Assembly (NCBI RefSeq): GCF_009695875.1
Contig: NZ_VUNC01000001.1
Location: 62,001 to 126,000, forward strand
Length of the DNA: 64,000 nucleotides
Direction: 5' to 3'
Origin: Olsenella porci
GTDB taxonomy: Bacteria > Actinomycetota > Coriobacteriia > Coriobacteriales > Atopobiaceae
The stretch's first letter is position 1. Each line of letters begins with the position of its first letter. The translations under genes were made by a program, and so were the position numbers. The notes under the pieces were generated by a model. The model saw nothing but the letters and a program-made list of their open reading frames with translations, searched no databases and was not told the DNA's origin. Below, in pieces: positions 1-64,000 of the stretch.

Positions 1-1
1 G

Positions 2-280
2 GAGGACTACGTCCATCGCATTGGGAGGACCGGGCGCGCGGGTGCGGCCGGCCACGCGTACACCTTCGTAGCGCCAGACGAGATCAGTCCGCTGCGCGAG
101 ATCGAGTATTTCACTCACAAGCTGATACCCGTGTGGGACCAGCCGGGCTTTGACTACGACTCCTCGCGCATCGTCCCCAACCCCGGCAGGTCCACCACCA
201 AGCCCAAGCGCACCATGTTCAGTGGCTCGCGGTCGCGTGGCAGGGGCATCTCCGCCGGTCGCTACGGCAGGCACTACTAA
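2..280 (+). CDS. DEAD/DEAH-box RNA helicase, C-terminal end only
   Basis: The reading frame is open from the window edge and ends at TAA. It encodes the last 92 residues of a superfamily 2 helicase. The visible block [12 protein letters not shown] is helicase motif VI, whose arginines contact ATP in DEAD-box RNA helicases. It is followed by a short acidic stretch and a basic, glycine/arginine/serine-rich tail ([17 protein letters not shown]), typical of RNA-binding tails in cold-shock or ribosome-assembly helicases. Motifs I-V lie outside the window, so the subfamily (DeaD, RhlE, CshA) cannot be decided. The gene converges on cstA with a hairpin between them. Confidence 0.9.
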
Positions 281-373
281 GCGAGAGGCGCTCGGCCACA
301 TTCCCCGGGCGGCTTCCGCCGGCATCAAGGCCCACCGGGCCGCGCCGCCCGAGCAAATCGCACGTGAGAGCAA

Positions 374-408
374 GACGCCCCCGCCAGAACCATTCCGGCG
401 GGGGCGTC
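374..408. terminator. hairpin terminator between helicase and cstA
   Basis: A perfect 12-bp stem (GACGCCCCCGCC / GGCGGGGGCGTC) with an 11-base loop lies between two convergent genes. T-rich sequence follows on the reverse strand (TTGCTCTC), so it should mainly stop transcription from cstA and may serve both directions. Confidence 0.7.
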
Positions 409-434
409 GTCATTCTCTAGAACCTTCGCGGGCG

Positions 435-2312
435 CTACGCATCCACGGGAGACGCAGTGGCCGCTGCCGCCTCCGCGGCATCGCGCGCAACGTGCTCGCG
501 GCCCATCTCGGTCCACTCGGGCTCCTCGTCGGGGATGGAGCCTGCCTCCTTGGTGAAGAACTCCTTGAGGCAGTTGTACGAGACGATCAGCCCCAACGCC
601 ACGAGCAGCACGGCAAACACGAGCTGGAGGCCGGAGGTCGCAGCAACGGAGACCATGGTGCCCGCCGTGGAGCCCGGCATCATGCCAAACAGGCCGTAGG
701 TCGAGATGGCGGTGACGCAACCGATGATGGACTGCACCAGCGAGGTGAACGTGCAGCACAGCAGGAACGCAACGGGAACGTACAGCATCCAGCCCTTGCG
801 CCCGGTGCACTTGCAGAACACGGCGAGCGTGATCATGGTCATGCCACCAAGGAGCTGGTTGGAGGCGCCAAAGAGCGGCCAGATGTTGAGGTAGCCGCCA
901 AAGGTGAGCGACAGGCCGCCGACCAGCGTCACGACGGTGGCAAACCAGGGGTTGCCGACGACCCTCATGGCACCGGTCCTCTCCTGCGAGGCGGCGAGGG
1001 CGTCGTTGGACTTGGCGAAGAACTCGGAGAACGAGGCGCGGGCGATACGCGCGACGGCGTCGAGCGAGGTGAGTGCGAGGGCCGAGACGCACATGGTCAT
1101 GAACACCGTGGCGATGGTCTTGTCCATCCCAAACATGGTCATGCCCTTGGCGATGCCCGCGGCAAAGATCTGGAACGGGGTGGAGGCGACGCCGGCGTTG
1201 AGGGAGCCGGTCCCGGCGGTGTTCATCTCGCCGTACATGATTGCGGCGACGACGATGGCGATGACGCCGACGAAGGACTCCAGCACCATGGCGCCAAAGC
1301 CCACGGGGAGGGCGTCGGTCTCGCTCTCGACCTGCTTGGAGGAGGTGCCAGAGGAGACCAGGCTGTGGAAACCGGAGAGCGCGCCACAGGCGACGGAGAC
1401 GAACAGGACGGGGAACAGGGTGGAGCCGGTCTTGGTCGCAAACCCGGTGAAGGCGGGCGCGGTCATGGTTGCCTGCCCGTTGAAGCCCATGACCATGATG
1501 CCGAGGACGGCGGAGACGATCATGGTGACCATCATGATGGTGGTGAGGTAGTCACGCGGCTGCTTGAGGGTTTGGATGGGCATTGCGGCGGCGAAGACCA
1601 GGTAGACCATGGTCACGGCAATCCAACCGTTTGCGTCGAGGTAGATCGGGAAGCGCATACCGACCGCAAACATCACGAACATCAGCACGACGGCAACCAC
1701 GAACTGCTTCCAGCCCTTGAGATCAAACTTGCGGCAGAACCAGCCGAAGAAGATCGCGAAGAGCGTGAAGAGCAGCGAAATCGTGCCCGCCGCACCGTTG
1801 GCGAACGAGCCGGCGATGTCCACGGAGCCGTCCGCCGCGACCTTCGTCGCAAACGTGCCAGCGACCATCGAGGTGAAGGCAGCAATCACGATGAGGCAGA
1901 AGAGCCAGCTGAAGAGGAGGAACAGGCGGCGGCCCGTCTTGCCGATGTACTTCTCGATGAGCTGGGCGAGAGACTTGCCGTTGTTCTTCATGGACGCGTA
2001 GAGGGCGCCAAAGTCGTGGACTGCGCCAAAGAAGACGCCACCGACGAGGACCCACAGGATGACCGGCACCCAACCGAACGCCATCGCGACGATGGTTCCC
2101 GTGACGGGACCGGCACCGCAGATGGACGAGAACTGGTGAGCGAACGCGGTGAAGCGCGAGGCGGGCGTGAAGTCCTTGCCGTCCTCCATGCGCCTGGCGG
2201 GCGTCAGCGCCTCGGCGTCGACCCCCCAGGAGTTTGCAAGCCAGCGACCATACGCAAGATAGCCAATGGCCAGGACCACCGCAGCAATGACGATGACCAC
2301 CAATCCGTTCAT
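435..2312 (-). CDS. cstA: carbon starvation protein A (CstA/BtsT family)
   Basis: The 625-residue polytopic membrane protein is somewhat shorter than E. coli CstA (about 700). The family includes pyruvate and peptide uptake carriers induced at carbon limitation. The N-terminus carries the conserved block around ASRFTAFAHQFSSICGAGPV and GTIVAMAFGWVPVILWVLVGG, followed by many hydrophobic segments to about residue 570 and a short acidic cytoplasmic tail (PDEEPEWTEMGREH). The start is supported by a strong ribosome site (AAAGGAGG) 8 bases before ATG. It is transcribed alone. A 415-bp AT-richer spacer upstream holds a possible promoter. Whether the substrate is pyruvate or peptides cannot be told from sequence. 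Confidence 0.95.
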   Translation of the reverse strand: MNGLVVIVIAAVVLAIGYLAYGRWLANSWGVDAEALTPARRMEDGKDFTPASRFTAFAHQFSSICGAGPVTGTIVAMAFGWVPVILWVLVGGVFFGAVHDFGALYASMKNNGKSLAQLIEKYIGKTGRRLFLLFSWLFCLIVIAAFTSMVAGTFATKVAADGSVDIAGSFANGAAGTISLLFTLFAIFFGWFCRKFDLKGWKQFVVAVVLMFVMFAVGMRFPIYLDANGWIAVTMVYLVFAAAMPIQTLKQPRDYLTTIMMVTMIVSAVLGIMVMGFNGQATMTAPAFTGFATKTGSTLFPVLFVSVACGALSGFHSLVSSGTSSKQVESETDALPVGFGAMVLESFVGVIAIVVAAIMYGEMNTAGTGSLNAGVASTPFQIFAAGIAKGMTMFGMDKTIATVFMTMCVSALALTSLDAVARIARASFSEFFAKSNDALAASQERTGAMRVVGNPWFATVVTLVGGLSLTFGGYLNIWPLFGASNQLLGGMTMITLAVFCKCTGRKGWMLYVPVAFLLCCTFTSLVQSIIGCVTAISTYGLFGMMPGSTAGTMVSVAATSGLQLVFAVLLVALGLIVSYNCLKEFFTKEAGSIPDEEPEWTEMGREHVARDAAEAAAATASPVDA

Positions 2313-2344
2313 AGTAGAAACCTCCTTTACTCCATAAAGGGGAC

Positions 2345-2360
2345 GCGCGACGCATCGCGC
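2345..2360 (-). promoter_or_regulatory. small inverted repeat in the cstA leader
   Basis: GCGCGA-CGCA-TCGCGC is a perfect 6-bp inverted repeat with a 4-base centre, about 32 bases upstream of the cstA start. It could form a leader hairpin or an operator. Nothing else supports a function. Confidence 0.3.
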
Positions 2361-2444
2361 TACTCAACGTGGGGAAGCCTCTCTCCCCCGTTCGCGAAGT
2401 GAAGAAAATGGTAAGTCTGAAAAAGAATTCGGTAGACGCTTTGA

Positions 2445-2472
2445 AACATACGGTTAACGGTTTTTCTGTCGA
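2445..2472 (-). promoter_or_regulatory. possible promoter of cstA
   Basis: Read leftward, TCGACA (2467-2472) and TATGTT (2445-2450) are separated by 16 bases. That is a reasonable -35/-10 pair and would give a leader of about 125 bases. It rests on match to consensus alone. Confidence 0.3.
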
Positions 2473-2727
2473 GGACGTGTTACTCTCAGCCGCTTTGGGA
2501 AAAAGGCGCAGCGTTGTTATTGGAAATGTTCAGCTATCTGTATACAGGTTCAATTCAGGTTCACAATTGCACCCCTTCCCAATAATCGCTGGCACAACGG
2601 TTACGGTCGGGCACAGGCTCCGAATGCTTAGGTTCTCGTGGGGTCTGCGGGAGGCGACGCAATTTGACCATCGCTTCGCCAGAATGGGTGGGAGAGGAAC
2701 GTAGGCGAGCGAGGGGGAGATTCCCGC

Positions 2728-4029
2728 ATGAAGAAGGTCCGGCCGTACCCACAGGCAGTCATCTCTCAGAAGGCGGCTCGCGCCCTCAAGGCGGGCCATC
2801 CCTGGGTGTTTGAGGGTGAGGTCAAGGCGATTCTCCCCTCCCCCGCCGACGGTCGTGAGGGCGTTAACGGCGACATGGTTGACCTGGTCGAGGAGAACGG
2901 CACTTGGCAGGGCGCAGGGCTCGTCTCGATGGCATCGAAGATTCGCGTGCGCCTGGTGAGCAGAAACGCCAACGACCGTTTTGACGAGGGCTTCTGGCAC
3001 AGGAGGCTCCAGTGGGCGTGGCAGCATCGCAAGGTGACCATGGGCGCCAGGGCGCTGCCCGGGTGCGAGCCAGACACCAACTGCTGCCGGGTCGTGTTCA
3101 GCGAGGCAGACGGGCTGCCCGGCCTCATCGTCGACCGCTACGAGGACGTCCTCGTTGCCCAGGTGGGGACGGTTGGCATGGAGCGGCTAAAGGGAACGCT
3201 CCTGCCCCTCCTCGTGCACGTGCTGAGGGAGGACGGGCAGGAGATCAGGGGCGTGTACGAGCGCAACGACTCCCCCGCGCGGGCGAAGGACGGCCTGCCC
3301 CTGCAGAAGGGGTGGTTCGACCTCTCTGGCACGGACCTCTCGCTCCCCACGCCGGAGTCTGCCCGCGTGATGGTGCGCGAGAACGGCATCGCCTTTGACC
3401 TCGACGTCGAGAACAGCCAGAAGACCGGGTTCTTCCTGGACCAGAAGTACAACCGGCGCGCCGTGCGCCAGATTGCGGGCGGGCGCCGCGTCCTGGACTG
3501 CTTCTGCCACGTGGGTCCGTTTGGGCTCAACGCCGCGGCGGGAGGGGCGGGCTTCGTTCGCTGCGTCGACGTGAGCCAAACCGCCATCGACCTTGCGCGC
3601 GAGAACGCCCGAATCAACAGGCTCGATGCCAACATGGGCTTTACCTGCGCAAACGTGCTGGAGTATCTCCCCCAGCTCGCACACGACCGTCAACTCCTTC
3701 GCGACGAGGGAGGCCCCTTTGACCTGATCGTGCTGGATCCGCCCGCCTTCACAAAGAGTCGCGGAACCGTGCAGCACGCCATCAAGGGCTATCGCGAGAT
3801 CAACGAGGCGGCAATGCACCTGCTGCCCCGCGGCGGCTACCTCGCCACGTGCAGCTGCAGCCACTTCATGACCAGGGACCTCCTCGCGCGCGCGATATCG
3901 GAGGCCGCGCACGCCGCCAACGTTCAGCTCAAGCAGGTGGAGGAGCGCCAGCAGGCACCGGACCACCCCATCCTCTGGGGCGTCCCCGAAACCCACTATC
4001 TGGACTTCTTCATCTTCCAGGTGGTGTAG
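2728..4029 (+). CDS. class I rRNA large-subunit methyltransferase, RlmI-like
   Basis: The 433-residue protein has an N-terminal PUA RNA-binding domain (about residues 1-75, with GHPWVFEGEV) followed by a Rossmann methyltransferase domain. Key blocks are NSQKTGFFLDQKYNRR, the AdoMet-binding loop LDCFCHVGPFGLNAAAGG, the motif IV-like LDPPAFTKSR, and LATCSCSHF, which carries the cysteine expected for a 5-methylcytosine enzyme. This order and length match RlmI (23S rRNA m5C1962 in E. coli), but the family also includes other bacterial rRNA methyltransferases, so the target base is inferred. The gene stands alone, divergent from cstA. Confidence 0.87.
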   Translation: MKKVRPYPQAVISQKAARALKAGHPWVFEGEVKAILPSPADGREGVNGDMVDLVEENGTWQGAGLVSMASKIRVRLVSRNANDRFDEGFWHRRLQWAWQHRKVTMGARALPGCEPDTNCCRVVFSEADGLPGLIVDRYEDVLVAQVGTVGMERLKGTLLPLLVHVLREDGQEIRGVYERNDSPARAKDGLPLQKGWFDLSGTDLSLPTPESARVMVRENGIAFDLDVENSQKTGFFLDQKYNRRAVRQIAGGRRVLDCFCHVGPFGLNAAAGGAGFVRCVDVSQTAIDLARENARINRLDANMGFTCANVLEYLPQLAHDRQLLRDEGGPFDLIVLDPPAFTKSRGTVQHAIKGYREINEAAMHLLPRGGYLATCSCSHFMTRDLLARAISEAAHAANVQLKQVEERQQAPDHPILWGVPETHYLDFFIFQVV

Positions 4030-4300
4030 GGCCCCTATCTGCGGTTTCCTTCCTCTTTGGGTGGCCGTTTTAGCAACGTATCCCGTCGTATGTATCCAAG
4101 CCAGAAACTTCTGGCAATTGCTCCGCTTTATCTGGGTGTATGTAATTTGGATTCCGCATCTTCGATGATGACGTATTGGTGGTGAATTTTCGGCTCGAGC
4201 GAAATAGGGTCATACGCATGGTCGGAGTCTACGACCATGATTCGATTCCAGGCTAACTGGCACGGAGCAGGGCGGATATGCCCTTACAGCCAAACCGCGC

Positions 4301-5281
4301 CTAGGCGGTGAAGTCTTCGGCGAGCACGGACGAGAGGATCCCCACGTCAAGGTTGCCACCGCTCATGACGAGGGCGACGTTCTTTCCTCCCACGACGTCG
4401 GGGTAGTCGCGCACTGCGGCGACCACCATGGCACTCCCCGCCTCGACGGCGAGCTGCTCCTGCTCGATCATGAACTTGAACGCCGAGCGAATGGACCTCT
4501 CGCTCACCACTACTGTCTCGTCCACGTACTTGGGGTACATCTCGTAGGCAATCTCGCCGATGCCGCCCACGATCGCCTCGCACACCGTGTCGCCCACCGT
4601 TGGATAGGTGTGGTAGCACACGCCGTCCTCGAGCGACTGCTTCATGGCGGGGCACGCCTGCGTCTGCACGCCCACCACGCGGACGTCGGGGCGCACGGAC
4701 TTTGCCGCGACCGCCACTCCCGTGCTGAGCCCACCGCCACCAACGGGCACGACGATGGTGTCGATTTGGGGATTCTGCTCCAAGATCTCGAGCGCCACCG
4801 TGCCCGTGCCGCTGTAGACGTTGGGGTCCTGGTCGTAGGGATCCACAAAGAACATCTCCGCACGGTCGATGTAGTTGAGCCCCAGGACGACCGCGTCGTC
4901 GTAGTCGGCGCCCATCATCATCGAACGCGCCCCGTAGAAGCGGATCCTGTCCGTCTTGGCACGGGGGGTACCCAGCGGCACGACCACCACGCAGTCCTTG
5001 ATCCCCAGGTCACGGGCGGCAATCGCCACCGCCACACCGTGGTTGCCGGTCGAGATGGTGCCCACGCCATGCCGGACCTCGTCCGGAGAGAGCTGGAGCA
5101 TCGAATTGATGGCACCCCTGATCTTGAAACTCTTTCCCAGCTGCTGGCTCTCGAGCTTAAACCAGTACTTGCGATGCTCGCTGTTGAGGTAGATGGATTC
5201 CTCCAGGGGCGTCCTTCTCACGTGGGGACGAATTCGACGATAGGCCTCGCGCACGTCCTCGCCGGAAAACCAGTCTGCCAT
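4301..5281 (-). CDS. threonine/serine dehydratase, PLP fold type II, short form
   Basis: The enzyme should deaminate threonine or serine to the 2-oxo acid and ammonia. SFKIRGA contains the PLP-binding lysine (K53 from the chosen start), STGNHG binds the substrate carboxylate, VPVGGGGLSTG is the phosphate-binding glycine loop, and SGGN closes the active site. At 326 residues it lacks the ACT regulatory domain of biosynthetic IlvA and so resembles catabolic TdcB or serine-racemase-like enzymes. ATG at 5281 is preferred over an upstream in-frame start at 5320 because GAGGGGG lies about 8 bases before it. Related hydroxy-amino-acid dehydratases cannot be excluded. Confidence 0.85.
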   Translation of the reverse strand: MADWFSGEDVREAYRRIRPHVRRTPLEESIYLNSEHRKYWFKLESQQLGKSFKIRGAINSMLQLSPDEVRHGVGTISTGNHGVAVAIAARDLGIKDCVVVVPLGTPRAKTDRIRFYGARSMMMGADYDDAVVLGLNYIDRAEMFFVDPYDQDPNVYSGTGTVALEILEQNPQIDTIVVPVGGGGLSTGVAVAAKSVRPDVRVVGVQTQACPAMKQSLEDGVCYHTYPTVGDTVCEAIVGGIGEIAYEMYPKYVDETVVVSERSIRSAFKFMIEQEQLAVEAGSAMVVAAVRDYPDVVGGKNVALVMSGGNLDVGILSSVLAEDFTA

Positions 5282-5478
5282 CTTGGAACGTCCCCCTCGC
5301 AACCGCATGCCCTTGTGCAATAAAAATAGCTCATTTTCAGCAGCTCACGTGCTATGGACGGCTGTTTTCGGGAGACGGTGGCGGGTATTGCCACACGGGA
5401 GACGCCATGCGCAAGGAAGCTGGCAGCCCATACGCAGTGGGAGGGAGGTCGGGCGAATCGCGACCTTTCGACAACCGC

Positions 5479-5973
5479 CTACTTCCCCCCTGCCGCAGAG
5501 CGCAGCGCCTTCCGCTCCGCGCGGCGGGCGCGAAAGAAGTCCCTAAGAGCCCGGGCGCACTCGTCGCCAAGCACACCGGGGGTCACCTCAAACTCGTGGT
5601 TGAGCCGCGGGTCGTGGCTCACGTCGTAGAGCGTCCCCAGGGCGCCGCCCTTGGGGTCGGGGGCGCCGTACACGCAGCGGTCGACCCTGGCGTTGACCAT
5701 CAGGCCGGCGCACATGAGGCAGGGCTCCAGCGTCACGTACACGGTGCATCCCGTAAGACGCCAGCGGCCCAACGCCTGCGACGCGCTGACCAGGGCAGAA
5801 AATTCGGCGTGCGCCGAGGGGTCAGCATCGGTCTCGCGACGGTTGTGCGCACGGGAGACGATCTTGCCATCGCAAACGACAATCGCCCCTATGGGCACCT
5901 CGCCCTCCGAGGCGGCTGAGGCTGCCTCCTCGAGCGCAATGCGCATGTATGTCTCGTCCTCTTCTTGCGACAA
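5479..5973 (-). CDS. tadA: tRNA-specific adenosine deaminase TadA
   Basis: The protein converts adenosine-34 to inosine in the tRNA-Arg(ACG) wobble position. It is a cytidine-deaminase fold with the zinc and catalytic motif HAE (in SAHAEFSAL) and the second zinc motif PCLMCAG, in the order expected for TadA. The usual family length is 150-170 residues. A TTG start at 5973 has an excellent ribosome site (GGGGAGG, 5-base spacing) and gives 164 residues beginning MSQEEDETYM. An in-frame ATG at 6021 would add 16 residues without TadA similarity. It lies directly before a tRNA gene on the opposite strand. Confidence 0.9.
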   Translation of the reverse strand: MSQEEDETYMRIALEEAASAASEGEVPIGAIVVCDGKIVSRAHNRRETDADPSAHAEFSALVSASQALGRWRLTGCTVYVTLEPCLMCAGLMVNARVDRCVYGAPDPKGGALGTLYDVSHDPRLNHEFEVTPGVLGDECARALRDFFRARRAERKALRSAAGGK

Positions 5974-6074
5974 CGCCGCCTCCCCTCGCCAGCCCGCTGC
6001 CACGAACACGCAACCGAGCATATCATCCGCCGCAAGCTTGCCCTAGCTCGGCCTTGGTACCCTCCCACCGCGGG

Positions 6075-6103
6075 TTCAGAACACGTAGGTTATGGGGTAC
6101 GAT
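6075..6103 (+). promoter_or_regulatory. possible promoter of tRNA-Ser
   Basis: TTCAGA (6075-6080) and TACGAT (6098-6103) are separated by 17 bases and end 16 bases before the tRNA. This is the right spacing for a tRNA promoter, although the -35 match is moderate. Confidence 0.35.
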
Positions 6104-6119
6104 GTACTTGCTTGCCCCT

Positions 6120-6207
6120 GGAGGGGTGGCAGAGTGGTTGATTGCAGCGGTCTTGAAAACCGTCGAGCGGTAACACCGTTCCGAGGGTTCGAATCCCTCC
6201 CCCTCCG
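6120..6207 (+). tRNA. tRNA-Ser (anticodon UGA)
   Basis: An 88-base class II tRNA can be folded by eye. The acceptor stem is GGAGGGG / CCCCTCC with discriminator G. The anticodon loop CTTGAAA carries TGA at 6154-6156. A long variable arm (GCGG..CCGT) follows, and the T-arm is GAGGG-TTCGAAT-CCCTC. The long variable arm and TGA anticodon identify serine, reading UCA and other UCN codons. CCA is not encoded; the tail reads CCT. Confidence 0.97.
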
Positions 6208-6302
6208 CCTCGGGCAGTTCCTTTGCGCACGTCCACCTCAAGAACGGCGCAACTTCCCGCGCCCCCGCGCATGGCCTTTCGCGCGGCGAGAAAGGAGCAC
6301 CA

Positions 6303-6851
6303 ATGGCAGCAATCATCATCGTGGCAATCGTCGTCGTGATAGGCATCTGGTTCGTCACCATCTACAACGGCATCGTCACCAAGGACAACCGTTGCGACAA
6401 CGCCTGGCAGACCATCGACGCCCAGCTCCAGCGCAGGAACGACCTCATCCCCAACCTGGTCGAGACCGTGAAGGGCTACGCCAAGCACGAGAGCGGCACC
6501 CTCGAGGCGGTGACCCAGGCAAGGGCCGCGGTCGCAAACGCCAAGACCCCCGAGGACAAGATGGAGGCATCCAACGTCCTCTCTGGCACCCTCAAGACGC
6601 TCTTCGCGGTGTCCGAGGCGTACCCCGACCTCAAGGCCAACGCCAACTTCCAGCAGCTTCAGGGTGAGCTCTCCGACACCGAGAACAAGATCAGCTACGC
6701 CCGCCAGAGCTTCAACGACTGCGTGCTGGAGTACAACAACGCAATCGAGACCTTCCCGGGCAACATCGTCGCCGGTCGCAAGTTCAAGACCCGCCAGGGC
6801 TTCGAGGTCACCGAGGCCTCCGTCCGCCAGGCGCCGCAGGTCAAGTTCTAG
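6303..6851 (+). CDS. LemA family protein
   Basis: The 182-residue protein has one N-terminal membrane segment (about residues 3-20), then the LemA signature with DNAWQTIDAQLQRRNDLIPN and LVETVKGYAKHE, a long helical region, and the family end block YNNAIETFPGNIVAGRKF. LemA proteins are membrane-anchored four-helix proteins of unknown biochemical role, often found beside TPM-domain or peptidase genes, but none is here. The ribosome site AAAGGAG lies 5-6 bases before ATG. A strong terminator follows, so it is probably a single-gene unit. Confidence 0.93.
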   Translation: MAAIIIVAIVVVIGIWFVTIYNGIVTKDNRCDNAWQTIDAQLQRRNDLIPNLVETVKGYAKHESGTLEAVTQARAAVANAKTPEDKMEASNVLSGTLKTLFAVSEAYPDLKANANFQQLQGELSDTENKISYARQSFNDCVLEYNNAIETFPGNIVAGRKFKTRQGFEVTEASVRQAPQVKF

Positions 6852-6877
6852 GCAGGAGACACAAGGGCAAATCGCTT

Positions 6878-6904
6878 GGGGCGCATCCCACCGGGGTGCG
6901 CCCC
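6878..6904 (+). terminator. terminator after lemA
   Basis: GGGGCGCATCCC-ACC-GGGGTGCGCCCC folds into a 12-bp stem with a 3-base loop and is followed by TTCTCT. It sits 27 bases after the lemA stop codon. Confidence 0.85.
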
Positions 6905-6912
6905 TTCTCTAT

Positions 6913-6963
6913 CCAAGGTCTTTGCGCAGCCCTTACCGGAGTCTTCCCAAGACTTTGCGAAGC
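6913..6963 (+). repeat. imperfect direct repeat upstream of the Mg-transport operon
   Basis: CCAAGGTCTTTGCGCAGC (6913-6930) and CCAAGACTTTGCGAAGC (6947-6963) differ by one gap and two substitutions, with starts 34 bases apart. They lie just upstream of a TACAAT -10-like element at 7001-7006. They could bind a regulator of the following operon, but no regulator can be named. Confidence 0.4.
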
Positions 6964-7017
6964 ATTTGCAACCAAAGGCACGGGTCGAATGCATGGCGTG
7001 TACAATTGCCCGTGGCT

Positions 7018-7036
7018 TGGACACCATACCTGTCCA
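7018..7036. promoter_or_regulatory. inverted repeat, possible operator
   Basis: TGGACA-N7-TGTCCA is a perfect 6-bp dyad placed 11 bases after a TACAAT element (7001-7006). It would therefore overlap the start of transcription of the Mg-transport operon. The position suits a repressor site; the binding protein is unknown. Confidence 0.4.
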
Positions 7037-7059
7037 GCATCTCTGCAAACCAAGTAGAA

Positions 7060-7182
7060 GGGTCATTGATGAAACCTCGACCTCACAGTCGATGACCCCT
7101 CGGTGTGCCTCGGTTGGTTGCGCCGGGGGGTAACCCCCCGATGATCGCGCCCGCACCGCCCTGCGGCGGGCGCCCGACCAAC
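7060..7182 (+). promoter_or_regulatory. structured 5' leader RNA before the mgtE-like gene, candidate riboswitch-like element
   Basis: Two nested structures are visible. First, GGGTCAT (7060-7066) pairs with ATGACCC (7092-7098) and encloses an inner CGAC/GTCG stem. Second, GTTGGT (7113-7118) pairs with ACCAAC (7177-7182). It encloses the hairpin CGGGGGG-TAA-CCCCCCG (7124-7140) and the hairpin GCGCCCGC / GCGGGCGC (7147-7173), making a three-way junction. The closing stem ends directly before the AAAGGAG ribosome site. The sequence does not match my recollection of the M-box or yybP-ykoY consensus. Regulation by a cation is an inference from the downstream genes. Confidence 0.5.
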
Positions 7183-7194
7183 AAAGGAGTGCAC

Positions 7195-9033
7195 ATGATT
7201 TACCTCTCCCAGATGCTGGGAAACCCCGTATACGACCTCAATGGCGAGAAGATCGGCAAGGTCAACGACCTCGGCATCGCCACCGGCGAGGTTTTTCCAC
7301 GCGTAACCTCGCTTGCCGTGGAGGGGCCAGGCAAGACCCCGTTCATGATCAGCTGGCGCAAGTACGTGGACTCCTACGACGAGCATCAGGTCCAGCTCAA
7401 GGTCGTCGCCACCGACATCCGGTTCTCGTACCTTCAGCCTGACGAGGTCCTCATTGCCCGCGACCTCCTCAACAAGCAGATCGTCGACACCCGTGGGATG
7501 CGCGTGGTGCGCGTCAACGACCTCAAGCTCTCGGACACCAGCTCCAGCCAGCTCCGTCTCCTGGGAGCCGAGGTGGGCATCAGGGGCATCCTGAGGACCC
7601 TCTCCCCTCGCCTGGAGCGCGTCGTCATGCGCATCGCCAAGTCGCTGGGAAGGACCATCCCCGAGCGCATCATTGCTTGGAACTACATGGACCTGGTGGA
7701 GAGAGACCTCTCCAACGTCAAGCTTTCCGTCTCGCACAAGACGCTCGACGAGCTGCACCCCGCCGACGTCGCGGACATCCTGGAGAAGCTCGACCCGCGC
7801 CTGCGCGGCCAGGTCTTTGCCCAGCTCGACGACGAGCAGGCGGCAAACGCGATGGCCGAGTTCGACGATGACGCGATGGCGGCCGAGATCGTCGGCGGCA
7901 TGGAGGAGACCGACGCCTCGCGAGTGCTGAGCGAGATGGACCCTGACGATGCCGCCGAGCTCGTGAGCGAGCTGGACTACGAGAAGGCTGAGAAGCTCCT
8001 CCGCCTGATGGGCGTGAAGGAGCAGAAGGCAATTCGCCAGCTCCTGGGCTACAAGGAGGACACCGCGGGTCGAATCATGACCAGCGAGTTTGTCCAGCTG
8101 TCCGAGGATTCTACCGTCGCCGACGCCGTAAAGGCCATTCGCGGCCTGGACGAGGACTTCGAGGCGGTGCACTACGTCTACCTCAAAGACGAGGAGGGTC
8201 GACTCTCCGGCGTCGTGAGCCTGCGCGACCTCATCGACGGCGAGACGGACACGCACCTCTCGGACATCTCGTACGATGACCTGGTGACCTCAAGTCCCGA
8301 CGACGACCAGGAGGACGTGGCGAAGGACATTGCCAAGTACAACCTCCTCGCCATGCCCGTCGTGGATGACAAGCGCAAGCTCCTGGGCATCGTCACGGTA
8401 GACGACGCACTCGACGTCATGGAGGAGGAGCACGAGGAGGACCTTCAGATTGCCGGCGCCTCCACGGGCGACTCCGACGGAAGCCAGCACACGCACGTGC
8501 TCTCGTGGCTGCTGCGCAACGAGCTGTGGTTCTTCATCTGGATGCTGGGCGTCATCATTATGGGTTCCATTGCGACAGGAGAGCACACGCTGCAACATAC
8601 GCTGCTGCTTGCACTCGCGCTGCCGGTCGCGATCGTGTCCGCCGGTGACGCCGTGACCTACGTGACCAACTTCTACCTTGAGTACGACGAGGACGACGAG
8701 GACGCCCCGAGCATGCTGGGCTTTGCCCTCCAGGGCCTTGGCCTGGGCATTCTCTTCTCAACGATTGTCCTGCTCGTTGCCTGGGGCATCAACTCCGTCT
8801 TCTTCATGCGTGACGCCACGGGCGGGGCATACGCGGTGAGAGGCTTCACTGCCGCCAGCGCGAGCATCCTGGTCTCGTTCCTCACCACGCCCATCTACCT
8901 CAGGGTATTGCGAAGGCGCGACGAGAGGAACAAGGAGAGTTCCGGCACATCGCTAGCCTGCATCTCCATGCTGGTGGCACTCGCGGTGTTTGTGGCTGTG
9001 GTGCTCCTCTCCACGCATGGGATGGCGATCTAG
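7195..9033 (+). CDS. PRC-barrel / MgtE_N / CBS membrane protein, Mg-transport associated
   Basis: The 612-residue protein has two PRC-barrel-like halves (about 1-80 and 82-165), an MgtE N-terminal helical domain (about 178-290, with DELHPADVADILEKLD), a CBS pair (about 290-410, acidic as in Mg-sensing MgtE) and a C-terminal membrane domain with about five helices (443-608). The membrane part does not show the classic MgtE channel sequence, so this is probably not a canonical MgtE channel. The MgtE_N/CBS module is known to sense cytosolic Mg2+. The stop lies one base before the start of the NRAMP-related gene, implying joint production. ATG follows AAAGGAGTGCAC; a longer upstream frame would run through the leader. 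Confidence 0.82.
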   Translation: MIYLSQMLGNPVYDLNGEKIGKVNDLGIATGEVFPRVTSLAVEGPGKTPFMISWRKYVDSYDEHQVQLKVVATDIRFSYLQPDEVLIARDLLNKQIVDTRGMRVVRVNDLKLSDTSSSQLRLLGAEVGIRGILRTLSPRLERVVMRIAKSLGRTIPERIIAWNYMDLVERDLSNVKLSVSHKTLDELHPADVADILEKLDPRLRGQVFAQLDDEQAANAMAEFDDDAMAAEIVGGMEETDASRVLSEMDPDDAAELVSELDYEKAEKLLRLMGVKEQKAIRQLLGYKEDTAGRIMTSEFVQLSEDSTVADAVKAIRGLDEDFEAVHYVYLKDEEGRLSGVVSLRDLIDGETDTHLSDISYDDLVTSSPDDDQEDVAKDIAKYNLLAMPVVDDKRKLLGIVTVDDALDVMEEEHEEDLQIAGASTGDSDGSQHTHVLSWLLRNELWFFIWMLGVIIMGSIATGEHTLQHTLLLALALPVAIVSAGDAVTYVTNFYLEYDEDDEDAPSMLGFALQGLGLGILFSTIVLLVAWGINSVFFMRDATGGAYAVRGFTAASASILVSFLTTPIYLRVLRRRDERNKESSGTSLACISMLVALAVFVAVVLLSTHGMAI

Positions 9034-9034
9034 C

Positions 9035-10342
9035 ATGACCGCCAGGGAGAAGAGGGCCAAGTCCAGACCCGCGGAGCAGGAGAGGGCACAGGGTAAGCGG
9101 ATCGCGGAATCCAAGGCAAAGAAGACGGGGCTCCTCGCGATGCTCAGCGTGATGGGCCCTGGCCTGCTCACCGCGCTTGCCGGCAACGACGCGGGCGGCA
9201 TCGCCACCTACTCGTCAGCCGGCGCGACCTATGGCTTTGGCCAGCTGTGGACCGTGCCCCTGATGTGCCTCCTGCTCATCGTGGTACAGGAGACCGCAGC
9301 GCGCATGGGCTGCGCCACGGGCAAGGGGTTTGCCTCCCTCATTCGCGAGAAGTTTGGCATCCGCATCTCCGCCGTCGCGATGCTCAGCCTGTGCGTCTCT
9401 AACTTTGCCGTCAACGTCTCGGAGTTCGCCGGCATCGCCTCTGGACTCAAGCTCTTTGGCGTGCCCGTGTACGTCTCGGTGCCCGTCTCGGCACTGGCAA
9501 CTTGGATGCTCACCATGAGCGGGAGCTACCGTAGGGTCGAGAAGATCCTCCTCGCCATCAGCTGCGTGTTCGTCACATACATCGTGGCGGGCGTGCTCGC
9601 GCAGCCCGACTGGGGCAAGGCGCTCCATGACACCGTGGTTCCCCAGATGTCGCTCGACCCCGCCTACATCTCGCTCCTAGTGGCCAACGTGGGTACCACG
9701 ATCTCGCCGTACATGCTGTTCATGGTTGCGAGCAACGTGGTCGAGAAGGACCTGGACGAGGACGACATCCCCGGCCAGCGGGCGGACAACGTGAGCGGAG
9801 CCATCGTCGCCGAGGTCATCACGTGGTTCATCGTCCTCACCACGGGGACGGTCCTCTACCCCGCCCACATCGTGGTCAACGACGCCGCGGATGCGGCACA
9901 GGCGCTGGTGCCCCTCGCCGGCCAGTACTCCTCGGCCCTGTTTGCCGCCGGCCTGGTCGGCGCGTCCTTCCTCGCCGCCTGCGTCATGCCCGGCGTCACC
10001 GCTGGAGCCGTGTGCGAGGCATTTGGCTGGGAGCGCGGCACCAACCGCTCGTGGCGTGAGGCCCCCACGTACTACGGCATCCTCACCGCCATCACCGTCC
10101 TCAGCGCCGGACTGGTCATGCTCCCCGGCGCAGACCTGTTTGGCATCATGATGGCCTCGCAGGTCATCAACGGAGTCCTGCTGCCCATCCTGCTGCTGTG
10201 CATGGTCTACATCGCCAGCGACCGTCACATCATGGGCCGTTGGGCCAACAGCAAGGCCTGGAATGGCCTCACTTGGTTCACCATCGTTGCGGTCATCATC
10301 CTCACGGTGATCATGTTCGCGTTCCAGGCCATGGGGTACTAG
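9035..10342 (+). CDS. NRAMP-related magnesium transporter (NRMT-like, SLC11 fold)
   Basis: The 435-residue protein has a lysine/arginine-rich N-terminus and about 11 membrane helices of the LeuT/NRAMP fold. In helix 1 the transition-metal motif DPGN reads DAGG (D52-G55), and in helix 6 the usual metal-ligating methionine region reads GTTISPYM (T221, T222). As I recall, these replacements mark the NRAMP-related Mg transporters characterised from Eggerthella lenta, which take hydrated Mg2+ rather than Mn2+ or Fe2+. The alternative is an MntH-type manganese carrier, which the missing N and M make unlikely. ATG begins one base after the previous stop, so translation is probably coupled. A strong hairpin follows. 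Confidence 0.85.
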   Translation: MTAREKRAKSRPAEQERAQGKRIAESKAKKTGLLAMLSVMGPGLLTALAGNDAGGIATYSSAGATYGFGQLWTVPLMCLLLIVVQETAARMGCATGKGFASLIREKFGIRISAVAMLSLCVSNFAVNVSEFAGIASGLKLFGVPVYVSVPVSALATWMLTMSGSYRRVEKILLAISCVFVTYIVAGVLAQPDWGKALHDTVVPQMSLDPAYISLLVANVGTTISPYMLFMVASNVVEKDLDEDDIPGQRADNVSGAIVAEVITWFIVLTTGTVLYPAHIVVNDAADAAQALVPLAGQYSSALFAAGLVGASFLAACVMPGVTAGAVCEAFGWERGTNRSWREAPTYYGILTAITVLSAGLVMLPGADLFGIMMASQVINGVLLPILLLCMVYIASDRHIMGRWANSKAWNGLTWFTIVAVIILTVIMFAFQAMGY

Positions 10343-10368
10343 GCCCCACCGCAGGCGAGAGACCCGAG

Positions 10369-10408
10369 GGGGCTCCCATCCCGACCTCCACGCCGGGATG
10401 GGAGCCCC
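10369..10408. terminator. terminator after the Mg-transport operon
   Basis: A perfect 15-bp stem (GGGGCTCCCATCCCG / CGGGATGGGAGCCCC) with a 10-base loop lies between convergent genes. T-tracts are weak on both sides, so it may act in both directions. Confidence 0.8.
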
Positions 10409-10432
10409 TTCCGCTATCAACCGGATGGGCGG

Positions 10433-11461
10433 CTACTTACTCGCCTTGCGAAACTCGTCCGCGAAGTCCCCGAACATCTTTCCCATCTTCCCGATCTGCC
10501 TTCCGGCCTCCCGGGCAACGTCCTGGGACGTGGGCTGCTGTCTCTTTGTGGAAGTCTGGGGCTTCTGCTTGCTCTCGGCGGCCTTAGCGGCAGGCCCAGA
10601 CGACCTCTTCGCCGGCGCATAGGTCTTCACGGGCGCCTTCCCGCGCTCCTCCTGTGAGCGGTGTAGCTCACCGGCCACCTTGGGGGCGGAGACCCTCACG
10701 TCCGCGGCCTCCCTGGCTTCCATCTGGGGCTCCAGCTTCTTGGTGCCGGTCTCCTCCTGGTACTCCCGCTTGGCCTCCGCAAAGGCGCGCTTGGTGTCTC
10801 CCAGCGCCTTCCCAAGGGCACGCGAGCCCTTGTCGACGGCCTTTGCCGAGGCCTCGTCCGCCTTGGCAACTGCCTTCTTGCTCTCGACCTTTGCCCGGGC
10901 GGTCGCCTCACCGGCACGTGCCGCAGCACCACCCACGGGCTGGAGCGCCGCAGCGGCGTCATCCACGACCATCTTGCCCTTGTGGTGTCCCGCGAGCATG
11001 TCAACGGACACCTCAACGCAGCCAATCAGGGACTCCTCAACGGATCCATGTCCCACGTAGAAGTCGCGCACACGCCAGCCATCGGGGTCGATCGCGATGT
11101 CGCGGACGTACCCAAGATCCTTGCCGCCCTTGGTGACCACGTCCATCCCCAGCCACATCACGCACGAGTCCCAGTCAAACCCCAGGCGCTTGCGGGCGGC
11201 AGCGTCCAAGCCGTCCTCCTGGTTGGTCACATGCAGGCCGTCCTCCTTCGTGACAAACGCGTCACGGGCGAGAAACGCGTCCTCGCGCTTGACCACGCCC
11301 GCCACGTCGGGCCGCTTCACCAGATAGCCCACCAGCTCGTCACCCGAGGGGGAGAAGACGACCATGTGGACCCTGCCGAGCTTCTTGACTTTTTCGACCC
11401 CCTTGCGACCGACCTTGGTGTAGTAGACCTTCTTCCCCACGATATCGTTGGCCTTTATCAT
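10433..11461 (-). CDS. PRC-barrel domain protein with long Ala/Lys-rich helical tail
   Basis: From the chosen ATG the protein has 342 residues. The first 160 or so form two PRC-barrel-like repeats (MIKANDIVGKKVYYTKVG... and WLGMDVVTKGGKDLGYVRDI). The rest is charged, alanine-rich and probably helical (ARAGEATARAKVESKKAVAK and AKAVDKGSRALGKALGDTKR), ending in a basic amphipathic segment (GRQIGKMGKMFGDFADEFRK). PRC-barrels occur in RimM and in bacterial stress or photosynthetic proteins; the role here is unknown. No signal peptide is visible. The upstream start at 11512 is less likely because its extra residues are low-complexity and arginine-rich. It is next to another PRC-barrel gene on the opposite strand. 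Confidence 0.75.
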   Translation of the reverse strand: MIKANDIVGKKVYYTKVGRKGVEKVKKLGRVHMVVFSPSGDELVGYLVKRPDVAGVVKREDAFLARDAFVTKEDGLHVTNQEDGLDAAARKRLGFDWDSCVMWLGMDVVTKGGKDLGYVRDIAIDPDGWRVRDFYVGHGSVEESLIGCVEVSVDMLAGHHKGKMVVDDAAAALQPVGGAAARAGEATARAKVESKKAVAKADEASAKAVDKGSRALGKALGDTKRAFAEAKREYQEETGTKKLEPQMEAREAADVRVSAPKVAGELHRSQEERGKAPVKTYAPAKRSSGPAAKAAESKQKPQTSTKRQQPTSQDVAREAGRQIGKMGKMFGDFADEFRKASK

Positions 11462-11485
11462 GCGAGACGGACCCCCAATCCAAAC

Positions 11486-11518
11486 GGAGGGGCGCGACGT
11501 CCTGCGCCGCACCCCTCC
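11486..11518 (-). terminator. possible terminator after the YtxH-like gene
   Basis: Read leftward, GGAGGGG and CCCCTCC pair around an inner GCGC/GCGC stem, and the hairpin is followed by GTTTGGATT. It lies between the YtxH-like gene and the PRC-barrel gene and may only reduce read-through. Confidence 0.5.
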
Positions 11519-11544
11519 CGATGCATTCTCGTTGAGGCCAAGCG

Positions 11545-12009
11545 CTACTCGGCGCTGGGCGCACCCTCCTCGGACTCGCTGCCAACGACCTCCACGTGCA
11601 CGCCCTCGGCCTCCTTCTCGCCCGCGGCTGCAGCTGCGCCGGCAACGCCCGCAGCCTGGCCGGCAACGGTGTTGACCACGTCGCGCACCTGGTCGGAGGT
11701 AGAGGTCACGGTATCAGAGAGCGAGCTGCGAAGCTGGTCCATGCGCTCGCGGGCAAGGTCGACCTTGGCGCGGAGCTCGTCGGTCGTTGCGTCGACGCCA
11801 GGGCGCACGTTGCCGATCTTCTCGCCCACAACACGCGAACCACGCTCGTAGGAGTCAACCGCAGAGTCCCATGCGTCGTTGACGGCGTCGGCAGCCATGG
11901 CACGGCTCTCGGCACCGGAGCGCGGCGCCATGAGGATGCCGGCAGCTATGCCCGCAGCCACGCCCACGACCGTGCCAGCCACAAATCCAAGCGTCCCCTT
12001 ACTGCTCAT
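11545..12009 (-). CDS. YtxH-like small membrane-anchored protein
   Basis: The 154-residue protein starts MSSKGTLGFVAGTVVGVAAG, followed by AAGILMAPRSGAESR. This glycine/alanine-rich single membrane segment followed by LxAPxSG is the mark of YtxH-domain proteins, which are linked to general stress. The remainder is a predicted long helix with regular charged residues (LRAKVDLARERMDQLRSSL) and an alanine/glutamate-rich tail. ATG at 12009 is chosen because AAGGAGG stands 5 bases before it; the open frame to 12096 is non-homologous. A hairpin lies just upstream of the ribosome site. Confidence 0.8.
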   Translation of the reverse strand: MSSKGTLGFVAGTVVGVAAGIAAGILMAPRSGAESRAMAADAVNDAWDSAVDSYERGSRVVGEKIGNVRPGVDATTDELRAKVDLARERMDQLRSSLSDTVTSTSDQVRDVVNTVAGQAAGVAGAAAAAGEKEAEGVHVEVVGSESEEGAPSAE

Positions 12010-12028
12010 TGCATCCTCCTTGTGCCGA

Positions 12029-12044
12029 CCCCGCATCCGCGGGG
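12029..12044 (-). promoter_or_regulatory. leader hairpin before the YtxH-like gene
   Basis: CCCCGC-ATCC-GCGGGG is a perfect 6-bp hairpin about 9 bases upstream of the AAGGAGG ribosome site. It could tune translation or be a remnant operator. Confidence 0.35.
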
Positions 12045-12170
12045 ACATCGTCATCCCTAGCGAGGCCGCACCTCGCCCATAGACCACTTTAGCCACATGT
12101 TACCCAGTTTGAGGCGAGTTACCAGCAAGCGCACCCATGTGGAGAGGATACGGCGGGCACACGGCCAAGC

Positions 12171-13301
12171 CTACCCCTCCCCCTCCGGGGGATCCCAGGG
12201 GAGAGGAACCTTGCCCTCTCCACCGTCAGCCGTACCGCCGGCAGCGTCCTCCCCTCCGCCGTCACCAGGGGTATCGCCCCCGTCGGCCCTCTCGCCCAAA
12301 TCGATGTGCGGGCGCGTGGCAAACGCCGTGTTGAGCTGCGAGGCGTAGTCGTCATGTCCGTGGGTGAGAACGGGCTCCTCCGGAGGCTCGTCGGCAAACG
12401 CATGGCGCGAGACGGGCTCGTCCTCCTGGCTGGGAACCAGCTCCTCCGAGGGAGGCTCCCAGGCAACCCTCTCCGCGAGCAGGTCCTGCGAGGACTGGTA
12501 GGCCTCGGGAGAGACTGCGAGCATGCGCTGGATTTGCGCGGCCGAGGATGCGCTAGCGGTATCCCCCTCGGTCGCCCCCGCTAAAGGGCCGTCGTCCTCC
12601 ACCGCCCACGAGGGACGCCTCTCACGCTCCTGGGCCTCACGCGCCTCCCTCTCGGCACGCAGGCGCTCCCTGGCCTCCGCCGCCTTCTTCGCTGCGATGG
12701 CCTCGGCTGCCTCGCGACGGCGGGCCAGCTCCTCCTCGCGCTGGGCGAGGAGCTCCTTGCGCCGCTGCTCCACCTCGTCCTGGATCTGGCGCTCCACCTG
12801 CTCCTCGTACTGCTTGGCGGGCTCGTCTCCCAGGCTGCTGACCAGGTTGGTCAGGCCACTCACGATGGCCTCGATGTCTGGCTTTGGCTCGCCGCCGCCG
12901 CTGAACGCCCAGTTCATGATCCACACGGCACTGGAAAGGGCTCCCGCCACCAGGACGTCGTCCGGGCACGAGAGCTGGATGTCGTACGTGCGGTTCTCAC
13001 CCGGCACGGGGGTCGTCTTTCCACTTGTGATCTCGCCCGAGGCACTGGACTGCGAGAGAAGCTCCACGGTCACGTGCTCCAGGAGGTGAGCAAGCTCGGT
13101 GTTGCCCATGACCTCCTTGAACGTCTCGCCGGAGTCACCGAGGCACACGTGGTCGATGATGTGGGGCATGAGGTTGTAGACGCGCGTAGTCGCGCGGAGA
13201 TCGCCACTGGTGAGGAGCGGTGCCTCCTTCGAGACCCGCACGCGGGCGGTGAGGTTCTTGAGCCCCACCTCTACCCTCTGTATCTGTATGATCTCTGCCA
13301 T
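12171..13301 (-). CDS. protein with cyanophycin-synthetase-N-like HxxEH domain and charged coiled coil
   Basis: The 376-residue protein has no clear named family. Residues 1-130 resemble the N-terminal domain of cyanophycin synthetase: a conserved HVCLGDSGETF turn is followed by NTELAHLLEHVTVELL, which contains HLLEH (HxxEH, the inverted zinc-peptidase motif), then GKTTPVP and a strand-like YDIQLSC. Residues 165-245 are an Arg/Glu-rich coiled coil. The last 120 residues are acidic and disordered. The Mur-ligase-like and ATP-grasp domains of cyanophycin synthetase are absent. ATG at 13301 has GGAAGG 9 bases before it; a TTG three codons upstream is possible. Peptidase activity is only a suggestion. 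Confidence 0.65.
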   Translation of the reverse strand: MAEIIQIQRVEVGLKNLTARVRVSKEAPLLTSGDLRATTRVYNLMPHIIDHVCLGDSGETFKEVMGNTELAHLLEHVTVELLSQSSASGEITSGKTTPVPGENRTYDIQLSCPDDVLVAGALSSAVWIMNWAFSGGGEPKPDIEAIVSGLTNLVSSLGDEPAKQYEEQVERQIQDEVEQRRKELLAQREEELARRREAAEAIAAKKAAEARERLRAEREAREAQERERRPSWAVEDDGPLAGATEGDTASASSAAQIQRMLAVSPEAYQSSQDLLAERVAWEPPSEELVPSQEDEPVSRHAFADEPPEEPVLTHGHDDYASQLNTAFATRPHIDLGERADGGDTPGDGGGEDAAGGTADGGEGKVPLPWDPPEGEG

Positions 13302-13385
13302 GTGGGCCAACCTTCCAGAGCGGCGTTGCGTGCTCCCATTGTAGTTAATAGGGTCGCGACGGACGGGCCGCCCCCGGCGGGGAGG

Positions 13386-14711
13386 CTACCCCTCCTCCTG
13401 GGCGGACTCCCCCTCCGTCGCCTCCTGCGGCTCGGGGGCCGTGACGCGCAGCATCGCCACGCGCCTGCCGCGCATCGACTGCACGTGGAAGGTGTACCCG
13501 TCCACCACGACCTCGTCGCCTGGCTTGGGCAGGCCGTCGAACTTCTCCAGCACAAAGCCCGCGACCGTCTCGTACTCGTCGCTGTCCTCGATGGGCCAGC
13601 CCAGCTCTATCGCGTCGTCGATGGAGAAGCGCCCGTCCACGAGCCACTCTCGGTCGCTCATCTTGGTGAGGTACTTGTTATCGGGGTCAAACTCGTCCTC
13701 GATCTCGCCCACGACCTCCTCGACGATGTCCTCGATGGTGATGACGCCGGCGGTGCCGCCGTACTCGTCCACCACGATGACCATCTGGTCGTGGCTGCTC
13801 TGCATCTCGGAGAGCAGCGGGATGATGTCCTTGGTGTCGGGGACAAAGTCGGCGGACCTCAGGAAGCCGCCAATCGGCTCCTCGGCAGCCCGCTCGTCGA
13901 TCATCGGGCCGATGAGGTCCTTGATGTGAGCGATGCCCACGATCCTGTCCACGTCCTCGTGGTACACGGGGATGCGGGAGTAGCCCGTGCGCCGCATGAG
14001 CGACAGCACCTCCCCCAGCCTGGTGGTGTCCTCCACGGCGGTCATGTCCACGCGCGGGACCATGACTTCTCGGGCGATGGCATCACCCAGGTCGATGACG
14101 TCGTGGATCATCGACTTCTCCTGGTCGCTGAGCTCCTTGGTGTCGGTGACCATGTACTTTATCTCGTCCTCGCTCACGTTCTGGCGATCCTCTATGCCCT
14201 TGACGCCCAAGAGACGGGAGAGGCCCGTGGCGCTTGCCGCTGTGAGTCGCACCAAGGGCTTGGTGATGGTCGCGAACGCGTGGAGCGGGCCGGCGACGCG
14301 CTTGGCGGTGCCCTCGGCGTCCGCCATGGCCATGCGCTTGGGCACGAGCTCACCCACCACGATGGAGACGTACGAGACGATGAGGGTGATGAGGACGGTC
14401 GCCAGGCCATGCGCGAAGCTCTCGCCCAGGCCAAACCCCTGGAGCCAGCGCCCGAACGGCGTGGAGAGGCTGGTCGCCGCAAATGCGGACGAGAAGAACC
14501 CGAGCAACGTGATGGCAACCTGGATCGTTGCAAGAGAATCGCTGGGGTCGTCCACCAGGCTCGCAGCGGAGGCAGCCTTTCTGTCACCTTCCTCGGCATC
14601 ATGGTCGAGGACGACCTTCTTTGCGGTAGAGATGGCCATCTCTGCCATGGAGAAGTATCCGTTTGCGACGGTCAGAAGCAGGGTGACGAGAATCGATAGG
14701 GCTATGTCCAT
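13386..14711 (-). CDS. CNNM/CorC-type membrane protein with DUF21, CBS pair and CorC_HlyC domain
   Basis: The 441-residue protein has the full architecture of the CNNM/CorB family. The N-terminal DUF21 has four membrane segments (about 1-180, with NGYFSMAEMAISTAKK near the start and GELVPKRMAM). A CBS pair follows (about 205-330, with REVMVPRVDMTAVE and DEYGGTAGVITIEDI) and a CorC_HlyC domain closes the protein (about 345-425). Such proteins export or sense Mg2+. It stands alone, 2.5 kb from the Mg-transport operon. GGAGG lies 14 bases before ATG, a long spacing. Older annotations call such proteins hemolysin-like, but no toxin function is implied. Confidence 0.9.
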   Translation of the reverse strand: MDIALSILVTLLLTVANGYFSMAEMAISTAKKVVLDHDAEEGDRKAASAASLVDDPSDSLATIQVAITLLGFFSSAFAATSLSTPFGRWLQGFGLGESFAHGLATVLITLIVSYVSIVVGELVPKRMAMADAEGTAKRVAGPLHAFATITKPLVRLTAASATGLSRLLGVKGIEDRQNVSEDEIKYMVTDTKELSDQEKSMIHDVIDLGDAIAREVMVPRVDMTAVEDTTRLGEVLSLMRRTGYSRIPVYHEDVDRIVGIAHIKDLIGPMIDERAAEEPIGGFLRSADFVPDTKDIIPLLSEMQSSHDQMVIVVDEYGGTAGVITIEDIVEEVVGEIEDEFDPDNKYLTKMSDREWLVDGRFSIDDAIELGWPIEDSDEYETVAGFVLEKFDGLPKPGDEVVVDGYTFHVQSMRGRRVAMLRVTAPEPQEATEGESAQEEG

Positions 14712-14824
14712 GCGCTTGGGCGCAACCTCCTCGTAGAAAGCGTTCTGACCACTATATCAGACGGTTGTTTCGACACTACCAAGGAATGCCATACCCCATT
14801 TGGGAGCCCTCAGGCAGACAGCCA

Positions 14825-16897
14825 CTAGGCGGCTGTGATCCTATAGAGCACCATGTCGCCCTGGCGCTGCACGACCTCGAACCCGGGCGTGTCGTCCGTG
14901 ATCCCGTTGATGCCGGCCCACTGGTCCTCCTTGTAGCTCCACTTGAAGGAGTTGAGCGGGTTCTCCTTGCAGTCCTCGAGCTTGATGACGTAGCGGACGC
15001 CGAGCCGTCGGACCGCGTCCTGCACCTCGTGGTCGGTCGCCACCTGGTCGAGCCGCTCGCGGAGTATCGCCGCATCGGCCGCCTGCGAGCCCTCCCCCGT
15101 GGCGAGGTCACGGAACAGCACACGCATGCCCGCGTCGCCATATGCTATGAAGCTCCCATCGAAGGGGTTGTTCATCACGAGGGCGTCCTGGCCTTCCTCG
15201 TGTTCGATGCGGCTCTGACTCGTCCGCAAAAAGGCTCGTTTGCGGGTGTTGATGGTCTCGTAGTCGCTGTAGACGGCTCTGAGGGCGCTGCGCGTCGACT
15301 CCACCTTGGTTTCGACCCTCCCGGTACCCGCACTGGGGGCATCGGGGGTAGGCATGTTGAAGCTGGGAAAGAAGACAGCAATGGTCACCGCGGAGGCGAG
15401 CGCCACGGGGGCGACCGTGGTGGGAACGCTACTCCCCCAGCGGCCCTCCGCCCTGAACGCGCGGGCAAGCCCGTGCATGAGCCAGGCAAAGCCCACGGCG
15501 GCAAGGGGCACGGCGCAGATGGCGGCGAGGGCGGCGAGGCGAGGCGGGTCAGAGTACCAGAACCCCGCGACGATCTCGCGCGCCGTCCCCTTGAGCAGAC
15601 CGTTGCCGACGATGGTGAGGCATGCGAGCGCGTACGAGGCGCTCACCCAGAGCAGCCTGCGATTGCGCAGGGTCCATACGATGCCCAGGAACACGACCAG
15701 GCCGAGGACGGGCTGGCCGAGATCGCCCACGAACCGGCCCTCGTACGCGAGGAAGAAGATGTTGACGATGCTCTGCCAGAGCGAGCTGTCATAGTTCCAC
15801 ATGGAGAACCGCACCACGCTCGCCATGATCGACGAGCGGTTGACCGCAACCCACACGAGCGCGCAGAACGCGAGCCACGCGACCACGAGGGCATGGGGAC
15901 CGATCCTGAGGCGACGGATCCTGACCTCGGCGGAGGTGGTGAGGATGCGCGAGCACACGTACGGCACCAGGATGATCACGTCCACAAAGAGCGCGCTGGT
16001 CTGCGTGAGGGCGACCCCCGCCGCGCAGGCGAGGAACGCAATCAGGGTACGAACGCGGTCACGGCGCGAGAGGTCGGACTCGACCAGCAGCATGAACGCG
16101 ACGGCGCACGAGGGGATGAGTGAGAAGCCCGCAAGCGTGGGGAAGATGGGGCCAAACTCAAGGAGGTACCAGGGGTAGGGCATGAACATGGTGCAGGCGA
16201 TCGCACCCAGGACGGTGATGCGGCGCGACGAGGGCATGATCCAACGCAGCAGCGCCAGCACGCCGAGCGGCCACACAACGGCCACGACGACGAGGTTGAC
16301 CGCGTTCATGGCCACGGCCGTCTCGCATACACCAAGCTGCACGAGCATGGCGCAGGGAATGTACCAGCCGGCGGGATAAAAGCCGGACCCTATGGGATTG
16401 ATGGCGAGGTCCGCCGTGGTCTGGTACAGGCTCATCCCCACGGAAGAGAAGTCCCCCGACTGCGCGAAGGCCAGGACCCCGTTGAGGTGGTGGGCAACGT
16501 CCTTGCCAACCATGATCTGGTTGGGACCGGGAAGGGGCTTGAGGTACATGAACGCCGCCACGACCAGGCCAAGCACCACGTAGAGCGCTACGCACCCCCA
16601 GCTCAGGCGTGGCAGGTCCCTGTCCGGGGCGCCCTTGCGCAGACCATGGCGCGCGAGGAGCGCAGCGGCCACAAACAGGGCGGACGGCACCGCGACCTCG
16701 CTTACGACGTTCGCGGGGATGCGTGCCTTGCCGTAGACGACGCCCAGCACCGCCATGACGCCAAACGACGCCGCAGGGGCAAGGCACGCGGACCATGCCC
16801 TTGGGAGCCTCAGCGCCCTCAGGAGCAGGTAGCCGGGAACGAGCAGGAAGAGGGTCGCGACTGCGGCCGCCTCAAAGAACTCAATCCACATAGTCAC
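14825..16897 (-). CDS. large polytopic membrane protein, DUF6541-like, probable GT-C fold
   Basis: The 690-residue protein has about 12-14 hydrophobic helices in residues 1-500 and a soluble C-terminal domain of about 190 residues outside the membrane. The N-terminus (FLLVPGYLLLRALRLPRAWS) and the general plan fit the actinobacterial DUF6541 group, thought to be membrane glycosyltransferases or polymerases of the GT-C type. Because the locus has no recognisable Wzy, this protein or its YfhO/DUF6020-like neighbours could supply the extracytoplasmic transfer step. GTG at 16897 and ATG at 16891 are both possible starts, with weak ribosome sites. It follows the first ATP-grasp gene after 52 bases. 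Confidence 0.7.
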   Translation of the reverse strand: MTMWIEFFEAAAVATLFLLVPGYLLLRALRLPRAWSACLAPAASFGVMAVLGVVYGKARIPANVVSEVAVPSALFVAAALLARHGLRKGAPDRDLPRLSWGCVALYVVLGLVVAAFMYLKPLPGPNQIMVGKDVAHHLNGVLAFAQSGDFSSVGMSLYQTTADLAINPIGSGFYPAGWYIPCAMLVQLGVCETAVAMNAVNLVVVAVVWPLGVLALLRWIMPSSRRITVLGAIACTMFMPYPWYLLEFGPIFPTLAGFSLIPSCAVAFMLLVESDLSRRDRVRTLIAFLACAAGVALTQTSALFVDVIILVPYVCSRILTTSAEVRIRRLRIGPHALVVAWLAFCALVWVAVNRSSIMASVVRFSMWNYDSSLWQSIVNIFFLAYEGRFVGDLGQPVLGLVVFLGIVWTLRNRRLLWVSASYALACLTIVGNGLLKGTAREIVAGFWYSDPPRLAALAAICAVPLAAVGFAWLMHGLARAFRAEGRWGSSVPTTVAPVALASAVTIAVFFPSFNMPTPDAPSAGTGRVETKVESTRSALRAVYSDYETINTRKRAFLRTSQSRIEHEEGQDALVMNNPFDGSFIAYGDAGMRVLFRDLATGEGSQAADAAILRERLDQVATDHEVQDAVRRLGVRYVIKLEDCKENPLNSFKWSYKEDQWAGINGITDDTPGFEVVQRQGDMVLYRITAA

Positions 16898-16949
16898 ACA
16901 CCATCACTCGTGAGCAGATTCGCATCCATGGTAGGTCAGGCGGGGCGTC

Positions 16950-18176
16950 TCACTCGACCTTGGCAGAAACGAGCTCGCCTATGCGGGCCATCGTCTCCCT
17001 CATGACCTCGGGCCTACCAAACTCCAGGAACACGACTCCCAAGGTCTGACCGCTGTTGACGAGCCATTGCACCGGCGTCCCCATGGGCTGGTAGTACTGG
17101 ACCCGCATGACGTTGTCTCGAATGCAGGGGTCTATGCTCACCCCCTGGAAGGTACCCGCCTTCCCGGTTGGGTGGAGAACATACGAGGCGACGCACCTCC
17201 CACCCCCGTCAAACGAGACGTCCATGGACTCGTCGCCCAGGGCATAGCGCACGCACGCCTCCACGAGGTCGATGCCGGATACCTGCGTGAGCTGCGCAGG
17301 GATGAGGTTGCCACCCGCCCTGCCGCCAAGCTCGACGATGTAGGGAACCCCTCCCCTGGCAACGATGACCTCCAGGTTCATCTCGCCAAAACTGAGTCCA
17401 AGGCTCTGCACCAGCCGGTTGACCTCGTCCTGCAGACGCCTCCGCCGCTCGTCGCCAAGACCGCAGGGGTAGGCCTTTCCCACCGGCACCAGGCCGTTTG
17501 CGGCCTCGTCGCGCAGGCAGTCCATCAGGCCCCAAAACCGTACCTCTCCCTTCGCCACGAAGATGTCGCCACCTATGACGTGGGGATACTCGGCCTCGAT
17601 GAACTCCTCAGCTATGAGCGTCCCGTTCCTGGAGTACTCCCTCGCGTAGTCGAGGGCCGCCTCCAGGCGGTCGTGGCCAAGCTGGCGCAGCACCGTGACC
17701 CCCTTGGATCCGGAGGAGTCTGTGGGCTTCAGGAGCAGCGGGACACGAACGCCAGCCCCATCCAGAAGGTCCACGAGCTGCGCGGGAGTGACCGTCGAGG
17801 GAAACGAGACGTGCGCGGGACAGTTGAATCCATGGTCGCGAAGGTAGTCCCTGAAGAGGTACTTCTCGCTCAGGGTGAGGACCGACTGATAGGGGTTGGT
17901 GGGAAGCCCCAGCTCCTCGCACACCTTGGCCGCTATGGGGGCCGCGGCATCCGAGCCGAAGGAGATGACCCCGTCCACACGCTCGTCACGCGCCACCTGA
18001 AGCATCTCGTCAAAGTCCGTCGTGCTCTTGAGGTAGAAGCGGTCTGCAACGTGCTGCCCCGGGTTATCGGGCAGGTAGTCGCACAGCACGGTCCTGACGC
18101 CAAGCCGCTTGGCCGTCTCGATGGCGGTCACCTGGTGCTGCGCCCCACCAAGGCAGAGCAGGGTCTTACTCGCCAT
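16950..18176 (-). CDS. ATP-grasp ligase, glycan-locus type (copy 1)
   Basis: The 408-residue protein is an ATP-grasp ligase. The N-terminal pre-ATP-grasp Rossmann half runs over residues 1-105 (LCLGGAQHQVTAIETAKRLG, CDYLPDNPGQHVADRFY). The ATP-grasp fold follows, with PLLLKPTDSSGSKGVTVL as the ATP-binding lysine/glycine loop and LGGRAGGN in the metal-binding segment. ATP-grasp enzymes join a carboxylate, via acyl phosphate, to an amine. Its start overlaps the end of wecE by 11 bases, and GGTGAGGG lies 6 bases before ATG. It is a close paralogue of the gene at 25933-27168. Pairing with an amino-sugar transaminase suggests N-acylation of that sugar with a carboxylic or amino acid (inference). 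Confidence 0.82.
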   Translation of the reverse strand: MASKTLLCLGGAQHQVTAIETAKRLGVRTVLCDYLPDNPGQHVADRFYLKSTTDFDEMLQVARDERVDGVISFGSDAAAPIAAKVCEELGLPTNPYQSVLTLSEKYLFRDYLRDHGFNCPAHVSFPSTVTPAQLVDLLDGAGVRVPLLLKPTDSSGSKGVTVLRQLGHDRLEAALDYAREYSRNGTLIAEEFIEAEYPHVIGGDIFVAKGEVRFWGLMDCLRDEAANGLVPVGKAYPCGLGDERRRRLQDEVNRLVQSLGLSFGEMNLEVIVARGGVPYIVELGGRAGGNLIPAQLTQVSGIDLVEACVRYALGDESMDVSFDGGGRCVASYVLHPTGKAGTFQGVSIDPCIRDNVMRVQYYQPMGTPVQWLVNSGQTLGVVFLEFGRPEVMRETMARIGELVSAKVE

Positions 18177-19299
18177 AGAAGTCCCTCACCGCAGAGATGA
18201 CCGCATTACGGTCGGCTTCGGTCAACCCGTAGTACATGGGAAGGCGCACCAGACGGTCGCTCTCGCTCGTGGTGTAGCGGTCCTCTCCGTTGAACCTGCC
18301 AAACCTCTTCCCGGCGGGGGAGCTGTGAAGGGGAACGTAGTGGAAGGTTGCTTGTATCTCGCGCTCCTTCAGGAACTGGATGAGCCTGGTGCGCTCGTCT
18401 AGGTTGGCGCACTTGAGGTAGAACATGTGCGCGTTGTGTCTGCAGCCGTGGGGAATGACGGGAAGCGAGACGAGTCCGGCCTCCTCCAGCGGCTCCAGCC
18501 CCTGACGGTAGGCCTCCCAGCTCGCCAGGCGGTCGTCGTTGATCTGATCTGCAGCCTGGAGCTCTCCCCACAGGTATGCGGCATTGAGGTCGCTCTGCAG
18601 ATACGAGCTACCACGGTCCACCCAGGTGTACTTGTCCACCTGGCCGCGGAAGAAGCGTTGGCGGTTGGTCCCCTTCTCGCGGATGATCTCGGCCCGCTCA
18701 ATGTACTCAGGGTCGTTGATGACGATGGCGCCGCCCTCGCCCATGGAGTAGTTCTTGGTCTCGTGGAACGAGTAGCAGCCAAACGTGCCGATGGTCCCAA
18801 GGTAGCGGTCGTGATAGGTGCTCATCACGCCCTGGGCGGCGTCCTCCACCACCAGAAGGCCATGGTGGTGGGCAATGGAGACGATCCGGTCCATGTCGCA
18901 GGAGACACCCGCATAGTGCACGGCAACGATGACCCTGGTTCGGTCCGTGATGGCCGCCTCGATGCAGGCAGGGTCGATGTTCATGGTTGCGGGGTCAATG
19001 TCCACGAACACCAGGCTTGCACCCACGGCCTGGAACGCGGTCGCCGTGGAGGAGAAGGTGAAGCTGGGCAGGATGACCTCGTCGCCGGGATTGAGGTCGC
19101 AAAGGACCGCCGCCATCTCGAGCGCCGAGGTGCCGCTCGTGGTGAGCATGACCTTCTCCGCGTTGAAGCGGTCCTCCATCCAGGCGTGGCACTTGCGGGA
19201 GAAGGGGCCGTCGCCGCAGATCTTGTGGTTGACCTCGGCCGCCTCGCGAACGTACTCGAGCTCGGTTCCAACGTATGGGGGAACGTTGAAGTTGATCAT
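18166..19299 (-). CDS. wecE: dTDP-4-amino-4,6-dideoxygalactose transaminase (WecE/RffA)
   Basis: The 377-residue enzyme aminates dTDP-4-keto-6-deoxyglucose to dTDP-4-amino-4,6-dideoxygalactose, using PLP and glutamate. The match to E. coli WecE is very close throughout, for example GVMSTY, the PLP lysine in SFHETKNYS (K182), and REKGTNRQRFFRGQVDKYTW. The start MINFNVPPYVG corresponds to the E. coli start MIPFN, with AAGGAG 6 bases upstream; an open frame to 19434 is ignored. No RmlA/RmlB or acetyltransferase (WecD) gene is in the window. Instead an ATP-grasp gene overlaps its end. Confidence 0.95.
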   Translation of the reverse strand: MINFNVPPYVGTELEYVREAAEVNHKICGDGPFSRKCHAWMEDRFNAEKVMLTTSGTSALEMAAVLCDLNPGDEVILPSFTFSSTATAFQAVGASLVFVDIDPATMNIDPACIEAAITDRTRVIVAVHYAGVSCDMDRIVSIAHHHGLLVVEDAAQGVMSTYHDRYLGTIGTFGCYSFHETKNYSMGEGGAIVINDPEYIERAEIIREKGTNRQRFFRGQVDKYTWVDRGSSYLQSDLNAAYLWGELQAADQINDDRLASWEAYRQGLEPLEEAGLVSLPVIPHGCRHNAHMFYLKCANLDERTRLIQFLKEREIQATFHYVPLHSSPAGKRFGRFNGEDRYTTSESDRLVRLPMYYGLTEADRNAVISAVRDFYGE

Positions 19300-19432
19300 A
19301 GTGGCTCCTTGGCCTGGCGACAGCAGGTTGAACTCAATTTGGAAATGAACACGTACACTGTAAGCCAGCGAGTGGCCAAGACGCTCGAGGTTGAAAGTCC
19401 CCCTGCAACCCACAAGGCATGAGGAGCCGTCC

Positions 19433-21898
19433 ATGAATTGGTCTCAGTACATGTACCTGGCATGGGTCTGTCTTGCGGGAGTGGCTCTCCTTGCCCTGCT
19501 CGCGCACCTTGTTCCCTCCCTGTCCGCGGAAAGGGAGGGGCGACGCAGGACTGCCTCCGAGGTCGTCCTCCTGCTTGCCGCGATGGCCCTGGGCATCCTC
19601 GCCATCTACTGGAACTTCCTCTTCGGCGACGCGCGCTTTGGCTACTGGGACCTTGGGTCAGATACCCTTGAGCAGTACGTCCCTTTCTATCTTGAGCTGG
19701 TCAGGGGCGTGAGCTCGGGCTCGTGGGGCCCGTGGAACTTCGACTACGGCCTCGGCGCCTCGCTTCTCGCCTTTGCCACGTGGGCGAACGACCCGTTCAA
19801 CCTGTTCACCGTACCCCTGACCCTGTTGCTGGGGACCTCTGGGCTTGGCATTGTGCTCGTACTCGTCCAAGCCCTGAAGATCATCCTCTCGGGCCTCCTC
19901 TTTGACCATCTGCTCACCTTCTACTGCCGCGCCCCCCTCTCGAGGGTGTTCGGCTCCCTCCTGTACGCCTTTGGCGGGTGGCTCATCCTCTGGGGGCAGC
20001 ACTACTGGCTGGGGACCGTCTACGTGGACGCCGTGCTGCTCGCCCTGCTGGTCGAGCTTCTGATGGAGCGTTGGACCACCCCGCGCTTCGTGGGCCTGAT
20101 GGTGGCGACGGCGGTGACCGTCCTCATGAGCGTCTACTCCGGCTACATGGTTCTGCTGTTTGCGGCGTTCTACGCCATCATCCGCTCCATCCACGTGTCC
20201 GAGGCGCGTTCTCCCCTGCAGTGGCTCCGCTTCTTCCTCAAGCTCGCCGCCCCCGTGGTATGCGGGCTGCTGGTGAGCTGCGCGCTCGTCCTCCCCTATG
20301 GCGCCCTCATTACGGGAGAGACCTCGCGCGTCACCGCGGCGGGCGGGATGTCGCTCTCGCAGCGCGTCACCAAGTACCTCACGGGGTTCGTTCCCCTGAG
20401 GTGGATCCCCCTCATCATGAGCAGGATCCTGGGCAACAGCCTCGTTACCACGGGCGACGTGTTCTCCCAGCAGGTGATTCCATACGACTCCTCCCAGGCG
20501 TATCTCATGAACTCCTACGAGTTCATCATGGCCGGCGTCGGCGGCGGGGCGGTCCTGCTCGTCTCTCAGTGCCTCTCGCACGTGCGCAGGGGGTGCGGCA
20601 CCCGGGACCGCGTGCTCGTCGCCCTCACCGCCGCCCTCACGGTGCTGTTCTGCGTCAACAACTTCCTCCCCGCCCTCTCGAGCGTGTTCGACCTCAAGTT
20701 CCGTGGTTCTTTCGTCCTGATGTTCCCCCTGGTCATCGCCGCCTCTGTGGGCTGGGAGCGAGTTGTCACCCACCACGAGCTGGGACGCCCCTCCCTAATC
20801 GCTGCCTGCGCGGTCGTCTTGGCGTCTCTGGCCTGGTCGCTCCTCAACACGCAGGACGGCAGGCTCGTATGCGTGTTCTTCCTCCTTGCCACGACAGTCG
20901 GCCTCGTCTGCCTCCTTCTGGGGCGTAGGGGAGACGGGCGGGGCAGCCAGGTTGCGGTCGCATTCGCATGCGCCGCGTTCGTCTCCATGTCGGTCGTGGA
21001 TGGCTTCTTCGCCACCAACCTCCGCACCTTCGCGACCACGGAGAGCTTCCCAGCGGCAAGCAGCAAGGACGAGGACACGCTCCAGGCGCTCGCGTGGATA
21101 CGGCAAAGCGACGACGGCTTCTATCGCATCGACAAGACCTATCGGGACTGGACCGCATACAACGACGCGCTCGTGCAGGGGTATCACAGCGCAAGCGCCT
21201 ACAACTCCACCACCGACTCCGACGTGGTCACGTTCTACCGCCAGGTCTGGCCGGCCGCAGCCACGGGCGGAAGCGCCGCCCATCGCAGCTTTATCAACGA
21301 TCCCGACGAGCCCATACCCGCCACGCTGGTGGGGATTCGCTACGTGCTCTCCAAGGAGCCGCTCTCATACTCGTGGCTGAGGCTGGTCCACCAGTCCGGC
21401 TCGGTCTACGTGTACCAGAACGTTCGGGCGACGTCCCTCCTCACGCTGCACAGCAGTACGACAGACCGCGCCACCGCAGACGCCCTCGCCAGTGCCAAGG
21501 ACCGGCAGGCCCTTCTCTCCACGTCCATACTCGCCGAGGACGCAGATGACGTCGACCTCGGCGAGCAGGAAGACGACCCCGAGTACTCCTCGGACATCCG
21601 TCAGGTTGGCGCGCAGACGCTCAGCGGGACGGTCAAGACCTCGGGGAGTGCCTATGCCTGCCTGCCCGTTCCCTACACCGCCAAGTGGGTGGTCGCCGTG
21701 GACGGTAAGGAGGTCCCCACCTTCAAGGCCGACTATGGGTTTGTGGGATTCAAGCTCTCGGCGGGGTCGCACACCGTGACCGCGACCTACCAGCTCCCGC
21801 TCCTGCCCCAAGGTATCGCCTGCTCCTGCGCGGGCATCGTCCTCGGCGCCTTCCTGTGCGCCCGGGGACGCCGCAAGGTGGGCACCCACATGAGGTAG
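19433..21898 (+). CDS. YfhO-family large membrane protein, probable glycan transferase
   Basis: The 821-residue protein has about 13 membrane helices (to about residue 545), an extracytoplasmic region with a beta-rich end (WVVAVDGKEVPTFKADYGFV), and a last helix near the C-terminus. An early outer loop contains YWDLGSDTLEQYVPFY, with acidic residues as in GT-C enzymes. YfhO proteins are linked to glycosylation of lipoteichoic acid and other surface polymers with lipid-linked sugars. The start at 19433 has GAGGAG 7 bases before ATG; a frame starting at 19391 is less likely. It diverges from wecE, so the 133-bp spacer must hold two promoters. Confidence 0.82.
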   Translation: MNWSQYMYLAWVCLAGVALLALLAHLVPSLSAEREGRRRTASEVVLLLAAMALGILAIYWNFLFGDARFGYWDLGSDTLEQYVPFYLELVRGVSSGSWGPWNFDYGLGASLLAFATWANDPFNLFTVPLTLLLGTSGLGIVLVLVQALKIILSGLLFDHLLTFYCRAPLSRVFGSLLYAFGGWLILWGQHYWLGTVYVDAVLLALLVELLMERWTTPRFVGLMVATAVTVLMSVYSGYMVLLFAAFYAIIRSIHVSEARSPLQWLRFFLKLAAPVVCGLLVSCALVLPYGALITGETSRVTAAGGMSLSQRVTKYLTGFVPLRWIPLIMSRILGNSLVTTGDVFSQQVIPYDSSQAYLMNSYEFIMAGVGGGAVLLVSQCLSHVRRGCGTRDRVLVALTAALTVLFCVNNFLPALSSVFDLKFRGSFVLMFPLVIAASVGWERVVTHHELGRPSLIAACAVVLASLAWSLLNTQDGRLVCVFFLLATTVGLVCLLLGRRGDGRGSQVAVAFACAAFVSMSVVDGFFATNLRTFATTESFPAASSKDEDTLQALAWIRQSDDGFYRIDKTYRDWTAYNDALVQGYHSASAYNSTTDSDVVTFYRQVWPAAATGGSAAHRSFINDPDEPIPATLVGIRYVLSKEPLSYSWLRLVHQSGSVYVYQNVRATSLLTLHSSTTDRATADALASAKDRQALLSTSILAEDADDVDLGEQEDDPEYSSDIRQVGAQTLSGTVKTSGSAYACLPVPYTAKWVVAVDGKEVPTFKADYGFVGFKLSAGSHTVTATYQLPLLPQGIACSCAGIVLGAFLCARGRRKVGTHMR

Positions 21899-21926
21899 CC
21901 CGCGAGGGGTGCCAAAGGGCGGCGTT

Positions 21927-23633
21927 TCACATGGAACCGTGATTGGTGCGCGTGCCGCAACCGAGCGAGAGGCACAGCAGGACCGGCAGCAACGCGACCA
22001 TGGGAAGTGCGTAGCGCATTGACGCGTGGAGGGGCGAGGCGCACTCCACGAGGAACACCATCCCCGCCATCACGAACACGGGGAGCGCACGGCCCCTCCT
22101 GGTGAGGAGCCACACGCCCAGAAGGAGGCACACCCACGAGTAGAAGGTCGGCTGGTCAAGCAGGCCGAGGACGGGCATGCCCGCAAATACGCGGGTGAGC
22201 TCCCCAAGCGCGGCGCGGGCCGACTCAAAGCCCGTGTGGACGTTGGCGAGGTCGGAGAGCTGCCCCGAGAACGCGTAGCCGATGCCCTTCATCCACTGAT
22301 AGTGGTACTCCACGGTGTTCTGGCTGTAGTCGAGGTCCTGGATGCTGTCATACGGCATGAGCGGATACCAGTAGCCGACGTTGCCCCGGAGGAAGGCGTC
22401 AAGGTAGATGCCGGGATGACGCAGCCCCTGCGCCCGCCAGGCGTCCAGGTAGGCCGAGAGGCGCATGGGGTCGTCCGCGTCCGTCTGCGACTGTATGGGA
22501 TCCACGGTGGCGGGGTCGTAGAGGCTCCCGACCTGGTCGTAGTCAACCTTGAGTACGCCCTGGATCGCCTCTCGCTCGGAGTCGGCGACGTCCTCGGGAG
22601 CATATCGCTGGTATGCGGCCGTCTGCTGGAGGGGAACCGTGAGGGCAAGCGCCTTGTCGGTCGGGCGCACCCCCAGGGCCGGGAGCAGGAGCGACGTCCA
22701 TGCGCCGTACGCCACCACCACCGCCGCAAGCGAGAGCGCGAGACCACGACGCGAGGAGCGGCGCGCATACGGGAGGGCGATGACAAGACCGGCGGCAACG
22801 AGGTAGACACAGTTGGCACGCGTGAGCGAGCACAGGATGCCGCACAGCGCCAGGGAGGGGGCAGAGGTCGACTTGGTTGGCCCCTCTCCCCTGCCCTCCT
22901 GCCACAGGCGTGCGCCCAGCAGCGTTGCAAAGAGCACGACGGTCACCACGGAGAGCGTGTCCTTGACCAGCACACGCGCGAAGAGCGGGTAGATGGGGCA
23001 GAGCGCCTCGAACACCAGGGCCAAGATGCGAGCCACGCGTGGGACGCCCATACGACGGAACCACAGCTGGGCGTACGCCAAGGCAGCGGCGAGACACACG
23101 ACCTGGACCGCGACGGTGAGCACGAGCGCGACGCGAGCCCCTCCCAGTGCGTGACCCAGCTCGTAGAGCCACCCAAAGACCATGGTAGTAAGGACGGGGT
23201 GGTGGTTGGTGAGCGGACGGTCGCCAAAGAACTGCGAGAGCTGGTTGAAGTAGTCGAAGTTAATCGCCCCGGGGAGGCTAATCACGACGTAGGGCAGCCA
23301 GCAAACCAGAAGTACGGCGAAGGTGCCAAGGAAGTGGCGGGGAGACGCTCCGGCCCCCTCGTCGCGAGGGAGGTCCGCAAGGGCGTCAAGGGCGGCGAGG
23401 AGGATGCCACACACAAGTGAGAGGAGCACCCACGCAGTCACAAGGAAGGCAATCGAGAGGAGGACGTGCCTCCCATCGTGCAGGTATCCCGTGCAGCTCC
23501 CGGTAACAACGATCGCCCTGCCAACGTAGCACCACAGCGCATACACGAGGCCCAGGACGACAGATGAGGGCCGAACCACCTTAGCGGCAAGAGACGTTAC
23601 CCTCCCGACCCTTGCATGCGCTGGCTTGGCCAT
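21927..23633 (-). CDS. polytopic membrane protein, DUF6020-like (copy 1)
   Basis: The 568-residue protein has roughly 12 hydrophobic helices. Conserved-looking blocks are LPGAINFDYFNQLSQFFGDRP (the start of an outer loop) followed by TNHHPVLTTMVFGWLY, PIYPLFARVLVKDTLSV, LTRANCVYLVAAG, and later VGYWYPLMPYDS. A very similar order appears in the gene at 28487-30202, so the two are paralogues. The DUF6020 group has unknown function; its shape and setting suggest a GT-C glycosyltransferase using polyprenyl-phosphate sugars. ATG at 23633 has AAGGAG 6 bases before it. It lies 28 bases after a family-2 glycosyltransferase and is probably in its operon. Confidence 0.72.
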   Translation of the reverse strand: MAKPAHARVGRVTSLAAKVVRPSSVVLGLVYALWCYVGRAIVVTGSCTGYLHDGRHVLLSIAFLVTAWVLLSLVCGILLAALDALADLPRDEGAGASPRHFLGTFAVLLVCWLPYVVISLPGAINFDYFNQLSQFFGDRPLTNHHPVLTTMVFGWLYELGHALGGARVALVLTVAVQVVCLAAALAYAQLWFRRMGVPRVARILALVFEALCPIYPLFARVLVKDTLSVVTVVLFATLLGARLWQEGRGEGPTKSTSAPSLALCGILCSLTRANCVYLVAAGLVIALPYARRSSRRGLALSLAAVVVAYGAWTSLLLPALGVRPTDKALALTVPLQQTAAYQRYAPEDVADSEREAIQGVLKVDYDQVGSLYDPATVDPIQSQTDADDPMRLSAYLDAWRAQGLRHPGIYLDAFLRGNVGYWYPLMPYDSIQDLDYSQNTVEYHYQWMKGIGYAFSGQLSDLANVHTGFESARAALGELTRVFAGMPVLGLLDQPTFYSWVCLLLGVWLLTRRGRALPVFVMAGMVFLVECASPLHASMRYALPMVALLPVLLCLSLGCGTRTNHGSM

Positions 23634-23661
23634 GAGGCTCTCCTTCCCGCCTGCGAGACCG

Positions 23662-24642
23662 CTAGAGCGTGACACCCTTGCCGCGAAGGCTGCGGAAGCC
23701 CAGCGTGGCATACCAGCGGATGAAGCAGAGCCTGTAGCGAAGGCGGTTCTTCTCGCCCCGAAGCTCGCTCATGCAGTCTGCCCGGCTGAACGTCGTAGCG
23801 TTGGGAAGACGCCTGGTCCACTTGAGGTAGGTGCGGTAGTACTGGAGCTTGGCGGCCTCGATGGCGTCGGGGTTGCCCAGGCTCTGGGCAAACATCACGC
23901 ACGTGCGGCCAAAGAGGATCTCGTTGCGTGCGTAGTCCTCGTCGATACTCACGTTTGCCGAGTAGCTGCTACCACCCTTCTTGATGTGGCGATAGGCACC
24001 CCAAGTTTGGGGCATGCACTTGATCCTGCCACAGGTCAGGAGGCAGAAGGCATTCCGGCGGTCTGCCGCGTAGAAGTCGTACTGCTGCATGCCGGTGAAG
24101 GCGTCGCGGGCGCGGGCGAACTCCTCGCGCCGATACACCGAGGTCCCCGTCTGGCCGGGGAGGCTGCACAGGAAGAACTCGTTCCAGTCGTACTCTTCCT
24201 TGGGGCACTCGGGATACTTCTCGCCGTTGGGCTTGGAGTCTGCCCCCACCACCGTGACATGGTGGTAGCAGGCAACGTAATCTGGGTGAGACTCCAGGAA
24301 GTCGACCTGGGCCTGGAGCTTGCCGTCATAGGTCCAGAAGTCATCTGCCTCCAGAATCGCCATGTACTTGCCCCTACAACGGTGGAGAAGGTCCTGGCAG
24401 TTCTTGTTGCCCCTCTCCCCCATGTTATGGGGACGGAGGAGAAACTCAAAGCCGTCAGGGTAGTCGCCCTGGATGGAACGGAGGAGGTCCTGCGTCCCGT
24501 CCGTGGAGCAGTCATCACCTATGAGAACCTGCACCTCGAAGTCGGTCTTCTGCATGGCGATGCTGTCGAGGGTCTGCTTCACGGTTGCCTTGGCGTTGAA
24601 GCAGGGCACCACGACGCTCACGAGGGGGTTGGCGGCCGACAT
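23662..24642 (-). CDS. family 2 glycosyltransferase
   Basis: The 326-residue cytoplasmic GT-A enzyme begins with VSVVVPCFNAKATVKQTLDS. The nucleotide-sugar signatures are LIGDDCSTDGT (about residues 40-50) and ILEADDFW, the metal-binding DxD-like motif. No membrane segment is evident. The substrate cannot be read from sequence. It starts only 4 bases after the stop of the second sugar aminotransferase, suggesting that it transfers the modified amino sugar or a partner residue. Confidence 0.9.
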   Translation of the reverse strand: MSAANPLVSVVVPCFNAKATVKQTLDSIAMQKTDFEVQVLIGDDCSTDGTQDLLRSIQGDYPDGFEFLLRPHNMGERGNKNCQDLLHRCRGKYMAILEADDFWTYDGKLQAQVDFLESHPDYVACYHHVTVVGADSKPNGEKYPECPKEEYDWNEFFLCSLPGQTGTSVYRREEFARARDAFTGMQQYDFYAADRRNAFCLLTCGRIKCMPQTWGAYRHIKKGGSSYSANVSIDEDYARNEILFGRTCVMFAQSLGNPDAIEAAKLQYYRTYLKWTRRLPNATTFSRADCMSELRGEKNRLRYRLCFIRWYATLGFRSLRGKGVTL

Positions 24643-24646
24643 CCCC

Positions 24647-25795
24647 CTACCGCCTGGCGCAGGAGAGGACGACGTCGCACACTCTGTCGACGTCCTCGGT
24701 GGTCAGATACGAGCTGAGGGGGAGCGAGAGGGCTCCCGACGCGGCCCTCATGGCAACGGGGGTGTCAGCGGGATCAAACCCCGGCTTGCCCTTGTAGCAG
24801 TCGAGGTCGTTGGTGAGCGGATAGAAGTACTTGGCGCACGAGATGTTGTCCTCGAGCAGGGCGGCCTGCACCTGGTCGCGGCTCGCCCCAAAGACGTCCT
24901 GGTCAAAGATGGCGGGCATGTAGACGAAGTTGTGCTTGGTGTTGGGCTTGGGTCGGCACAGGTTGATGCCCGCAACATCTCCCAGGCGCTCCCAGTAGCG
25001 CTCCGCGGCGACACGGCGCCTGTCGATGTACTCGTCCAGGTGGCGAAGGTTGCAGATGCCCATGGCAGCCTCGAACTCGTTCATCTTGTTGTTGGGGCCC
25101 ACGTAGCCGTAGACCTGCTTGCCGGTGGTGCCAAAGTTCATCTTCTGGTCCAGCATGACGCGGAAGTCATGGTTCTGCTCGGGAGTCCAATCCTTCACAT
25201 GAATGCATGCGGCACCGCCCTCGATGGTGTGGAACGCCTTGGTCGCATGGAACGAGAACATGGAGGCATCCCCCAAGCACGCAGCGGAAACACCGTCCTT
25301 CTCGACGCCAAATGCATGTGCGGCGTCGTAGAGGAGCTTGAGGCCGTGTTTGTCGGCAATCTCGCGCAGGGCGTCGTCGTCGCACAGGTTGCCATACACG
25401 TGCACGGCAAGGATGGCGCTAGTGCGCGGGGTAATGCAACGCTCCACCGATGCGGGGTCGATCGTGAAGTCGTCCGCCTTCACGTCGGCAAAGACGGGGG
25501 TGAGACCCCTGCGCACGATGGCGTGCGTGGTGGATGCGAAGGTGAAGGGGGTCGTGATGACCTCGCCCGTGAGCTCGAGCGACTCCATCACGGCCTCAAT
25601 CGCGGAATGGCCGTGGTCGTAAAGGGCAATCTCTGGGCAGCCCAGGTATTCGTTGAGCTGAGCGATGAAGCGCTTCTCGATGGAGCCCCAGTTGGAGAGC
25701 CAGTGCGACTCCCACAGGGGACGGATCTCGTCCACGTACTCCTCGAAGGGGGGCATGGAAGAGAGGGTTGTGGTGATTCGCTTTGGCTCTGCCAT
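24647..25795 (-). CDS. DegT/DnrJ/EryC1/StrS-type sugar aminotransferase
   Basis: The 382-residue PLP enzyme has the DegT-family plan: ITTPFTFASTTHAIVRRGLT, the PLP-phosphate/aspartate block LLYDAAHAFGV, and the catalytic lysine in FSFHATKAFHT (K186). It differs clearly from the WecE copy at 18166-19299 and fits the group acting on 3- or 4-keto nucleotide sugars, but the product is not predictable. ATG at 25795 has GGAG 6-10 bases before it; an in-frame TTG at 25888 is rejected. It lies downstream of the second ATP-grasp gene with a 137-bp spacer. Confidence 0.88.
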   Translation of the reverse strand: MAEPKRITTTLSSMPPFEEYVDEIRPLWESHWLSNWGSIEKRFIAQLNEYLGCPEIALYDHGHSAIEAVMESLELTGEVITTPFTFASTTHAIVRRGLTPVFADVKADDFTIDPASVERCITPRTSAILAVHVYGNLCDDDALREIADKHGLKLLYDAAHAFGVEKDGVSAACLGDASMFSFHATKAFHTIEGGAACIHVKDWTPEQNHDFRVMLDQKMNFGTTGKQVYGYVGPNNKMNEFEAAMGICNLRHLDEYIDRRRVAAERYWERLGDVAGINLCRPKPNTKHNFVYMPAIFDQDVFGASRDQVQAALLEDNISCAKYFYPLTNDLDCYKGKPGFDPADTPVAMRAASGALSLPLSSYLTTEDVDRVCDVVLSCARR

Positions 25796-25932
25796 CGTCT
25801 GCTCCAACTGTCTGATCGCCAGCTTGCTCAACCGTTTTATTCTATGTTCAGGGCGCTCATGGCTGCCAGGAAGCAGGCGACTAGGCAAAAACTTCAGCCA
25901 CTCGCCAGACGCAACTCTGGCTCACGCAGCGC

Positions 25933-27168
25933 CTACGCGATGCGCGGGCGCACAAGCTTGCCAATGCGACCCATCGCGTCCTCGAGCTGCGCAACGGAGT
26001 CAAAGCGCAGGAACAGTATCCCCAGCGCCTTGTTAGCACCATCGAACCGCTCGACCCTGGCACCCTCGTCCACGTACATGACGGTGCGGTAGAGATAGGG
26101 TCGCAGCTCTGGATCGATGTCCAGCCCCTGGAACACGCCGTCGACCGAGGCATGGGGAACGTAGGTCGCCACGGCGGCGTCGGCGGAGTCGAACGAGACG
26201 TCCATGGAGTAGTCGCCCATGGCGCAGCGGACGTTTGCCTCGACCAGGTCGATGCCAGAGATGTCAGACAGCTGGACGGGGATCATGTTCCCGCCGGCGC
26301 GGGCACCCAGCTCCAGGAAGTATGGCACCCCGCCGCGCCCCACGATCATCTCGACGTTGAATTCGCCAAAGCGTATGCCAAGGCTGTCGACGAGTCGCTG
26401 GATCTGCTCGCGCACCGCGTGCATCTGGGCGTCGGAGAGGCCTGAGGGGTAGCGCTCGCCCACGGGCACCAGGCCACCGAGCGACTGGTCACGCAGGCAG
26501 CTCATGAGCCCCCAGAAGCGAACGGTGCCGCCCACGACGAAGACGTCACCGCCGATGACGCGAGGGAAGGTCGAGGTAATGTACTCCTCCATCAGAAGCG
26601 TGCCATTGCGGGAGAACTCGCGCGCATGCTCCACTGCCGCACGAAAGCGCTCAGGGTCGGGAGCATCCAGGATGCTGATGCCCTTGGAGCCCGACGAGTC
26701 GGTGGGCTTGACCACCACGGGAAACTCGAGGTCGGACGAGAGGCCAAGGAGCCTCTCGGGATCCACGTCGGAGGGGACGGGGATGGACTTGGGGCAGGGA
26801 AACCCGTTCTGGGCAAGATGGCGCCTGAAGAGGTGCTTCACCGAGAGGGTCTGGACCGCCGCAAGCGGGTTGGTGGGAAGGGAGAGGGCCTCGGCGACGT
26901 AGGCCGCGGTAGGCGCCGCCGGGTCAGAGGCATAGGCGAGGACGCCGTCCACGTTCTCCTCGCGCGCTATGCGGAGCATGGCCTCCTGGTCCGTCGTGCT
27001 CTCGAGGTAGAAACGGTCGGCATGGTACTGGCCGGGGTTGTCGGGGAGATAGTCGCAGACCACGGTGCGGTAGCCCAGCCTCTTGGCCGTCTCGATCGCA
27101 ACGACCTGCTGGCGCGACCCTCCGAGCATGAGGATCGAGCGCTTGTCCTCGGAGCTCTGTTCGGGCAC
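25933..27168 (-). CDS. ATP-grasp ligase, glycan-locus type (copy 2)
   Basis: The 411-residue protein is a close paralogue of the ATP-grasp at 16950-18176: LGGSRQQVVAIETAKRLGYR, CDYLPDNPGQYHADRFYLES, PVVVKPTDSSGSKGISIL and LELGARAGGN follow the same order. A GTG start at 27168 is supported by GGAGG 9 bases upstream and shares one base with the stop of the preceding gene (TAGTG), a clear sign of coupled translation. It should catalyse ATP-dependent carboxylate-amine ligation. Its position between a second ATP-grasp gene and a DegT transaminase points to acylation of an amino sugar. The long upstream open frame (to 27384) is a shadow of the next gene. Confidence 0.82.
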   Translation of the reverse strand: MPEQSSEDKRSILMLGGSRQQVVAIETAKRLGYRTVVCDYLPDNPGQYHADRFYLESTTDQEAMLRIAREENVDGVLAYASDPAAPTAAYVAEALSLPTNPLAAVQTLSVKHLFRRHLAQNGFPCPKSIPVPSDVDPERLLGLSSDLEFPVVVKPTDSSGSKGISILDAPDPERFRAAVEHAREFSRNGTLLMEEYITSTFPRVIGGDVFVVGGTVRFWGLMSCLRDQSLGGLVPVGERYPSGLSDAQMHAVREQIQRLVDSLGIRFGEFNVEMIVGRGGVPYFLELGARAGGNMIPVQLSDISGIDLVEANVRCAMGDYSMDVSFDSADAAVATYVPHASVDGVFQGLDIDPELRPYLYRTVMYVDEGARVERFDGANKALGILFLRFDSVAQLEDAMGRIGKLVRPRIA

Positions 27169-28328
27169 TAGTAGGCACCTCCGTTGTTGCGTCGCCTCAG
27201 CGCGTCCGCATCGCCGGAGGCGACGATGGCGTCGATGCGGGCCTCCTTCTCGGCAAAGTACTTCGAGAGGAAGGGGTCCCTCTTGAAGGGGTGGTAGCAC
27301 TGCAGGTACTTGACCCCCGAGTGCGAGTTGATCTCGATGATCTTGGGTCCCTTGTCGGTGAAGCACACGTCGTAGCCCATCCACTCAAGGCAGCCGAGGT
27401 GCAGGCTCAGGGCATGGAGCCTCTCCCTCAGGCTTGGCCAGCAGTCGATCTTGCCGTTGAACGAGCCGCCCGTCTCGGGATGGACGTCCGTCTTGACCAC
27501 GCGGTTGGGATAGATGAGCTCGCCGTTGCCGTACTCGCCGGTCACCAGGTCGAAGTCGACGTTGATGTCGTAGATGTCAGCCTTGTCCGGGTAGGTGTAG
27601 TTGGCCTTGGAGTCATCGTTGTTGGTGCCGCCTGCAAAGCGGAAGTAGGTGCCGGCAAAGCGCACGTCGGTCCCCGTTGGGTTGGCGGTGAGCACCCTCA
27701 GCGTGTGGATGACGGGAGAGACCTTCTCAAGCCCCATGCCCGGATGGAAGAACTCGGTGAAGATGTCGTTGCCGTGGTCGTCGACAAAGCGGCGGACGTC
27801 CTCCTCGCTCGCCGCCTTGTTATTGACGAAGTACTTGCCACCCGAGTAGGCGAGCTTGTTGAAGCCCGCTGCCCTCTGGCCGTTGCAGGGCTTGCAGGCA
27901 AACTCGCCCTTTTCGCGGAGCACCTCGAGAAACGCGTCGTATCCGCCCTTGCCGTGGGCGTTCGTGAGCGGGAGAAGCCCCTTTGTAGAGGCGTAGAAGT
28001 ATGCCTCGGGCATGAGGTCCTGCCACTCGGTGCCCCAGAGCATGTAGTTCATGGTCATCTTGTCGTCGATCCACGCCTTCTGCCAGCTGTTGATGGGCCA
28101 GCAGCGGTGGTACTCGTAGTCGCTCAGGTAGTCGTCGACCGTCTCCTCGGTAAGCCCGAAGGCATAGGCGTCTATCGCATAGAAGCCGTGGCTATGGGCC
28201 CACTCGCGGTAGTCGGGGTCAAAGATGGGGTTCTTGTCCTCTCGTTCCACGACGCCCAGGTAGGCGGCTGCGAGCTTGCGAGAGAAGCCATTGGCGAGAA
28301 GCGCTTCCATCGTGTTGGTGACGATCAT
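27168..28328 (-). CDS. sugar-transfer-associated ATP-grasp protein
   Basis: The 386-residue protein fits the ATPgrasp_ST group. Recognisable features are GEFACKPCNGQRAAGFNKL in the ATP-binding half, IFTEFFHPGM, TLRVLTANP, and the metal-binding end WMGYDVCFTDKGPKIIEINS, where the E/N pair matches the usual ATP-grasp Mg ligands. Such proteins are found in polysaccharide loci and are thought to attach a carboxylate to a sugar or lipid; the reaction is unproved. ATG has GGAG 5-6 bases before it. Its TAG stop overlaps the GTG of the next ATP-grasp, so the two ligases are made together and may act in sequence. Confidence 0.8.
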   Translation of the reverse strand: MIVTNTMEALLANGFSRKLAAAYLGVVEREDKNPIFDPDYREWAHSHGFYAIDAYAFGLTEETVDDYLSDYEYHRCWPINSWQKAWIDDKMTMNYMLWGTEWQDLMPEAYFYASTKGLLPLTNAHGKGGYDAFLEVLREKGEFACKPCNGQRAAGFNKLAYSGGKYFVNNKAASEEDVRRFVDDHGNDIFTEFFHPGMGLEKVSPVIHTLRVLTANPTGTDVRFAGTYFRFAGGTNNDDSKANYTYPDKADIYDINVDFDLVTGEYGNGELIYPNRVVKTDVHPETGGSFNGKIDCWPSLRERLHALSLHLGCLEWMGYDVCFTDKGPKIIEINSHSGVKYLQCYHPFKRDPFLSKYFAEKEARIDAIVASGDADALRRRNNGGAY

Positions 28329-28486
28329 GCTGGCTCCAAGCGACTCGTGTTTGTGACGATGCCCACGTCCCCTGGAACGGGGTGTGAGGTTGCATGCAGA
28401 GATAGATGATAGCCCACGGCAATGTTACGAAAACCTTCTGCCAGATGGATGGACGAATAGCGCTCGTTAACAGCTTCCGAGGGTCA

Positions 28487-30202
28487 TCAAGAGGAGGTCT
28501 CGGTTTGATCTGCAAAGGGGAGTGCCAGAGCAAGTGGCGCCCAGAACCAAAGCGGCAGGGCATAGCGCACGAGGGCGCTCACCGGAGACGCACAGCACGT
28601 GAGCGTAAGAAGGACTGCAGCCATGAGGAGCGACCAGGCGGCGGGACGCAGCCATGCCAGCCACTCGCCACCCGCGTTTCCAGCAACGCTCAGCGTCTGG
28701 GCGCAGCACAGCAGCATGACCCAGAGATACGTGGCCGGATGGAAGAGCAGGGAGACGACAGGGGTCTGGGATAGGCTCCAGACCGCATCATGCAAGCTCA
28801 CCCGTGCCTCGGGGAAGGGCGCCGAGGTTGGAGAGAGCCCCAGGTCCGCCCACATGGTGGAGTCAGACGAGGCACTGCCGACCATCGCCATGTCGGCGTA
28901 GTCATCATTTGTCTGCGCGCGTACGCCAAAGGGGTACCAATACCCTATTGATCCCTCTGTCGCAGAGACCGCGTAGGTCCCAGGTTCCGCAAGTCCCTGC
29001 TGCGCCCACACGCGCAGGTACGCAAGGAGGTTTCGATACCCGGTGAACCTAAAGCGGTCCTTCACCGGGTCCGATATGGACTCGTCATATACCTGCCCAA
29101 GCGTGTCATAGCCAAAGAACGTCTGGTTGAGTACGGAGCGCTGCTCAGGCGTGACCTCGTCAGGATGGTCACGCGCGAACCTCGCCGTCTGCTGCATGGG
29201 GAGCGAGAGGGCTTCTCCAAGCTCACCCTTGGCAATTCCCATAGCGGGATAGAGGGCGTTGTTCACCAGGAAACAGAGAATGAAGACCGTTAGGGCGCAG
29301 AGCATCGCGGGGCATAGCTCCTCTCCATGTCCTTCAACCCTTCCCCCGCGAAGATGGCCCGGGCGCCGCGACGGGGCCGCAAGGGCATAGGCAACGAGCG
29401 CGACCGCAACGATGAAGACGTTGTTATTGCGGAGGAGGCTCGCCAAGACCCCCATCACGCCAATGGCGGGGAAGCCCAGGACCCATGGAATCGGCTCTCC
29501 CCCTCCCCGCTTCCAGGACCTCGCGACCAGCTGCGCGCAGAACAGGTCGAGGGCGCAGGCGGAGTAGACGTCCTTCACGATGAACTGCGCGTACGTTGGG
29601 AATATTGGCATGAGGGAGAAGAAGCAGAGCGAGAGCACGGTGAGCCAACGACGATGGGCCAATCGGTCAACCAACCACATCGTCACCGCAATCGCTGTGC
29701 CCATGAAAACCACCTGGGAGATGGTGAGGGCGAACATCCCGCCGTTTGCTCCCCCAAGAAGGGACCCCAGCTTGAAGGCGATGCCGTACAGGGCGATGAC
29801 CAGAGGGGGATGGTGCGAGGTCATCGGCTGCAGACCAAAGAACATCGGGAGTTCTCCAAATAGGTCTGCGCCAGCGGTCGCCGGAAAGCAAACTACGAGG
29901 ATGGGGATCCAGCAGGCGATTGCTATCCCCGCATAGGCGAGAGGATGCCAGCCGAGGCCGTTGGAGTCCACCCTGCGACTCAAGCTCGCAAAGCAACTTG
30001 AAAGGGCAGCCAGCACGAACGTCGAGACCAAGAATGCGGCGAGCGCCGACAGGGCGACGGACACAGGCTGTTCTCGCATGTACCCCATGGAGTCATAGCG
30101 TTCGGTCCAGAAGCCCAGGGCAAAGAGAAGGGCGAAGATGATCGAAAGCATCACATGCCACCCACGAACGTGCTTCCTCACCCAGTCAGAGACGCCACAC
30201 AT
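28487..30202 (-). CDS. polytopic membrane protein, DUF6020-like (copy 2)
   Basis: The 571-residue protein has about 12 hydrophobic segments. It shares with the gene at 21927-23633 the outer-loop pattern TSHHPPLVIALYGIAFKLGS (compare TNHHPVLTTMVFGWLY), PIFPTYAQFIVKDVYSA, LLRNNNVFIVAVALVAY and IGYWYPFGV. The two are therefore paralogues with the same fold. Function is unknown; a lipid-linked sugar transferase is the most sensible guess. ATG at 30202 is supported by GGGAGA 7 bases before it. It lies 158 bases upstream of the ATP-grasp pair and probably belongs to their operon. Confidence 0.72.
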   Translation of the reverse strand: MCGVSDWVRKHVRGWHVMLSIIFALLFALGFWTERYDSMGYMREQPVSVALSALAAFLVSTFVLAALSSCFASLSRRVDSNGLGWHPLAYAGIAIACWIPILVVCFPATAGADLFGELPMFFGLQPMTSHHPPLVIALYGIAFKLGSLLGGANGGMFALTISQVVFMGTAIAVTMWLVDRLAHRRWLTVLSLCFFSLMPIFPTYAQFIVKDVYSACALDLFCAQLVARSWKRGGGEPIPWVLGFPAIGVMGVLASLLRNNNVFIVAVALVAYALAAPSRRPGHLRGGRVEGHGEELCPAMLCALTVFILCFLVNNALYPAMGIAKGELGEALSLPMQQTARFARDHPDEVTPEQRSVLNQTFFGYDTLGQVYDESISDPVKDRFRFTGYRNLLAYLRVWAQQGLAEPGTYAVSATEGSIGYWYPFGVRAQTNDDYADMAMVGSASSDSTMWADLGLSPTSAPFPEARVSLHDAVWSLSQTPVVSLLFHPATYLWVMLLCCAQTLSVAGNAGGEWLAWLRPAAWSLLMAAVLLTLTCCASPVSALVRYALPLWFWAPLALALPFADQTETSS

Positions 30203-30245
30203 CGTCAATTCTCCCTGTCTCGCATCAACCGTTAAGAAGAAGAGA

Positions 30246-30271
30246 GGGATTCGCACCTCGCCGCGAATCCC
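30246..30271 (-). terminator. terminator after the large L,D-transpeptidase gene
   Basis: GGGATTCGC and GCGAATCCC form a 9-bp stem with an 8-base loop, followed on the reverse strand by TCTCTTCTTCTT. It stands 37 bases after the stop codon. Confidence 0.85.
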
Positions 30272-30307
30272 CCTCCCGACTTCGCTCAGAAGCCCAAGGA
30301 ATGTGTC

Positions 30308-32482
30308 CTAGAACAGATAGACCTCACTCCCAAAGCAGTTATCGTAGATGAATTTGACCTCATCCAATCCCAACCTGATGCATCCGCTAGAGACGTGCGT
30401 GCCGCGACCGTCCGAGTCGATGACGGTGTTGTTAGTTCCGATCTTGTACAGGATGGAGTGGAAGCTTTGCCAGCTTTTTCCATCACCAGCGTAGCAGCAC
30501 AGATAGTAGTGGACTGATGGCGGGGTCACGTCCTGGTAAATCCGATGGGTAAAGCGGAAGTACCCCCTGAAGGTCTTGTCGCCGCGCCCAGTACCGCATA
30601 GCCACACGCGAGATGTCTGCCACGGGTCGTCCGTGCCGCAGGGCCGGTCAAACACAAACGTCAGGAAGTCATCAACCGAGACCGAGAGATAATACCTGTC
30701 GTTTCCACCGCGGGTACGGGCGGCATTGTATGCCTTGTCATATGCGGCGGTGATGTTCTTGTTGCGGTAGAGACAGCCGTCGTTATTGGTCCCCCAAAGT
30801 TGATTCCCGCGTCCGATGAGCACGTTGCGCGCTACGTAACCGTTCCTCTTGTAGCCGTAATAATCGTAAGAACCCGTGCCGTCAGGACCAGGAGCAGAGA
30901 AGAACCCCGTGAGCGCGCCGTGCATCCCGTTGGAGAGGGCGGCAATGTAGTAGCGCTGGAGGGATCCAGCATAGGCGCTAGTCACGAGCCAGCCAAGGTT
31001 CCAGGCGAGCGACCCCGAGTTGTCCGCGAGGACGACGCCGTTGGCGACGCGGGAGACGCCCCTGAGGACGTAGCCCTGGTCGGTGAGGCCCCAGTAGTTC
31101 TTGCCGTCATTGGTGAAGTGGCCGGTCTTTGCCAACGCATACCCACTCTGGTTCACCAGCCAGTAGCGCTGTACGCCAGCGCCGTACTTGTCGGTAACCG
31201 ACCACCCGTCTCCGTTTGCGCGCTCGCTTGCAAGCCTGCCATCGTTGTCGGCAAGGTAGAAGTAGCCGTTTCCGGCAGACGTGCGACCGCGCAGGATGGC
31301 TCCGGTGCCCGTGGCGTAGGCGTAGTACCCTGCGCCCTCGCTCGGAGTGACGAGGCGCGAGACCGCCAGCCTTGCGTCCGAGCCCACCCAGTAGCGCTGG
31401 AGGGAGCCGTAGGCGTTGGTCACAGTCCAGAACCCGTCAATCTTGCTTGGGTCGGCCTTGGCACCGTACCAGGCGATGCCCTCGGGCCTCCAGCCAAGGT
31501 TCACAAGGTTCTTGTTCTCGGCCTCGTTCGAGGTGAAGTTATGCGCACCGGCCTTGGCGTTGGGGTTGTACTCGCGAAGAATCCGCACGCCGGTGACGGT
31601 GTCGGAGTACCAGCCAATTCCCTCGTACTTCCATCCCGCCCGCACGAGCGAGTCGCGCTCTGTCTCGCTCGTGGTGTAGTGATGGTCACCCGCATTGGGG
31701 TTGTACAGGCGATAGACCGGCGCGGTTGAGGCGTTGGGAGCAACCCAGGCGATGCCCTCCCAGCGCCACCCTGCGTTGAAGAGGAACTTCGCCTCGCCCA
31801 GGCTGGCCGTGTAGAAGTGCTCCCCGCTGTTGGGGTTGTACAGGCGGTACATGTTACTGGTGAGGGTGGTGGTGACGACTGCGTTGGCATCTGCGGCAGT
31901 TCGCTCCGCCGCCGGAGCGGGGTCGTCCGCCGCAGCAGGTGCCTCGGACGTGCCCTCGGCTGTCTGCGGCTGACCGGGTATCGTCTCCTGTCCGGACTGG
32001 ATCGTAGTCGCGCCGTAAGTAACAGTCGAGGCTCCGCTGTCAGCATCCCCCTCCGTGGGGGTCGAGCTTGCCCCACCGTCCGTCACTGTCCCGGTCTGCT
32101 CGGGCGCCTCGCCCGCATCGGCAGAGACTGTTGCATCAGCTGAGGACGGCGTGCCAGCCGTGGGCGTCGCGACTTCGGAAGACGCGTCAGTCTCCCCTGC
32201 TCCGTCCTGTGTCTCCGTCTGGGAGACGGTCGCCCCCTGGCTTGACTCCGCACCGGTTGCCTCGGTCTGCGTGACGGTGGCCTTGGACTCGGGGGAGACC
32301 TGGTCCACGACCTCTTGTTGGACGGTCGTCTGGCTGTCGGGCCCCTGCGTCCCGTCGACCTCCAGACCCCGCGCCATCGTAGGCGCCGCGGTCGTTGCGG
32401 TGAAGAATCCGATTGCCGCCGCAAACCCAAGCCCCGCGAATCGGGCGGCGATTGACGTGCGTGCATTCTCTTGCTTGAACAT
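30308..32482 (-). CDS. secreted L,D-transpeptidase with DUF5648 and wall-binding repeats
   Basis: The 724-residue exported protein has a signal-like N-terminus (to about residue 38), a Thr/Ser/Ala/Glu/Gln-rich linker (about 45-205), and three DUF5648-type repeats (about 209-343; YRLYNPNSGEHFYTASLGEA, then YRLYNPNAGDHHYTTSETER). Aromatic wall- or glucan-binding-like repeats follow (about 348-590). The C-terminal YkuD domain ends in THVSSGCIRL, the catalytic Cys motif (about C701). It should cross-link peptidoglycan or attach protein to it outside the cell. The start is chosen because GGAGG precedes this ATG by 5 bases; an ATG four codons upstream overlaps that site. Confidence 0.88.
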   Translation of the reverse strand: MFKQENARTSIAARFAGLGFAAAIGFFTATTAAPTMARGLEVDGTQGPDSQTTVQQEVVDQVSPESKATVTQTEATGAESSQGATVSQTETQDGAGETDASSEVATPTAGTPSSADATVSADAGEAPEQTGTVTDGGASSTPTEGDADSGASTVTYGATTIQSGQETIPGQPQTAEGTSEAPAAADDPAPAAERTAADANAVVTTTLTSNMYRLYNPNSGEHFYTASLGEAKFLFNAGWRWEGIAWVAPNASTAPVYRLYNPNAGDHHYTTSETERDSLVRAGWKYEGIGWYSDTVTGVRILREYNPNAKAGAHNFTSNEAENKNLVNLGWRPEGIAWYGAKADPSKIDGFWTVTNAYGSLQRYWVGSDARLAVSRLVTPSEGAGYYAYATGTGAILRGRTSAGNGYFYLADNDGRLASERANGDGWSVTDKYGAGVQRYWLVNQSGYALAKTGHFTNDGKNYWGLTDQGYVLRGVSRVANGVVLADNSGSLAWNLGWLVTSAYAGSLQRYYIAALSNGMHGALTGFFSAPGPDGTGSYDYYGYKRNGYVARNVLIGRGNQLWGTNNDGCLYRNKNITAAYDKAYNAARTRGGNDRYYLSVSVDDFLTFVFDRPCGTDDPWQTSRVWLCGTGRGDKTFRGYFRFTHRIYQDVTPPSVHYYLCCYAGDGKSWQSFHSILYKIGTNNTVIDSDGRGTHVSSGCIRLGLDEVKFIYDNCFGSEVYLF

Positions 32483-32749
32483 GTGACCCTCCATTGAAAA
32501 AAGTATCGGGTCGTAGCTTGCAGGTGACTTGCGGAAGCCACCTCCCCTTCCATTAAGGTAACCACTTTACCCTCATTTCATGAAGTGCGAGATTGACTAA
32601 GACATTCCAAAAAGACGCTCAGGCAACTTTCATGCCTCTTTCACCCTGTTTTCACACACATGTCGCATCCTAGTTGCGGCCCAAGACGGTAACCCCCGGG
32701 TTGCCCCTGATAGACTGGATGCCACAGGGTCACGAAGGGATTTGCCTCA

Positions 32750-33433
32750 ATGAGAGTTCTCGCCATCATTCCCGCCTACAACGAACAGGAGAGCCTCCTC
32801 GACACCGTTAAGATGGTGACGAGCGAGTGCCCAGACATCGACTACCTGGTAGTGGACGATGGCTCGTCCGACGGGACGGCACAGGTCATGAGGTCGAGTC
32901 GCCTCCATGGGGTAAGCCTACCCGTCAACACGGGCCTGACCTCGGGCATCAGGACAGGCATGAAGTACGCCTATCGCAACGGCTACGATGCCGCCGTGCA
33001 GATTGACGCGGATGGGCAACACCTTCCCCGTTACATCGCACCCATGGCCCAGGCTCTGGAGCGGGAGGGAGCCGACATCGTCATCGCGTCCCGGTACCTC
33101 GACGGAACGGTCAAGCCGGAAGGCGCGCGTGGCGTTGGCTCCAGGCTCATCTCGGGGCTCATCCGGCAGACGACCGGAACTACTATCACCGATCCTACCT
33201 CGGGAATGAGGATGTACAACCACCGGATGATCGAGCTCTTTGCCAAGGGGTTCGACGTCGCACCCGAGCCCGACACCGTCGCCCTCGTGGCAAGGAAGGG
33301 CGGCAAGGTGGTCGAGGTCCCCTGCACTATGCGCGAGCGGCAGGGCGGCGAGAGCTACCTCAAGCTGGGCAATGCCATCAAGTACATGGCACGCACCTGC
33401 ACCTCGATCCTTCTCTTCCAGTGGCTTCGTTAG
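32750..33433 (+). CDS. family 2 glycosyltransferase, DPM1-like
   Basis: The 227-residue GT-A protein (RVLAIIPAYNEQESLLDTVK) has VDDGSSDGT, QIDADGQH as the metal-binding aspartates, and PTSGMRMYN, as in dolichyl/polyprenyl-phosphate mannose synthases of the short, soluble kind. It lacks membrane helices of its own. The next gene, 7 bases away, is a DUF2304 protein; such pairs are common in bacterial glycan loci, where the small membrane protein may hold the enzyme at the membrane. The probable product is a polyprenyl-phosphate sugar or a repeat-unit residue. The ribosome site is GAAGGG. Confidence 0.88.
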   Translation: MRVLAIIPAYNEQESLLDTVKMVTSECPDIDYLVVDDGSSDGTAQVMRSSRLHGVSLPVNTGLTSGIRTGMKYAYRNGYDAAVQIDADGQHLPRYIAPMAQALEREGADIVIASRYLDGTVKPEGARGVGSRLISGLIRQTTGTTITDPTSGMRMYNHRMIELFAKGFDVAPEPDTVALVARKGGKVVEVPCTMRERQGGESYLKLGNAIKYMARTCTSILLFQWLR

Positions 33434-33440
33434 GAGACAG

Positions 33441-33800
33441 ATGAGCCTCTACCTTCGCATCCTCCTCATCCTGGGCGCGCTCCTGACCCTGTGGACCATC
33501 GCCAAGCGCGTGAAGCGCAACAAGATCCTGATGCAGGACGCCATCTTCTGGTTGGTCCTCGCCGTCGTCCTTGTGATCATGGCGCTGTTCCCCGGGCTCA
33601 TCATCACGCTCGCCGCAAGGCTGGGGTTCTACTCCGCCAGCAACTTCGTGTTCCTGGTCGTCATCGCACTGATCCTCGCAAAGGAGTTCTCCAACTCGTC
33701 GGAGATCTCGATGCTCCGCCATAAGGTGGAGGAACTCACCCAGGAGATTGCCCTCAGGGACCTGCAGGACCACGAGGAGCGCAACGACCCCAGTCGCTAG
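33441..33800 (+). CDS. DUF2304 small membrane protein
   Basis: The 119-residue protein has an N-terminal hydrophobic segment (YLRILLILGALLTLWTIAKR), two further hydrophobic stretches (FWLVLAVVLVIMALFPGLI and SNFVFLVVIALILA) and a C-terminal charged coiled coil (HKVEELTQEIALRDLQDHEE). The basic linker VKRNKILMQDAIFW fits DUF2304. No enzyme motif is present. GGAG lies 5-6 bases before ATG, only 7 bases after the glycosyltransferase stop. It probably anchors that transferase. Confidence 0.87.
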   Translation: MSLYLRILLILGALLTLWTIAKRVKRNKILMQDAIFWLVLAVVLVIMALFPGLIITLAARLGFYSASNFVFLVVIALILAKEFSNSSEISMLRHKVEELTQEIALRDLQDHEERNDPSR

Positions 33801-33808
33801 CGGGAGCA

Positions 33809-34705
33809 CTACAGCCGTCCCAGCAAGAGCAGCAGCCTGACCGCAACCTCTCCCCCAACAGTCTGGCGCAGGCGCATCGGAAGCGTCGCCTTGCGCCAAC
33901 GGCCACCGTCGATGGCAAGACGCAGGAGCTCTCTCCTCTCCCCCGGCATCTGGTCGCCCCACAGCTCATACAGGCGCCGCAGCTGGGCGGTCACCCTTGA
34001 CAGCTCGTCGCCCGCCAGATAGCGCCTCACCCTGTTCTGCAGCACCTTCGCGGCACCAGAACCCGTTGCCGATGCGTTGCTGCCCGTACGGCGGTAGTCG
34101 AGGCACACGAAGTCGTCGTAGTGGAGCTCCCCCAGGGCGGACGCGACGAGTGCGAGCCACCAGTCGTGGGTGTAGACGCCGCGGGGCCCAGCCTCTCCCA
34201 CGAGCTGCACCAAGCGCCGGTTGATGACCACGGTGTTACCCGACACCACGTTCTCGTAGAGCATCTTGGAGAAGTCCACGCCGATCTTGTTGAGGTGAGA
34301 GCGGCCCGTCGGGTTCATCTGGGCGTCGCAGAACTCGTACTCCGCGCAATACAGCTGGGGAATGGAGTCGTCGCAGCGGCTCAGCACCTCCACCGCGCGA
34401 GAAATCTTGTCGGGGTGCCACACGTCGTCCTGGTCGCAGAGCGCCACGTAGTCGTACTCGTCCGGCAGGCCCGAGACCAGCTCGATGAACGAGTCGGTTG
34501 GCCCCATGTTCCTTCCACAGTCGAGCGAGACCAGCCCCCTCTGCTCGTAGGATCGCAGCACCCGGCGGCACGCCTCGTGGGGGGAGCCGTCGTCCCTCGC
34601 GAACACGTCCACGTTGGGATAGTCCTGGGCAAGCAGGCTATCGATCTGGGCAGGGAGGAACTCCTCCCCGTTGTAGGCGGACAGGACCACCGCAACCCTG
34701 GGCAT
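33809..34705 (-). CDS. family 2 glycosyltransferase, rhamnosyltransferase-like
   Basis: The 298-residue GT-A enzyme starts MPRVAVVLSAYNGEEFLPAQ and has FARDDGSPHEA, YDYVALCDQDDVWHPDK (the DxD-type metal site) and SGNTVVINRRLVQLVG followed by HDWWLALVASALGE. The block CDQDDVW with the later HDWW is typical of the rhamnosyltransferase group, but the donor is not certain. Its C-terminus is basic (RRYLAGDELSRVTAQLRRLY). The gene is convergent with the DUF2304 gene at only 8 bases. The open frame to 34993 is not used, since the GT fold starts at MPRVAV. Confidence 0.87.
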   Translation of the reverse strand: MPRVAVVLSAYNGEEFLPAQIDSLLAQDYPNVDVFARDDGSPHEACRRVLRSYEQRGLVSLDCGRNMGPTDSFIELVSGLPDEYDYVALCDQDDVWHPDKISRAVEVLSRCDDSIPQLYCAEYEFCDAQMNPTGRSHLNKIGVDFSKMLYENVVSGNTVVINRRLVQLVGEAGPRGVYTHDWWLALVASALGELHYDDFVCLDYRRTGSNASATGSGAAKVLQNRVRRYLAGDELSRVTAQLRRLYELWGDQMPGERRELLRLAIDGGRWRKATLPMRLRQTVGGEVAVRLLLLLGRL

Positions 34706-34825
34706 GCTCGGTTCCAAAGCCTCGTCCTCCCCGTCCGGTGCGTGGAGAACGGCTTCCCCAGGCAATCCGCGTCGATTCGACCCTAGTATAGGTAAAGCAA
34801 CGTATCCCCCCGAAAGGAGAGGCGC

Positions 34826-35884
34826 ATGGCACAGGAGGCGGAGGGCAAAAGGGTCTCGGTGGTGGTCCCCTGCTACAAGTCGGAGGCCTATCTCCCCAAG
34901 TGCCTCGACTCCCTGGTTGCCCAAACTATGGACGACTACGAGGTCATCTGCGTCAACGACGGCTCCCCGGACGGATGCGAGCGCATCATGCACGAGTATG
35001 CGGATCGCTACCCCGACCTTGTTCGCTGCGTCTCGCGCGAGAACGGGGGGCTCTGGAACGCGCGCTGGTCGGGAATAGACGTCGCCCGCGGAGAGTACGT
35101 GGGCTTCCTGGACAGCGACGACTGGGTGGACCCCACCTTTGTGCGGGACCTCTACGAGGCTGCACGGCGCAACGACGCCGACATCGCGGTGTGCGGGTTC
35201 AAGCGCACCGACCTCGCAACCGGACGGGTCATCTCGGACGAGATGGGCCAGCCGAGACAGGACATCCTGCTGGAGGACGACCCCGGAATGCTCCTAGGAG
35301 TGAACTCCGCGGCGTGGAACAAGCTCTATCGCGCAAGCATCCTCAGGAACATGCGCAGGCTCTCAAAGCCACCGTCAACGCTCGAAGACGTGATGTTCAA
35401 CCTTCTGGCCTACCTCGAGTCTCAGGGCAGGGTCACGTTCACAGGCACCAGCCCCGTCCACTACATGGTGCATGCCGACTCCATGATCAACACCATGACC
35501 CTCTCGCAACTGGACGAGGTCAGGGCGTGCCTGCTCGAGATCAGGGGCGACTACCTTGGGGACGAGGCTGACCGGGACATGATGCGGATGCTCGACGCGA
35601 CCGCCTTCCTCCACGTGGGGGTTGCCATGAGCACCAGGCTCGCCGCCACGCCCGGGGTAAACATCGGCAAGGTGGTGGAAGAGACGACCGACTACCTCGA
35701 CCGCAACTTTCCCACCTGGCGTCACTCGCCGTACCTCTCGCATGCCTACGCAAGGGACACGGGGTCGAGCGGAATCCGCAGGCTCGCCATCGCCCACGAC
35801 TTCTGGCTCGCCCACCTCATGGCGCCGTTCCTTAGCGCCTACAACCTTGTGACCGCGCATCTCGGCATCGACATCAAATGGTAG
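34826..35884 (+). CDS. family 2 glycosyltransferase, CDP-glycerol/capsule type
   Basis: The 352-residue protein has the GT-A start VSVVVPCYKSEAYLPKCLDS, VNDGSPDG, NGGLWNARWSGIDVARGEYV and the metal site FLDSDDWVDP (about residues 94-103). A C-terminal extension of about 140 residues, with histidines and aromatic residues, may select the acceptor. The ribosome site AAAGGAGAGG is strong. It diverges from the glycosyltransferase at 33809-34705, with a 120-bp spacer that should carry both promoters. The sugar is unknown. Confidence 0.88.
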   Translation: MAQEAEGKRVSVVVPCYKSEAYLPKCLDSLVAQTMDDYEVICVNDGSPDGCERIMHEYADRYPDLVRCVSRENGGLWNARWSGIDVARGEYVGFLDSDDWVDPTFVRDLYEAARRNDADIAVCGFKRTDLATGRVISDEMGQPRQDILLEDDPGMLLGVNSAAWNKLYRASILRNMRRLSKPPSTLEDVMFNLLAYLESQGRVTFTGTSPVHYMVHADSMINTMTLSQLDEVRACLLEIRGDYLGDEADRDMMRMLDATAFLHVGVAMSTRLAATPGVNIGKVVEETTDYLDRNFPTWRHSPYLSHAYARDTGSSGIRRLAIAHDFWLAHLMAPFLSAYNLVTAHLGIDIKW

Positions 35885-35907
35885 GCGACCCTTTCGAGCC
35901 GCCTACC
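35880..35907. terminator. bidirectional terminator
   Basis: GGTAGGCG and CGCCTACC form an 8-bp stem around 12 bases. It begins inside the glycosyltransferase stop codon and is followed by GTTTCT. It separates convergent genes. Confidence 0.65.
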
Positions 35908-35911
35908 GTTT

Positions 35912-37054
35912 CTAGAATGCGTATACCGTGGTATTTACAGGAATGTTGTCGTAAATCCACTTTGCGTCATCGTTATCAAGACAGGTACATCCCGTCCCAC
36001 CATGCCTGCTAGACGCGGGCTTATTGGCCCAATCGCTATACCCCTCGTGGAAGCCCTGAGCGTTCCAATAACCCTTCCCCGCCTCGTAGCGTCCATGCGA
36101 GATTCCACCAAACACGTAGGTGGGCGACTGCTCATAGTACAGGTCCGTTGCGGTGAACCAGGGGTTCACGTCCGCCCCATCCTTCCAAAGCGAACCGTTA
36201 TTATCGAGCGGCGCCTTTGCGACAATCTTCTTCACACCTGTGTTGGTCTTCTTTCCGCCGTTCCAGTTGATACGGATATTCCTGAAGACGCTCCAGCTGC
36301 CGTTCTGGCGCTTGAGCACGGTCAGTTTCAGGCCCCACACATCGTTGATGAGGAAATAGTCGGTACCGCTCCCGTACTTCTCGGCAATTGCAACGGCGAC
36401 CTTTTCGACATCGGAGAGCTTGCGCTCGACCTCCTTGAGCGAACCATCCGTCTGCACCTCATAAATCGCCGGATATCCCCACGAAGACGCCTCCAGACGG
36501 AATGGGGCGCCCGGCACGGGCACATAGTCGCCCTCAACGCCGACCTTCCAGGCGTTGGTGCTCTCGAGCCTCCAACCGATGGACTTGAGGTAGTTGGCCT
36601 CGCCGGCGGAGCGGGTGTAGTGATGCTCGCCCGAGTTGGGGTTGTACACGCGATAGAGGTTGCCGTCGCCCGCCTCGTACCAGGCAACGCCCTCGTCCTT
36701 CCATCCAAGAGAGACAAGCCAGTTCTTTTCAGCAGCACTCTTGGTCAGGTGATGCCGGCCACCAGGATTGGGGTTGTACACGCGATAGACCGGGCTTCCG
36801 TCCTCAGAGGACGTGGAGTCGGTGAAGCCGATCCCCTCCCACTGCCAACCGGCAGTGGTGACACTCTTGGCCTCGCCCAGCGATGCCGTATAGAAGTGCT
36901 CGCCGGTGTTGGGGTTGTAGAGTCGGTAGATGTTGGTCTTGGCCACCACCTGCGCCTCTGCCCGTGCGGGCGAGAGGAACGCGAGGGACGCAAGCAGCGC
37001 GAGCGCCACCATGGGAACGAGTGCCAGAATCTTGTTCAAGCGGAATCGATGCAT
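35912..37054 (-). CDS. secreted L,D-transpeptidase-like protein with altered catalytic motif and DUF5648 repeats
   Basis: The 380-residue protein has a clear signal peptide (about 1-32, with LVPMVALALLASLAFLSPARA). Three DUF5648 repeats follow (about 38-180; YRLYNPNTGEHFYTASLGEA, then YRVYNPNPGGRHHLTKSAAE and YRVYNPNSGEHHYTRSAGEA). The C-terminal YkuD-like domain has FHEGYS and the motif HGGTGCTCLDNDD. The cysteine of the L,D-transpeptidase motif is kept, but the usual S-H/S-G-C-I-R reads T-G-C-T-C, so the arginine is missing. It ends NTTVYAF, close to the other copy. GGAGG lies 3-4 bases before ATG. Activity may be changed or lost. Confidence 0.82.
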   Translation of the reverse strand: MHRFRLNKILALVPMVALALLASLAFLSPARAEAQVVAKTNIYRLYNPNTGEHFYTASLGEAKSVTTAGWQWEGIGFTDSTSSEDGSPVYRVYNPNPGGRHHLTKSAAEKNWLVSLGWKDEGVAWYEAGDGNLYRVYNPNSGEHHYTRSAGEANYLKSIGWRLESTNAWKVGVEGDYVPVPGAPFRLEASSWGYPAIYEVQTDGSLKEVERKLSDVEKVAVAIAEKYGSGTDYFLINDVWGLKLTVLKRQNGSWSVFRNIRINWNGGKKTNTGVKKIVAKAPLDNNGSLWKDGADVNPWFTATDLYYEQSPTYVFGGISHGRYEAGKGYWNAQGFHEGYSDWANKPASSRHGGTGCTCLDNDDAKWIYDNIPVNTTVYAF

Positions 37055-37173
37055 GGGACCTCCAGGAAGACGGGGTTCACTGCCTTCCGATTTTCGTCCC
37101 TCTTACCGAAACTTTCAACCAAAGCACAGGTAGTTGCATCAGTTCCATAGGTTGTGACGCACGAGCGCCGTCC

Positions 37174-37524
37174 TTACACGCCCTGCGAGTAGATGACGAT
37201 GCCCATGATGATCAGCGCGAGCGCAAGGACCTTCTTCCACCCAAGGTGCTCGTGGAAGATCGTCACGCCAAACAGGGTCACGTAGATGTAGCCGGTCGCA
37301 TCGAGTATGGGCCCCATGGAGAGCGGGATGACCTTATAGGCGTAGGTCGAGAGGAGCGTGGAGCCCACGAAGAGGACATAGCCCCCTATGACCAGGGGGT
37401 TGAGGTACTCGCGCAGGGGAGAGCTGTAGGACCTGTTCGCGGACTTCTTGAGCATCACCTGGCCGATGGAGGCAACGAAGGTACCGAAGAGGGCAAAGAG
37501 GGCATACGTGGTGACCTCACTCAT
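37174..37524 (-). CDS. small EamA/SMR-type membrane protein (second of a pair)
   Basis: The 116-residue protein has four predicted helices: TYALFALFGTFVASIGQVML, PLVIGGYVLFVGSTLLSTYA, SMGPILDATGYIYVTLFGVT and KKVLALALIIMGIVIYS. This is the SMR/EamA half-transporter plan and resembles the ArnE/ArnF pair that flips undecaprenyl-phosphate sugars. Its start overlaps the end of the previous SMR-type gene by 8 bases, and a GtrB-like transferase overlaps that one. The three genes look like one functional unit. ATG at 37524 was chosen because upstream residues are not hydrophobic. Confidence 0.82.
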   Translation of the reverse strand: MSEVTTYALFALFGTFVASIGQVMLKKSANRSYSSPLREYLNPLVIGGYVLFVGSTLLSTYAYKVIPLSMGPILDATGYIYVTLFGVTIFHEHLGWKKVLALALIIMGIVIYSQGV

Positions 37525-37924
37525 CGGCCCCACCGCCCCTCGTCTCTCCCCCATCCGCGGCAGAGGCGTCCTCGCTGTCCGCCAGGGCGAAGAGGACGAC
37601 ACCAGCCAGGACCACGAGGGCACCGACCACCTTGAGGGGAGACACGCCCTCGTGGAACAGGACGGCGCCCCATATGATGCCCCATATGACCGTGACCGCA
37701 CGGTTTGCGTACGCGGTTGTGAGCGGGATGCGCTTGATGACCTGCTGCCAGCCGATGGCGTACACGCCCAGGACGGCGATCATGCCACCGTACGACAGGA
37801 TGAACCCCGTGCTCATGAAGGGATACCTGGCCGCGGTCTTGCTTAGGATGCCGCTCGTGGAGTACAGCATGAGCAGAAGGTGGAGCGCCAGAAGGACGCC
37901 AAGTCGCCTGCGCCTCTCGCCCAT
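37517..37924 (-). CDS. small EamA/SMR-type membrane protein (first of a pair)
   Basis: The 135-residue protein has four helices (LGVLLALHLLLMLYSTSGIL, FILSYGGMIAVLGVYAI, YANRAVTVIWGIIWGAVLFH and VVGALVVLAGVVLFALA) and a hydrophilic acidic tail. It has the same fold as its partner at 37174-37524. Its ATG overlaps the TGA of the GtrB-like gene (TGATG) and its end overlaps the partner. Heteromeric SMR pairs next to GtrB/ArnC enzymes are expected to flip polyprenyl-phosphate sugars across the membrane. This is inference from context; drug export is less likely here. Confidence 0.82.
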   Translation of the reverse strand: MGERRRRLGVLLALHLLLMLYSTSGILSKTAARYPFMSTGFILSYGGMIAVLGVYAIGWQQVIKRIPLTTAYANRAVTVIWGIIWGAVLFHEGVSPLKVVGALVVLAGVVLFALADSEDASAADGGETRGGGADE

Positions 37925-38850
37925 CAGAGGTTCACCGTGTCCCTGACGATGTACTGCGGGGTGCTGTTGACGGACAGGACGATGTCCCCCACGTACTCGC
38001 CGATGATTCCGAGCGCCAGGAGCACGAGCCCGAAGAAGAACAGCAGGATGCTGGTGATGGAGGCCCACCCGGCAAGAATCGAGGGGTCAATCAGCTTGCG
38101 AATCACGGTGACGATGCCGAAGACGAAGCCCACGATGGCCGTCACCACGCCGATTCCCGAAATCGCACGCAGGGGCAGGACGGTGTAGTTGAAGTAGGCG
38201 AGCCACAGCTTGACGAGCTTGCCGAGGGTGTAGCCGCTCGAGCCGTACTCGCGGGCATGATGCTCGACCACCACGCAGCCAACGTTGTCGGTCATGCGTG
38301 AGAAGAGCGCCTCGATCATGGGGTTGTAGTTCCTGAACCTGACCACCTGGTCGCGCAGCTTACGGTTAATGAGCCAGAAGCTGCTGGTGACAACGTCCTT
38401 GGAACGGCCGAGCATCTTACGTGCAGTCACCTTGTTGAGCCACGAGGTAAACGTCTTGACCTTTGAGTTCTTCTGTTCCTCGAACACGCCGTAGACCAGG
38501 TCGTAGTCACCCTCCTCCATCTTTGCGAGGAGCTTGGGAATCTGGGTCGGGTGGTTTTGGAGATCGTCGTCCATGCCCAGGACCAGGTCGCCCTTTGCAT
38601 AGTTGAGCCCGCACATGATTGCGTTGTGCTGCCCAAAGTTGCGCATGAGGTTGATGCCGTGCACGTTGGGGTACTCCTGCGCCAGGCGGCAGATCTCGCC
38701 ATAGGTGTCGTCTGCAGGAGACCCATCGTTGACCAGCACGAACTCGCACTCGTAGCCGTCAAGCCTGTCAAACTCGGAAATGGTGAGCGAGACGACCTCC
38801 CCAATGGAGCGCTGCGAGTTGTAGCAGGGAATCACGACGGAGACGAGCAT
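37924..38850 (-). CDS. polyprenyl-phosphate glycosyltransferase, GtrB/ArnC-like
   Basis: The 308-residue enzyme has a GT-A domain (VSVVIPCYNSQRSIGEVVSL, VLVNDGSPADDT, NFGQHNAIMCGLNYAKGD, GMDDDLQNHP as the metal site) and two C-terminal membrane helices (about residues 225-285, with ISGIGVVTAIVGFVFGIVTV and SITSILLFFFGLVLLALGII). This architecture is that of GtrB, ArnC and YfdH, which load a sugar onto undecaprenyl phosphate. Overlap with two SMR-type genes supports synthesis and flipping of a lipid-linked sugar that the polytopic transferases outside would use. ATG at 38850 has AAGGG before it. Confidence 0.9.
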   Translation of the reverse strand: MLVSVVIPCYNSQRSIGEVVSLTISEFDRLDGYECEFVLVNDGSPADDTYGEICRLAQEYPNVHGINLMRNFGQHNAIMCGLNYAKGDLVLGMDDDLQNHPTQIPKLLAKMEEGDYDLVYGVFEEQKNSKVKTFTSWLNKVTARKMLGRSKDVVTSSFWLINRKLRDQVVRFRNYNPMIEALFSRMTDNVGCVVVEHHAREYGSSGYTLGKLVKLWLAYFNYTVLPLRAISGIGVVTAIVGFVFGIVTVIRKLIDPSILAGWASITSILLFFFGLVLLALGIIGEYVGDIVLSVNSTPQYIVRDTVNL

Positions 38851-38958
38851 GAGACGACCCTTCAATACGGGGGCAGGACACATCCGCGCCTTGGCCCCGC
38901 CGACTGGGACGAGTCATCCGCTGGAATGGTGCAGGAGTCGCAAAGCGCACTGAAAACT

Positions 38959-40443
38959 CTAGCAGTCGGAGGCGTCGGTGGTCCCGTTTCCGCCCGAACC
39001 CCTCATTCCCCTCACGGTGCCAACGAGGTACCTCAGCTCCTCCACGTGCAGGAGCCAGGCCGCACCCAGGTAGGTAACGCCAAAGGCGAGGATCTGCAGC
39101 AGGAGCATGGGGACGGTCGAGAGGGGCAGGAGCGTAACCAGGGACCCGACGGCAAACGCAAGGGCCGCGAGACCAAATGCCGGCGCAACGTCGCGGATCT
39201 GTTCCAGATACGAGTAGCCGATAACCTGTTTGTTTGGGAAGGCATTGATGAAGTTGTAGACGAAGCCCGCCAGAACCTGTGCCGCGACGATCGCATACAG
39301 GTTGTGCAGCACAAACGCCGTGAAGCAGATCAGGGTGACGCCGATGGCCTTCTTGATGAGCTCGAGCCTTAGGAACACGTCACTTCTCCCCATGCCGTTG
39401 AGCGACTGGAGGTTGGTGGTGTTAATGGGCAGGAGCGCGTAGATGAGGCAGTACATCTGGAGGAACGGCACGGCGGGCAGCCACTTCTCGCCTAGGAGGA
39501 TGAGGACGAGGGGACGGGCCACGAGCGCGAACAGGACCATGGACGGGACGATGAGGAACGTGCTCGTCTTGAGCGCGCGCCTGACCAGGCGCTTGACGCG
39601 CCCAAGGTCCTCCTGGACGCGCGAGACGGCAGAGAGCATCACGGGTTGGATGGCGCCGTCGAGCACGATGCCCAGGGCCTGCGGGTACCGCTTGCCCTGG
39701 TTGACGTAGCCCAAGCTCGTTGAGTCGAACACGCGGCCGATCACGAGATCTGAGAAGCTCTGGTACAGCTGGTCGATGACGCCGGAAGCGAGAAGCTTCC
39801 AGCCAAACGAGAAGAGCTCGCGCGCGCGGGCCCGGTCAAAGCGCGGCCGGGGCTTCCAGGGAACCTGGATTGCAAGCACCAGGCACTTGACCACCTGGAA
39901 CGAGAGCTGCTGCACCACGAGCGCCCAGAGGCCGGCTCCGGCGACCGCGGAACCGATGCCTGCGACACCGGATGCCACCGCCGCGGTCACGGTTGCCCTG
40001 AACGTCTTGTTGAAGTCCAGCTCGCGGGCGACGATGGCCTCCTGGATGGAGTTATAGGCGTTGACCACCAAGATGAGGACGAGCACGCGCAGGGGGGAGA
40101 CTATCTGCGGCATGTGGTAGAAGGCCGCAACCGAGGGGGCGGCAAGGAACACCGCGAGGTACAGGACGAGGGAGATGGCGAGGCTCATCCAGAACACGGT
40201 GTCGTAGTCGCGCTCCGTGACCTTGGGCGCCTGGATGATCGCGGTGTTGAGGCCGGACTGGACGACGACGTTGCCGACGTTCACAAAGACCAGCATGATG
40301 GCGAGCATGCCAAACTCGTTGGGGGCGAGCAGGCGCGCCATCACGATTTGGACCACGAGCTGGATGAGCGCCGACCCTCCCTGCTCAAAGAGCTTCCAGA
40401 ACAGCGAGCTTATGGTGGCGGATTTGAGGTCCCTCTGGCCCAA
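38959..40443 (-). CDS. Wzx-type polysaccharide flippase, WzxC/TuaB-like
   Basis: The 494-residue protein has about 12-14 helices of the MOP (multidrug/oligosaccharidyl-lipid/polysaccharide) fold. Residues SSLFWKLFEQGGSALIQLVV, ARLLAPNEFGMLAIMLVF and AIIQAPKVTERDYDTVFW are typical of the WzxC/TuaB branch. It should move lipid-linked oligosaccharides across the membrane. The start is TTG, with AAGGAG 6 bases before it. The gene is the first of the group flippase, GtrB-like transferase and SMR pair, separated from the transferase by 108 bases. No Wzy polymerase or O-antigen ligase was recognised nearby. Confidence 0.88.
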   Translation of the reverse strand: MGQRDLKSATISSLFWKLFEQGGSALIQLVVQIVMARLLAPNEFGMLAIMLVFVNVGNVVVQSGLNTAIIQAPKVTERDYDTVFWMSLAISLVLYLAVFLAAPSVAAFYHMPQIVSPLRVLVLILVVNAYNSIQEAIVARELDFNKTFRATVTAAVASGVAGIGSAVAGAGLWALVVQQLSFQVVKCLVLAIQVPWKPRPRFDRARARELFSFGWKLLASGVIDQLYQSFSDLVIGRVFDSTSLGYVNQGKRYPQALGIVLDGAIQPVMLSAVSRVQEDLGRVKRLVRRALKTSTFLIVPSMVLFALVARPLVLILLGEKWLPAVPFLQMYCLIYALLPINTTNLQSLNGMGRSDVFLRLELIKKAIGVTLICFTAFVLHNLYAIVAAQVLAGFVYNFINAFPNKQVIGYSYLEQIRDVAPAFGLAALAFAVGSLVTLLPLSTVPMLLLQILAFGVTYLGAAWLLHVEELRYLVGTVRGMRGSGGNGTTDASDC

Positions 40444-40534
40444 GGGTTGCTCCTTGCTTGTGTGGGGTCATTCGACTAAAAAATGGTAGCAGAGCTGCCG
40501 CAACGTCATTTCCCGCACACATCGCACGCAAAGG

Positions 40535-40566
40535 GGAGGCGCCGCCCCCGAGGGGACGACGCCTCC
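40535..40566 (-). terminator. terminator after the EF-G2-like gene
   Basis: GGAGGCG and CGCCTCC pair around a loop containing a smaller CCCC/GGGG stem; on the reverse strand CCCCTTTGC follows. It sits 36 bases after the stop. Confidence 0.65.
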
Positions 40567-40601
40567 AACCACGGAGTCCGGGCCAGGACTCGTGATGCCC
40601 T

Positions 40602-42674
40602 CTACCTGCCCTCGGCGCGCCTCTCGGCGTACTCCTGGGACAGCTGCTCCTGGACGTCATGCGGTACCTGCTCGTACCCGGACATCTGAAGCTCATACTC
40701 GCCCGTTCCGCGGGAGAGGGAGCGCAGGCGGGTGGAGTAGTCGGTCACCTCGGCATAGGGGACCGTCGCCTCGATGGTGGTGTAGCCGCCACCGGGCATG
40801 TCCGCGCTCGTCATGCCTTCCACGCGGCCACGGCTGGCCGAGACGTCACCCATGACCGAACCGGCATAGCTGTCCGGCACGGTGATCCTCAGGTGCGCCA
40901 TGGGCTCGAGCAGGACAGGCTCCGCCTGCGCAACGGCCTTCTGGAAGCCGATGCGTGCGGCCGTCTTGAAGGCCATCTCGTTGGAGTCGACCGGGTGGTA
41001 CGAGCCGTCGTACACGGCGACCTTGACGTCGATCATGGGATAGCCGGCGAGGACGCCCTCGCGCATGGTCTCCTGCACGCCCTTGTCGATTGCGGGGATA
41101 AAGTTGCGTGGAATGTGGCCGCCCACGACCTCGTCCACGAACTCGTACCCCGCCCCGGGATTGGGCTCCACGCGCAGCCAGCAGTCGCCGTACTGGCCCG
41201 CACCGCCGGTCTGCTTCTTGTGGCGACCCTGGGCGGATGCGACGCGACGGATGGTCTCGCGATAGGGGATGCGGAGCTTCACTGTATGCGCCGAGACGCC
41301 TGTGCGATCCTCCAGGCGGTCGAGAAGCACACTCACCTGGGCCTCGCCGATGGCACTCACGACGGTCTGTCCGGTGTTCTCGTCACGCGACACGGAGAGC
41401 GTGGGGTCTGCCGAGGCGCTCTTCTCCAGGAAGGCGTAGACCTTGCCGTCCGTCCCCTGCTTGTCGGGCTCGATGGCGATGCGGTACAGCGAATTGGGGA
41501 AGCGGAACGCGGCTGCCTCGACCTTGCCGGTGACCGAGAGCGTGTCCCCGGTCATGGCCTCGAGCTTGGGGACCACGCAGACGTCACCCGCCGCGACGGA
41601 CTTCACGTCTGACATGTCGTGCCCGGTCATCATATACAGGTGGCTCAGACGCTCGGTCTTGCGGGTGCGCGCGTTGACCAGCTCGAGGCCGGGCGTAAGC
41701 GTGCCGGCGAGGACCTTCACAAACGAGAGCTTGCCGTTCTGCGCGTCGTTGAGCGACTTGAACACGAACGCGACGGGGCGGTCGTCGTCGGGTGAGATGT
41801 CGAGCTGCTCTCCGTTGACCAGGGGAACACGACCGAAGTCGGCCATGGTGGGGAACCATGCGGAAACGGCATCGAGGAACGAGATGACGCCCTCCTCCCG
41901 CACGCACGAGGCGGCGAACACAGGCACGAAGATGCGCTCCCGTATCGCCTTGGCGAGGAGGCCCTCGAGCTCCTGCTGCGTGACCTCACCCCCGTCGAGA
42001 TACTGCATCATCAGCTCGTCGTCAGCCTCGACCACAAGCTCCACCAGGGTCGAGCGGGCATCCTGCGCCGCCTGCTCGTACTCCGCCGGGATGTCCTCGC
42101 TCACGGGTTTGCCGTCCTCCAGGTGGCGCGCCGTCATGTGCACGACGTCGATGATGCCAGAGAAGCCGTCACCGCTGCCCATGGGGATGGTCACCGCGGC
42201 AAGGCGGCTGCCAAAGCGCTCCTGCGCGGTGAGAAGGGCGGTGTCCCAGTCGGCATCGGGCCGGTCCAGCCGGTTGATCATGATCGCGCGGGCCAGCGAG
42301 AGGTCCTCCGCCGCGTACCAGAGCCGCGTGGTGATGGCTCCCGGACCGCTTGCGGCGTCGACCACGAAGAGGGCCGTTTCGGCGGCTGCCAGCGCACCGT
42401 ACGCATCGCCCACGAAGTCGGGGTAGCAGGGTGCGTCCAGCACGTTGATGCGCGTGCCCTTCCACGTCACCGGGGCGATCGTCGTGGAGATGGAGAAGCC
42501 GCGCGCGCCCTCCTCGGAGTCATAGTCCAGCGTGGGCTTTGTGCCGGCGTGCCCGCCCAGACGGGTGGTCCTGCCCGTGAGGTGGAGCATGGCCTCGGCC
42601 AGCATGGTCTTGCCCACGCCGCCTTGGCCCACGAGCGCAAGGTTCTTTACCCTCTCGGTGCCTGTATCAGACAT
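40602..42674 (-). CDS. elongation factor G-like protein (EF-G2 type) with unusual G motifs
   Basis: The 690-residue protein has all EF-G domains: a G domain, domain II, and domains III-V (GQYGDCWLRVEPNPG, HPVDSNEMAFKTA, SRGRVEGMTSADMPG). In the GTP site, G1 reads GQGGVGKT (16-23), G4 reads NRLD (134-137), and G3, normally DTPGH/Y, reads DAPCY (80-84), so the glycine that contacts the gamma-phosphate is Cys. As I recall, the mycobacterial EF-G2 homologue lacks ribosome-dependent GTP hydrolysis; this protein may also be a non-translocating paralogue. The ATG follows GAGGAGG; the longer open frame to 43259 is a shadow. Confidence 0.88.
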   Translation of the reverse strand: MSDTGTERVKNLALVGQGGVGKTMLAEAMLHLTGRTTRLGGHAGTKPTLDYDSEEGARGFSISTTIAPVTWKGTRINVLDAPCYPDFVGDAYGALAAAETALFVVDAASGPGAITTRLWYAAEDLSLARAIMINRLDRPDADWDTALLTAQERFGSRLAAVTIPMGSGDGFSGIIDVVHMTARHLEDGKPVSEDIPAEYEQAAQDARSTLVELVVEADDELMMQYLDGGEVTQQELEGLLAKAIRERIFVPVFAASCVREEGVISFLDAVSAWFPTMADFGRVPLVNGEQLDISPDDDRPVAFVFKSLNDAQNGKLSFVKVLAGTLTPGLELVNARTRKTERLSHLYMMTGHDMSDVKSVAAGDVCVVPKLEAMTGDTLSVTGKVEAAAFRFPNSLYRIAIEPDKQGTDGKVYAFLEKSASADPTLSVSRDENTGQTVVSAIGEAQVSVLLDRLEDRTGVSAHTVKLRIPYRETIRRVASAQGRHKKQTGGAGQYGDCWLRVEPNPGAGYEFVDEVVGGHIPRNFIPAIDKGVQETMREGVLAGYPMIDVKVAVYDGSYHPVDSNEMAFKTAARIGFQKAVAQAEPVLLEPMAHLRITVPDSYAGSVMGDVSASRGRVEGMTSADMPGGGYTTIEATVPYAEVTDYSTRLRSLSRGTGEYELQMSGYEQVPHDVQEQLSQEYAERRAEGR

Positions 42675-42866
42675 AGTGCCTCCTCGAGCCAACCAGGTGG
42701 CGCCATCGCCCGAGAGACCGCAACGGCGATGTGCCACGCCATTACAAGCCGCGCCGTACGCGCTTGCACAAACCTTACCCATGCGCGACGGAGGCGCTTC
42801 GGTGGCATCGATTAGCGGACGAATGGGGGCGCTAGAAGTTGGTGGGGAGAGAAAGGCAACAGAAAG

Positions 42867-42892
42867 GGGGCCGCCCCTCTCGGGACGGCCCC
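42867..42892 (-). terminator. terminator after the radical SAM gene
   Basis: GGGGCCG and CGGCCCC form a 7-bp stem with an inner CCC/GGG; on the reverse strand TTTCTGTTG follows. It stands 22 bases after the stop. Confidence 0.75.
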
Positions 42893-42913
42893 TCGAACGC
42901 TTCCAGTTGGCGG

Positions 42914-44380
42914 CTAGTCTACGACTGCCTCTGCCTTTGCATCCTCCTCGGCGATGATCTTTGCCTTGGTGTCCACGTCCACCGTGCTCATGTGGTCCGC
43001 ATAGACCTTCTTGCCGGTGGGATGCTCCTCGAGCCAGAGCTCCTTGGCCTTGGGGGCCCAGGCCTCGGCGTAGGGAGTGGTGCGCTTGCACAGGTCCTCG
43101 GCCGACTCGGGTGCCACGTACTCGCTCGTCTTTGCGCCGGACTCCTTCACGATCTCGGGCAAGATCGTGGGGTTCTCGAGCATGGGGCAGGGCTGCAGCA
43201 TGTTGTCGTTCCAGGGATAGCGCTTGCGGTACGCCTGGAAGATGGGTTGCTGCAGGCACTCCAGCCAGCTCTTCTCCTTGATGTTGGCGTTGGAGTAGTG
43301 GATGAAGACGCAGGGCTCCACGTCGCCGCGGGCGTTGACGTGGCAGTACACACGACCTCCCGCGATGCAGCCGCCAACGAACTCGCCGTCGTTCTGGAAG
43401 TCCATGGCAAAGATTGGCTTGCCGCCCTCGACGGCGCGGACCTCGCGGATGCGGTGCAGCATGTACTCGCGCTGCTCCACGGAGGGCATGAGGTCGGCGT
43501 TGGCGCCCTCGCCCACCGGCATGTAGTGGAAGAACCAGGCCCAGCGGCAGCCGTGCTGGATGAGGTTGTCAAAGTACTCGTCCGACGAGACCTCCTCCAC
43601 GTTGTACTTGGTGTAGGCGGTGGAGGTGCCATAGAGCAGGCCGTGCTCGTGCATCAGATCGAAGGCGTGCATGACCTCGTCGAAGGAACCGTCGCCGCGA
43701 CGGGAGTCGTTGGACTCGCGCGTACCCTCGACCGAGACGGAGAACACGATGTTGCCCACGCGCTGGACGTCCTTGCAGAACTTCTCGTCCACCAGGCTGG
43801 CGTTGGTGAAGATGTTGAACTCGCAGTCGTCGTGCTTCTCGGCGAGCCTGAGGATGTCCGCCTTGCGCACGAGCGGCTCGCCGCCGGTGAGCATGAAGAG
43901 GTGGGTGCCCAGGGCCTTGGCCTCGGTGATCAGGCGGTCCATCTCGTCGTACGTCAGGTTGAGGGCGTTGCCGTAGTCTGCCGCCCAGCAGCCCACGCAG
44001 TGCTTGTTGCAGGCGCTCGTGGGGTCAAAGAGGATGATCCAGGGCACGTTGCACTGGTACTTCTCCGCGTTGGACGTGGTGTTGCGCAGGCCGCGGAACG
44101 CCGCCTCGTAGCCACCGTTGAGGACGGCGGTCTTGAGGACGTTGTGGTCGGTCTGGTCAATGACGTCGAAGAGGAACTTCTCCCACTTGGAACCGGGGTG
44201 AAGTCCGTTGCGGATGCCGCGCGTTGCTCCGGGCGAGGTGTCCTTGAGCAGCTTGCCGGCCATGTCCACGAGGTGATCGATGCTCTTCTCGCGGTCGGGA
44301 CCGGAGGCGGTCTTTATGACCTGGTCAAGCGCGACGCTGAAAGCCTTGCGCTCGGCGGCATGCGCGATCTTGGATTGCAT
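42914..44380 (-). CDS. radical SAM protein of unknown substrate
   Basis: The 488-residue protein has the radical SAM iron-sulfur motif CNKHCVGC (C124, C128, C131), followed by the glycine-rich AdoMet motif MLTGGEPL and FNIFTNASLV. The C-terminal third has extra cysteines (EFVGGCIAGGRVYCHVNARG, VEPC, LQPCPM), suggesting a second cluster as in SPASM/twitch proteins. About 110 helical residues precede the core, and the last 60 are charged. The gene stands alone with its own ribosome site (AAGGAGGG) and terminator. No peptide substrate or partner gene is nearby, so the reaction cannot be named. Confidence 0.85.
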   Translation of the reverse strand: MQSKIAHAAERKAFSVALDQVIKTASGPDREKSIDHLVDMAGKLLKDTSPGATRGIRNGLHPGSKWEKFLFDVIDQTDHNVLKTAVLNGGYEAAFRGLRNTTSNAEKYQCNVPWIILFDPTSACNKHCVGCWAADYGNALNLTYDEMDRLITEAKALGTHLFMLTGGEPLVRKADILRLAEKHDDCEFNIFTNASLVDEKFCKDVQRVGNIVFSVSVEGTRESNDSRRGDGSFDEVMHAFDLMHEHGLLYGTSTAYTKYNVEEVSSDEYFDNLIQHGCRWAWFFHYMPVGEGANADLMPSVEQREYMLHRIREVRAVEGGKPIFAMDFQNDGEFVGGCIAGGRVYCHVNARGDVEPCVFIHYSNANIKEKSWLECLQQPIFQAYRKRYPWNDNMLQPCPMLENPTILPEIVKESGAKTSEYVAPESAEDLCKRTTPYAEAWAPKAKELWLEEHPTGKKVYADHMSTVDVDTKAKIIAEEDAKAEAVVD

Positions 44381-44569
44381 GTGCCCTCCTTACTTCTGCG
44401 TGGGCACAACCTGGAGCCCACCTGTAGCGGTTGCTACATTACTCTTTGGTACCCCTCCCAAACAAGGCGCGCACCCTCGATTTAAAAATTCGTGACAGGG
44501 TTTGGCAGAGAAACTCGTGGAATCGTTCCTCGGTCACAAATCCAAGCGGGCGGTCGGGCAGCTCGGTTC

Positions 44570-44600
44570 AAAAAAGGGCCACCCAGTGCGGGATGGCCCT
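44570..44600 (-). terminator. terminator after purF
   Basis: On the reverse strand AGGGCCATCCC, GCACT, GGGTGGCCCT and TTTTT form a 10-bp stem with one bulge and a T-tract. It sits 25 bases after the purF stop: a textbook intrinsic terminator. Confidence 0.9.
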
Positions 44601-44624
44601 TGCGAGCTTGGGTGCTTGCGTCTC

Positions 44625-46127
44625 TCACTCCTGCGACGAGGGAGGGAACGATACGTCCGGCACTTGGTCGGGATAAAGGTTCCTGGGGCGGTTGCCGGGC
44701 AGGAAGTGGTCTCCCCAGTACTTTTCCGAGATGGCGACGGGATACTCGCCGGTGAAGCACGCGCGGCAGTAGCCCGTCTTGGGAACGCAGCTCATGAGAC
44801 CCTTGACCGACAGGAACGCAAGGGAGTCGGCGCCAATGTACTCGCGTATCTCCTCCACGCTCTTGTTGGCACTGATGAGTTCGTTTTGGTCCGCCGTGTC
44901 GATGCCATAGAAGCAGGGCCACACGACCTCGGGTGAGGCGGAGCGCATGTGGACCTCGGTCGCCCCGGCGTCGCGCATCATCCGCACGATCTGCTTAGAC
45001 GTGGTCCCTCGCACGATGGAGTCGTCGACCATGAGGATGCGCTTGCCCGCCACCACGTCGGCCAGCGGCGTCAGCTTGAGGCGCACGCCCATCTCGCGCA
45101 GGCTCTGGGTCGGCGCGATGAAGGTGCGCGCCACGTAGCGGTTCTTGACCAGTCCGGTGCCGTAGGGCAAGCCAAGCTCAGCGGCAAAGCCCTCGGCGGC
45201 GGGGGTGCCGCTGTCGGGGACGCTGATCACGAGGTCGACGTCAGCCGGTGCCTCGCGCGCAAGCTGGGCGCCCATGTCGTGGCGGACCTTGTAGAACGAC
45301 TTGCCATCCTGCACGGAGTCGGGACGGGAGAAGTACACGTCCTCGAAGATGCACTTGGCCGTCTGCCTGGGCGGCAGCCCCTCCTCAGAGATGAGTCCGT
45401 CATCCGAGATGCGGATGATCTCGCCTGGACGCACCTCGCGTACGAAGGTGGCTCCCACGATGTCGAGCGCGCAGGTCTCGCTCGCGACGACCCACTCGCC
45501 CTCGTCGAGCTTGCCCAGGACGAGCGGGCGGATGCCATGGGGGTCTCTGAACGCGTACAGGGCGTTCTCGCGGATGAGGACCATCGCATAGCCACCCTCG
45601 ATCATCTGCATGGTCTTGCGGATGCCAGAGCGCAGGTGTGAGGTGGCATGCGTGAAGTAGCCGATCAGGCGGGCGGCGACCTCCGAGTCGGTGGAGCTGC
45701 GAAACGGCACGCCCGCGTCGATGAGCTCGCGGCGCAGCTCGTCGAAGTTGACGAGGGTGCCATTGTGCGCCAGGGCGATGATCACGTCGTTGATGGCGGA
45801 GAGGTGCGGCTGCGACGACTCCCAGCCCTTTGCCCCCGCCGTGCCGTATCTGCAATGGCCGATGGCCACCTTGCCCTGCATGGCCTGCAGGTCCTCGTCC
45901 TTAAAGACCTCGGTGACCAGCCCCATGTCCTTTCTCACCAGCACGGTCTTGCCGTTGCCCACGGCAATGCCCGCGGAGTCCTGGCCGCGGTGCTGTAGCG
46001 CCCTCAGGGCGAAGTAGGTGATGCGCGAGACGTCTCGGTTGGGCGCCCACACGCCAAAGACGCCGCATTCCTCGTGAAGCCCGCGGGGGCACTCCCCCAT
46101 CGAGCTGGTACCGGCACATGAAGCCAT
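44625..46127 (-). CDS. purF: amidophosphoribosyltransferase PurF
   Basis: The 500-residue enzyme makes 5-phosphoribosylamine from PRPP and glutamine, the first step of purine synthesis. It is made with a 20-residue propeptide; the N-terminal nucleophile is C21 (HEE-CGVFGVWA). The PRPP loop is VDDSIVRGTTS. Cysteines in AKCIFEDVYF, WPCFYGID and YCRACFTGEYP match the [4Fe-4S] ligands of the Bacillus type, which makes the enzyme oxygen-labile. It is transcribed alone, away from the purE-purN cluster. The start has GGGGAG 4-5 bases before ATG. Confidence 0.98.
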   Translation of the reverse strand: MASCAGTSSMGECPRGLHEECGVFGVWAPNRDVSRITYFALRALQHRGQDSAGIAVGNGKTVLVRKDMGLVTEVFKDEDLQAMQGKVAIGHCRYGTAGAKGWESSQPHLSAINDVIIALAHNGTLVNFDELRRELIDAGVPFRSSTDSEVAARLIGYFTHATSHLRSGIRKTMQMIEGGYAMVLIRENALYAFRDPHGIRPLVLGKLDEGEWVVASETCALDIVGATFVREVRPGEIIRISDDGLISEEGLPPRQTAKCIFEDVYFSRPDSVQDGKSFYKVRHDMGAQLAREAPADVDLVISVPDSGTPAAEGFAAELGLPYGTGLVKNRYVARTFIAPTQSLREMGVRLKLTPLADVVAGKRILMVDDSIVRGTTSKQIVRMMRDAGATEVHMRSASPEVVWPCFYGIDTADQNELISANKSVEEIREYIGADSLAFLSVKGLMSCVPKTGYCRACFTGEYPVAISEKYWGDHFLPGNRPRNLYPDQVPDVSFPPSSQE

Positions 46128-46239
46128 GGTCTCCCCTATCGCAGGCTAGAATGTGAATGCGCCGCTCGGGGCGGCGCCGCTGCTTGCATGCCTAGTTTAG
46201 GGCAACGGGCACGCGTGAGGGCGTCCGTGAGGGGGAGCC

Positions 46240-47430
46240 ATGGGCTTTCGCACATATACCTGTCCCATCTCGCGCCGCTGCGGCGGATGCGAGTGGCTGG
46301 CGGTGCCATACCCTATCCAGCTCCGCCGCAAGCAGGAGCAGATGGAGGAGCTCTTTGAGCCCGTCTGTCGACACGATGGCTGCTCGGTATCAAAGATTGC
46401 AGGCATGGACGACCCCCGTGGATACCGTCACAAGGCGGCGACGCCCTATGCCCCAGGCGCAAAGGGTCGCATTCGCAGCGGCTTCTACGAGAGCGGAAGC
46501 CACCGCCTCGTGTACTGCAAGTCATGCCTGGTCGAGGACAGGCGCGCGCGACCCATCCTCAACGACGTCGCAATCGTTGCTCAGCGGCTCCGCATACCCG
46601 CCTACCAGGAGGACCGGGGGACGGGAGTCCTGCGCCATGCAGTGGTGAGGATTGGCTACGCAAGCGGAGAGGAGCTTCTCACCGTGGTCACCAACGGTGA
46701 CGCTCTGCCCCGCGCGCGACGCTTCGTGACCGCCATCCGAGAGCTACACCCGCACCTCACCTCGGTCGTGCAGAACGTGAACGACCGGCGGACTAACGCC
46801 ATCCTCGGCAGGCGCAACGTGACGCTCTTTGGTCCCAGCCATATGCACGACTCGCTCCTGGGCTGCAGCTTCGAAATCGGGCCTACGAGCTTCTACCAGA
46901 CCAACCCCCAGCAGACCGAGGTGCTGTACGGCCTCGCCATCCGTGCCGCCAATGCACAGCCTGGCATGCGGGTGATGGACGCCTATTGCGGCACGGGAAC
47001 CATCGGCATCTGCCTTGCCTCCGAGGCGCGCAGGCAGGGGGTGCGTGACGTCCGCGTGGTGGGCGTGGAGCAGGTGGGGAACGCCGTGGAGTGCGCTCGC
47101 CGCAACGTCGGCGCCAATTGCCTCGCAGACTCCTGCGAGTTTGTAAGAGACGACGCCACCGCATTCATGGCGCGGGCCCAGCGGGGTGGCGAGAGGTTCG
47201 ACGTCGTGGTCATGGATCCTCCCCGTGCGGGATCGACCCCGGAGTTCCTGGAAGGGGTGTGCCGCCTTGCACCGGAGAGGGTGGTGTACGTCTCGTGCAA
47301 CCCCTTCACGCAGGTGCGCGACCTTTCGATCCTTCAGGATGGCGGCTACCGCGTGACTTCCATCGAGCCAGTGGACATGTTTCCCCACACCAAGCATGTC
47401 GAGACCGTCGTTGCTCTCTCGCGACGGTAG
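46240..47430 (+). CDS. RNA 5-methyluridine methyltransferase, TrmA/RumA (RlmD) family
   Basis: The 396-residue AdoMet enzyme lacks the N-terminal TRAM domain. It keeps an iron-sulfur signature with C8, C14 and C17 (YTCPISRRCGGCEW) and a fourth Cys at 93 or 96 (VYCKSCLVED). The AdoMet loop is MDAYCGTGTIGICLA, then MDPPRAGSTPEF, and the nucleophile is in VYVSCNPFTQVRDL. The family methylates U in 23S rRNA (RlmC, RlmD) or U54 of tRNA; the missing TRAM makes RlmC-like or tRNA roles possible. It diverges from purF. GGGGGAG lies 2-3 bases before ATG. Confidence 0.88.
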   Translation: MGFRTYTCPISRRCGGCEWLAVPYPIQLRRKQEQMEELFEPVCRHDGCSVSKIAGMDDPRGYRHKAATPYAPGAKGRIRSGFYESGSHRLVYCKSCLVEDRRARPILNDVAIVAQRLRIPAYQEDRGTGVLRHAVVRIGYASGEELLTVVTNGDALPRARRFVTAIRELHPHLTSVVQNVNDRRTNAILGRRNVTLFGPSHMHDSLLGCSFEIGPTSFYQTNPQQTEVLYGLAIRAANAQPGMRVMDAYCGTGTIGICLASEARRQGVRDVRVVGVEQVGNAVECARRNVGANCLADSCEFVRDDATAFMARAQRGGERFDVVVMDPPRAGSTPEFLEGVCRLAPERVVYVSCNPFTQVRDLSILQDGGYRVTSIEPVDMFPHTKHVETVVALSRR

Positions 47431-47589
47431 CGGAGCCGTGCGCTACGTGTCGGCAACGTGACGTTTTGCCCAACGGGGCACGGACGCACGTGGTGGACAT
47501 TGCCTATCTCCCAAAAAGTGTCATTCTGTTTCGGGCCTCCTTGCGGAAGTCCAAGGCAACGTCACTCGTTTGCGGGAGAGGCTCATTGC

Positions 47590-48627
47590 ATGGTTGTTGA
47601 TGGCGACTCTAGAGGCATGGCTCCGCTCGAGGGCAACCCCTTTGCCGACAAGAGGCGTCGCTGGTGGGTGGGTCTGTCGGCGTTTCTCCTCCTGTTCCTC
47701 ATGGGAGTGGTCGTCGAGTTTGGCAACATGGACAGGGGCGTCCTGCATCCCGCGTCACAGACTGCCGCGCGCTATCAGGCCATGCTGGGGTGCTTTGCCC
47801 TTGTGCTCGTCTACCTGATACCGTTCCTTGCGTTCGTGCGCTACACGCGGACCAAAGCCGGCGTGCCCCGCTGGCTGGTGGTTCTTGCGCTCGCGAGCGG
47901 GCTCTTTGTCCCTGGCTGGATTGCAGGCGAGCTCAACGATGCTGCGAGCACCCTCCTGGGCATGGTCGCATCCAAAGGGTTCCTGGACGCATGGGGCGAC
48001 GCCATCGAGGCACCCATTGTGGAGGAGACGCTCAAAGTCCTGACGGTGTGCGGCGTGCTTGCCCTGGTGGGCAGGCGAGACGCGCGCGATTGGCTCGTGG
48101 GAGGCATGTGCGTTGGCATGGGCTTTCAGGTCTCGGAGGACCTGAGCTACATCGAAGGCCAAATCGCTGGCTCACGCACGGACTTCGCCACAGCGATTCC
48201 CTTCATGCTGGGCAGCCGCGTATCCGGCGCCTTGGTCTCTCACTGGACCTACACGGCACTCGCGGCAGTGGCCGTGTGGCTGTTCTTCTGCCAGCGCAAG
48301 CGGCTTCGGGGACTGGCGGTCTTCCTGGTTCCCCTGCTCGACCACTTTGCATGGGACTCCCCCGTTTCTGACTGGGGCGTCCTGCCGGTGGGCCTCATCT
48401 GCCTGGCTGCCGCCCTCCCATTCCTGTACGTGTGGGGCGATATCGCATTCGACGACGGCAAGGCGCTGCTGGCACCCCATGGCAAGGCTCGGCGCAGCGG
48501 GGCAAAGGCAGGCGAGACGGCCGCAGGCACCGGGTTGGACCCCTTCCCCACGGCAGGCGGGCCGACCGATGCGACGACGGCTTCGACCGAGGCCGAAGGC
48601 GTACCGAAGGCGCCGGGCGAGGGCTGA
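47590..48627 (+). CDS. PrsW-like intramembrane metalloprotease
   Basis: The 345-residue membrane protein has about eight helices. The PrsW/CPBP-type catalytic residues are present: EAPIVEETLKVL (the EE pair), GMGFQVSEDLSYI, SHWTYTALAAVAVW and LLDHFAWDS (His, Asp). In Bacillus, PrsW cleaves the anti-sigma factor RsiW, but related proteins have other substrates, and no anti-sigma gene is nearby. The last 60 residues are a low-complexity tail. ATG at 47590 follows GGGAGAGG by 8 bases; frames starting earlier (47458) cover the spacer after the methyltransferase. It converges on purN with a hairpin between them. Confidence 0.8.
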   Translation: MVVDGDSRGMAPLEGNPFADKRRRWWVGLSAFLLLFLMGVVVEFGNMDRGVLHPASQTAARYQAMLGCFALVLVYLIPFLAFVRYTRTKAGVPRWLVVLALASGLFVPGWIAGELNDAASTLLGMVASKGFLDAWGDAIEAPIVEETLKVLTVCGVLALVGRRDARDWLVGGMCVGMGFQVSEDLSYIEGQIAGSRTDFATAIPFMLGSRVSGALVSHWTYTALAAVAVWLFFCQRKRLRGLAVFLVPLLDHFAWDSPVSDWGVLPVGLICLAAALPFLYVWGDIAFDDGKALLAPHGKARRSGAKAGETAAGTGLDPFPTAGGPTDATTASTEAEGVPKAPGEG

Positions 48628-48691
48628 GCGCGCCTCTCGCCCCACTCGCACGGGGGGCTCGCACCTACAGGTGGACCCTATCCAACACGCG

Positions 48692-48726
48692 GAAGGCCGA
48701 CCCCTCGGCACGAGAGGCCGACCTTC
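48692..48726. terminator. strong bidirectional terminator between prsW-like and purN
   Basis: A 16-bp stem with three G-U pairs and a 3-base loop (GAAGGCCGACCCCTCG / CGAGAGGCCGACCTTC) lies between convergent genes. Confidence 0.75.
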
Positions 48727-48750
48727 TGCCTTTGGTGCTGCGTCTCTCCC

Positions 48751-49377
48751 CTACTCGGGGTCAATGACCACCTTGCGGCCGTCCACGTGCACGCGACCCT
48801 CTGCAAGGAGCTGGATGGTGTCCGGGTACAGCTGGTGCTCGACCTCGTGGATGTGGGCCTCGAGCGTGTCGACGTCCCAACCCTCCTCGACGACAACGGG
48901 GCGCTGCGCGATGATGGGGCCACAGTCGTAGCTATCGTCCGCAAAGTGCACCGTCACGCCCGTCACCTTGACGCCGTAGTCATAGGCGTCCTGGATGGCA
49001 TGCGCACCCTTGAAGCTTGGCAGCAAGGCCGGGTGAAGGTTCACGACCCGGTTCTTGAAGGTCTCGAGTATGGGTGCATGGACCATGCGCATGTAGCCGG
49101 CCATGATCACGTAGTCCACCTGGTGCGCCTTGAGCTCGGTGGCAATGACCTCGTCGGCCGTGATGGGGTCCGCGTAGATCTCCTTTGAGAGCGTGAGGGT
49201 CTGGAGACCCGCCGCCTGAGCGCGCTTGAGTCCGTAGGCGCTGGGGCGCGAGCTCACCACGAGCTCGATGCTCGCGTCCAGGGTCCCCGCGGCGATGCGG
49301 TCGATGATCGCCTGCAGGTTGGTGCCGCTGCCGGAGAGAAGGACTCCCAACCTGATTGGGTCGTGCCTCTCGCTCAT
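48751..49377 (-). CDS. purN: phosphoribosylglycinamide formyltransferase PurN
   Basis: The 208-residue enzyme uses 10-formyl-tetrahydrofolate to formylate GAR, the third step of purine synthesis. Family signatures: LLSGSGTNLQAIID at the N-terminus, MAGYMRMV, the catalytic Asn/His block VVNLHPALLPSFKG, and VTVHFADDSYDCGPII. Length is as usual. Its ATG overlaps the stop of purM (ATGA), so the genes are translationally coupled. It is the last gene of purE-srtB-purM-purN. Confidence 0.98.
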   Translation of the reverse strand: MSERHDPIRLGVLLSGSGTNLQAIIDRIAAGTLDASIELVVSSRPSAYGLKRAQAAGLQTLTLSKEIYADPITADEVIATELKAHQVDYVIMAGYMRMVHAPILETFKNRVVNLHPALLPSFKGAHAIQDAYDYGVKVTGVTVHFADDSYDCGPIIAQRPVVVEEGWDVDTLEAHIHEVEHQLYPDTIQLLAEGRVHVDGRKVVIDPE

Positions 49378-50447
49378 CGGTACGTCACCTTGCCCTCGCC
49401 GGGAACGCACTCGCCCATCACGAATGGCTCAAAGCCCTTGGATGAGAGGGCCGCCATCACGTCGTCCACGTCGTCCTTGGCGACGATAACGCTCATGCCG
49501 ACGCCCATGTTGAAGGTCTTGTAGGCCTCGTCGGGGGTGAGGCCGGCGGCGTTGGCGCAATAGGTGATCACGGGCGGGACCTTCCAGGCAGGACCATCCT
49601 CGCCACCGCGGTAGACCACGGCGTCCACGTTGGAGGGAAGCGCCCTGTTGAGGTTCTCGGTGATGCCGCCGCCTGTGATGTGCGCCATGGCGTGGAAGGG
49701 CACGCCCTCCTTGAGAAGCTCGACGAGCTTCCCCGCATAGATGGTGGTCGGGCGCATGACGGCGTCGGCGAGGCTCTCCCCGCCCAGCTCCGCCAGGGGC
49801 TGGTTGAGCTCCTCCACGCTCTTCCCCTCGATGGCGACCTTGCGGACGAGGGAGTAGCCGTTTGAGTGGATGCCACTCGAGGGGAGCCCAAGGATGACGT
49901 CGCCCACGTTGACCTTGTGCGGACCGATCATCTTGGGACGGTCCACGACGCCCACCACAAAGCCCGCCAGGTCGTAGTCGTCGGGATCCATGACACCGGG
50001 GTGCTCTGCCATCTCGCCACCAACCAGGGCACAGCCGGACAGCTTGCATCCCTCTGCGATGCCGCCAACAATCTTTGCCACGTGCTCCGCCTTGAGCTTG
50101 CCGATGGCAACGTAGTCCAGGAAGAAGAGCGGCTCCGCGCCGATGGGCACCACGTCGTCCACGCACATGGCCACGAGGTCCTGGCCAACGGTCTCGTGGC
50201 GGTCAAGGAGCTGGGCGATGGCGAGCTTGGTTCCCACGCCGTCAGTGCCCGAGACGAGCACCGGGTCCTCCATGTCCTTGAAGCCCTTCATCGAGAAGCA
50301 GGAGCCAAATCCCCCAAGGCCACCTATGACCTCGGGACGGTTGGTCTGCCTCACGGCCTCCTTGATGGCGTCGACCGCGCGGGCGCCCTCGTCCACGTCC
50401 ACACCGGCGTCGGCGTAGGTAACGTGCTTGCCCTGCTGGCTCTGCAT
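49374..50447 (-). CDS. purM: phosphoribosylformylglycinamidine cyclo-ligase PurM
   Basis: The 357-residue ATP-dependent enzyme closes the imidazole ring to AIR. It begins with YADAGVDVDEG and has VSGTDGVGTK (ATP-binding), ALVGGEMAEHPG, GLPSSGIHSNGYSLV and AHITGGGITENL, all standard for PurM, at the usual length. AAGGAG lies 7 bases before ATG. It follows the sortase gene by 15 bases. Confidence 0.98.
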   Translation of the reverse strand: MQSQQGKHVTYADAGVDVDEGARAVDAIKEAVRQTNRPEVIGGLGGFGSCFSMKGFKDMEDPVLVSGTDGVGTKLAIAQLLDRHETVGQDLVAMCVDDVVPIGAEPLFFLDYVAIGKLKAEHVAKIVGGIAEGCKLSGCALVGGEMAEHPGVMDPDDYDLAGFVVGVVDRPKMIGPHKVNVGDVILGLPSSGIHSNGYSLVRKVAIEGKSVEELNQPLAELGGESLADAVMRPTTIYAGKLVELLKEGVPFHAMAHITGGGITENLNRALPSNVDAVVYRGGEDGPAWKVPPVITYCANAAGLTPDEAYKTFNMGVGMSVIVAKDDVDDVMAALSSKGFEPFVMGECVPGEGKVTYR

Positions 50448-50462
50448 GGCTCGTCTCCTTTG

Positions 50463-51317
50463 CTAGTTGCTCGCGGCAGTCGCCGCGTTTGCCTCTGACT
50501 TTGGTACGCACACCAGGATCGAGCGTCCGTACCCCTCATAGTAGTTGCAGGTCGAGAGGGTCAGCACGTGACTGGTCCCCTGGATTATCTGCTCGGCATC
50601 GGCCCGTCGCGACACGGCTTTTGCAAGCCGCTCCGTGAGGTAGGACCTGAACTCCTCGTCGGACGAGAAGCTGAACTGCCTCACGGTGGTGTCGTTGGGG
50701 TCCGTGAAGTAGACGAAGAGCGGCTCGAGCTCGTAGGATGCGCCTTCGGTCAGGTACCAGACCGTCGGCGTGTTGTCGAACGTCTCCTGGTCCTTGAGCA
50801 GGAACAGCGGCTGGAACATGGTGCCGTTCTTGAGGTGGTGGCCATACAGGATCGTCTGCTGGTCAACCATGCCTGGCGCGGTGTTCTGGTAGTCCATGAA
50901 CACCTGGCCAAACACGTCGTACTCCTTGCTAGGCCCATGGGTGAGGTAGAAGGAGTTGTCAGAATGCTGGAACACCGCATAGTTCACCACGGTCCCCGGC
51001 ACCTCGATCCAGCCCACGGCCTCGTCGTTCATCGCCTTGAGGGATTCCCAGTCCACCGTTTGGGCAGAGGACGCCGCGGACGAGTCGGTGGGTGAGGGCT
51101 CGGTCACGTACTTCTGCGCCATCTCCTTGGTCACCTGGTCCTGCCGCCAGTACCGGTACTGGTTAAACCCCCAGATGCCGGCAGCAACGATGAGCAGCCC
51201 GATGCCAACCACGATCAGGATGGTCGACAGGACCCGGCGCCAGCCGCGATGACCCTTCCCGCCACTAGTTTGGGCGACGGGGGCGGCGTGCGTGCCTCTC
51301 CTCTGCCTCTTTGCCAT
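50463..51317 (-). CDS. srtB: class B sortase
   Basis: The 284-residue membrane-anchored cysteine transpeptidase has a basic N-terminus, one membrane helix (about 29-52), and a sortase domain with H160 in ILYGHHLKNGTMF, C257 in VLTLSTC and R265 in YGRSILVC. The TLSTC form and the helical insert before the catalytic Cys fit class B. Class B enzymes anchor iron-related proteins or assemble pili at the wall, using motifs such as NPQTN. No sorting-signal protein was found in this window. It lies inside a purine operon, 19 bases after purE and 15 bases before purM. Confidence 0.92.
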   Translation of the reverse strand: MAKRQRRGTHAAPVAQTSGGKGHRGWRRVLSTILIVVGIGLLIVAAGIWGFNQYRYWRQDQVTKEMAQKYVTEPSPTDSSAASSAQTVDWESLKAMNDEAVGWIEVPGTVVNYAVFQHSDNSFYLTHGPSKEYDVFGQVFMDYQNTAPGMVDQQTILYGHHLKNGTMFQPLFLLKDQETFDNTPTVWYLTEGASYELEPLFVYFTDPNDTTVRQFSFSSDEEFRSYLTERLAKAVSRRADAEQIIQGTSHVLTLSTCNYYEGYGRSILVCVPKSEANAATAASN

Positions 51318-51336
51318 GTCTTCCTAACGGGATGCG

Positions 51337-51798
51337 CTAGGCCTCGGCCATGGAGCGCTTGAAGTCGACGATCACCTGGCGCCACTCGGGCGTGGTCGCA
51401 CCAAGAATCTGGGTGGCGTAGATGGCTGCGTTCTTGGCACCACCGATGGCTACGCAGGCCACGGGAACACCAGAGGGCATCTGAACCATGGAGAGAAGCG
51501 AGTCCATGCCGCCCAGATCGCTCGTCTTCATGGGGACGCCGACGATGGGGAGCGGCGTGTATGCCGCGACGACGCCACCCAGGTGCGCCGCCTTGCCCGC
51601 CGCGGCGATGATCACCTTGATGCCGCGGTCGGCGGCGGTGGAGGCCCACTCGTGGACCTTGGCGGGATTGCGGTGGGCAGAGGCGATCACCAGCTCGTAG
51701 GGAACCCCAAACTCGTCAAGCTGCTTGGTGCACGCCTCCATTGCGGGAAGGTCCGACTTGGAGCCCATGATGATGCCAACAAGCGGTGCGTCTGCCAT
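51337..51798 (-). CDS. purE: N5-carboxyaminoimidazole ribonucleotide mutase PurE
   Basis: The 153-residue enzyme has the class I PurE signatures: GIIMGSKSDLPAM, SAHRNPAKVHEW and AAAGKAAHLGGVVA. It should rearrange N5-CAIR to CAIR and normally requires PurK, which is not in the window, or act as an AIR carboxylase. The start is supported by AAGGAGG 6 bases before ATG. It is the first gene of the run purE-srtB-purM-purN. Confidence 0.97.
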   Translation of the reverse strand: MADAPLVGIIMGSKSDLPAMEACTKQLDEFGVPYELVIASAHRNPAKVHEWASTAADRGIKVIIAAAGKAAHLGGVVAAYTPLPIVGVPMKTSDLGGMDSLLSMVQMPSGVPVACVAIGGAKNAAIYATQILGATTPEWRQVIVDFKRSMAEA

Positions 51799-51813
51799 TG
51801 CTTCCTCCTTGTC

Positions 51814-51830
51814 GCGGGCCAAAAGCCCGC
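51814..51830 (-). promoter_or_regulatory. leader hairpin before purE
   Basis: GCGGGC-CAAAA-GCCCGC is a 6-bp hairpin immediately upstream of the purE ribosome site. A TATACT -10-like hexamer lies further upstream on the same strand (51851-51856), without a clear -35. It may tune expression of the operon. Confidence 0.4.
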
Positions 51831-51984
51831 TATTCTGTAATGACCCACCAAGTATAGACGGCATGGGCACCCATCGCGACCAAGGTGGGGAGCATCGGGG
51901 CGCCACCACGTCTTGTCCCCACCCCACGCCCGGACGCATGCGGCCTGCCCCCCGACGCCGTCTCTCGCACGCGAGGAGTTGCCC

Positions 51985-52857
51985 ATGCCCGATCAAGACG
52001 ACGTGTTCCTGTACCACCGCGAGGGAGCCTACATCCCGCGCGTCGCCGCGGTCCACGACCTCTGCGGTTACGGAAAGTGCTCGCTCGGCGTGGCGATACC
52101 CGTCCTCTCGGCAGCGGGTTGCGACGTGTGCCCCGTCCCCACCTCGCTCTTCTCGGCCCACACCAAGTTCCCGACCTTCTACATGCACGACACCACGCCC
52201 ATGCTTCACGAGTACCTGGACGCATGGGACCGCGAGGGGGTCGAGGTCGACGCAATCTACTCGGGCTTTTTGGGGTCTGCGCAGCAGGTTTTGGCAATCC
52301 AGCGCCTTTATCGGGAGCATCCAAACGCCCTGCGCATCGTCGACCCCGTCATGGGCGACGGTGGCAAGAAGTACCCCACATACACAGACGAAATGTGCCA
52401 GGCGACCGCCGGCCTCGTCGACGGTGCGGACCTGCTGACCCCCAACCTCACCGAGGCCTCCATCCTCACCCACCTGCCATACGAGGGCCAGTCGCCCGAC
52501 GATACCCAGGTGGCTCGCATGATGGACGGGCTCCTTGCCATGGGCGCCCGCTACGTGGTCCTCAAGGGCATCGTTCGCGGAGGAGACACGATCGTCAACT
52601 TTGTCGGAGGCCGCAACATGGGCATGGCGGCAGTCGATGGCAGGCTCCTCCCGTTTATGATCCATGGGACGGGTGACCTCTATGCCTCGTCGCTGCTCGC
52701 CGCCATCATGTGCGGACACGGGCTTGTGGACGCGGCGGGTTTCGCCGGGACCTTCGTTCGCAAGGCGATGGAGGTCACCAGGCGGCAACCCGACTACCAG
52801 ATGAGGGGCGTCAGCTTTGAGACGGTCCTAGGCGACGTCACCGCTCTCGTGGGGTAG
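51985..52857 (+). CDS. pyridoxal/pyridoxamine kinase, PdxY/PdxK-like
   Basis: The 290-residue PfkB/ribokinase-fold enzyme phosphorylates B6 vitamers. Motifs are VHDLCGYGKCSLG (substrate site), TPNLTEASILT (nucleotide site), and HGTGDLYASSLLAAI, which carries the anion hole and catalytic Asp. Family length is about 285. The ATG at 51985 has GAGGAG 7 bases before it. It diverges from purE and ends at a strong terminator. Substrate choice between pyridoxal and pyridoxamine is not readable. Confidence 0.88.
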   Translation: MPDQDDVFLYHREGAYIPRVAAVHDLCGYGKCSLGVAIPVLSAAGCDVCPVPTSLFSAHTKFPTFYMHDTTPMLHEYLDAWDREGVEVDAIYSGFLGSAQQVLAIQRLYREHPNALRIVDPVMGDGGKKYPTYTDEMCQATAGLVDGADLLTPNLTEASILTHLPYEGQSPDDTQVARMMDGLLAMGARYVVLKGIVRGGDTIVNFVGGRNMGMAAVDGRLLPFMIHGTGDLYASSLLAAIMCGHGLVDAAGFAGTFVRKAMEVTRRQPDYQMRGVSFETVLGDVTALVG

Positions 52858-52883
52858 CCCCCAGGCACAACGCAGAAAAAGAC

Positions 52884-52917
52884 GGGAGGGGACCGCCCTT
52901 GTGGACGGTCCCCTCCC
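52884..52917. terminator. bidirectional terminator
   Basis: GGGAGGGGACCG and CGGTCCCCTCCC form a 12-bp perfect stem; on the reverse strand GTCTTTTTC follows, and the spacing suits the convergent kinase and hypothetical genes. Confidence 0.88.
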
Positions 52918-52926
52918 CCCATTGCG

Positions 52927-53874
52927 CTACTTTCCAGCGGATTCGGAGCCGGCGGAGTCGGAGCTTGCCGACGAGGCGGAAGTCGCAGACGAATCCGCCT
53001 CGTCGCTCGAGGACGTGTCCGTGCGATCCACGATCAGGTCGTCGTCACTACTGCTGTCGCTCGAGTCGCTGCTTCCGAGGACGGAGCTGATTATCTCGGA
53101 CGGTGTGAACGACGAGGTGATGCTGTCGTGCAGCTTCTTCTGCATGTCCGCATCTATGCCCGTTATGGTGCAGTTGAACTTGACGCCCGAGGACGTGTTG
53201 GTCTTGGTCCAGATGAAGGTCATCAGCGTCTTGGTCTCGCCCGTGGGCTTGAGGAAGCCAAACAGGCTCGACGTCTGGATCTTGCCGTTCTCGCCCTCGT
53301 GGACGTTGACGTGATAGATGACGGTGTTGACGTTGGGGTTGAGCAGGGCGTTGACCGCAAGGGCCGTTGCCTGAATCTGCGAGCCGGAGAACACCTCGAG
53401 CTCGTTGGTCGAGGTGGTGTCCGTCACCGTGACCTCGATGCGATGGGTGTTCTCGTCCGCCTCGACGACCTGGAAGTCCTCGGGGAACTGGGTGAAGCCG
53501 TTGCCCCACTCCACGCCTCCCTCAAGGGCGGAGGCAACAGTTGAGACGCTCACGTCCTCGGAGAGGTTTGCGGTGCTCGCGCGGCGCGCAGCGGCACACG
53601 AGACCTGGCCGAGCACGACCACCAGGAGGATGACGATTACAAATCCGATGGCGGTGCGGGTGATGGTGGTGCCAACGTTTGAGCCGGAGGGGTCAGCCTG
53701 GGACAGCGGGTCGATGTCGACTCCCTGGCCCGCCTGCTCGCGATGCCGACGCTCCTTGCGGGCCGTCTCCTCGTTGGTGTGGCCGGTTTCGTCGACGGTG
53801 GCAAAGAGCTTCTCGGCCTGCTCGGCGTTGAGGGCGTCCTTCTCCCTGCGCGCTCCCTCTCTCTTCTTTGCCAT
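52927..53874 (-). CDS. membrane-anchored extracellular protein of unknown function
   Basis: The 315-residue protein starts with a charged cytoplasmic part (about 1-70, KREGARREKDALNAEQAEKL), followed by one membrane helix (about 73-93, AIGFVIVILLVVVLG) and CAAARR, possibly the outer face. The remaining 200 residues look beta-rich, with TVTDTTSTNELEVFSGSQI, VIYHVNVHEGENGKIQTSSL and TFIWTKTNTSSGVKF. The last 50 residues are Ser/Asp-rich (SSDSSDSSSDDDL), a wall-spanning or disordered tail. No family was recognised. It is transcribed alone and ends at a hairpin shared with the kinase gene. Confidence 0.8.
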   Translation of the reverse strand: MAKKREGARREKDALNAEQAEKLFATVDETGHTNEETARKERRHREQAGQGVDIDPLSQADPSGSNVGTTITRTAIGFVIVILLVVVLGQVSCAAARRASTANLSEDVSVSTVASALEGGVEWGNGFTQFPEDFQVVEADENTHRIEVTVTDTTSTNELEVFSGSQIQATALAVNALLNPNVNTVIYHVNVHEGENGKIQTSSLFGFLKPTGETKTLMTFIWTKTNTSSGVKFNCTITGIDADMQKKLHDSITSSFTPSEIISSVLGSSDSSDSSSDDDLIVDRTDTSSSDEADSSATSASSASSDSAGSESAGK

Positions 53875-53968
53875 CTGAAGTCTCCCGTAACGAACGTATG
53901 GTCACAACGCGGACGCGGCCCACGAGGTCTGAGTATAGATAATGAATCGCATCCGTTTCTTAATGCGA

Positions 53969-54010
53969 CCTCGTCTTCTTCCCAACTGCACGTATGGGGA
54001 GAAGACGAGG
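53969..54010 (-). terminator. terminator after the Nudix gene
   Basis: A 15-bp stem with one G-U pair (CCTCGTCTTCTTCCC / GGGGAGAAGACGAGG) lies 8 bases after the Nudix stop, marking the end of the dnaB-purA-degV-purD-nudix run. The T-tract is weak on this strand. Confidence 0.7.
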
Positions 54011-54018
54011 CCGTTTTG

Positions 54019-54768
54019 TCACTCGGAAGCCGTTTCCGCGTCTGGCGCCAGGCGACGCGAGACCGCGTCGCAGATGAGGGCACCTATCACGGTCTTCGCG
54101 TCCTCGATCCGCCCGTCGAGCACCGCGTCCACGAATTCGGGAAGGCTAACCAAGTCGACGTTGATGAACTCGTCGGCATCCGGGCTCGAGTGGTCAAGCG
54201 AGAGGTCAGTTGCCATGTAGATGTGGATGAGCTCGTCGGCAAAGCCGGCTGACGTGGCAATCGTGGTGAGAAACGCAATGTTGCGAGCCCTGAAGCCCGT
54301 CTCCTCCAAAAGCTCTCGCGAGGCGCAGTCCAGGGGATCCTCGCCGGGAGAGAGCTTTCCCGCGGGAATCTCGACCGTGACCCTGCCCAGTGCCGCACGG
54401 TACTGACGTACGAGGCAGATCCTGCCGTCCTCGGTGAGGGCAACGATTGCAACAGCGCCAGGATGCCTTACAACGTCCCTGATGGCAGGACGCCCGTCCG
54501 GGAGGGTGACCCTCAGCCGGTCGACGTCGAAGATCTTTCCACGCCACTCAACCTGCTCGGTGTCCACGCGCTCGGTCAGGGCGGCGTCGCGCGGGTCCTC
54601 GTCACCCAGGACGAGGTCGCGACGCTGGGGCTTGCCCGAGACGTGATCCTGGGACGAGCGGTCACCGTCGTAGGTAAAGGCGAGGGCTGAGTCCCTCACG
54701 CTCCTAAGCGCACCGGCGAGGGGCGAGGCCCCCTCGTCGTCCCTGTCCGCATCTTTGGGTGATGACAT
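54019..54768 (-). CDS. Nudix hydrolase, ADP-ribose pyrophosphatase-like
   Basis: The 249-residue protein has the complete Nudix box, GKLSPGEDPLDCASRELLEE followed by TGF (about 137-159), matching GX5EX7REUXEEXGU. HPGAVAIVALTEDGRICLVR and RQYRAALGRVTVEIPAGKLS match the ADP-ribose pyrophosphatase group, which needs Mg2+ and acts on ADP-ribose. The N-terminal 60 residues are hydrophilic and not typical of the family. ATG at 54768 has GGGAGG 8 bases before it; a GTG three codons earlier is possible. It follows purD by 18 bases. Confidence 0.88.
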   Translation of the reverse strand: MSSPKDADRDDEGASPLAGALRSVRDSALAFTYDGDRSSQDHVSGKPQRRDLVLGDEDPRDAALTERVDTEQVEWRGKIFDVDRLRVTLPDGRPAIRDVVRHPGAVAIVALTEDGRICLVRQYRAALGRVTVEIPAGKLSPGEDPLDCASRELLEETGFRARNIAFLTTIATSAGFADELIHIYMATDLSLDHSSPDADEFINVDLVSLPEFVDAVLDGRIEDAKTVIGALICDAVSRRLAPDAETASE

Positions 54769-54786
54769 TTCTCGCACCTCCCAGAC

Positions 54787-56085
54787 CTACAGGTTCTGAC
54801 GGCCCTTGATGGCCTTGATGCCAATGTCGTGACGGTAGGTCTTTCCCTCGAAGAAGATCTTGTCACAGGCCTGGTAGGCACGGTTTCGCGCCGCCTCGAA
54901 GGTGTCCGCCACGGCAGTAACGTCGAGCACGCGGCCACCGTTGGTGAGCAGGCTGCCATCCTCGCCGAGCTTGGTCCCGGCGTGGTACACGGTGACGCCC
55001 TCCATCTTGTTTGCCTCGTCGACTCCCGTGATGACCTTGCCCTTCTCGTAGTGGCCAGGGTAGCCGGCGCTCGTGAGAACGACGGAGACGGCCCAGTCGT
55101 CGTCCCAGCCGATGGTCGAAGGGTCGAGCGTGCCGGCATCGCAGGCGAGGAACGCCTCGACCAGGTCGCCCTTCATGCGGGGCAGCACGACCTGGGTCTC
55201 CGGATCGCCAAAGCGGGCGTTGAACTCCAGGACCTTGGGACCGTCCTTGGTGAGCATGAAGCCACCATAGAGGCAGCCGCTGTACGTGATGCCGTCAGCA
55301 CGCAGCTGGTCGATGACCCTCTGCTCGATGTCCACCATTTTCTCGAGCTCGCCAGGCAGGAGGATGGGCACGGGAGAGTACACGCCCATGCCGCCCGTGT
55401 TGGGGCCAAGGTCGCCATCGTAGGCGCGCTTGTGGTCCTGCGAGGTCGCAAGCGGAACGAGCGTGGTGCCGTCGGTGAGGGCGAGGAGCGAGCACTCGGG
55501 CCCCTCGAGCATCTCCTCCACCACCACGGTGGAGCCCGCCTCGCCAAAGTTCCCGCCAAAGCACTCGCGAACGCCCTCGAGCGCCTGCTCCGTGCTCTGG
55601 GCGACGATGACTCCCTTGCCCGCCGCCAGGCCATCGGCCTTCACGACGCATGGGCCGGCCAGCTTACGAACGTACTCCTCGCAGGGGGCCTGCTCCGTGA
55701 AGGAGCGGTAGCTTGCCGTGGGAACGCCGGCACGGGCCATGACCTCCTTGGCGAACTTCTTGGAGCCCTCCATCTGGGCAGCCACGCCCGAGGGACCAAA
55801 CACGGGGATGCCCTCGGCGCGGACCGCGTCGGCAACGCCGTTGACGAGCGGCGCCTCTGGCCCGATCACCACGAGGCCAATCCCGTTCTCGCGCGCGAAC
55901 CTCGCGACGTCCTCGGGGGAGTCCTGGTCGCAGTCCGCCTGGCTCGCCATCGCCAGCATGCCCCCGTTGCCCGGGGCCACCCAGAGCTTCCCCGCGCGGG
56001 GGGACTCGGCCAGCTTCACGAGGAGCGCGTGCTCGCGCCCACCCGAGCCAAGCAAGAGGATGTCTACCTTCTCTACGTTACTCAT
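54787..56085 (-). CDS. purD: phosphoribosylamine-glycine ligase PurD
   Basis: The 432-residue ATP-grasp enzyme joins glycine to phosphoribosylamine, the second step of purine synthesis. Motifs: LLLGSGGREHALLVKLAESP, VVKADGLAAGKGVIVA (ATP loop), DHKRAYDGDLGPNTGGMG and FNARFGDPETQ. Length is as usual. GGAGG lies 6 bases before ATG. It is in the purA-degV-purD-nudix group. Confidence 0.98.
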   Translation of the reverse strand: MSNVEKVDILLLGSGGREHALLVKLAESPRAGKLWVAPGNGGMLAMASQADCDQDSPEDVARFARENGIGLVVIGPEAPLVNGVADAVRAEGIPVFGPSGVAAQMEGSKKFAKEVMARAGVPTASYRSFTEQAPCEEYVRKLAGPCVVKADGLAAGKGVIVAQSTEQALEGVRECFGGNFGEAGSTVVVEEMLEGPECSLLALTDGTTLVPLATSQDHKRAYDGDLGPNTGGMGVYSPVPILLPGELEKMVDIEQRVIDQLRADGITYSGCLYGGFMLTKDGPKVLEFNARFGDPETQVVLPRMKGDLVEAFLACDAGTLDPSTIGWDDDWAVSVVLTSAGYPGHYEKGKVITGVDEANKMEGVTVYHAGTKLGEDGSLLTNGGRVLDVTAVADTFEAARNRAYQACDKIFFEGKTYRHDIGIKAIKGRQNL

Positions 56086-56108
56086 GCTTTTCCTCCAAAC
56101 GTCACCCG

Positions 56109-57047
56109 TCAGGGAATGTAGCGCAGGATACCAGCGGCTTCCTCGGCAGGAAGGAGCGACTGCGGCACGTAGGCAAGGCCCACCGCTCCGACGCCGAGGA
56201 GTGCCGTGGTCGTGGGGTTGGTGTTGAGAATCGCCGCCCTTTTCGCCTCGAACTCGTTGGTGTCGAGCGGCTTCTCGATGGTCGAGAGGAGCCGGGGCAC
56301 GCCCGCGTTGATCTCCACGTAGGTAAGCGGACCCACCACCTGCGAGTAGGAGCTCATCGAGCGCGCCATGTTACCGGCGAGGAGCCGAATGTCCGTGGAA
56401 CGGAACTGCTCCACGGCAACGCCGTCGTCGTCAATTGAGAAGCAGCGACGGACCCCGAGCGCACGAACGCGCAGAGAGTCGGCGCGGCCGAGAAGACCGT
56501 GGTGGACGCGGGCCCCAACGAGCGTCGGGCTGGCATCGGGGGCGGGGATGATGAGCGCCCGCGCCGACTCGGCAACCTTCACCGCACCCTCTACCGCCGC
56601 CTCCGTCGACATGCCGGCGTCGCGGTCGAGGACGAGACGCGCGAGGACGAGAGCCATTTGACCAGAGACGCACTTGGTGTCCACCACGTGCACGTTTGCC
56701 TCACGAACCCTGTGGGCGGCCTTGACGGCAAGGTCGTACGCATCGCGGATGCGAGACGAGACATGCAGCGAGACGATGTCGGTGTACCCCCTGTTGACGA
56801 GGGAGCGATAGACCCTCTCAAACTCCTCGACCGCGGGGGTGAACGTGGTCACCTGTCCCTTGGTTGAGGAGAGCTCCACGAAGAAGTCGACCGGATTGAG
56901 GTCGATGCAGTCGCGATAGCTATGACCGGCCACGCGGACGACGAGCGGCACAAGCGCGACCCCGGCCCTCTCCAGGTTGGAGAGGGGGAGGTCGCACGCG
57001 CTATCGCACACTATGGCAAAGCCCTTGCGGGCAGAATCCACGGCCAA
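56109..57047 (-). CDS. DegV family protein (fatty-acid binding fold)
   Basis: The 312-residue protein has DegV-like sequence: AIVCDSACDLPLSNLERAGV, TFTPAVEEFERVYRSLVNRG and NVHVVDTKCVSGQMALVLAR; the family binds long-chain fatty acids and in Gram-positives acts with FakA as FakB. FakA is not in the window. The start is uncertain: TTG at 57047, two bases after the purA stop, or GTG at 57041. Its place between purA and purD is unusual and may be only an operon effect. Confidence 0.85.
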   Translation of the reverse strand: MAVDSARKGFAIVCDSACDLPLSNLERAGVALVPLVVRVAGHSYRDCIDLNPVDFFVELSSTKGQVTTFTPAVEEFERVYRSLVNRGYTDIVSLHVSSRIRDAYDLAVKAAHRVREANVHVVDTKCVSGQMALVLARLVLDRDAGMSTEAAVEGAVKVAESARALIIPAPDASPTLVGARVHHGLLGRADSLRVRALGVRRCFSIDDDGVAVEQFRSTDIRLLAGNMARSMSSYSQVVGPLTYVEINAGVPRLLSTIEKPLDTNEFEAKRAAILNTNPTTTALLGVGAVGLAYVPQSLLPAEEAAGILRYIP

Positions 57048-57049
57048 GG

Positions 57050-58330
57050 CTAGTTCCAGTAGCGGTTGATTGTCTGCTCGCGGTCGGGACCGACGGTGAT
57101 GATAGAGGCCCTCACGCCGGCGAGCTGCTCCAGGAAGTCGATGTAGTCCTTTGCCTCACGGGGAAGCTGGTAGAAGTTGCGAACGCCCGAGATGTCGCAC
57201 TTCCAGCCCGGAAGGGTCTCGTACACCGGCTTTGCGTGGTAGAACACGCTCTGGTGCTCGGGCACCGTGGTGTAGCGCTTGCCATCGCACTCGTACGCCA
57301 CGCAGACCTTGATCTGGTCCAGGCACCCAAGGACGTCGAGCTTGGTGATTGCCAGGTCGGTGAGCCCGTTGACGCGTGCGGCGTAGTTGACCACGACCGC
57401 GTCGTACCACCCGCAGCGACGCTTGCGGCCGGTGGTCACGCCATACTCGTGGCCGACCTCGCCCAGCTTGTCTCCGACCTCGTCAAAGAGCTCGGTCGGG
57501 AAGGGACCGGAGCCAACGCGGGTCAGGTACGCCTTCGCAACGCCCAGGACGCGGTCGATGCGGGTGGGGCCCACGCCCGACCCGGTCACCGCGCCGCCGG
57601 CGGTGCAGTTGGAGGAGGTCACGAACGGATAGGTGCCGTGGTCGATGTCGAGCATCGTCGCCTGCGCGCCCTCAAAGAGGATGTTCTTCCCCTGCTCGAG
57701 CTGCTCGTTGAGAAAGAGCGAGCTCTCCACGATGTAGGGACGGATGCGCTCGGCATAGGGGAGGTAGGTCTCGCAGATCTGGTCGACCGTATAGGTGGGG
57801 AGCTCGTAGACCTTCTCGAGGATGGGGTTGGTGTAGGCGAGCGCGCTCTCCAACTTCTCGCGGAAGATGTGCTCGTCGAGCATGTCCTGGATGCGCAGAC
57901 CGGTGCGGTTCATCTTGTCCATGTAGCAGGGGCCAACGCCGCGCTTGGTTGTGCCGATGAGGTTCTTGCCGAGCTTCTTCTCGTGTGCGCCGTCGAGGTC
58001 CTTGTGATAGGGCATCACGATGTGCGCGTTGCCAGAGATCTTGAGGTCATCACAAGAGATGCCCTGCTTCTCCAGGACATCGATCTCGCCCAGAAGCACC
58101 TCGGGATCGACGATGCAGCCGTTACCGATGACGGGATAGACGCCCTTGTACATGACGCCCGAGGGCACCTGGTGAAGCGCGAGCTTGTGCCCGTTGGCAA
58201 TGACCGTGTGTCCCGCGTTGGCACCACCGGCATAGCGGCAGACCACGTCGAATTCGCCAGAGATAAGGTCGGTGACCTTACCCTTGCCCTCGTCTCCCCA
58301 CTGAGTTCCAACTAGCACTGATGCCGGCAT
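57050..58330 (-). CDS. purA: adenylosuccinate synthetase PurA
   Basis: The 426-residue GTP-dependent enzyme converts IMP and aspartate to adenylosuccinate. Motifs: GTQWGDEGKGKVTDLI (GTP loop), NGHKLALHQVPSGV, GTTKRGVGPCYMDK, and RKRRCGWYD with WYDAVVVNYAARVNGLTD. Length is as usual. The ribosome site AGGGGA precedes ATG. It follows dnaB by 105 bases without an obvious terminator, so co-transcription is likely. Confidence 0.98.
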   Translation of the reverse strand: MPASVLVGTQWGDEGKGKVTDLISGEFDVVCRYAGGANAGHTVIANGHKLALHQVPSGVMYKGVYPVIGNGCIVDPEVLLGEIDVLEKQGISCDDLKISGNAHIVMPYHKDLDGAHEKKLGKNLIGTTKRGVGPCYMDKMNRTGLRIQDMLDEHIFREKLESALAYTNPILEKVYELPTYTVDQICETYLPYAERIRPYIVESSLFLNEQLEQGKNILFEGAQATMLDIDHGTYPFVTSSNCTAGGAVTGSGVGPTRIDRVLGVAKAYLTRVGSGPFPTELFDEVGDKLGEVGHEYGVTTGRKRRCGWYDAVVVNYAARVNGLTDLAITKLDVLGCLDQIKVCVAYECDGKRYTTVPEHQSVFYHAKPVYETLPGWKCDISGVRNFYQLPREAKDYIDFLEQLAGVRASIITVGPDREQTINRYWN

Positions 58331-58435
58331 TGAGTCCCCTCTCGAAGCTGCGTTCGATACTCAGTCAAGTATACGACGGACCCGCCTGAGCCCATCCCAG
58401 ACTGCGGGGGCACTCGGAGCCACCACTTGCCCAGC

Positions 58436-59824
58436 CTAGTCGTGATGCATGTCCACCTCCACGAACTTGGTGGAGCCGGGGAGGAAGGTGAGCGGGACGA
58501 TGTCGAGCGGGCCCGAGCGGTTCTTGGCGATGATGAAGTTGGTCACGTTGAAGTCGGGGCGGTCGCTCGACTCGGCCTCCTCCTCGGTCATGGAGCGGTC
58601 CAGGAGGATGACGACGTCGGCGTCCTGCTCGATGGAGCCCGACTCGCGCAGGTCGCTCAGCTCGGGCCTCTTACCCTTGCGGTCGGTGACGGCACGGTTG
58701 AGCTGCGAGAGGGCGACGACGGGGACCTCAAGGTCCTTTGCCATGATCTTGATGCCACGAGACATCTCGCTGACCTCCGTGGCGCGGGAGTCCGCCCTGT
58801 GACGTCCCGCCGGGGGCGAGAGAAGCTGCAGGTAGTCGAGAAGGACCAAGCCGTGGTCCTTGCCCTGCAGCATCCTGCGGGCTTTGGCCCTGATCTCGGT
58901 CACCGTGGTGCCGGGCGTGTCGTCAATCATAATGTCGAGCTTGGATAGGTCGCGGGTGGCCTCGAGGATGGTCGGCCACTGGTTGTCCTGGATGCGGGCG
59001 CCACGGATGGCAGAAAGCGGAATGCGTGCTTGGGCGGACAGGAGGCGCTGCGCAATCTCCACCTTGCTCATCTCGAGCGAGAAGAACGCGATGGACGCCC
59101 CGTGAGCGGCCGCATTGACGGCGAGGTTGAGCGCGAAGGAGGTCTTTCCGACACCCGGTCGCGCTCCGATGACGATCATCTGGCCGGGGCGCAACCCTTG
59201 CAGACGCTGGTCGATGCCCGAGTATCCAGTCATGACACCCAGGGAGCCCTCGGGGTTCTGGCACGCCTCCCCCAGCTCGGTGTACAGGTCACCCATGACG
59301 TCGGCAAGGTCGCTGTAGCTGTCACCTATCTCGCGGTTGGTGACGTTGAGAAGGAGGTTCTCGGCGGAGTCCACGACCTCCTTGGTGTCCTCCGGGGCGT
59401 CAAACGCAAGAGCCGTGATCTTGGCAGATGCCGCGATGATTGCCCGCAGGGTTGAGTCGCGGTGAAGGATCTCGACGTGGTGACGCCAGCTCGCAAGGGC
59501 AAACGAATCACCATTGAGCTCAAGGAGGTACGCCATGCCTCCAGTCCGGTCAAGCTGCCCCTGTGACTTGAGGTGGTCGGCTAACGAGATGGGATCCACG
59601 GGCTTCCCCCGGTCGAACATCTCGCTCATTGCCAGGAAGATAAGCCTGTGGGAGTAGAGGTAGAAGTCCTGCTCCTCCAGGTCGATCAGGCACTCCTGCA
59701 GAACATCCTGCGAGAGGAGCATCGCAGAGAGAACGGACTTCTCGGCAGCAAGGTCCTGCGGCATCGAGGCGTCACCGGCAGGCGGCGTCGGATCTCTGTC
59801 GTAGTCGATGGGGGCGTCTTGCAT
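58436..59824 (-). CDS. dnaB: replicative DNA helicase DnaB
   Basis: The 462-residue protein has the DnaB N-terminal helical domain (about 20-125, with MPQDLAAEKSVLSAMLLSQD) and the RecA-like C-terminal motor with Walker A GARPGVGKTSFALNLAV, FSLEMSKVEIAQRLLSAQAR, Walker B LVLLDYLQLL, and SDLRESGSIEQDADVVILLD. Length and order are standard. ATG at 59824 is chosen because GGAGG lies 4 bases before it and the extra 50 residues upstream have no DnaB similarity. The ssb-rpsR-rplI-dnaB synteny supports the call. Confidence 0.97.
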   Translation of the reverse strand: MQDAPIDYDRDPTPPAGDASMPQDLAAEKSVLSAMLLSQDVLQECLIDLEEQDFYLYSHRLIFLAMSEMFDRGKPVDPISLADHLKSQGQLDRTGGMAYLLELNGDSFALASWRHHVEILHRDSTLRAIIAASAKITALAFDAPEDTKEVVDSAENLLLNVTNREIGDSYSDLADVMGDLYTELGEACQNPEGSLGVMTGYSGIDQRLQGLRPGQMIVIGARPGVGKTSFALNLAVNAAAHGASIAFFSLEMSKVEIAQRLLSAQARIPLSAIRGARIQDNQWPTILEATRDLSKLDIMIDDTPGTTVTEIRAKARRMLQGKDHGLVLLDYLQLLSPPAGRHRADSRATEVSEMSRGIKIMAKDLEVPVVALSQLNRAVTDRKGKRPELSDLRESGSIEQDADVVILLDRSMTEEEAESSDRPDFNVTNFIIAKNRSGPLDIVPLTFLPGSTKFVEVDMHHD

Positions 59825-60061
59825 GGGACCTCCGGTGATGGGTGCATTTCGTCTAACTATAGTTCCTTCGGGCCCAATGACATCGCAATCCAAGTGCCCA
59901 TCGGGAGCGTGCGCCATCCGCACGCCCGAAGACTCCCTGCATACATTCGCGTCAATACTCTTCGAGTGGGGCAACGCGACATTGGCGAGGGCACCACATC
60001 AATGGCATCAACCCAACTGGGCATTGTTGACACTGTGACGCGTCTAGCGGGGGCGTTAGAA

Positions 60062-60077
60062 GTTTTCACAGTTTTCA
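60062..60077. repeat. tandem 7-mer in the dnaB upstream region
   Basis: GTTTTCA occurs twice, separated by CA. On the reverse strand the second unit reads TGTGAAAAC, distantly like DnaA or SOS-type boxes but matching neither. It is recorded as a low-confidence possible binding site. Confidence 0.2.
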
Positions 60078-60237
60078 ACATTTTGAGGAAGTCGCCAACG
60101 AATCCTCTCGCCTTACACATCCATAGCAGGGCTTTTTCAGTGGTTTAACCCATTGACGTGGGACTATTCACTCGCAAAGGCACAAGGCATCAAATAACCG
60201 CAGGTGAGAGCCTTATTACTGACATTCGACATGCAGC

Positions 60238-60270
60238 GGCCCCCCGTCGGACAGAATCCGATAGGGGGCC
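60238..60270 (-). terminator. possible terminator after rplI
   Basis: GGCCCCC and GGGGGCC form an outer 7-bp stem and TCGG/CCGA an inner stem around ACAGAAT, 75 bases after the rplI stop. The T-tract is poor, so termination or mRNA stability is inferred. Confidence 0.5.
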
Positions 60271-60344
60271 ACAGTGACCTTTGGCGCTACGAGCCCAAAG
60301 ACGTAACCGCCAGGAAAATGTTGATTTCCCTCCGACAGAGTTTG

Positions 60345-60875
60345 CTACTCGGCAGCGGCCTCGGTCTCGGCAGCGACGGTCTCGTCGGCCTGGGCGTCCT
60401 CCTCGGGCTCCTCGGGCTCGGCCTCCTCCTCGCTCACTCCAACGAGGACGGTGACGACCGCGTTGATGTCGCGATAGAGGTTGACCTCGACGGGATGCTT
60501 GCCGACGGTCTTGATGGTCGCGCCACGGCCGATGCGCTTGCGGTCGACCTCGACGCCAAGCTGGTCCTTGATCGCGGCGACGATCTGCGCGGTGGTGATG
60601 GAGCCAAACAGCTGGTCGTTCTCGCCGACCTTGGCCTCCACGGTGACGGACTTGCCGTCGAGCAGCTCCTTGGTGGCGTGCGCGTCGGCGAGGCGCTTGG
60701 CCTCGCGCTTCTCGATGCCCGCGCGGCGCTCCTCAAGCTGCTTCAGGTTGCCCGGGGTCGCGGGCTGGGCGATGCGGTTGGGGAACAGATAGTTCTCCGC
60801 GTAGCCCTGGGCGACGTCCACGACGTCTCCCTCGCCACCCTTGCCCCTGAGCTCACCCAAAAGGATGACTTTCAT
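60345..60875 (-). CDS. rplI: 50S ribosomal protein L9 with acidic C-terminal extension
   Basis: The 176-residue protein has the L9 N-terminal domain (MKVILLGELRGKGGEGDVVD, VAQGYAENYLFPN), a connecting helix, and a C-terminal domain with FGSITTAQIVAAIKDQL. Standard L9 is about 150 residues; here about 25 residues, mostly Glu and Ala (EEEAEPEEPEEDAQADE), are added after the C-domain. AAGGAG stands 6 bases before ATG. It belongs to the rpsF-ssb-rpsR cluster, but a DUF2232-like gene lies between rpsR and rplI. Confidence 0.97.
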   Translation of the reverse strand: MKVILLGELRGKGGEGDVVDVAQGYAENYLFPNRIAQPATPGNLKQLEERRAGIEKREAKRLADAHATKELLDGKSVTVEAKVGENDQLFGSITTAQIVAAIKDQLGVEVDRKRIGRGATIKTVGKHPVEVNLYRDINAVVTVLVGVSEEEAEPEEPEEDAQADETVAAETEAAAE

Positions 60876-60898
60876 GGGAACTCCTTCGGTTGGTCGGC

Positions 60899-61951
60899 CT
60901 AAGCCGACTCCTTGCTCTTCTCTCCTGGGCCAGCCTCTCTCCCCTGCCTACCGCGACCAATGCCGCGGAAGTTAGCGAGGAGGTCGACGAGGCCCACAAT
61001 GCCAACGACGGCAAACGACCATTCGATCCAGACCGCCACCATGACCGCAAGCGCCCTGGTGAAGGGACCAAAGCCCCTCCTTTCCAGGAACCACACGATG
61101 AGCGCCGTACCCTGCAGGGAAAGCGCCACGCGAGCCGCCACGAGGACGTTGGTGCCAACGAACCCAACCAGGGGGCTGAGGTTCGTGAGGTACCTCGGCG
61201 CCATGGCTGCGGCAGCGGACAGGACGAACACAACGCCCACCCACCGCGGCGCGTCGTAGGACGAGAGTCTTCCAACGGGGAGGCTCACGTTCATCTGGCG
61301 CGCAGCCAACTTGGTCCCCCAGTGCGCAAACAGGACGATCGCCCCGGCTGCGCATAGGTAAGCCAACGGCCAGTAAGAGGCCACGAGCTTTCGTGCCACC
61401 TCCACCTGGGAGCTCATTGTAAGGTTCATGGAACCCCCATACGAGGCACCCATCTGGCGGAGGACCCCGTCAAACGCGGCTGGCACCGAGGTACCGTTGA
61501 ACGCCGCGGCCACCGAGTCCGAGGCAAGCACCACCAGCATGGCCGCGATGATGGCGAGACTCACCCTGCCCACGGTCACCTGCCTGCCATAGACCGTGCG
61601 GACCATGGCGAGACAGACGAGCGCGATCAGGACGGACATTGGGATCTGCCAGGGGTTGTAGAGGATAGAGACGACAATCCCCGCACCCGCGGCCACAAGG
61701 GCCGCCGTTTTGACCGATCCCCGGTCGTCGCTCTCGTTCACGAACGAGAGGCCGTACGTCGTCAGGACCGCCGCGATCTCTGCGCTCAGGGGAGCGCAGG
61801 CACCGCCAAGGATGGACCACATCATTCCCCGCCGGTAGCGCATCTGCCCCATGCCATCCCCCTGACCACGTGTGCCAAATGGGATGACCTCGCGGCTCTC
61901 GCCCATACCGTCAGGCCTGACCGGCCCGTTCTTTTTCTCGCTGTCGCTCAA
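60899..61951 (-). CDS. DUF2232/YybS-like polytopic membrane protein
   Basis: The 350-residue protein begins with a hydrophilic N-terminus (about 1-40) and has about eight hydrophobic helices, including ILGGACAPLSAEIAAVL, TALVAAGAGIVVSILYN and ALSLQGTALIVWFLERRGF, with RGFGPFTRALAVMVAV typical of the late part of DUF2232. Genes of this type lie beside rpsR and rplI in many Gram-positives, and their function is unknown. The start is uncertain: TTG at 61951 has AAGGA 9 bases before it; ATG codons inside the hydrophilic part are alternatives. Confidence 0.78.
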   Translation of the reverse strand: MSDSEKKNGPVRPDGMGESREVIPFGTRGQGDGMGQMRYRRGMMWSILGGACAPLSAEIAAVLTTYGLSFVNESDDRGSVKTAALVAAGAGIVVSILYNPWQIPMSVLIALVCLAMVRTVYGRQVTVGRVSLAIIAAMLVVLASDSVAAAFNGTSVPAAFDGVLRQMGASYGGSMNLTMSSQVEVARKLVASYWPLAYLCAAGAIVLFAHWGTKLAARQMNVSLPVGRLSSYDAPRWVGVVFVLSAAAAMAPRYLTNLSPLVGFVGTNVLVAARVALSLQGTALIVWFLERRGFGPFTRALAVMVAVWIEWSFAVVGIVGLVDLLANFRGIGRGRQGREAGPGEKSKESA

Positions 61952-61980
61952 CGATTGCGGTCCTTAGCCCTTTGGAACCT

Positions 61981-62253
61981 CTACCCGCGGTTGCGGCCGC
62001 CGCGGCTGGAGACCACGGGGACCGTGTAGGGCAGAAGTGCCATGACGCGGGCGCGCTTGATGGCGACCGCGATGTCGTGCTGATGCTGCGTGCAGGCGCC
62101 AGTGACGCGACGGGGCTTGATCTTGCCGCGGTCGGTCATGAACTTGCGAAGGAGCTGGGTGTCCTTGTAGTCGATGTACTCGACATCCTCCTTGCAGAAC
62201 TGGCAGTACTTGCGACGCGGCTGGCGCTGTTCAACTTGCCTTTGCTTAGCCAT
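61981..62253 (-). CDS. rpsR: 30S ribosomal protein S18
   Basis: The 90-residue protein has the S18 core [20 protein letters not shown] followed by [10 protein letters not shown]. It keeps the CxxC motif (YCQFC) and a third Cys (ACTQHQH), the metal-binding C+ form rather than the Cys-free form. S18 forms a pair with S6. ATG at 62253 is chosen since MAKQRQ is the usual start; upstream in-frame residues are not conserved. Confidence 0.97.
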
Positions 62254-62295
62254 GTCTTTGTTGCCTTTCAACTGGTGGCTTGCGCCACCTACTCA

Positions 62296-62799
62296 CTAGA
62301 ACGGGATGTCCTCGTCGTAGACGTCCGCCTGGGGCGGGGTCTGGACGGGACGCTGGGGCTGTGGGTTTGCCGCGGGCGCGGGTGCTGCGTAGCTCGGCGA
62401 GGGAGAGGACATATACGCCCCGTTGTTGCGGGGCTCGTAGCCCTGACCGCCGCCTTGCTGGCTCCTGGACGAGAGGAACTCGACCTCGTCGACGACGACC
62501 TCGAGTTTGCTCCTCTTCTGACCGTCGCGCTCCCAGGAGCTGTAGCGAAGCTTGCCCTCGATGGCAACCTTCGAGCCCTTGGAGAGGAAACGGCTCAGGG
62601 GTTCCGCCCTGTTGCCAAAGACGACGCAGTCAACGAAGTTGGGAACATCCTCCCACTCGCCCGTCTGCGGGTTGCGACGGCGGTCGTTAACCGCCACGCC
62701 AAACGACAGGATGGCGGTACCACCCTGGGTCTGTTTGAGCTCCGGGTCGCGTGTAAGATTGCCGGAGATGTTCACCCTGTTAATGCTCACGTCGCTCAC
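62296..62799 (-). CDS. ssb: single-stranded DNA-binding protein
   Basis: The 167-residue protein has an OB fold (about 1-110: NRVNISGNLTRDPELKQTQG, FVDCVVFGNRAEPLSRFLSK, GSKVAIEGKLRYSSWERDGQ), a Gly/Gln/Pro-rich linker, and the conserved acidic tip VYDEDIPF that binds partner proteins such as repair and restart factors. The start is GTG with GAGAGG 2 bases before it. Gene order rpsF-ssb-rpsR is standard. Confidence 0.97.
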   Translation of the reverse strand: MSDVSINRVNISGNLTRDPELKQTQGGTAILSFGVAVNDRRRNPQTGEWEDVPNFVDCVVFGNRAEPLSRFLSKGSKVAIEGKLRYSSWERDGQKRSKLEVVVDEVEFLSSRSQQGGGQGYEPRNNGAYMSSPSPSYAAPAPAANPQPQRPVQTPPQADVYDEDIPF

Positions 62800-62837
62800 T
62801 GCCTCTCATCTGCGGGCGCAATGCCCGCCTCTCATGA

Positions 62838-63131
62838 CTAGTCCCTGTCGGAGCGGCACACGATCATGTGACGCTTCACGGCATCGTTGATGCGCAGAAC
62901 TCGGTCGAGCTCGGCGATCTGTGCGGGGTCTGCATGGAAGTTGATGAGGGTGTAATCCCCCTCGGTGAGCTTGTCGATCTCGTAGGCGAGCTTGCGCTTG
63001 CCCCAGTCCTCGACGTTGTCGACCTTGCCACCATTCTCGGAAACAGCAACGTCAATACGCTTCATGACGCCAGCGCGGGTCTCCTCGGTGCTTGCGGGAT
63101 CGACAAAATACAGCAGTTCATAAGCCTTCAT
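62838..63131 (-). CDS. rpsF: 30S ribosomal protein S6
   Basis: The 97-residue protein has the S6 fold: MKAYELLYFVDPASTEETRA, GGKVDNVEDWGKRKLAYEID and YTLINFHADPAQIAELDRVL. Length is as usual. GAGGAGG lies 6-7 bases before ATG. It is the first gene of the cluster and is preceded by a hairpin with the position expected of the S6:S18 autoregulatory site. Confidence 0.98.
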   Translation of the reverse strand: MKAYELLYFVDPASTEETRAGVMKRIDVAVSENGGKVDNVEDWGKRKLAYEIDKLTEGDYTLINFHADPAQIAELDRVLRINDAVKRHMIVCRSDRD

Positions 63132-63156
63132 GTGGTCACCTCCTCTGGGCTAAACG

Positions 63157-63186
63157 GCTCCGGTTAGTGAAGGTTGCCTCCGGAGC
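63157..63186 (-). promoter_or_regulatory. candidate S6:S18 autoregulatory leader hairpin
   Basis: Read leftward, GCTCCGG pairs with CCGGAGC (7 bp, perfect) around the loop AGGCAACCTTCACTAA, 25 bases upstream of the rpsF start. The element called the S6:S18 motif in other bacteria is a similar hairpin with a conserved CCG. Position and CCG fit; the exact consensus was not checked. Confidence 0.55.
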
Positions 63187-63399
63187 AGGAAAGGTCAAGG
63201 TGCGATGTTAACACACGATGCCGCGGGAGGGCTTGCGGCCACTCCCACGGCACCAACAACACGCAGACCCCACATCTATGCTACCAAGGGCACAAGGACC
63301 TTACGGTCCCCCGTTCCCCACAAGGTAGCTGCCAAGAGGGGCGGGATATCCATATGCTTGCAAAAACGTGGCAGGGGTCTTTTCGTCACATACGACCTG

Positions 63400-64000
63400 C
63401 TAGGCGAGGGGGTCATCCCCCTCTGGGCGAGTGGGCTCCTGGCTGCCGTCGGGTTGGGTCGACGACTCCTGGGGCTCGTCGCTCTCCCCCGCAGACCCCT
63501 CGCTTTTAGAACCAACGGGGGTCTCCGCCGCCTCCCCCTCGGATTGGGGGACCTGAGGGGTGACCGGATCAACGGGAAGGCACTCGTCAGGCGTGGGCAA
63601 CTCGGGCGTCACGGGAAGCGGGTCGCCGCTGGCTCCCCAGGCTGGCACGTTGAACTGGCGCATCCACAGGCCAACGGCGGTCACGAGAATCATGTCCGTG
63701 AAGACGCCAAGGAAGTTCGCGGCAAACAGCAGCAGAACCGCCCATGGGGCAACGTCCGTGAAGGCCCTCACAATTGCATAGGCAAGTGCCTCGGTTGTGC
63801 CGGAGTAGGCGACAATGCCGATGATGCTAAAGACCACAGGCGCGAGAAGGACGAGCGCGAGAACGAAGAGGATGAGACCCGTGATGAGCTGGATGACCAC
63901 GGACAGCCCCGCGATCCTGAAGAACCCGGAGCCATCCCTCTTCAGCATGTCCGTGATGCGGTCCGCCCTATACCCAGCGGTAAAGTTCTGGTACACGGTC
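63400..64000 (-). CDS. membrane protein of unknown function, N-terminus cut by window edge
   Basis: The reading frame is open to the right edge, so the gene probably continues beyond it. A GTG at 63996 could start it, but no ribosome site can be seen there. The visible part (about 200 residues) has two or three hydrophobic segments (FFRIAGLSVVIQLITGLILF, VLALVLLAPVVFSIIGIVAY, WAVLLLFAANFLGVFTDMIL). It ends with a 70-residue tail rich in Pro, Glu and Ser (PQSEGEAAETPVGSKSEGSA). No family was recognised. Confidence 0.7.
   Translation of the reverse strand, partial: TVYQNFTAGYRADRITDMLKRDGSGFFRIAGLSVVIQLITGLILFVLALVLLAPVVFSIIGIVAYSGTTEALAYAIVRAFTDVAPWAVLLLFAANFLGVFTDMILVTAVGLWMRQFNVPAWGASGDPLPVTPELPTPDECLPVDPVTPQVPQSEGEAAETPVGSKSEGSAGESDEPQESSTQPDGSQEPTRPEGDDPLA

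Follow-up and report, generated by a model that had tools for sequence, protein, structure and literature searches.

A stand-alone relative of the cyanophycin synthetase N domain is a single-copy core gene of the Coriobacteriia and probably an enzyme

A catalytic role for the N-terminal domain of the cyanophycin synthetase CphA1 was reportedly first described in 2022 and, to our knowledge, this domain was previously known only within a biosynthetic enzyme. The 64,000-nucleotide stretch of Olsenella porci DNA analyzed here (hereafter the window) carries on its minus strand, at positions 12171..13301, a coding sequence for a protein of 376 amino acids in which such a domain, as judged by the open reading frame call, a match to PF18921 and a structure model, stands alone. 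What might this domain do outside the synthetase? A description of a stand-alone CphA1-type N domain was not found in the literature searched.

The start of the protein can be placed at the ATG at position 13301; a Shine-Dalgarno-like sequence (GGAAGG) lies about 9 nt 5' of this codon, and the resulting N-terminus agrees with that conserved among the relatives (MAQLIDI...). The first-pass annotation had located an HxxEH motif at H75, E78, and H79. The motif is indeed present, but this numbering was counted from a TTG at 13310, nine bases further upstream; counted from the ATG, the residues are H72, E75, and H76. In the AlphaFold2 model, the protein consists of a globular domain formed by residues 1-133 (12903..13301, minus strand; PF18921, pLDDT 91, TM 0.75 to CphA1), a helix at residues 143-157, a long charged helix (coiled coil) at residues 160-228 with block pLDDT values of mostly 97-98 (12618..12824, minus strand), and an acidic, variable, and largely disordered tail at residues 229-376 (12174..12617, minus strand), whose pLDDT is below 50 over most of residues 292-376.

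Both profile and structure searches connect the globular domain to CphA1. PF18921 (Cyanophycin synthase-like N-terminal domain) matches residues 38-129 with 29.4 bits (cut-off 27), and the protein also matches TIGR02068, the NCBIfam model for CphA1, in the N-terminal portion of that model and far below its cut-off. A profile of the stand-alone family, compared with the PDB, retrieved cyanophycin synthase chains with E-values of 5.7e-13, 3.3e-10, and 7e-9, and the next match had an E-value of 0.52. The model of residues 1-144 has a mean pLDDT of 91.3, and the best 11 Foldseek matches in the PDB are all CphA1 or CphA2 chains (prob 0.98-1.00), with TM scores by query length of about 0.67-0.77 for the best CphA1 chains. 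The fold is the same as that of the CphA1 N domain (7lg5, 7txv, 7wac) at a TM of about 0.75. M16 peptidases were represented neither by a Pfam match to the window protein nor among the 50 fold-search matches listed, and the LuxS fold appeared in the fold search at noise level (prob 0.14-0.18, TM of about 0.25). The N-terminal domain of the window protein is genuinely homologous to that of CphA1, as the first-pass annotation had suspected for the first 130 or so residues; the structure prediction that it had proposed as a check agrees with this assignment. It was also right that the ATP-grasp (G) and Mur-ligase-like (M) domains of CphA1 are absent from the open reading frame.

The N domain of Synechocystis CphA1 is a zinc endo-cyanophycinase in which C59, H79, and H83 are the metal ligands, E82 is the general base, and H57, F67, and E87 form a second shell (PMC9262961). 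This site is backed by mutagenesis, ICP-MS, and cryo-EM; the C59A, H79A, E82Q, H57A, and R70A substitutions lowered or abolished primer-independent activity, the isolated N domain functions in trans, and the full motif is missing in 17% of the CphA1s in nr70 (PMC9262961). The window protein possesses C53-x18-H72-L-L-E75-H76 as the counterpart of the catalytic Cx19HxxEH, the spacing from Cys to His being one residue shorter in its branch than in CphA1. Its residues C53, H72, H76, E75, H51, F61, and E80 correspond to C59, H79, H83, E82, H57, F67, and E87, respectively. The codon of C53 (13143..13145, minus strand), the upstream counterpart of the third metal ligand, had been overlooked in the earlier annotation; the predicted ligands and general base of the HxxEH helix are encoded at 13074..13088 on the same strand. 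C53, H72, E75, and H76 do not vary in any of the 133 aligned loci from the whole class, so the HxxEH conservation on which the first-pass annotation had made its proposal depend is complete, while H51 differs in three of the 133. In the broad alignment, mean column identity is 33% and only six columns are invariant.

The surface that meets the polymer in CphA1 presents a different picture. The cyanophycin-contacting residues R70 and S60 are found in 22/22 and 20/22 of the aligned CphA1 sequences, respectively, and in 0/27 of the stand-alone members; G99 (26/27) and T101 (27/27; CphA1 numbering) are kept alongside the C-x18/19-HxxEH motif and the second shell. Because the motif is invariant while R70 and S60 are lost, the catalytic machinery and metal shell are retained in the stand-alone members and the substrate surface is changed.

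Within the window's family, 135 of 140 genomes carry the gene, nearly all of them in single copy; two genomes, both drafts, list two matches each. Across the class Coriobacteriia, it was found in 286 of 300 genomes with one match each (264 of 272 when good-quality genomes are considered), and a broader profile recovered it in two of the 14 genomes lacking a match. It is a single-copy core gene of this class, carried by Olsenella, Collinsella, Parafannyhessea, Thermophilibacter, and Atopobium, among other relatives, and none was found on a plasmid. In the genome of the window, we found one PF18921 match, no CphA1 above the cut-off, and no cyanophycinase, and no frame of CphA1 length is among the matches listed for the class. 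Elsewhere in the phylum, the matches from a sample are almost all complete CphA1 proteins, in frames of more than 900 amino acids. Two short matches outside the class (G640 and G709, both Actinomycetota) are stand-alone with an intact motif; these two N domains (L164 and L165, respectively) are located in other gene neighborhoods, and L165 is very divergent. In a phylogenetic tree, one branch with support of 99/98 splits the stand-alone from the CphA1 N domains, although the tree is unrooted and the long branches of L165 and L164 leave the deeper order unsure and the ancestral form undecided. A free-standing relative with a complete active site, which is core to a mostly gut-dwelling class without recognizable cyanophycin synthesis, implies a second job for the fold. 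It also bears on the origin of the primer-generating site of CphA1 and makes the family a class-specific target in the relatives of Olsenella, Atopobium, and Collinsella.

The genes surrounding the N-domain gene fall into two arrangements. In the Atopobiaceae and Collinsella-type loci (79), a gene for a CNNM/CorC-type membrane protein with a CBS domain (77 loci) is followed by the N-domain gene, a YtxH-like gene (75), and a PRC-barrel gene (72); the window has these neighbors, assigned by Pfam, at 13386..14711, 11545..12009, and 10433..11461, all on the minus strand. In 54 loci from the remainder of the class, several of which end at contig edges, the N-domain gene is followed by genes for a LysN-type aminotransferase (36), a D-Ala-D-Ala ligase (39), YtxH (42), and PRC-barrel (37) proteins, and it is preceded on the same strand either by the gene for SerRS (25) or by those for UPF0182 (20), a DPBB lytic-transglycosylase-like protein (23), and a holin-X-like protein (22). 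In one family (f2), the stop codon of the N-domain gene lies 2-6 nt from the start of the aminotransferase gene in 10 loci and the two genes overlap by 4 nt in an eleventh, a spacing as in co-transcribed genes. In lineages outside the window's family (L146-L163 and L204-L235), the genes occur in an order that is conserved class-wide, namely HD-domain, UPF0182, DPBB, holin-X-like, N-domain, aminotransferase, D-Ala-D-Ala ligase, YtxH, PRC, GNAT, and YbaK. This synteny suggests an envelope or amino-acid context for the N-domain protein. As a hint to the substrate it is weak, because the neighbors differ between lineages, and the genome of the window lacks a close orthologue of the aminotransferase of this operon (the best matches reach 25-28% identity) and has its D-Ala-D-Ala ligase gene elsewhere.

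The fusion to a coiled coil and an acidic tail, which had caught the attention of the first-pass annotation, is borne out for the window protein by the AlphaFold2 model but does not define the family, since many orthologues outside Atopobiaceae and Collinsella are bare domains of 132-157 amino acids; longer proteins there mostly carry N-terminal stretches that resemble upstream-start artefacts. Orthologues from Atopobiaceae and Collinsella possess a C-terminal tail of 43-412 residues, mostly acidic and hypervariable, and only in the nearest relatives is it opened by charged helices like those of the window protein. The coiled coil is a lineage-specific extension in Olsenella-like relatives, outside the defining architecture of the family; together with the acidic tail, added in the window's lineage, it probably serves oligomerisation or partner binding. 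The idea of extra fused domains in the long-tailed members was discarded, as Pfam finds only PF18921 in them.

Many of these variable tails end in a conserved tip. The sequence [VIMA]PxPxx[VIL]R, or one near it, closes the protein in 42 of the 79 loci and RGPRMSxKI[IFL] in 11 of them, while about 10 Collinsella-type tails have FGGAA near the C-terminus. Among the PxPxxVR-type tips, the last residue and position -7 each show a pairwise identity of 1.00 and position -5 one of 0.82, compared with about 0.1-0.2 in the linker. The codons of the conserved tip vary synonymously, and therefore selection acts on the peptide; the idea of a DNA or RNA element was rejected on this variation and on the absence of any Rfam match in the region. 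In the orthologues L032-L111 (e.g., L086:6001-6714), the acidic hypervariable linker with its conserved tip, such as PxPxxVR or RGPRMSRKII, resembles an enzyme-linker-docking-peptide design. The tip of the window protein itself (VPLPWDPPEGEG) is divergent, and at its C-terminus (KVPLPWDPPEGEG) the PxPxxVR of the relatives is absent or degenerate. A frame error was considered as the cause and rejected; the other frames of the 3' end do not contain PxPxxVR before a stop, and in the nearest relative the protein terminates in ELPW.

We favor, with moderate confidence, the view that the window protein belongs to a branch of the CphA1 N-domain family made up of free-standing Coriobacteriia proteins, which are metal-dependent peptide or amide hydrolases with a substrate other than cyanophycin. 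By analogy with the CphA1 N domain, the protein most likely binds a metal and is hydrolytic. A metal ion, probably zinc, would be held by C53, H72, and H76, with H51, F61, and E80 positioning these ligands, and E75 would act as the general base, activating a water on the metal for attack on an amide carbonyl, as in CphA1. The CphA1 N domain is a slow enzyme with only modest fold likeness to M16 peptidases, which weighs against a hydrolase. That the substrate should differ from cyanophycin follows from the loss of the polymer-contacting residues and from the absence of CphA1 among the matches listed for the class; given the linkage to D-Ala-D-Ala ligase, LysN-type aminotransferase, YtxH, and PRC-barrel genes, we infer an envelope- or amino-acid-related compound. 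Since no signal peptide is apparent, the protein is probably cytoplasmic. A more specific version of the hydrolase view is possible, if doubtful: an inverted-motif Cys-His-His metallopeptidase family of about 135 residues, acting in Coriobacteriia on an envelope or amino-acid-derived (iso)peptide, possibly the source of the primer-cutting domain of CphA1, and delivered to a partner by the tail tip in Atopobiaceae.

The same C-H-H site and glutamate could also support a different chemistry (lyase, isomerase, or deacylase), a rather unlikely alternative. LuxS has an HxxEH motif with His54, His58, and Cys126 as metal ligands (PMC5029033), its entries are weakly present in the fold search, and amino-acid and tRNA-editing enzymes adjoin the gene in many lineages; yet the LuxS likeness is at the noise level given above, and the sole firm homologue of the protein is a hydrolase. 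We consider it quite improbable that the protein binds metal without catalysis, as a sensor, chaperone, or structural adaptor for nearby metal transporters and envelope proteins, with the coiled coil and tail docking partners. The adjoining CNNM gene (77/79 loci of the Atopobiaceae and Collinsella type), the MgtE-type and Nramp genes close by at some loci, and the docking-motif-like C-terminal tips would fit such a role, but E75, invariant in 133/133 loci and predicted to be the general base, would be needless in a pure metal binder, and most other members of the class have no CNNM gene nearby and little or no tail. Between the peptidase and the structural adaptor that the first-pass annotation had offered, a peptidase-like role is therefore preferred, as an adaptor leaves the invariant catalytic glutamate unexplained.

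Cleavage of cyanophycin itself, whether synthesized by the cell or imported, would be in keeping with the shared fold and catalytic residues and with the activity of the isolated CphA1 N domain in trans. Against it stand the finding that Coriobacteriia genomes have, rare cases aside, one match apiece, with no CphA1-length frame among those listed, the lack of CphA1 and cyanophycinase in the genome of the window, and the absence of S60 and of R70, which CphA1 needs, from the stand-alone family; an endopeptidase of this specificity is very unlikely, and so is the beta-Asp-Arg substrate on which the earlier annotation had suggested testing hydrolysis. A degenerate relic of a complete CphA1 that the lineage has lost, for which the missing G and M domains might speak, is scarcely credible for a class-wide single-copy gene with an invariant active site, its own clade, and conserved synteny, and was rejected on the class-wide conservation. 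The stand-alone protein is a variant of a known domain family, probably with an enzymatic role.

Compared with CphA1, this hydrolase candidate is distinguished by its free-standing form in a separate clade and by its gene, which is core and single-copy in organisms that showed no CphA1. M16 peptidases (inverzincins such as pitrilysin and insulin-degrading enzyme) share the HxxEH motif and the presumed base-and-metal mechanism, but they comprise up to about 1000 residues against about 130 for the window domain, and their third ligand is a downstream Glu, Asp, or His instead of an upstream Cys. LuxS (S-ribosylhomocysteine lyase) shares the HxxEH helix and a metal site formed by two His and one Cys, although its Cys lies elsewhere in the sequence and no sequence similarity was found. 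Peptide deformylase carries HExxH in its helix, compared with HxxEH here. Its Cys-His-His ligand set is the same, a likeness noted for CphA1, whose N domain has very little structural similarity to this enzyme (PMC9262961).

Further genes of the window border the conserved cluster. Genes for an Mg transporter of the MgtE type, which carries a PRC barrel at its N-terminus, and then for an Nramp-type transporter (7105-10342) are convergent to the cluster of CNNM, N-domain, YtxH, and PRC genes, and this transporter pair recurs near some orthologues. An ATP-grasp gene at 16950-18176 was considered as the separate G domain of a split CphA1 and dismissed, as this neighbor is not conserved in relatives and is not among the TIGR02068 matches listed. 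A 690-residue protein with a full-length DUF6541 match is encoded at 14825-16897, beside ATP-grasp and DegT-type aminotransferase genes, and this region resembles the margin of a polysaccharide cluster.
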